From IMG/VR virus record IMGVR_UViG_3300027704_000202, positions 1 through 21,060 of that record: a DNA stretch of 21,060 nucleotides. One strand, given 5' to 3'. The translations under genes and the position numbers were made by a program. The notes under the pieces were generated by a model that did not search any database, was not told the origin of the DNA, and saw only the letters and a program-made list of their open reading frames with translations. The DNA comes from a virus. Positions 1-21,060 of this stretch are shown in pieces; position 1 is the stretch's first letter; each line of letters starts with the position of its first letter.

Positions 1-335
1 CACCACAAAACTGGCGTAGTTTTACGCAGGTCAACGTGGACAAAATTATTGGCAATTCCGATGCCGTTGAACCCCATTTTTAGAGCTTCTTGCACGATCC
101 TAAATCGCTCTACTCCACCGCTAACTTTTATGTCGCAGGCAATTCCTTGGGCATGGGTTCCGGGTGTGTTTTTTGCCTTCTCAATACTGTGCTTTCTGGA
201 CCTGTAACCGCTGGTAATGACAAAGCTAAATCCGCACTTTTCGCGCAGATCGTCTAACGCTGACAAAAACTCTTTGCTCATGTCATTTTCGCCGGTCTCT
301 TGGCAGTCAAATTCTGATAGGTCAAAGTATCTCAC
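1..335 (-). CDS. Endolysin, M15-family zinc peptidase (C-terminal end cut by window)
   Basis: The 111 visible residues read FVITSGYRS (residues 38-46), then GTHAQGIACDI (59-69, zinc ligands H61 and D68) and FVHVDLR (99-104, third zinc ligand H100). This H...D...H set with the SGYRS lead is the Peptidase M15 (D,D-carboxypeptidase/endopeptidase) signature, so it should cleave peptide bonds in peptidoglycan. GTG start overlaps the holin stop (GTGA), with AAGGA 9 bases upstream. No signal peptide is seen, so release would depend on the holin. The catalytic core is complete and only a few C-terminal residues are probably missing. Confidence 0.88.
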   Translation of the reverse strand, partial: MRYFDLSEFDCQETGENDMSKEFLSALDDLREKCGFSFVITSGYRSRKHSIEKAKNTPGTHAQGIACDIKVSGGVERFRIVQEALKMGFNGIGIANNFVHVDLRKTTPVLW

Positions 336-697
336 TTCGCTGCATCCTTTTTTGCCATCACCCCTTCAAATGCGCCACCGCCAAAATAAAAGCCGACAAT
401 TGTCAACATGATCCAGTCGATCTTGAATGAGGTGATCAATTCTTGAACCTGGGCGATGTCCTTGTCCATAAAGAACAGCGTCAGTACCATCAGATAGCTG
501 CCGACAAACGTGAAGCCAAATATTAGCGCCAGGTAACGCTGTGCCACTTTAAAAGGCGAATACGCGGATAGCAGGTCTGTCTTCGCCTTTGTTTTGGCCT
601 CTATCATTTCAGTATCGCTTGTGTGCATGGAGTCGATCAGACCCAGCCCCTTGGAGATAACGTCACCGCTTCCCAAGATAGTGCTTAAAATAGACAT
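332..697 (-). CDS. Holin-like membrane protein (GTA holin 3TM type)
   Basis: The 121-residue protein has a short N-terminal hydrophobic part, an amphipathic charged helix (MIEAKTKAKTDLLSAYSPFK), a clear membrane segment (about 54-76, RYLALIFGFTFVGSYLMVLT) and another (about 94-111) ending in YFGGGAFEGVMAKK. The K/R-rich helix followed by a TM, a linker and a C-terminal FGG-type TM resembles the holin family known from gene-transfer agents. Its stop overlaps the endolysin start by 4 bases, the usual holin-endolysin arrangement. Start at ATG 697 is fixed by a GAGGAAA site. It would form membrane lesions that release the endolysin. Confidence 0.7.
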   Translation of the reverse strand: MSILSTILGSGDVISKGLGLIDSMHTSDTEMIEAKTKAKTDLLSAYSPFKVAQRYLALIFGFTFVGSYLMVLTLFFMDKDIAQVQELITSFKIDWIMLTIVGFYFGGGAFEGVMAKKDAAK

Positions 698-698
698 A

Positions 699-1013
699 TT
701 ATTTCCTCGACATAAAGGCGGTCGCGCCAAAGTAGGCAGCGCAGACACTTGCCTGGGCGATGTAGAAAAGACCTAAAAGGTCAGATAAGGCGTTTACCCG
801 GCTATCGGGCATAATTGGAAGCATCAAAAAAATAGAGAAGACCACCATCGACATCATGGCGACCCAGGCCATGCGCTTTTGGGTATCGGCCTTCTCTTCA
901 CGCAGGGTTAGCTCTACCATTTCTTGCTGAAGACGTATCTCGTCGTCGCTGACAATGCCGTCACCATCGAGATCAAACTCAGCGTATTTTGATTCTTTTT
1001 CAAGGCGCTTCAC
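699..1013 (-). CDS. EF-hand plus two-TM membrane protein, holin-like (GTG start)
   Basis: The 104-residue protein begins with a complete 12-residue EF-hand loop, DLDGDGIVSDDE (residues 14-25; acidic at positions 1, 3, 5 and 12, Gly at 6). A charged helix follows (ELTLREEKADTQKR), then two membrane segments (about 48-68, MAWVAMMSMVVFSIFLML, and 79-101). The GTG start overlaps the previous stop (GTGA). Two-TM proteins next to an endolysin are often holins, and a soluble Ca-binding head could tie membrane behaviour to calcium. Whether it binds calcium or forms holes is inference. EF-hand/TM proteins of this kind occur in aquatic phages as far as I recall. Confidence 0.7.
   Translation of the reverse strand: MKRLEKESKYAEFDLDGDGIVSDDEIRLQQEMVELTLREEKADTQKRMAWVAMMSMVVFSIFLMLPIMPDSRVNALSDLLGLFYIAQASVCAAYFGATAFMSRK
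702..708 (-). promoter_or_regulatory. Ribosome binding site that sets the holin start
   Basis: GAGGAAA on the minus strand lies just upstream of ATG 697 and fixes the holin-like start there. An extended frame reaching 748 reads through this site and is not supported. Confidence 0.75.
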
Positions 1014-1312
1014 TTACGCTCTAGCATCATATTGATAAGCTGAGTTAGGCGCTCATCAGAGGCCTCTGCGAGCTTCTCCTGACGCGCTAACGAATCAGCT
1101 ATGTTCTTAATCGCTTGAGCGTTTAAAGCCGTGCTTGTGGCGTTCTGGTTGCTTTTTGCATAGGTATCCACCGCAATCTTACCGACTCGCTCAATCTCCA
1201 TCTGAGTGGCTTGGGCCTGGGCTTGCATGGCACCGTATCCGACAGAAAATGAAATAAGCGCGGCGATAATGGGCAGCGCCCAGGTTGGTAGCTTAATATG
1301 CGTTTCGGCCAT
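1010..1312 (-). CDS. N-terminal TM plus coiled-coil protein, possible spanin-like lysis protein
   Basis: The 100-residue protein has one N-terminal membrane segment (about residues 10-27, WALPIIAALISFSVGYG) and a long polar helix (30-98, rich in Ala, Gln and Glu) that would form a coiled coil on the outer face. This is the shape of an inner-membrane spanin (Rz type), and it lies next to holin-like and endolysin genes, but no Rz1-like lipoprotein is seen. The ATG at 1312 has AAAGGA about 8 bases upstream and overlaps the previous TGA; an in-frame TTG at 1330 is rejected. A holin-accessory role is also possible. Confidence 0.6.
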   Translation of the reverse strand: MAETHIKLPTWALPIIAALISFSVGYGAMQAQAQATQMEIERVGKIAVDTYAKSNQNATSTALNAQAIKNIADSLARQEKLAEASDERLTQLINMMLERK

Positions 1313-1596
1313 CAGTAGCGTCCTTTCCAAACTCGAAATGCGTCAAATTCGCCTGACATCATTTTCTTGTGAATTAAGTCTTTTTTAGCCTCATTGTCGG
1401 ACCACTTTAGCCCGGCATCTTTTACCCATTGAGCTACTAAGTGCATTGGGATTCTGCCAACAAGACGGTTTTCGCCTGTTAAGCCAACGCCCTGCTTACG
1501 CATTTCTTTTACCTCGTCGAGATAGACGTTGTTGTCGTACTGCTTGTGAATCTCAATGCCTTTCTCGGTTGGTATAATCTTTTCTTTTATGAGCAT
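1312..1596 (-). CDS. Conserved 94-aa phage protein (hypothetical)
   Basis: I cannot name this 94-residue protein. It contains ENRLVGRIPMHLVAQWVKDA, a short helical region that I recall from small phage proteins encoded just after the capsid gene, and a closing MSGEFDAFRVWKGRY. No membrane segment or enzyme motif is visible. Its ATG overlaps the stop of the Lys-rich small gene (TAATG), and its stop overlaps the next start (TGATG), so these genes are translated as one chain. A virion minor component is possible. Confidence 0.65.
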   Translation of the reverse strand: MLIKEKIIPTEKGIEIHKQYDNNVYLDEVKEMRKQGVGLTGENRLVGRIPMHLVAQWVKDAGLKWSDNEAKKDLIHKKMMSGEFDAFRVWKGRY

Positions 1597-1697
1597 TACT
1601 TTTTCCTTTTCTTTTTAGCAGGAGCTTTCTTTGCCTTTGCCGCCGCAGCCTTACCCGCTTCGGTATATGCGTACTTTTTACCGTTTACCTTTGGCAT
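1596..1697 (-). CDS. 33-residue Lys/Ala-rich basic small protein
   Basis: This short frame starts with ATG at 1697 after a good ribosome site (TTAAGGAATAAAC) and ends with TAA overlapping the next ATG (TAATG). The product begins MPKVNGKKYAYTEAGKAAAA and ends in Ala/Lys-rich sequence closing with KKKRKK. Similar tiny basic proteins with a P.V..K.Y.YT..G start occur near capsid or lysis genes of aquatic phages; function is unknown. The strongly positive C terminus could bind nucleic acid. It is the first gene past the capsid terminator, so its level depends on readthrough or on a promoter I cannot see. Confidence 0.75.
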   Translation of the reverse strand: MPKVNGKKYAYTEAGKAAAAKAKKAPAKKKRKK

Positions 1698-1718
1698 GTT
1701 TATTCCTTAAAAAAATGC

Positions 1719-1750
1719 AAAAAAAAGCACCCCTTGTGCACAAGGGATGC
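1719..1750 (-). terminator. Strong intrinsic terminator after the capsid gene
   Basis: On the minus strand, GCATCCCTTG, loop TGCA, and CAAGGGGTGC form a 10-bp stem with one G-U pair, followed by eight T. A further seven-T run follows a few bases on. The hairpin begins 20 bases after the capsid stop and ends before the ribosome site of the next small gene. Confidence 0.88.
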
Positions 1751-1770
1751 CTTCGTTTTACCGCTTACGC

Positions 1771-2727
1771 TTAGGACGTAGCTAGATCACAGATGATGCC
1801 TGACGCTGCTTCGTTTTTCGAAACGAGAGTCAATTCTGTTACTACCTGGCGAGTGGTGTTGTCGCCATTTTTACTCAGTTCAACATTTTTAGTTGGACGC
1901 AAAACCGCTACATTCCACATATCGTTCTGACATATAAATACGTCACGACCGCGAATTAAGCGGCTTGGCTGAAATTCAACCGTTCCCCAAGGTGTAACAT
2001 AAACATCTAACGATTTAACAACCTTGTTGTCGCCAGCTTGAACAGTTGAACGCTGGTTGTTGTTACCAGTAAAGCCCAGTGCAATGTTCATTTGGAAAGG
2101 TGACAGGTAAACCGTATCGGGATTGCCGCCAGCCGTCCAAATTGACTGCATGGTCGTGTCAAACAGCGCCTGCGTGAAGTCACGCGGAGTACCGTCATCA
2201 GTACGAGCGCCGCCAGTACCGTTTGGAGCGGCACCAGAGTTGCCAGATGCAAAGCTGTCGTTAGTTGTCATCCACACTGGAGCACCCGCTAATTCTCTAG
2301 CGGTAGTGGCGTTACCAGCAACAGACGCATTGTTGGCGAACAGGGCCAATTCTATGTCTAATTTTTGTTCCTTGGCGACCTTGATGACTTGGTACGCCAT
2401 CTCGGAATTCTTTCCTGCCTTGCTCAGACCAGAGTCTGTGTCAGCTACGACTACGGCGTTTTTAAAGATTTGGGTTCTGTTCCCAAGCCGGGTTGTAGCA
2501 GTACGAGCTTCAGCAGTGGTTGCATCGCCTTCAACGTGAGCATTGGCTCCAGCAGAGCGCAGAGCGTCTGTCTGAAATTCATGCAAAGTTGCAGTTGCTT
2601 TGGTTTTTTTACAAGCAGAAAAAAATGGAGTCTCTTCTGGAGACACCGATTCAATAATTCCGCTCAAATCTTCTTTTATGCTATTAGACCCATCGTATGA
2701 GTCAAAAGTATTACTTGGCTGTGCCAT
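1771..2727 (-). CDS. Major capsid protein (SU10-type, formerly DUF5309)
   Basis: The 318-residue protein has the family's marks: SVSPEETPFFSACKKTKATA near residues 28-46, LHEFQTDALRSAGANAHVEG just after, NRTQIFKNAVVVADTDSG, and EMAYQVIKVAKEQKLDIELA. The C terminus has VYVTPWGTVEFQPSRLI and a beta-rich close. This is the HK97-fold capsid family found in SU10-like phages. About 30 variable, Gly/Asn-rich residues in the middle (around 150-180) could be a surface-exposed loop. It has a strong ribosome site (GAGGTAATTT) and is followed at once by the best terminator in the window, as expected for the most abundant virion protein. Confidence 0.88.
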   Translation of the reverse strand: MAQPSNTFDSYDGSNSIKEDLSGIIESVSPEETPFFSACKKTKATATLHEFQTDALRSAGANAHVEGDATTAEARTATTRLGNRTQIFKNAVVVADTDSGLSKAGKNSEMAYQVIKVAKEQKLDIELALFANNASVAGNATTARELAGAPVWMTTNDSFASGNSGAAPNGTGGARTDDGTPRDFTQALFDTTMQSIWTAGGNPDTVYLSPFQMNIALGFTGNNNQRSTVQAGDNKVVKSLDVYVTPWGTVEFQPSRLIRGRDVFICQNDMWNVAVLRPTKNVELSKNGDNTTRQVVTELTLVSKNEAASGIICDLATS

Positions 2728-2750
2728 TTTAAATTACCTCAAGTCTTAAT

Positions 2751-3719
2751 TTAGGTGCCCAATATCATCGCTACTGCGTCATCAATTGAGCCTGAATTTT
2801 TCAGTCGATTTTGCTTGTTCCGAAGCTCTTTCTGCGAGGAACCGGCTTTTTTACTGCCTGCTTTTAGTGGTTGCGATCTCTTTTTATGAGTAGCTTTTTC
2901 CACGGCCTTCGACTTTCCTGCTACGATTTCACGATACTTTCTAGCATCCTCCAAAACTCTAATAGCCCTATGGTCTACGATGGCTGATATCTCTTCAGCG
3001 CCGTAACCGTACTCCGTCCCAACCGCGAGCATCTGCTCCTTCATCACTTTCCCTTTCGACGGGTCTGCAAGGTCAGGCATGATTTCTAAGAGCTTGGTCA
3101 TCTCTTGGTTGCGATGGGCTTCTAGGGCTAAATTTTGCGCGTGTAGCTGGTCGTTCTGAACCGATTGGAACTGCTGCATCTCATTTTGGTAGGCCGCCAT
3201 GTTCTGCTCAAATCGCGCATTTTGCTCGACGTATCCGATTGGATCGGTGTCTAACAAAGCGATATCTGGCTTCACGGGCTGGCGAGTGACGCTTCCATTT
3301 TGGAGCCTGCTGAATAGCTCAGTTACTTGCTGACGAGATTCTAAAAGGGCGTTATAAACTTCCTCAGTTTGCTTTCGCGCCTGGGCGTTTTCTTGCATCC
3401 CTTTTTGGACAAACTTCTGACCGGAAAATCCTTGCTTGAGCTCATCAAGAGTTACAGCCTTTTCTTCACCGTCAATTTTAACGGTGAAAGACTGACTCTC
3501 AGAAGCGGCATCGTCTTCTTCGTCGTCTGTGTCCTCGGTTATGTCGTCATCTTCTTCGTGCTCTTCTTCGTGCTCCTCATCTTCGGATTCTTCTGCGTCA
3601 GATGCTTCAGGGGCTACCTGATCATCCTCGACCTCGGTCTCTTCGATTTCGGTTGGCTTTAGAAGTGCTTCTGCGGCAGATTCGATGCTGCCATCCATCA
3701 TTGTTTCAGTCGTTTCCAC
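2751..3719 (-). CDS. Capsid scaffolding protein
   Basis: The 322-residue protein has a strongly acidic N terminus (residues 23-75, with runs of Glu and Asp), a scaffold-type segment with TVKIDGEEKAVTLDELKQGF and SGQKFVQKGMQENAQARKQT, a long helical Gln-rich middle, and a basic C terminus (ATHKKRSQPLKAGSKKAGSS). An acidic start and a basic end that contacts coat protein are the hallmarks of phage scaffolds, which guide procapsid assembly and then leave. The start is uncertain: GTG at 3719 has AAAGGA about 10 bases upstream, while ATG at 3701 or 3698 overlaps the preceding stop. It lies directly before the capsid gene. Confidence 0.85.
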   Translation of the reverse strand: METTETMMDGSIESAAEALLKPTEIEETEVEDDQVAPEASDAEESEDEEHEEEHEEDDDITEDTDDEEDDAASESQSFTVKIDGEEKAVTLDELKQGFSGQKFVQKGMQENAQARKQTEEVYNALLESRQQVTELFSRLQNGSVTRQPVKPDIALLDTDPIGYVEQNARFEQNMAAYQNEMQQFQSVQNDQLHAQNLALEAHRNQEMTKLLEIMPDLADPSKGKVMKEQMLAVGTEYGYGAEEISAIVDHRAIRVLEDARKYREIVAGKSKAVEKATHKKRSQPLKAGSKKAGSSQKELRNKQNRLKNSGSIDDAVAMILGT

Positions 3720-3952
3720 GGTGCTGTTTTCCTTTTGTCATCGACAAGATCGGCCATTTTTATGGAGTTGATCTTAGTTTCGATTGAGTTAAGCGCGTCA
3801 ATTAAATTGCGCGCCAGGGTGATCGCCTCGTCGTCACGAGACTGTTCCAAAAAGACGCTAACTGCGTCATCTTTGATGTCTTGTAAAAGCTCCTTAAATA
3901 CATCATCGCCTGCTAGGCGCGTGTACCTTTGAGCCTTTTCTTTATTGTTCAA
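3698..3952 (-). CDS. Small helical protein between portal and scaffold (TTG start)
   Basis: The 84-residue protein is predicted to be fully helical and charged (YTRLAGDDVFKELLQDIKDD, EAITLARNLIDALNSIETKI). It starts with TTG overlapping the portal stop (TTGA); no in-frame ATG exists until near the C terminus, which is why I accept the TTG. Small helical proteins at this position occur in podovirus-like genomes, but I cannot name a function. Helping portal or scaffold nucleation is a guess from context. Its stop overlaps in-frame ATG codons of the scaffold gene. Confidence 0.6.
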   Translation of the reverse strand: MNNKEKAQRYTRLAGDDVFKELLQDIKDDAVSVFLEQSRDDEAITLARNLIDALNSIETKINSIKMADLVDDKRKTAPWKRLKQ

Positions 3953-6033
3953 AATCTACCGCCAGTGACTGCTTGCGCTGGGGCATCAGCCGGGTATCGA
4001 GGGACAGCCTGCGCTTGCTTTACGCCCTGCACATCGACCTGAGTCTGGTACTTGCCATAAATCTCAGCAGCCTTTACTAGGAGGTCTTGGTCCATCTGAT
4101 CGCGCTGTCGGTCATCTGTAGCGATGGCCTTTTGTGCGTCTATCTGGATGCGCGCCATATCGGTCTGAGACTTGGCCTGCGCCTTCAATTGTTCTGCCTG
4201 AAGGAACGCTTGTGCCTGGTCCATTGGAGGCTCACCCTGCTGCGCTTGTTGCTGCTGTTGCATCTGCATTTCCTGCTCTGCACTCATAGGCTTAAAGTAT
4301 CTATCAATGTTGCGTAGTCCACCAAGAGCGAGCATGTCAGCAAGCGTATTTCTTATTTCCGTCATCCCAACAAGGCCGTTACCGACACCGTAGTTTTGGA
4401 ATATTTGAACCTGCATATCGAGTGCCTTTTGCAAAGCACCTAGACGCTCACCCTCTCTGCCAGTGCCAAGACCGACATTGACTGTAACGTCCATTTCTTT
4501 GTTCCAAGAGCGAGGGTCAACAGGCATGTAGTCGTTGCCAGCAATTGCCATCATCTCGGCTTTATCACAATTTTCGATTGTTAGTTTTAACATTAGCTTG
4601 AAAAGCTGCGAAACGCCCCCGGCTAAATTTCTAGCCATTGTCTCAATCTGAGAGGCTGCACCTTGGACCGTTGCGTTCACAGCGGTGGCCGTAGTGTTAG
4701 ATAAAGCGTTGGGGTCTAACCCTGACGATGCGGCTGATACGCCTGTTTTCTGGTCAATCTGAGCGTCAAAATATTCGACTGCGGAAAGTGTTTGCCCCGC
4801 AACAAAGGGGACGGTTAGCTGGTTAATTGCACCAGCAGTTTTTGTCCTGACAACGCCACCGATCTCGTTGTTCAAAAAGTCATCAATGTTAACCATACCC
4901 TCGACGATTTCAGTGCGAGGGTTGTTGGTTAGTGCCACGTTATCGAGGACACCTCGGAGCATTGCTGTTGCTGCGTCCTGCTCTGAAAAGAGTATATCTG
5001 CAAGCGAGTTGCCGACCCAAGTATGTGGTTCTGGATCATGCTGAAAGATCGCAAACGGAACGTCACCCCACGGCTCAAAGTCAAGTAGCTCGTCAGAGCC
5101 GCCAGCCAAAAGAATCTTGTGCATGGTCGGTACGCCTGTACCATCAACGTCGATCTTCATGTAAACCTCGGACACAATGACCATTCTCATCGTCGGGTCT
5201 AAAGGCTGCTCGTCACGATCAAAGCTAAAGTTTTGACGCTCAAATCTTTCTTCGTCTGCAAAGTTATCGGTGTCGTGCCCAGTCAGCTCTGACACTTCGT
5301 CAAAATCGTATCCCATCGCTACTAGATCGCCAACACGGACCTCGCGCTTATGAACAACGGCGTAAGCATCTTCTAAAGACGTTGCCTCTGAGCTAATAAA
5401 AAACTCTTCTGGCGGCAGCGCCTCAATGACTAAATCGCCATATTCTTCGGTGACCGAAATCTTGACATTATGGCTAGAGATGGGTACTTCCATACCCATC
5501 TCGTCAATTTCCATTTCGATGTTTTCACTGTGCTCCAAAACCTCAACACGATCATCATTGACGATTAAACTAAATTCCTCATCGGGCAAATCTTGGTGGT
5601 CGTATGTCTCACTTTTCTTTTCGACGTTCCAGTAGCACTTGACCACTCCGGTTTTCTTTAAAAGAGAATCAGCAAAAACATCAGAGAGGATTTTGTAACC
5701 ATTGCAGGTATTAAATTTATAGTTAACGTACTTAGTGGCCTGCTCTGCAAACTGAGCATCTTCTGGCCCCATTGGCGCAAACTCAACGGGCTTGTCGGTG
5801 GATAAAAATACGCGCATCAGGTTAGGTTTTATGGCTCTAATCTTGTCTCGTATTTTTGTAGCAACAACCTTACTCCGTCCGTCCTCCTCGCCAATGTCAA
5901 CTTTGCCATCGTAATAACGCTGGGCCTTTAATCGATCACTAACGATCTCAGAATTTACAAAGTCTTCAGCACTGTCCACCGCGTCCGAGGCAATTGACTT
6001 GATGTCATCTTCGGTAAGTTTCTTCAGTTCCAT
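3949..6033 (-). CDS. Portal protein (P22/SU10-like)
   Basis: The 694-residue protein matches the large podovirus-type portal pattern. It has an N-terminal helical region with RLKAQRYYDGKVD and GRSKVVATKIRDKIRAIKPN, then LMRVFLSTDKPVEFAP (residues 72-87), ADSLLKKTGVVKCYWNVEKK (121-140), PEEFFISSEATSLEDAYAVVH, and the mid-portal segment PHTWVGNSLADILFSEQDAA. The C-terminal part is Gln-rich and helical (MQMQQQQQAQQGEPPMDQAQ), as in portals with a long barrel or crown. Twelve copies would form the DNA channel at one capsid vertex. The start chosen is the ATG with a GTGGA site, not an upstream TTG. The stop overlaps the next gene as TTGA. Confidence 0.88.
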   Translation of the reverse strand: MELKKLTEDDIKSIASDAVDSAEDFVNSEIVSDRLKAQRYYDGKVDIGEEDGRSKVVATKIRDKIRAIKPNLMRVFLSTDKPVEFAPMGPEDAQFAEQATKYVNYKFNTCNGYKILSDVFADSLLKKTGVVKCYWNVEKKSETYDHQDLPDEEFSLIVNDDRVEVLEHSENIEMEIDEMGMEVPISSHNVKISVTEEYGDLVIEALPPEEFFISSEATSLEDAYAVVHKREVRVGDLVAMGYDFDEVSELTGHDTDNFADEERFERQNFSFDRDEQPLDPTMRMVIVSEVYMKIDVDGTGVPTMHKILLAGGSDELLDFEPWGDVPFAIFQHDPEPHTWVGNSLADILFSEQDAATAMLRGVLDNVALTNNPRTEIVEGMVNIDDFLNNEIGGVVRTKTAGAINQLTVPFVAGQTLSAVEYFDAQIDQKTGVSAASSGLDPNALSNTTATAVNATVQGAASQIETMARNLAGGVSQLFKLMLKLTIENCDKAEMMAIAGNDYMPVDPRSWNKEMDVTVNVGLGTGREGERLGALQKALDMQVQIFQNYGVGNGLVGMTEIRNTLADMLALGGLRNIDRYFKPMSAEQEMQMQQQQQAQQGEPPMDQAQAFLQAEQLKAQAKSQTDMARIQIDAQKAIATDDRQRDQMDQDLLVKAAEIYGKYQTQVDVQGVKQAQAVPRYPADAPAQAVTGGRF

Positions 6034-6040
6034 ATTTATT

Positions 6041-6048
6041 TTTTCCAC
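6041..6048 (-). promoter_or_regulatory. Ribosome binding site that sets the portal start
   Basis: GTGGAAAA on the minus strand lies about 8 to 10 bases before the ATG at 6033. It supports that ATG over an in-frame TTG at 6063, which falls inside the hairpin and has no Shine-Dalgarno element. Confidence 0.5.
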
Positions 6049-6049
6049 G

Positions 6050-6073
6050 AAAAAGACCGCCAATTAAGGCGGT
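6050..6073 (-). terminator. Weak intrinsic terminator-like hairpin before portal
   Basis: Read on the minus strand, ACCGCC, a six-base loop TTAATT, and GGCGGT form a 6-bp GC-rich stem, followed after one C by five T. The element lies between the 653-residue gene and the portal ribosome site. The stem and T run are short, so partial termination or an RNA processing or stabilising hairpin are both possible. Confidence 0.45.
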
Positions 6074-6090
6074 GCAGTGAGTAGGGTTAT

Positions 6091-8052
6091 TTAGAGGTTT
6101 TCGACTAGGCCAGCAGGTACTTGTCGTTTGACAATATTGTCAGCGCCCTGCACTAATGAGTTTGCGATGGCAACGACCTTTTGATTTAAAACACCAAAAG
6201 CTGTTTCGTCAGTTAGTGCGCGCCGAACTAGATCAGGGTCTTCTGAGAATAGTATCTCAACGACCTTACGTTTTTGCTGATCATTTAACCCTAAGCCTTC
6301 GGGGATTATGGCTGCGGCTGCGCGGCTAACATTACCGGGGGTTGGCATACTCACCGCCTCACTAACAGCCGCGACCTTACCAACCGTACCCATCTCATTA
6401 GTAGCCTCCTCAACAAACTGCGTCATCGAATTACCAGCAGGCTTAATTGCGACATTGTTCTGCTGCGCTCTACCCGCACGACCTAATGAAGCAATCACGC
6501 TATCGGCAGTCTCTTCAGGCAAGATTGTTTGCATTATTTCATTCGGGCCTGATTTAGACCGATCAAGTCCTCCAGCTTGTGCCGGAAACGAGCCTTTATT
6601 GTCAGTTAGCTTTCTTCTAATTGTTTGGTAATAGCCAGCCCTAAACGCAACTATCTCGTCAGGAGTAAGGTCGTCTAATATGTTTGCAAGATCGTCGGCG
6701 CTTTTGCCTTGCGATGACTTGCCTAACTGAAACGCTTTGTTAAAGGCTTCACGCGCAGAATAGTTGTCCCGGTTAATAGCCAGCCTGGGGCTTGCCTTAT
6801 CAATTGCTTCTTTTAAAACTTTCTCAGCATCGCCAAGTTCAACAGCAATGGCTGGGCTAGGACTAGAGCCTGCATATTTGTTAGCTTCCATTTCCTTTAA
6901 AACTCGCCTAACTTGCTCTGCGTCTTTTAAAGTTGGCTCCCGCATGAAAGAAAAGTATTGCTCCCCAGTATCTGGATCGACCTTATTGCCAAATAAAGGC
7001 TTTGCAGCAGGGTTATTAGTTTTCTCGGCCTCAAATAGCTCTTCCATAGACCGTCGCAGCCTTGCGTTAACGGCAAGCTGCCCAAACATTTTTTGCTTAA
7101 CGGGTTCTGCTAATTTCCCAGCTTCGCCATAAATTGCACCGTACTCGCTGCCTTGGTAGTCTTTTAATTCTTGATTTGCACGTTTTTGTGCAACGGCAAC
7201 ATTTGTACCTGTCACACCTGGGGCAAGCGCGCCTCTTACTTCTTCGTTTGCTTGCGCCATAGTTTTATCAACACGCGCTTTGGCAGCCAATTTTAGGTCT
7301 CCAGCGGCCTCACCACCTTGTGAAGCAATGCCTCGCAAACTTGCAGGAAGCGCGTCATCTTCAGCCATCACGCCGCCATTGCGGACATCGTCCACCGTCT
7401 CATCAATGGTCTTACCTGTGCGCTCTCGTAGACGATTTAGGTACTCTGTAACCTTCCCGGCGTAATCATTGCCGAACTTGTTTCTTAAGGCCGTTTGAAC
7501 TGCTTGATAACCAGCCCCTACGCCAAGAGCGACTGCTCTAAGCGCCTCTGATGCAGCAACGGCTGTGATTGCACCTGTTGCAGCATCTATGCCCTGACCG
7601 CCTAAAGACTCGCTTTCCGAGTAACCATACCCTGCTGTTGCGCCAACCGGGGCGGCTCGCATTGTTCGGCTTACTAGTCCGGCAAGCCTTGTTGCATTAG
7701 CTGCTCCTGCTGGTGCGCCAATGCCTGTCACCATAGCAGCGACTGTAGGCACTAACCCGCCAACAATCTCTGAGGTAATCGCAACCTTGGGGTTTTCTGC
7801 CTGAAATCGTTTAATCTCTTTTCGGACCTCATCACGAATCGTTTTATAGTCGAGTGGGTCATCAGTGAACTGTGACGCTGCGGTCCTAAAGCTGGCCTCT
7901 AGCTCATCGCCAAGGCCAAGCAAGAACCCCTGCCCACCAGCGGTCCTTAACAGGTTACCAGCGTAATTGCCTTGCGGCTCTTGGGCTGGGCTTGCTAAAT
8001 CATCGCCTAGACCTAAATCGACTGAAGCTAATATTTCATCTTGTCTGCTCAT
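6091..8052 (-). CDS. Large internal virion / DNA ejection-type protein (653 aa)
   Basis: The N-terminal region carries GGQGFLLGLGDELEASFRTA, then YKTIRDEVRKEIKRFQAENP and a Gly/Ala-rich hydrophobic stretch (about 93-205, for example TSEIVGGLVPTVAAMVTGIG). This GFG.GDE.EA...R.E...F...NP.....SE..GG..PT arrangement recurs in phage and prophage internal proteins of this size. The remaining sequence is charged and helical, with no catalytic motif that I can identify. Amphipathic Ala/Gly-rich segments would suit a protein that crosses or enters the host envelope during DNA delivery. It is the last gene before a small hairpin and the portal gene. Confidence 0.65.
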   Translation of the reverse strand: MSRQDEILASVDLGLGDDLASPAQEPQGNYAGNLLRTAGGQGFLLGLGDELEASFRTAASQFTDDPLDYKTIRDEVRKEIKRFQAENPKVAITSEIVGGLVPTVAAMVTGIGAPAGAANATRLAGLVSRTMRAAPVGATAGYGYSESESLGGQGIDAATGAITAVAASEALRAVALGVGAGYQAVQTALRNKFGNDYAGKVTEYLNRLRERTGKTIDETVDDVRNGGVMAEDDALPASLRGIASQGGEAAGDLKLAAKARVDKTMAQANEEVRGALAPGVTGTNVAVAQKRANQELKDYQGSEYGAIYGEAGKLAEPVKQKMFGQLAVNARLRRSMEELFEAEKTNNPAAKPLFGNKVDPDTGEQYFSFMREPTLKDAEQVRRVLKEMEANKYAGSSPSPAIAVELGDAEKVLKEAIDKASPRLAINRDNYSAREAFNKAFQLGKSSQGKSADDLANILDDLTPDEIVAFRAGYYQTIRRKLTDNKGSFPAQAGGLDRSKSGPNEIMQTILPEETADSVIASLGRAGRAQQNNVAIKPAGNSMTQFVEEATNEMGTVGKVAAVSEAVSMPTPGNVSRAAAAIIPEGLGLNDQQKRKVVEILFSEDPDLVRRALTDETAFGVLNQKVVAIANSLVQGADNIVKRQVPAGLVENL

Positions 8053-9320
8053 TTTTGCTCCTCATCCATAAACGCTTTGCGCTGTGCAAAGTTCATGCGA
8101 TCCCATATATATTGGGGTGAAATAGGCTTTGTCGCAGTGCTTGCTTGTGTGGCTCTATTAATCAACTTTTCGTTGTTTGCTGGCATGACCGAGATGGCGT
8201 ATTCAGCCTCCTCCTGCTCCATAATTTCACTAGTCCACTGCGTGAAGCCAATGCCAGAATTCAGTCTGTTTGTTTTCTTGAGAAGCTCGCGCCTAAACTT
8301 ATCCTGCGCTTTTATTTTGTCGTCAATGTATTTAATTGTTTCGGCGCTGTTCATGCCTTGCGGAAAGCCAGTGGCCAACGCTAGTTTTAGCTCCGTAGCA
8401 CTTAGCGCGCCAAACGTAGCAGAGTTTATGATATCGATACCCATCTCATTAGCCACATTGCGGAGTAACTGCGTGTTTGCATTAAAAGTAGGCAGATGTT
8501 GCTTTATCCAGCCAGTTTCCGCGCCGTCCTGAATCAGCTTTTTTGCTTGTCGCAACGATGAGATTTGATTGTTAAGAGCATCGTATCTCTGAAAGTAGTC
8601 TTTCGCCTGGGAGCGCGCCTGCTGAATATCTGACTCTCGCAGTGTAGCGTCTTGCTCCATCTGCGCCTGCGCTATATCAGTTGTGCCTGTACCGCCTAAC
8701 TTAATAAGGCTGTACCCGCCTTGAGCGTTAGGGTCTAGGTGATAGGTAAATTGATCGCCAGCCTTCATACCGTGCTTTGGCATATCTTCTTGTGCCGTCT
8801 GGATAGAGCCAATATTTTTGCTCATATGCGGCGACTTAAACTGCCCGGACAAATATGCGCCCATGATGTCCTTGACCATACTAGGATTTGCCTTAATAGC
8901 GTCAAGAGCTTGAGCAGCCATCGGATCGCTTGCTGACCTGCCTTGTAAAAACTTAATTGTGCCAGCAGCGTCTAGCGAAGTTTGTTTGCGCGCTTGCGCC
9001 TGCTCAATAGTATTAGCAGCAGATGCCGCTATGCCCTGATCAGGGTTTAAGCGCATCGAGTTCAGGCCCATCGTCAATCGAGCCATCTTCTCGTCATCTT
9101 TCCGAAAATTATTAATGCCTGTACCCATCCGAGATAGTAGGCCAGGAGGCGGCTTTGCTGGCGGTGGTAGCGCACCCCTGAAGGCTCCGCTGCTTTGTAA
9201 GCCCTGCATTTGCGCGTTCATGTTGTTGACCGATGCCTGAGCTTGGCTTGCTTGTGTACCCGCAAAAACGCCACTGGCCTTGAGTCTTTCCATCTCTGCT
9301 TGCATCTCTTCTGGTGTCAT
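8049..9320 (-). CDS. Internal virion / DNA ejection-type protein (423 aa)
   Basis: The protein is mostly helical with an Ala/Gln-rich N-terminal region (ASQAQASVNNMNAQMQGLQS), a Pro-rich linker (LPPPAKPPPGLLSRMG) and, from about residue 235, a long helical domain with ISSLRQAKKLIQDGAETGWI, HLPTFNANTQLLRNVANEMG, INSATFGALSATELKLALAT and a closing IKAQDKFRRELLKKTNRLNS. The LPTFN...TFGALS..ELKLAL series is a pattern I know from phage and prophage virion proteins thought to be injected with DNA. It lies between other internal-type genes and overlaps both neighbours by 4 bases (ATGA). The ejection role is inferred. Confidence 0.65.
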   Translation of the reverse strand: MTPEEMQAEMERLKASGVFAGTQASQAQASVNNMNAQMQGLQSSGAFRGALPPPAKPPPGLLSRMGTGINNFRKDDEKMARLTMGLNSMRLNPDQGIAASAANTIEQAQARKQTSLDAAGTIKFLQGRSASDPMAAQALDAIKANPSMVKDIMGAYLSGQFKSPHMSKNIGSIQTAQEDMPKHGMKAGDQFTYHLDPNAQGGYSLIKLGGTGTTDIAQAQMEQDATLRESDIQQARSQAKDYFQRYDALNNQISSLRQAKKLIQDGAETGWIKQHLPTFNANTQLLRNVANEMGIDIINSATFGALSATELKLALATGFPQGMNSAETIKYIDDKIKAQDKFRRELLKKTNRLNSGIGFTQWTSEIMEQEEAEYAISVMPANNEKLINRATQASTATKPISPQYIWDRMNFAQRKAFMDEEQK

Positions 9321-9715
9321 TGCCCGCCTCCCATCATCTTCATTATCATTTCGGCCATTTTGGCCTTTTTGTCATCGTCTTTATCATTACCAATGTCGGC
9401 CAACAGACCACCAGTGTTAAGACCAGTGCCGTAGGGAGCCATTTGGTGCTGAATGGCCTGTATTTGCTGACCGCCGCGAGTAACATCGCCGACAATTGGA
9501 TTGATCGGTGCCATGCCCTGATAGTTAGCAAGTGCTGCCTGCATCTGGTCCATCATGCTGGTGTCTGGCATCTCTGGCGGCGCAACGGCAACCTCTGTCT
9601 GTGGAATCGTCGGGGTCATGTCCATACCGGCCATCATGTCCTTGTTGTTCATCAATATCCGTTCCACCGCCACCTTTCGCAAACGCTCTTCAGCGTCCTG
9701 ATTTGGATCGTACAT
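9317..9715 (-). CDS. Met-rich small phage protein (hypothetical)
   Basis: I do not recognise this 132-residue protein. It has a short charged helical start (DPNQDAEERLRKVAVERILM), a Pro/Met-rich middle (MTPTIPQTEVAVAPPEMPD), and an acidic-basic C terminus (NDKDDDKKAKMAEMIMKMMG). I count 17 Met in 132 residues, which is unusually many. It starts directly after the stop of the 757-residue gene and overlaps the next gene by 4 bases (ATGA), so it is translated with the internal-protein block. No membrane segment or enzyme motif is visible. It may be a minor virion protein or an assembly helper. Confidence 0.6.
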   Translation of the reverse strand: MYDPNQDAEERLRKVAVERILMNNKDMMAGMDMTPTIPQTEVAVAPPEMPDTSMMDQMQAALANYQGMAPINPIVGDVTRGGQQIQAIQHQMAPYGTGLNTGGLLADIGNDKDDDKKAKMAEMIMKMMGGGQ

Positions 9716-11989
9716 TTACATCATCCCCGCGCCGAGAGTTAGATAATCAAACAGACCAGGGTTCTTGCTGGTCGTTGTGGTCTGAGGAACTGGTGCCTGA
9801 CCCAATGCCGCAGAAATCAAGCCAGTGTCCTTGTAAGGCTGATTTGTGTATTGATTAAACTGGTTTCGCGCCGCATCAATTAATAGCTGGTTAAGTCCCT
9901 GCTTCATTGCGCCATCTTGTGCCATATTGCGATTGACTGTCTGGCCCATGCCAAAGCCTAAGTTACTCAAGTTACCTAGCTGGTTGCCTGCATTTAGGCG
10001 CTGCTGTGACCCGGCTAAACCTGCATTCTGGTTAGCCATTTGAGCCGCCATACGCTGCTGTGCGTTGAACTGACCCATGTTGTTGCGAGCCTGGGCGTTA
10101 GCAAGGCTGGAGGCGTTACGGGCCTGCGATCCAAACTGACGAGCTTGATTTAAAGATGACTGATTGGCGAGGTTAGCTGTGTTACCCGCTTGTGCACCAA
10201 ACTGCTGCGCTTGATTAATCGAGGCCTGATTAGCAAGTCCAGAGGTGTTTAAAGCCTGCGATCCAAACTGTCGAGCTTGATTTAAAGATGACTGATTGGC
10301 GAGGTTAGCTGTGTTGCCTGCCTGAGCACCAAACTGCTGCGCTTGATTAATCGAGGCCTGATTAGCAAGGCCAGAGGTGTTTAAAGCCTGTGCTCCAAAC
10401 TGACCTGCTTGATTCAATGCCCGTTGGTTAGCAAGGTCTGCGGTGTTACCCGCTTGTGCACCAAACTGACGAGCCTGATTGAGCGAGGCCTGATTAGCAA
10501 GGCCAGAGGTGTTTAGAGCCTGTGCTCCAAACTGACCTGCTTGATTAACTGCCCGTTGGTTAGCAAGGTCTGCCGTGTTAGAGGCTTGAGCACCAAACTG
10601 ACGAGCCTGATTGAGCGCCTGCTGATTGGCAGAGCTTGCCGCGTTAGAGGCTTGAGCGCCAAACATAGCCGCCTGCTGCTGCTGCTGCGAGGCCTGCCCT
10701 GCCGCCTGATTAGCCGCTGCTGCTCCGAACTGCGAGGCCTGATTAGCCGCTGCTGCATTAGTCAATGCCGCAGTGTTAGCCGCTGACGACCCAAACTCAG
10801 ACGCTCTGTTCTGCGCCGCTTGATTGGCAAGGTTTGCTTGGTTCTGAGACTGCGCCCCAAACTGCGATGCCTGATTTGCAGCAGATTGATTTGCCATGTT
10901 CCCTTGCTGCGACAAGTTAGCTGTAAGGCTATTTGCCTGTAGGTTAGCCCCTTGGTTGGCAAGATTAGCCTGCATGGTGTTGCCGATGTCGGTAAGGCCC
11001 ATTTGTTGAGCATTGTTAAACCCAGACTGACGAAGTTGCGCTGATGTATCAGCCGCCTGCTCATAAAAGTTGCGGTTATTTTCGGCTTCCCTTAATGCGT
11101 GACGAGAGCCGCCAAATGCTCCTGCGGCTGTTGCGTTAGCACCAATAGTCTGGCCTTGTATTTGCCGAGCACGGTCCAGGTCGGACAACGTGTTATCGAC
11201 AACCGCGTTATCGTACTGATTCATGTAACTACTAAGGTCTTGGTTTGCGAGAAGCCCCGACTGCACGTTATTTACGCCGACTGTTGGGGTTGAGCCTAAA
11301 CGCTCTGCACCATAACCAGTGGCAGTGGTATCTTTCGCGCCGTAACCTTGAGAGCCTGCATTAGTTGCATTGTAACCTTGCGAATCTACCCCTGATGCGT
11401 CGAAGCCCTGCGCTGTCTGTCCAGCGGCTTGGTAGCCTTGACCGTTAGCTCCGGCTGCGGTGTAACCTTGGCCCGTATTCGTATTAGCCTGGTAGCCTTG
11501 ACCGTTAGCTCCGGCTGCTTGGTAGCCTTGACCCATATTTGTATTTGCTTGGTAGCCTTGACCGTTAGCTCCGGCGGCTTGGTAGCCTTGACCCGTATTC
11601 GTATTAGCCTGGTAACCTTGACCGTTTGCGCCAGCGGCTTGATAACCCTGACCATAACTTGTCGATGTCCGAGACTGCTGTGGCGAAATATAGCCAGGCT
11701 GGTAGTTCATCTCGCGGCGAGCGCCAGCAATCGAGTCGTTAATACCTGTTGCCGCTGTCTGGTTAATATTTGGTGCGCGAGCGCCCGGTTGCGCTGGAGG
11801 GGTGCCGCCTGTCATTGGGGGAAACCCAGGGGTCGATGGGCCGCCGCGAGGTGGAAAGCCTTGATGTGTAGTTTGGCCGTTGGGATTTGGCATTAATGGG
11901 GGAAAAGATGTTTGTGCCTGTATTCCTGGGCCGCGTGTCATCATAGGGTTCTGGGTCTTCATTACGCCTTGAGCGCCGCCATTAGACAT
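9716..11989 (-). CDS. 757-aa repeat-rich virion (internal/ejection) protein
   Basis: Domains in order: a Pro/Gly-rich leader with repeated FPP motifs (about 30-70); twelve 10-residue units of GQGYQA type (113-232); a helical region (about 248-330) with YMNQYDNAVVDNTLSDLDRA and AGAFGGSRHALREAENNR, a motif pair I recall from many phage internal proteins; fifteen 22-residue units of LANQxxxNQAxQFGAQAxNTA type (343-672); and a short C-terminal tail ending in FDYLTLGAGMM. The Ala/Gln/Asn helical repeats, absence of enzyme motifs and placement before other large Ala-rich proteins suggest an elongated virion protein, perhaps ejected with DNA or forming an internal rod. No homology search was possible. 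Confidence 0.7.
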   Translation of the reverse strand: MSNGGAQGVMKTQNPMMTRGPGIQAQTSFPPLMPNPNGQTTHQGFPPRGGPSTPGFPPMTGGTPPAQPGARAPNINQTAATGINDSIAGARREMNYQPGYISPQQSRTSTSYGQGYQAAGANGQGYQANTNTGQGYQAAGANGQGYQANTNMGQGYQAAGANGQGYQANTNTGQGYTAAGANGQGYQAAGQTAQGFDASGVDSQGYNATNAGSQGYGAKDTTATGYGAERLGSTPTVGVNNVQSGLLANQDLSSYMNQYDNAVVDNTLSDLDRARQIQGQTIGANATAAGAFGGSRHALREAENNRNFYEQAADTSAQLRQSGFNNAQQMGLTDIGNTMQANLANQGANLQANSLTANLSQQGNMANQSAANQASQFGAQSQNQANLANQAAQNRASEFGSSAANTAALTNAAAANQASQFGAAAANQAAGQASQQQQQAAMFGAQASNAASSANQQALNQARQFGAQASNTADLANQRAVNQAGQFGAQALNTSGLANQASLNQARQFGAQAGNTADLANQRALNQAGQFGAQALNTSGLANQASINQAQQFGAQAGNTANLANQSSLNQARQFGSQALNTSGLANQASINQAQQFGAQAGNTANLANQSSLNQARQFGSQARNASSLANAQARNNMGQFNAQQRMAAQMANQNAGLAGSQQRLNAGNQLGNLSNLGFGMGQTVNRNMAQDGAMKQGLNQLLIDAARNQFNQYTNQPYKDTGLISAALGQAPVPQTTTTSKNPGLFDYLTLGAGMM
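9974..10963 (-). repeat. 66-base (22-residue) helical coding repeat array with 132-base higher-order copies
   Basis: Fifteen units of exactly 22 residues start at residues 343, 365, 387 and so on to 651 of the 757-residue protein, with no insertion or deletion. Each holds LANQ or a close variant at the start and, in most units, Phe at the thirteenth position. Each unit splits into two 11-residue halves, compatible with a hendecad alpha-helical coiled coil. Within the array, DNA copies recur with a 132-base period at 10141, 10273, 10405 and 10537; the first two copies differ at about 8 positions by eye. Confidence 0.85.
11294..11653 (-). repeat. 30-base (10-residue) GQGYQA coding repeat array
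   Basis: Twelve in-frame 10-residue units run from residue 113 to 232 of the 757-residue protein. The first eight are nearly identical and alternate between GQGYQAAGAN and GQGYQANTNT, giving a 60-base higher-order period; the last four (AQGFDASGVD, SQGYNATNAG, SQGYGAKDTT, ATGYGAERLG) have drifted. The aromatic residue at position 4 is Tyr or Phe in every unit. The near-identity at DNA level points to recent expansion. Confidence 0.85.
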
Positions 11990-12725
11990 CGAATTTTCTC
12001 CCTAAAAGCTGTGCGCTAGTCATATCAAGGCCTTGGTTAAAGTTGCCTTGATTAAACCCGTTGCCTGCTAACTGCTGATTGTTAAGTTGGTCACGCACGA
12101 TCATGTCGTCAGGAAACATTTGGTCATATGAGCCATAGTCATACGGATTAATATCGTTCGGATTGCTCTGTCCAGCGCGAGTGCTAAAGTTAACGCCAGT
12201 CTGGGGAATGTCGCCAAACGGATCATTCTGCGCAAGGTACGAGCCAATATCGGAACTGTGGCCCTGAACGTAGGGGCTGGTAGGACCGCCGGGCATCAAG
12301 CCGCCTGGGAACTGTGGATTTTGAGGCGCACTGTTATGCCCACCCTCGCCTGTCACTGGGTCAACATACATTTTGTCGTAAGCTGCAACCTGACCGGGGC
12401 GTGATGCTTTTAGGTCATCAACCGCCATTTGATACATCGGGAAAGACGAGTGCCCTTGAACGCCACCAAAGTCTTGCGCTTGTGGCATACCGTCCATTGC
12501 TGACATACCTGGGTCAACTAAACCAAAGGCCGCGCCTGCATCAAGATTAGCTTGCATGGCCTGCTGCTGTGGCTGCGTAAACGCCGCAACGTCTGGCCCC
12601 ATATACGGCATATAGCCAATATCTTGGACCTGCTCCGCTCGGTTCAGACTCTTTTTAGATGCGTTCTCCAGATAAGCTGGAATCTCAACTTGTGATGATT
12701 GGCTTCCGCCTTTTCCACCTGCCAT
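11982..12725 (-). CDS. Gly/Gln/Asn-rich internal virion protein (hypothetical)
   Basis: The 247-residue protein has an N-terminal segment (VEIPAYLENASKKSLNRAEQ, YMPYMGPDVAAFT, QPQQQAMQANLDAGAAFG) that I recognise from large phage internal or tail-tip proteins, where a Y.PY.GP.VA.FT...Q.AM pattern is frequent. The rest is low in predicted structure, rich in Gly, Pro, Asn, Asp and Gln, and carries the hexamer VQGHSS twice (near residues 89 and 153). Ribosome site AAGGTAATTTAAT precedes the ATG. It overlaps the 757-residue repeat gene by 8 bases in a different frame. In related phages these N-terminal motifs and those in the next gene can lie in one polypeptide (see findings). Confidence 0.65.
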   Translation of the reverse strand: MAGGKGGSQSSQVEIPAYLENASKKSLNRAEQVQDIGYMPYMGPDVAAFTQPQQQAMQANLDAGAAFGLVDPGMSAMDGMPQAQDFGGVQGHSSFPMYQMAVDDLKASRPGQVAAYDKMYVDPVTGEGGHNSAPQNPQFPGGLMPGGPTSPYVQGHSSDIGSYLAQNDPFGDIPQTGVNFSTRAGQSNPNDINPYDYGSYDQMFPDDMIVRDQLNNQQLAGNGFNQGNFNQGLDMTSAQLLGRKFDV

Positions 12726-12726
12726 A

Positions 12727-13092
12727 TTAAATTACCTTCGTAAGTGTGGTGAACGCTTCTGTCCACTGTTTAGCTTTTAAAACTTTAGCCCAACCTCTTC
12801 GCCCGGCTATCGTCATGCTTGTGCAGCCCTGTGCTTTAGCAAACTGCACCGCTGACTCATCCATATCGACTATCTGATTCTTCTCGCCACCCGCCAAAAA
12901 GATGTGAAACACCTTTTTTCTTGGAAAGACAATAATTTCTGTTACCGCGCACCCTTTAACCGCAGGCCAAAACTGCATCTTGCCGGACACAATCCCTTCA
13001 ACAATGTCCTCAAAATAGTGCGTACCACCGGAATATTCCAAGGCAGCCTCTATCCACGGTCTACACCGATTTAGCTCCGAATTAAGGTCCAT
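12727..13092 (-). CDS. Conserved 121-aa phage protein, possible GNAT-like fold
   Basis: The compact protein reads CRPWIEAALEYSGGTHYFED near the start (residues 10-29), then QFWPAVKGCAVTEIIVFPRK, FHIFLAGG, and AGRRGWAKVLKAKQW near the end. The order of strands and the AGRRGW segment followed by a helix recall acetyltransferase (GNAT) folds, and I recall this protein type in several podovirus-like genomes between tail and internal protein genes. No complete acetyl-CoA loop can be claimed. It abuts both neighbours. The function is unknown; a virion-assembly role or protein modification are both open. Confidence 0.65.
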   Translation of the reverse strand: MDLNSELNRCRPWIEAALEYSGGTHYFEDIVEGIVSGKMQFWPAVKGCAVTEIIVFPRKKVFHIFLAGGEKNQIVDMDESAVQFAKAQGCTSMTIAGRRGWAKVLKAKQWTEAFTTLTKVI

Positions 13093-13728
13093 TTATTGCT
13101 TGATTCTGCTAATTGAAACCTGCACCGCAGGGATTGCCGGGATGGGTGATGATGCCGCCGTGTTAGGCAGCGTTAAGCCCGTGTTTGAGGCCGCATAGAA
13201 CACTTTTAGATACTGACTAGCGCCTACCGCTACAAGGGCTGTAAGGGTGATTGTGTCGTCACCATTAACGGCCTTTTTTACAGCGTAACCGTCGGTTCCG
13301 TTGACGTTAATCCACAGGTATCCGGTGTAGCTGCTAGAGGCGGTTGCTTGGGCTGTAATACTGACTTCGAGCAGCCCTGCATCGGTGACATCAATCTTGG
13401 TTGCGTCCGAGCCATTGATCGCCAAACCGTCAGTCGCTGCCGCAGTGTTAAATGAGATCGCATAACCTGTATTCGCCTGGCTTGGAGTCTGCGTTGCTGT
13501 TGCATAAAACTGGCCGCAGCCACCTCCCACTAGAATTTGCTTAAATGCGCTTGATTGAGAAACAACCGGGTAACCAGCCGCGTCATACAGCAATATACCG
13601 TCATTGGCTGCCGAGTCTCCGGTGACAAAATACGATAACTGGGATCGAGTCGCCGACAATATATCGACCAGGCGCTTTGCCCACATATTCCAATGTGGAC
13701 CAATGGGCTGGGGTAGCTGAAAACTCAA
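13093..13728 (-). CDS. Jelly-roll-like virion protein (TTG start)
   Basis: The 211-residue product has an N-terminal helix (GPHWNMWAKRLVDILSATRS) followed by a beta-rich domain from about residue 66. The domain contains FYATATQTPSQANTGYAISF, a KIDVTDAGLLEVSI strand pair, GYLWINVNG and a closing AIPAVQVSISRI. This resembles TNF/C1q-like jelly-roll domains common in phage fibres and decoration proteins. The start is TTG overlapping the nozzle gene stop as TTGA, with a GAGG element about 10 bases upstream; the next in-frame ATG (residue 15) would cut into the N-terminal helix. It is likely a tail or capsid-surface structural protein; receptor binding is possible but not shown. Confidence 0.65.
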   Translation of the reverse strand: MSFQLPQPIGPHWNMWAKRLVDILSATRSQLSYFVTGDSAANDGILLYDAAGYPVVSQSSAFKQILVGGGCGQFYATATQTPSQANTGYAISFNTAAATDGLAINGSDATKIDVTDAGLLEVSITAQATASSSYTGYLWINVNGTDGYAVKKAVNGDDTITLTALVAVGASQYLKVFYAASNTGLTLPNTAASSPIPAIPAVQVSISRIKQ

Positions 13729-15200
13729 CGTCTGCCACCCTCAACAACATTTAGTCGCATCTTGCCTGCTCGCCAGTTATTCACCTCAGAGCCATTAATG
13801 AGCATTCTGACCTGACGACCTTGGAACCTTGCGCCCGTAGGATTTGCTAACGTAAAGGGTCCGTGACTTGTCTCCGTGCCATTCGGGTAGAAGCGCGTTT
13901 TAAAGGTAAGCGACACCTGACCCTGTGTACCTTCATCGGGAATAATCTCATTGACCCGGACGATGTTCTGGCCTGACCCTAGTGTGATTGGGCCAGACTC
14001 AAGGTAAGGCGCTGACGAGTGGTTGTAGCCAAACTCATGGTTATAAAGGTTGCCGCTGGCATCAAACCATAGCGGTGATCTAAACGAGCCAGAGTCAACG
14101 CCCGTGGTCCTCGATAGCTCACCGATATTCCAATGGCCTTCTTTATAGTCATAGACTACATAGCGATCATTTTCATTGCTCGATGCGGACGGATAAAACC
14201 ACCAGACCTCGCCAAATTGCGAATTATGGATCGCGCAGGCTTTAGATCGCTGCGACTCGTTGATGTCGGTAAAAACATGGTCGAGAACATCGCAGCTCAT
14301 CTCTTGCACACTTGCGCCGTTGTACTGAAAGAATCCAGCCGTACCCATCCAGAACGCGCCGTCATCAACTGCAATGGCAGATTGGCGTGAAATGATGCCG
14401 CAGGCAGTACCCACCCGGTTAAACGAGTAGACAAAGGGAGGGCCAGCGTAAGTTGCAGAGTGTGCATCAAGTGTAGTCAGTATTAACGCCGACCCCTTCA
14501 CCCGCACACCGCACATGATCTCGCCAGTGGTCTGTAGCTCAATGTCACCTGCCTGATTGGTCGTGGCCGGTGCCCATGTAGTGTTGTTCTCTCTGTCGCA
14601 CCAGGCAATCTTCTGCGGGTTACCCGCTGTCGCCAGTGCAAAGATAAATCGTTCATCGGTGACCATCATGGCCTTGTTGTTTACAGGCGCATTGGTCAGC
14701 GCCGCCGCCTTGACTGAGGCATTTAGCTGCCACTGGTAAATCTTGCCATCGCTAGAAGAGCAGGCTATTAAATACTGACCAAAGTTATCAAGCGACCAAG
14801 TAGTAACGTGCTCTGGTACGCCCGTGCTGGGTCTCTGTGTACCCCAGGTGGTAAGGCCAAACGTGCCACCGCCATAACCAATATTCACGGCGGCGTTAAC
14901 TGTGCCTGAAGTAAGACCAGCAGGCGTTATGTCAGCCACTACAGAGCCTTGGTTAATGCCGTATAGCTTGTTGTAAGTGCCAGCCGCTAGTCGTGCGTCA
15001 TCGCTGTGGTCAATCCACGCGACAGAGCCTCTAGGGACTGATGCTGTGGCAGATGCCTTGCGGGTCGTCCAGCCGCCAATAGGGCGCACTGAGCCGTTTT
15101 GCCAACGAATAAAATTTCCATCAATCCATCGGCCAGCCGAGTCTAATTCTGTACCGTGGTTATAAATACCAGCGGGAACATCAAGGGCAACGAGAGCCAT
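13725..15200 (-). CDS. Tail nozzle / DNA-stabilisation-like structural protein
   Basis: The 491-residue protein is almost entirely beta-rich, with a repeated pattern of Trp- and Gly-containing blades (GRWIDGNFIRWQNGSVRPIG, SVAWIDHSDD, IAWCDRENNTTW, GAFWMGTAGFFQYNG, GEVWWFYPS). The opening VPAGIYNHGTELDSAGRW is typical of phage proteins that plug or extend the tail tube below the adaptor (nozzle, or P22 gp10-like stabilisation proteins with beta-propeller folds). A strong ribosome site (AAAGGAAAAAAAT) precedes its ATG. The stop overlaps the next start as TTGA. Specific equivalence to SU10 nozzle is inferred from composition, length and context. Confidence 0.65.
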   Translation of the reverse strand: MALVALDVPAGIYNHGTELDSAGRWIDGNFIRWQNGSVRPIGGWTTRKASATASVPRGSVAWIDHSDDARLAAGTYNKLYGINQGSVVADITPAGLTSGTVNAAVNIGYGGGTFGLTTWGTQRPSTGVPEHVTTWSLDNFGQYLIACSSSDGKIYQWQLNASVKAAALTNAPVNNKAMMVTDERFIFALATAGNPQKIAWCDRENNTTWAPATTNQAGDIELQTTGEIMCGVRVKGSALILTTLDAHSATYAGPPFVYSFNRVGTACGIISRQSAIAVDDGAFWMGTAGFFQYNGASVQEMSCDVLDHVFTDINESQRSKACAIHNSQFGEVWWFYPSASSNENDRYVVYDYKEGHWNIGELSRTTGVDSGSFRSPLWFDASGNLYNHEFGYNHSSAPYLESGPITLGSGQNIVRVNEIIPDEGTQGQVSLTFKTRFYPNGTETSHGPFTLANPTGARFQGRQVRMLINGSEVNNWRAGKMRLNVVEGGRR

Positions 15201-15220
15201 ATTTTTTTCCTTTGATCGCC

Positions 15221-15328
15221 CTAGGTCGGGCCGAAATACAATCTAGTGGCGTACACTGCAAAACCTATAAAAACTACCAGACCAAGCCCCTTCCAATCGT
15301 CCGGGTCAGCAGGGTCAAAGTTAGCCAT
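15221..15328 (-). CDS. 35-residue single-TM small protein
   Basis: This short frame starts with ATG overlapping the end of the coiled-coil membrane protein and stops with TAG at 15221. It reads MANFDPADPDDWKG followed by the hydrophobic LGLVVFIGFAVYATRLYFGP. The acidic N terminus and single predicted membrane helix are typical of very small phage membrane proteins. It fills what would otherwise be a gap of about 120 bases in a tightly packed operon, and it ends 20 bases before the next ATG, leaving room for that gene's AAAGGA site. Its own ribosome site is weak (AGG, about 6 bases upstream), consistent with coupling. The function is unknown; a pinholin-like or membrane-modifying role is only a guess. 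Confidence 0.6.
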   Translation of the reverse strand: MANFDPADPDDWKGLGLVVFIGFAVYATRLYFGPT

Positions 15329-15776
15329 ATATGCCTGTGTAATAAATAACGGAAACTGCAAGCGCAACAAGGACAGCCCAAAAAGCTATTCCCTCGGCAA
15401 GTGATCGAATCATCTGTGTTTTTTTGGCGACAGCCTTTTGCTGTGCGCGAATTTTGTGCTTTGCGTCTTGCTCACTTTTAGATTTTAAGTGCAGCATGTC
15501 GCGCCAAACCGTGGGAGGCGTAGCGCGCTTTAAAGCCCTTTCTTGCTTCCTAACCTCTTCCCGGCAGTAGGCAAGTTTCAATGCCTCCTCTTGAGTCAGA
15601 ACGTGGTCGCCCTGGCTTACTTGCTGGTCAATCTTTTCAATAGCGGTTTTGGAATCTGACAGACTTCCAAATACACCAGCAAGGCCATCCAGGTTGTCCT
15701 TTCCCTCCTTGAAAGTGGCGATGGTCTCGTTGACCGCCTTAATACCACTAACAAGCAGTGAAATCTCAACGATCAT
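15321..15776 (-). CDS. Coiled-coil membrane-anchored phage protein
   Basis: This 151-residue protein has an N-terminal helical part (SLLVSGIKAVNETIATFKEG), a central charged helical region (about 60-120, with YCREEVRKQERALKRATPP, VWRDML and KIRAQQKAVAKKTQ) and one C-terminal transmembrane segment (about 128-147, AFWAVLVALAVSVIYYTG). A similar arrangement (helical, basic, C-terminal TM, a W..ML/LLRL motif) occurs in proteins near fibre genes of aquatic podoviruses, of unknown function. It could be an internal virion, membrane-channel or lysis-associated protein; the sequence does not decide. Its TAA stop overlaps the next small gene. Confidence 0.7.
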   Translation of the reverse strand: MIVEISLLVSGIKAVNETIATFKEGKDNLDGLAGVFGSLSDSKTAIEKIDQQVSQGDHVLTQEEALKLAYCREEVRKQERALKRATPPTVWRDMLHLKSKSEQDAKHKIRAQQKAVAKKTQMIRSLAEGIAFWAVLVALAVSVIYYTGIYG

Positions 15777-15778
15777 TT

Positions 15779-16099
15779 TTAGCTACCCAAAGTAGGCCGA
15801 GTTGCGGGAAAGTCTCCAGTGGACGGCCAGTCACGCAAGGCAGTCCTATAATTCAGGATATTGTCACGATTAGGCCAGTCTGGGGTTTGTGATGCTGTGT
15901 CTGAAGATGACAGTTCTGCGTCACGCCAATCTCTTGCTGACATTTCTGCAATTTCTAAATCAGTAAACGTAGGCGCTGGATTATAACCGCAAAACCATAT
16001 TGAATTACCGTCTTCAAACTTAGCGTATTCGCCTATTTCTGGCAATCTTTCTGGCGTTACTGCTACGTCTGTTTCTGGATTCCACGCAATTATATTCAT
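15779..16099 (-). CDS. Phage tail (fibre) assembly chaperone
   Basis: The 106-residue protein has a mixed N-terminal part (YAKFEDGNSIWFCGYNPAP) and a C-terminal segment with the family pattern of phage tail assembly chaperones: WRDAELSSSD, a spacer, then NYRTALRDWPSTGDFPATRP. In known phages such proteins assist folding or trimerisation of the adjacent fibre and are usually not in the mature virion. It overlaps the preceding probable fibre-tip gene by 4 bases (ATGA), which supports co-transfer of fibre tip and chaperone. Confidence 0.8.
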   Translation of the reverse strand: MNIIAWNPETDVAVTPERLPEIGEYAKFEDGNSIWFCGYNPAPTFTDLEIAEMSARDWRDAELSSSDTASQTPDWPNRDNILNYRTALRDWPSTGDFPATRPTLGS

Positions 16100-16725
16100 C
16101 GGTTTATTCCTTTCATAGTTGTTCTTATTATGCCGCCTCTAGGTGAAAAACTAGTGGTAACCCAGCTACCTGCTGTTGCTGAAGGCTTTAAAACCTCTAA
16201 CTTAAATGAAGATTCAAAAGGCAAATAAATTTTTCTTTGCAATGCTTCAGCAGGAGATATAATACCTAGTACTTGATTAGGGTATCCACGCAATTGATAC
16301 CATGCACTACTGTAGTTATTAGTGCTACTTGTTGTTGTAAATCCACCAAAACAGCTTGTGTACAAATTAATTGAATTAGGCGAAAGAGGCGTTGTATAAG
16401 TTGTAGCAGTTCCGTCAACTGTTAGCTTTACTTGTATCCCTCCCCTTGTACTGCCAGGAATAATTATGTGTGTGACAGCACCGCTGCCTGATGTAATGTT
16501 ATTTAACGTAAACCACGTATCTTCGGCAGAGCTAGGTGGAGTAGTGTATTCAAGACTAGACCCAGTATAATTAAGGTTGCCAGCGCGAGTCCAAAAATTA
16601 GCCGAGGTACGTGCAAAATTCTGAGCAGTTGCGTCACCAGCTTCCAAGCTACCTTGAGCAAACGGTAGCCCTAATTCTGCGGTTCCACCGCCACCTGCTG
16701 ATACGATTGAACTTAGTGTAGCCAT
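16096..16725 (-). CDS. Probable distal tail fibre or receptor-binding protein (hypothetical)
   Basis: I do not recognise a family. The 209-residue product starts [14 protein letters not shown], a Gly-rich start common to phage fibre-associated proteins, and is rich in Thr, Ser, Tyr and Trp with alternating beta pattern and no long helix. I chose the ATG at 16725 because it overlaps the previous TAA (TAATG); an in-frame ATG at 16740 would add five residues. Base composition is clearly more AT-rich than its neighbours: two 60-base rows (16201, 16321) are about 30 and 33 percent GC, against 53 percent for row 14461. Position between a fibre gene and a tail assembly chaperone suggests an exchangeable host-recognition tip. 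Confidence 0.6.
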   Translation of the reverse strand: MATLSSIVSAGGGGTAELGLPFAQGSLEAGDATAQNFARTSANFWTRAGNLNYTGSSLEYTTPPSSAEDTWFTLNNITSGSGAVTHIIIPGSTRGGIQVKLTVDGTATTYTTPLSPNSINLYTSCFGGFTTTSSTNNYSSAWYQLRGYPNQVLGIISPAEALQRKIYLPFESSFKLEVLKPSATAGSWVTTSFSPRGGIIRTTMKGINR

Positions 16726-17363
16726 TAGATTAATACCCATGCTGAGGTTGATATACCGACAAATCCAATGGCCATATTGGCCACATCGATAGTCAGATTT
16801 TCTGAAGAGCCTGCAATGGTGCTGCTGTTGCGGCCAATGATTGTGTTGACAAAGTTTCCAACAGTCACATGAATCGTCATGCCGACACTTGGTGTTGGTA
16901 ACGTAAGTGTCACGCCTGCGGTCCCAACATAATGGTGCGTATTTGCTGTGGCACTTGCGTTACTGCCGACAGTAGCCGTAGTCACACCTCCGGCTGTCTT
17001 GCTGTCAACATACGCCTTAATAGACTGCTGCGTTGCCAGCTTGACCGCAGAGTTAGACGACATATTATCTTCGTCTTTGATCCCGGTTACAGTTGCGCCA
17101 TCACCAGCGATATTGATCGAGGTGTTAGCTACAACAACAGTGCCTGTAAAGGCAGCAGCAGTCGCGCCACCGATGACTGCGCCATCAACCGTGCCGCCAT
17201 CAATGTCTGGCGTGTTTAGGTCCATATTTACGACAGCAGTTGTGCCGTCGAGCAAGTTGTCGATGTTGTCTAGGTTAGTGTTGAGCTTGGTTCCCCAGGT
17301 ATCTGCGGATGCCCCGACCTCTGGCTTAACAAGCGAGTATGATGTGGTAGTTGTATCAGCCAT
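16725..17363 (-). CDS. Tail fibre protein
   Basis: The 212-residue protein opens with [20 protein letters not shown] and [14 protein letters not shown], an N-terminal segment seen at the start of many aquatic phage tail-fibre proteins. A middle segment [12 protein letters not shown] resembles fibre collagen-like or beta-helix shaft sequence, followed by the frequent fibre motif [19 protein letters not shown]. The C-terminal part (from about residue 130) is beta-rich ([20 protein letters not shown]) and could be the distal domain. The stop TAA overlaps the likely start of the next gene (TAATG), and the tail chaperone is two genes on, so this belongs to the receptor-recognition module. Confidence 0.8.
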
Positions 17364-17993
17364 TTACGCGGCCTCCCAAGAATTATTTGTTAGATTGGCA
17401 TCAGAATAAGTGTTCGATGCCAGATTGATCTCGGCATAGTTCACCGAGGTAAGTGCGTTGTCTGCCCAAAGTATGGTGCCGACAATGTTTAAGGTTGCGG
17501 CACCAGGCATGGTTGTCGCCCCGGCAGCCGTAATGTTTCCAGAGAATAACGCACTGCTATTAGCGGTTACCTGACTAGCGCCCACGACCGATAGCTCTCC
17601 AGCACCAACAATGGATGCTAGTGCCGATATCGTTGAGCCACCTGACACAGTAATGTTGGCCGAGAATGAGACTGAGGCCGCCGCACTCAGTGCCGACGAT
17701 CTTTGAAAGACACTCTGCCCGGCTACGACCATCGAGGCCGCTGCGGACATTGGCACCGCGCCTTGGAATATCTTCTCGCCAGCAGCAGTGAACGCAGCAG
17801 CCGCCGTAATCTCTAGCGACCCAGATCGGTATCGTAAAGCACTTGCAGACAGTGATGATGCTGCCGTTATGGCCGACGATGCGTTTGCTAGCCGGGTTCC
17901 CGTGTAGGTCGCGCTGCCGTACTGGTACTCTCCATACAGCATAGAGTGGACGGCATAATCTCCGTAGCCGTAGTTCCCTGCGCTGTAAAGCAT
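17364..17993 (-). CDS. Ala/Ser-rich repeat virion protein (hypothetical)
   Basis: I do not recognise a named family. The 209-residue protein has a Tyr/Gly-rich N terminus (YSAGNYGYGDYAVHSMLYG, then EYQYGSATYTG) and then a run of 20-residue repeats starting at residues 42, 62, 82, 102, 122, 142 and 162, each opening with a hydrophobic residue and S/T-A (ITAASS, ITAAAA, MSAAAS, LSAAAS, ISALAS, VTANSS). Alternating small and hydrophobic residues suggest a stacked beta or solenoid rod. The C terminus (about 175-209) is a non-repeat cap. It sits between two fibre-type genes, abutting the downstream one (TAA then ATG), so a fibre shaft or whisker role is plausible but inferred. Confidence 0.65.
   Translation of the reverse strand: MLYSAGNYGYGDYAVHSMLYGEYQYGSATYTGTRLANASSAITAASSLSASALRYRSGSLEITAAAAFTAAGEKIFQGAVPMSAAASMVVAGQSVFQRSSALSAAASVSFSANITVSGGSTISALASIVGAGELSVVGASQVTANSSALFSGNITAAGATTMPGAATLNIVGTILWADNALTSVNYAEINLASNTYSDANLTNNSWEAA
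17472..17870 (-). repeat. 20-residue (60-base) coding repeat array
   Basis: Inside the Ala/Ser-rich protein, six complete 20-residue units and a partial seventh keep perfect register with no insertion. The unit consensus is roughly [ILMV]-[ST]-A-x-[AS]-[AS]-hydrophobic, then a variable half ending in G/S-rich residues. DNA identity between units is low, so the repeat is old or held by protein structure rather than recent duplication. Confidence 0.7.
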
Positions 17994-17994
17994 A

Positions 17995-18375
17995 TTAGTT
18001 CAACGTAATGTCAAGATCACCGGCTGGAATGCGAAACACATCGCCCGTAGCAACAGCCTTGGATGCGCTTAATGCGCCATAGGCCAGTAAGTTGCCAGAG
18101 GTGGCCGCGTCAAATACGCCAATGTGCGTGATCGTGCCCCACGAACCTGTTGCCGTTGGGTACTCAACAGCGCCGCTGTTAGACGTAGTGGCCCCAGAGG
18201 TTGAGAAGGAAGCAGTCCTGCGCGTGTAGCCCGATCCACTTAACTCAGTACCACCGCCAGCGTCATTAGGCGTGGCCGTGTAAAGTGCCACATACAGCGT
18301 TGACGGCGCAGTGTACGCAGCGCCACCAAATACATGGTCCAGTATCTCGGTTTCTAAATAGTTTGAAAAGCTCAT
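17995..18375 (-). CDS. Small tail-fibre-domain structural protein
   Basis: This 126-residue protein follows a widespread phage pattern: a helical start SFSNYLETEILDHVFGG, then LYVALYTATPNDAGGGTELSG, GYTRRTASF, a WGTITHIGVFDA segment and a beta-rich end. Proteins of this type are usually annotated as phage tail fibre or minor virion protein and are thought to be small beta-sandwich structural subunits. It lies directly after the adaptor (4-base overlap) and before further fibre-like genes, which fits a tail or neck component. The exact place in the virion cannot be told from the sequence. Confidence 0.7.
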   Translation of the reverse strand: MSFSNYLETEILDHVFGGAAYTAPSTLYVALYTATPNDAGGGTELSGSGYTRRTASFSTSGATTSNSGAVEYPTATGSWGTITHIGVFDAATSGNLLAYGALSASKAVATGDVFRIPAGDLDITLN

Positions 18376-18995
18376 CCTAATCCTCTTACTCGTAATTTAA
18401 GACCAGCCCCAGACGTTTTAGAAGTCTCGGACTGTAGGTTTAATTGATCAACGGCTGCCTGGTACATTGATGCCCAGACGGTCGTCCTGCCGTCCTCTGA
18501 TAAATAAGGCGCTGAGTGGATCAGTGCGCCGTACAGATAGACATCAGGCGCGTAGCTCAGTAGCCAGTTGCTGGTGTTGCTGTCGGTCAGTGCGGGTATC
18601 TTCTGGTAGTACAGAACCTCGGCGGTATAGGACGCATCTGGCGTTGGATACAGTTCAAACTGAGACTCACTGTGTGAGTAGAACAACGGCTTTCCAGATG
18701 CATTATTTGCGGCCATACGCTTTTCGGCCATCGCTTGCTGACTGATTAAAGTCATTGCGGTGGTGCTGCCGGTGCTCAAGTGCATTCTCTGGGTCATAAT
18801 CCAGTCGGAGGGTCTGGTTGCGTAACGCCCATCAAAGGTCGTTGTCGCCCGGTTCTCCATCTGCCAGTGCCGAACATCACGGTTAATCTGTGCCTCTGCG
18901 AGATCAATAAACGTAGGTATAACGCTCGTTAAATCCGCACGATTGAGGTAGTCAGCGATGCTTGTTTTAAGATCGCTGTAGGTTGTAATTGCCAT
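18372..18995 (-). CDS. Head-tail adaptor (connector) protein, SU10 adaptor-like
   Basis: The 207-residue protein begins with a helical region (YSDLKTSIADYLNRADL, then FIDLAEAQINRDVRHWQME) and continues with a beta-rich part (YPTPDASYTAEVLYYQKIP) and a C-terminal helical region (WASMYQAAVDQLNLQSE). This is the arrangement of the phage adaptor family found in SU10-like podoviruses, whose subunits form a ring under the portal and join it to the tail nozzle. An AAGGTAACCC ribosome site precedes the ATG, and the stop overlaps the next start as ATGA. The family assignment is from recalled pattern, not alignment; the position between terminase and tail genes fits. Confidence 0.75.
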   Translation of the reverse strand: MAITTYSDLKTSIADYLNRADLTSVIPTFIDLAEAQINRDVRHWQMENRATTTFDGRYATRPSDWIMTQRMHLSTGSTTAMTLISQQAMAEKRMAANNASGKPLFYSHSESQFELYPTPDASYTAEVLYYQKIPALTDSNTSNWLLSYAPDVYLYGALIHSAPYLSEDGRTTVWASMYQAAVDQLNLQSETSKTSGAGLKLRVRGLG

Positions 18996-19004
18996 TGGGT
19001 TACC

Positions 19005-20909
19005 TTAGATGGGGCTTAGAAATTCACTGCCCTGCCGGACAATTTGACGGAGTAGACCTGGTTCCATGTAGTTGCCTTTCGTACCGCTTTCCACACCGGG
19101 TATATCGTATAAATCAGGGATGCGCTTATCGCTTCCTGATAGGTTTAATATTGCGTTGATTTGATCAGAGGTTAAGAAGTTCACCCCATTAGCCACTGCC
19201 CGGTTAACGCTTGACATGCTTTCTAGTGCTGTATCGCCTATTGAATCAAACAGCCCCTTGGCGGCAGGTGCGGCAACACCCGCTCCACCAGTACCTAATG
19301 CCATTGCGCCCAGTAGTTTAGGATCAGCCTGACCATAGACGCGCTTCAATAGGCCCTCATCAATGACCCCTTGGGATAGTCCGTGGTTCATGCTTAATGC
19401 ACGAATATCTGACATATCATTGGCGAGGACTCGACCGTTATTCTCCATAAGCGGTCTAGCATTAATAGACTCAGCCAGTGTACCGATACCCTCACCAGGA
19501 AGACCACCGCGATAGGTAGGATGCCCTGACTCAGCAATCAATCCAGCGGAACTGTCAATACGGCCTATGTTCTTGAGTGTGCCCTCTGCCTCCATGTACT
19601 GACCGGCATCAGTAGTTGCAGCCCTAGCCTCAGAGATTGATAACCCACCGTTAACGTCACGGTAGCTCTTATCAATAATGTCGGCGATCTTCTTACGCGC
19701 TGGTCCCTTTACCTGACCAAAGATTGCATTGGAGGCCGGGTCACTAATGCCGCCCCATTCAGGGATGACAGCCTTAATCTGACGATCAAGCTTCTTAATA
19801 TTGGTCTTACTCATACCCTGACGGGCATAGTTAATCATTGTATCTAAAGGCATCGTGGAAAAATCAATTCCAGTCGGTGCCATCGTGTAGGGAAGTATCA
19901 AGGGGTCTTGACCAAACTCTTTCTTTAGTTCAGACGCTCGCTTATGCAAGGAGTTAACAACACCTGGGTCTGAGGCCCATACCTGACCCTGAGAGCTTGG
20001 GTCGAACATGAAGTCTCTGCCACCCCGTAAGTCAACCGGGTCAATCGCCTTGCCGTGAATAGAGTCTAATATCCCTCCAGCAGCCGAACGATCAGACTGC
20101 GTTAGAATATAAGGGCTACCCTCAAAGTCGTATAGGTTACGTTGTAAGCCTGTATCCATTAACCTGGGGTCAACACCTGTCTGCATGGTCTCAACCGCTT
20201 CTAGCACGCCCTTACGCTCGTTACCACCACCCACAGCACTAGAGAACCTAGAATCAATAAGCCGTCTAGCGCCTGCGGTTAAGGGTCCAGCTTCAGCATC
20301 CTCTGAGCCCGTTGCACCCAATAGACCAATGCCCGATGCCGAAGCAAGCATATTCCTGCTAGTCTTTTGGTCTGGATCAAACGCTGCGTACAGCGACCTA
20401 ACATTTGAGGGATCAAACGTGTTTGTCTCTATTAACTCATCACCTATGCTGCGCCTTATTCCATCAAATCCGCGATCAACCAATGCCTGCTGTGAGTCTG
20501 GAGATGAATACTGGTTCGGAACGTGCGCTTGGTTTAAGTCTAAGTAATTACCCTCCCTTGTAACCATTGGGATAATGTTTTGCCCGGCGTTTAGGTCTAC
20601 GCCCTTTTTAAACTTTGCCACCATTGATCTAGAGCCGGCATAGTCAGTATCAGGCGTTGTATAGAACCCAGAACCTAAGTTACCCACCGATGACGGTTGA
20701 CTATTAACAAACTCAGACGATGTTCCGTGGAACTGGGGGCTATTAAGGTCGTAACCCTGATCCAAGGCTCTTGATGATCGACTCGCCTGGTCCATTGGGA
20801 GTTCACCTGACGCTATCTTTAGCGCCGTACTCTCTGGTACACCTCTCCTTACTAAATCCCCAGCAATGTCCGACAGACTGTCTAATATTCCTAGTATTCT
20901 GCCACTCAT
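19005..20909 (-). CDS. 634-aa phage protein with an N-terminal ADP-ribosyltransferase-like (ART-PolyVal type) domain
   Basis: Residues about 40-190 match the pattern I know from ADP-ribosyltransferase domains in polyvalent phage proteins: a lead-in RALDQGYDLNSP, then FHGTSSEF (H61 as candidate NAD-binding His), GSGFYTTPD (Y83), RGFDGIRR (146-153) and ETNTFDPSNVRS then AAFDPD (161-180), with E158 or E161 as candidate third catalytic residue. Such enzymes would transfer ADP-ribose from NAD to a host target. Residues 210-480 form a conserved-looking region of unknown fold (RDFMFDP, PEWGGISDP), and 532-553 is an Ala/Gly-rich hydrophobic stretch that could interact with membrane. It starts with ATG overlapping the terminase stop and has an AAAAGG ribosome site. 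Enzyme activity is inferred; a degenerate structural domain is possible. Confidence 0.7.
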   Translation of the reverse strand: MSGRILGILDSLSDIAGDLVRRGVPESTALKIASGELPMDQASRSSRALDQGYDLNSPQFHGTSSEFVNSQPSSVGNLGSGFYTTPDTDYAGSRSMVAKFKKGVDLNAGQNIIPMVTREGNYLDLNQAHVPNQYSSPDSQQALVDRGFDGIRRSIGDELIETNTFDPSNVRSLYAAFDPDQKTSRNMLASASGIGLLGATGSEDAEAGPLTAGARRLIDSRFSSAVGGGNERKGVLEAVETMQTGVDPRLMDTGLQRNLYDFEGSPYILTQSDRSAAGGILDSIHGKAIDPVDLRGGRDFMFDPSSQGQVWASDPGVVNSLHKRASELKKEFGQDPLILPYTMAPTGIDFSTMPLDTMINYARQGMSKTNIKKLDRQIKAVIPEWGGISDPASNAIFGQVKGPARKKIADIIDKSYRDVNGGLSISEARAATTDAGQYMEAEGTLKNIGRIDSSAGLIAESGHPTYRGGLPGEGIGTLAESINARPLMENNGRVLANDMSDIRALSMNHGLSQGVIDEGLLKRVYGQADPKLLGAMALGTGGAGVAAPAAKGLFDSIGDTALESMSSVNRAVANGVNFLTSDQINAILNLSGSDKRIPDLYDIPGVESGTKGNYMEPGLLRQIVRQGSEFLSPI

Positions 20910-21060
20910 ACAATACCTTTTAAATTAACCCTTAACGGCTTACCCCATGATGCGTTCGGTGGCTCATACACCACCGCCATCATTCCGAATGCGTCTGCCG
21001 CGTGGCTGGACCAATCGTGGTTAGGTCCAAGCCCTATGTTCCTGTTCTCGTCGCGCTTTT
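20906..21060 (-). CDS. terL: Terminase large subunit, C-terminal end (partial)
   Basis: Only the last 50 codons are in the window; the gene continues beyond position 21060. The reading frame contains HDWSSHAADAFGMMAVVYE, the typical C-terminal motif of the terminase large-subunit nuclease domain, in which the H..SHAADAF histidine and aspartate are near-invariant and the aspartate helps bind catalytic metal. The large subunit is the ATP-driven motor and nuclease that cuts concatemeric phage DNA and pumps it through the portal. The TGA stop overlaps the ATG of the next gene (ATGA), so the two are translationally coupled. No small terminase subunit is visible; it may lie upstream outside the window. 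Confidence 0.9.
   Translation of the reverse strand, partial: KRDENRNIGLGPNHDWSSHAADAFGMMAVVYEPPNASWGKPLRVNLKGIV

Follow-up and report, generated by a model that had tools for sequence, protein, structure and literature searches.

Two length-locked repeat arrays point to a strand-helix stalk in a podovirus protein encoded in an ejection-type gene cassette

In the streptococcal antigen I/II proteins SpaP and BspA, helical and extended (PPII) repeats lie on both sides of a central domain and wind around each other to give a stalk more than 50 nm long (PMC7732690). This stalk is stabilised by contacts between the N- and C-terminal ends; BspA has an asparagine seam (PMC7732690). In the phages P22 and T7, the gp14/gp13 gene precedes those for gp7/gp14, gp20/gp15 and gp16, in that order (PMC8954989; PMC10386132). 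After ejection, T7 gp14 consists of two antiparallel helices, and six copies of it make up a channel in the outer membrane (PMC11784390); gp14-like proteins are 181-240 aa long, with a size variation below 30% (PMC8954989). In phage SU10, gp20-24 are present in virions and absent from the genome-release intermediate (PMC9509320).

The window analysed here, a whole stretch of 21,060 bases, is a fragment of a marine podovirus with SU10-type portal and capsid proteins (Pfam). One of its genes encodes a protein with two tandem repeat arrays (Table 1). The gene order is tubeB/nozzle-like protein, 211-aa protein, 121-aa GNAT-like protein, 247-aa protein, repeat protein, 132-aa protein, 423-aa protein, 653-aa protein and portal. 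This order is kept in related contigs: the tubeB gene is syntenic in 94 of 106 loci, the GNAT gene in 94 of 106 and the 247-aa part in 74 of 106. The repeat protein is encoded after a gp13/gp14-like gene and before gp15/gp16-like genes, as are T7 gp14 and P22 gp7. The 423-aa protein has a single weak match, to a PHROG annotated as unknown function (E 0.009), and phiGT1_19, which matches the 653-aa protein, is annotated as an 'internal virion/injection protein'. The profile of the 247-aa ORF matches phiM5_27 (E 2e-13). The overlapping genes at 11982-12725 and 9716-11989 (-) correspond to one fused gene in phiM5_27 and in the relatives L058, L083, L092 and L095. Elsewhere in the window, a 634-aa ORF at 19005-20909 (-) has no PHROG, Pfam or NCBIfam match, and its N-terminal third, judged by eye, resembles an ADP-ribosyltransferase-type fold (FHGTS...GFYTT...). 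At the window end, 3-335 (-) likely encodes an M15-type peptidase endolysin (SGYRS...HAQGIACDI) adjoining small membrane-like proteins, again as judged by eye.

Table 1. Cassette genes of the window and elements of the repeat protein; N' and C' are the two lengths defined in the text.
Feature	Position	Strand	Basis
SU10-type portal protein	3949..6033	(-)	PF23899, E 4e-190
653-aa internal virion protein, gp16 position	6091..8052	(-)	phrog_5880; phiGT1_19, E 4e-18
423-aa downstream cassette protein, gp15/gp20 position	8049..9320	(-)	syntenic in 30 loci
132-aa downstream cassette protein	9317..9715	(-)	syntenic in 22 loci
757-aa repeat protein	9716..11989	(-)	open ORF with ATG start
C-terminal distal cap QQRLNAGNQLGNLSNLGFGMGQ..., residues 662-757	9719..10006	(-)	conserved landmark, E 2e-40
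15 frames of 22 residues (LANQ..LNQA.QFGAQA.NT..), residues 343-672	9974..10963	(-)	repeat analysis; AF2 helix; bulk of C'
Conserved core, residues 248-342: helix, AFGGSR turn, helix; invariant Tyr255	10964..11248	(-)	conservation and AF2
AFGGSRHAL motif, residues 291-299	11093..11119	(-)	near-invariant among relatives
Twelve 10-mers GQGY(Q)A..., residues 113-232	11294..11653	(-)	repeat analysis and length law; part of N'
Distal N-terminal cap helix, residues 73-98 (PNINQTAA...MNYQP); Tyr96 is the N' landmark	11696..11773	(-)	conservation
247-aa partner ORF, N-terminal part fused in other phages	11982..12725	(-)	phrog_4287 N-terminus, E 7.8e-4
121-aa protein, P22 gp14 / T7 gp13 slot (acetyltransferase-like)	12727..13092	(-)	profile against phiM5_26, E 4e-25
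Nozzle / tubeB-like tail protein	13725..15200	(-)	phrog_3287; phiM5_25, E 5e-125; SU10 gp17 nozzle, E 6e-5

Both arrays keep exact register without indels, the 10-mers in 12 of 12 frames and the 22-mers in 15 of 15. Eleven of the 22-residue frames are clear copies, agreeing with the consensus at no fewer than 13 of 22 positions; frames 1, 5, 14 and 15 are degenerate (9-10/22). Lag-22 identity is 0.555, as compared to a shuffle maximum of 0.249 (2,000 composition-preserving shuffles, all lags). In the 10-mer array, autocorrelation gives an identity of 0.53 at lag 10 and 0.69 at lag 20, which indicates a doubled higher-order period, and that of the 22-mer array is also doubled, at lag 44. These frame counts and lag identities confirm, far beyond chance, the 12 x 10 and 15 x 22 registers of the original prediction. 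It had also placed a Tyr in every 10-mer, which holds for position 4 of 11 of the 12 frames, the remaining one having Phe. The proposed division of the 22-mer into 11-residue halves is real but weak, because lag-11 identity barely tops the shuffle maximum (0.248 vs 0.219); in several relatives the 11-residue period dominates. Tandem repeats in the DNA concur, with periods of 30/60 bp and 66/132 bp. Between copies, the 22-mers have a dN/dS of about 0.12 and the 10-mers one of 0.28, dS being close to saturation. The copies differ mainly at silent sites, and both arrays are therefore maintained protein features. Phase separation or Tyr stacking by the 10-mers, as once suggested, found no support.

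AF2 prediction of the single chain gives a near-continuous alpha-helix for the 22-mer region (pLDDT about 75-86 across most of 361-520, lower elsewhere), in agreement with the helical rod that had been proposed. The helical domain seen earlier between the arrays is the conserved core and is predicted as a helix-turn-helix, with helices at 258-289 and 295-348; the same hairpin is predicted in L007, the minimal member of the family. The N-terminal cap helix, a landmark detected at E 7e-16 (HMM), is predicted at 75-93 (pLDDT 65-74). The C-terminal cap precedes an added S74 domain in some relatives. The 10-mers have a pLDDT of about 30. Over the whole 22-mer array the hydrophobic moment has its maximum at 98.5 degrees per residue (3.65 residues per turn), and Asn is phased at 11 residues along the helix in most members tested. 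A classical amphipathic coiled coil was rejected, the hydrophobic moment of the 22-mer consensus lying within that of shuffles (p = 0.08). IcmE/DotG of type IV secretion shares the 10-residue repeat period and gave a profile match to a PDB chain at E 5e-10, which was treated as low-complexity or compositional similarity and not as kinship. The Pfam decapeptide family scored 17.9 bits against one relative (L009), far below the cut-off of 45.

Two lengths were measured between HMM landmarks: N', from the aromatic residue of helix 1 to the core Tyr, and C', from the Arg of AFGGSR to the Leu of QQRL. In the window protein N' is 159 aa (Tyr96 to Tyr255) and C' is 369 aa (Arg296 to Leu665). Among 113 non-identical relatives representing 44 distinct length pairs, N' ranges from 6 to 209 aa and C' from 43 to 479 aa, and all fall on one line with r = 0.9995. 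The slope of C' on N' is 2.163 by OLS and 2.177 by the Theil-Sen method (95% 2.163-2.200). The line C' = 2.2N' + 19.2 places 52% of relatives within 0.5 aa, and the largest deviation is 10.6 aa. Examples of N'/C' are 29/83, 39/105, 59/149, 79/193, 99/237, 109/259, 114/270, 129/303, 159/369 (the window protein), 179/413 and 209/479. Repeat counting likewise shows the number of 10-mers and the length of the helix rising together. Independent contrasts on the core tree, which lessen the effect of shared ancestry on the correlation, gave r = 0.9997 and a slope of 2.18, with the same sign in 65 of 65 contrasts.

Pairs with identical or near-identical cores differ in nearly all cases by multiples of 10:22. 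Exact differences of 10:22, 20:44, 30:66, 40:88 and 50:110 were found among relatives with near-identical cores, the last of these between the window protein and L003. L086 and L093 differ by an 8:18 indel, and the ratio therefore holds outside the repeat unit as well. In L024 (5728-6951), a distant relative, the N-terminal repeats are pentapeptides (..NVAGS..) and the helical repeats have 11 residues, a half-size version of the 10:22 pair. The arrays, first described as unrelated, are so in sequence; in length they are locked at 10:22, and a length-locked pair replaces the earlier view.

The relationship also extends to proteins outside the fit. In L216 and L224, the law placed the anchor on the right aromatic residue or one residue off. 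In loci from bacterial genomes, 6 of 7 with usable landmarks were within 2 aa of the law, some of these landmarks being weak: L268 (59/149), L269 (39/105) and L274 (29/83), the last in a Paracoccus sulfuroxidans genome assembly, were exact, and L271, L273 and L275 were within 2 aa. L272 missed by 15 aa, since its HMM anchor gives an N' of 46 and a predicted C' of 120 and the observed C' is 105; counted by eye from the aromatic residue, N' would be 39 and would fit, but the HMM result remains a miss. L270, L278 and L279 were excluded from this check for unreliable landmarks. In L278, a related protein on a Sphingomonas parva contig, the C-side repeats are of QFNAG type and those on the N side are RTTIDPTREAQA repeats. 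The fused members L058, L083 and L095 fit less exactly, with ratios of 2.05-2.13, in a check that ignores L129, L130 and L151 as false anchors from a looser regex.

The arrays are matched in position as well as in total length. Among the indels of sister pairs, the 23 that could be matched one to one between the arrays are equally far from the core in each of them (r = 0.955). The median misfit is 4.4 aa for an antiparallel model, as compared to 66 aa for a parallel model and 55 aa for random placement (P < 5e-5). Single indel positions are uncertain by about one unit because the repeats resemble each other. One group of close relatives supplies several of the 23; the result is unchanged in a subset of 15. 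In both arrays, the comparison of the window protein with L003 shows the absence of one unit close to the core and of four at a greater distance.

An extended chain rises about 3.3 Å per residue and an alpha-helix 1.5 Å, a ratio of 2.2. The slope equals this ratio, and both arrays therefore span equal axial length. Given the 10:22 lock and the position-matched indels, the N-terminal stretch must run at full extension and stay in register with the helix, against the flexible linker of the original prediction. We hold with high confidence that the protein has a stalk whose extended N-terminal stretch runs antiparallel along the C-terminal helix and is self-matched to it in length. Starting at the distal cap, the chain would pass along the 10-mers in full extension, reach the AFGGSR hairpin core, turn there and return as one long alpha-helix of 22-mers to the same cap. 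Each extended 10-mer (10 x 3.3 = 33 Å) would lie antiparallel along one 22-mer (22 x 1.5 = 33 Å) of the same or of a neighbouring subunit, and the stalk would change length only in paired steps of 10:22, rarely 5:11 or 8:18. The even 10-residue unit keeps the strand faces and 22 residues make six helical turns, which may explain the repeat sizes. These lengths suggest a stalk of about 55 nm in the window protein (369 x 1.5 = 554 Å) and of about 6 to 72 nm in relatives. Direct docking of the strand on the helix and the oligomer state are what we infer; the AF2 single chain supports the core hairpin and the long helix, not strand docking.

By analogy, the closest known principle is that of the streptococcal antigen I/II stalk, without sequence kinship. 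As judged from lengths and register, a helical and an extended array that span the same axial distance would lie on either side of a central domain in this protein as well. Unlike antigen I/II, the extended stretch comes first and the helix second, the ratio is 2.2 and the extended stretch has almost no proline. The window protein has no Pfam match to antigen I/II domains, and its sequence has no LPXTG sortase anchor. The asparagine seam of BspA prompts the thought that the Asn seam on the helix could bind the strand backbone.

The window protein itself has no significant match in Pfam, PHROGs or NCBIfam. A BFVD search matched only unnamed phage proteins at E <= 0.001, and a PDB fold search with the minimal member gave no match at E < 0.001. 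The AFGGSR core occurs in at least 486 IMG/VR viral stretches. Complete relatives are 222-1144 aa long and carry 0 to 17 ten-mers, and the five-fold length variation comes largely from the paired arrays and the N-terminal region. The 'DNA ejection protein' family phrog_4287 matches OANV2 gp18 (7e-20), phiM5_27 (6.5e-91), SU10 gp22 (3.5e-109) and the injection protein of Salmonella phage 7-11. It also matches L003, whose core is 99% identical to that of the window protein, at E 7e-15, a match that includes its S74 end. In the other direction, the core-family profile matches phiM5_27 (7e-51) and SU10 gp22 (4e-6, with high compositional bias) and none of the P22, T7 and phiGT1 control proteins. 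Members of phrog_4287 (SU10 gp22, the 7-11 protein and phiM5_27) share the hairpin core, the N-terminal part, an optional S74 domain and the gene cassette; SU10 gp22 has 322 aa, the 7-11 protein 412 aa and the profile 392 positions. The window protein differs from them in being split over two genes, in lacking S74 (Pfam) and in its long paired arrays. OANV2 gp18, from an Octadecabacter phage, has 301 aa and no repeats. The S74 domain comes and goes among close relatives, being present in L003 and absent from the window protein; C-termini with S74 were noted in L003, L009, L018, L062 and L114.

No sequence match of T7 gp14 or P22 gp7 to the core-family profile was obtained with filters off. T7 gp14 was the top row of a second-look fold comparison (Z 7.5, rmsd 4.6-4.8 Å over 110-115 residues), which is in the chance range for long helices, and the near-constant ~200 aa of gp14-like proteins is unlike the 222-1144 aa of this family. 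From the cassette and the family, transitively through relatives, we infer a role in DNA delivery. The original prediction of a virion protein is supported by the same route, as the fused phiM5_27 was detected in the particle proteome and SU10 gp20-24 are in virions. The repeat protein, in the T7 gp14 / P22 gp7 slot, is probably a virion protein that is ejected. It would be packaged, exit by way of the tail either before the DNA or together with it, and form or extend a delivery conduit. Taking architecture and ejection role jointly, the evidence leans towards an ejection-cassette protein that builds a strand-helix stalk.

The same stalk could instead be the shaft of an external trimeric tail fibre or tailspike, with an S74 chaperone aiding its folding and its length setting reach. 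An S74 domain is usual for trimeric fibres and ends 25% of complete relatives (PF13884 in OANV2 gp18, L003, L009 and L018), and both phiM5_27 and OANV2 gp18 are annotated as tailspike/chaperone. The other 75%, the window protein included, are without it; the gene lies inside the ejection cassette, and tail-fibre-like genes are located elsewhere in the window, at 15779-17363. Stalk length equal to the head would also suit a fibre: the OANV2 podovirus head measures 53 nm (PMC9239159), and a stalk of 55-72 nm, if straight, would match it, so that inside the virion it would need to bend, remain unfolded or sit elsewhere. SU10 gp22, however, belongs to the same PHROG and leaves with the genome, and we regard an external fibre as unlikely.

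A slope near 3.3/1.5 would also result if the arrays did not touch and the N-terminal stretch were a taut tether, just reaching between core and cap as the helix holds them apart under permanent full stretch. Such a tether could carry surplus length, yet none is seen in the fit, where no relative departs from the line by more than the maximum given above. Indels match by position and not merely in sum, and an even 10-residue unit, in which strand faces repeat, is paired with the 22-residue unit. The tether is therefore an improbable account. There is next to no chance that an independent flexible linker and helical rod drifted in size by replication slippage, for which AF2 disorder of the 10-mers and slippage-prone tandem DNA repeats might speak, since the length law, with its correlation and uniformly signed contrasts, refutes it, or that the arrays are assembly or repeat-collapse artefacts of metagenomic contigs with near-identical 132-bp units, since collapse would not preserve 30:66 bp ratios across two separate arrays and the law is also met in bacterial genome assemblies such as that of P. 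sulfuroxidans.

The strand-helix stalk would make a delivery protein its own ruler, with strand and helix of one chain equal over an eleven-fold range of helix length and the reach of tail-extension conduits evolving in 3.3-nm steps, a reading to which we give a slight preference. The lengths of neighbouring genes show no consistent scaling with the repeat protein in a co-variation test, and the ruler therefore appears internal. Literature searches found no description of coupled arrays of this kind in phage proteins. A correlation this tight, with a slope equal to the ratio of two polypeptide geometries, is rare. Comparative sequence alone here indicates the conformation, antiparallel pairing and length of a structure that AF2 leaves unresolved, and the repeat pair lends itself to the design of rods with a chosen length. 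Should the ejection role be right, podoviruses would gain a delivery stalk of evolvable length, and what determines that length, be it surface layers, periplasm or head size, could be tested directly.
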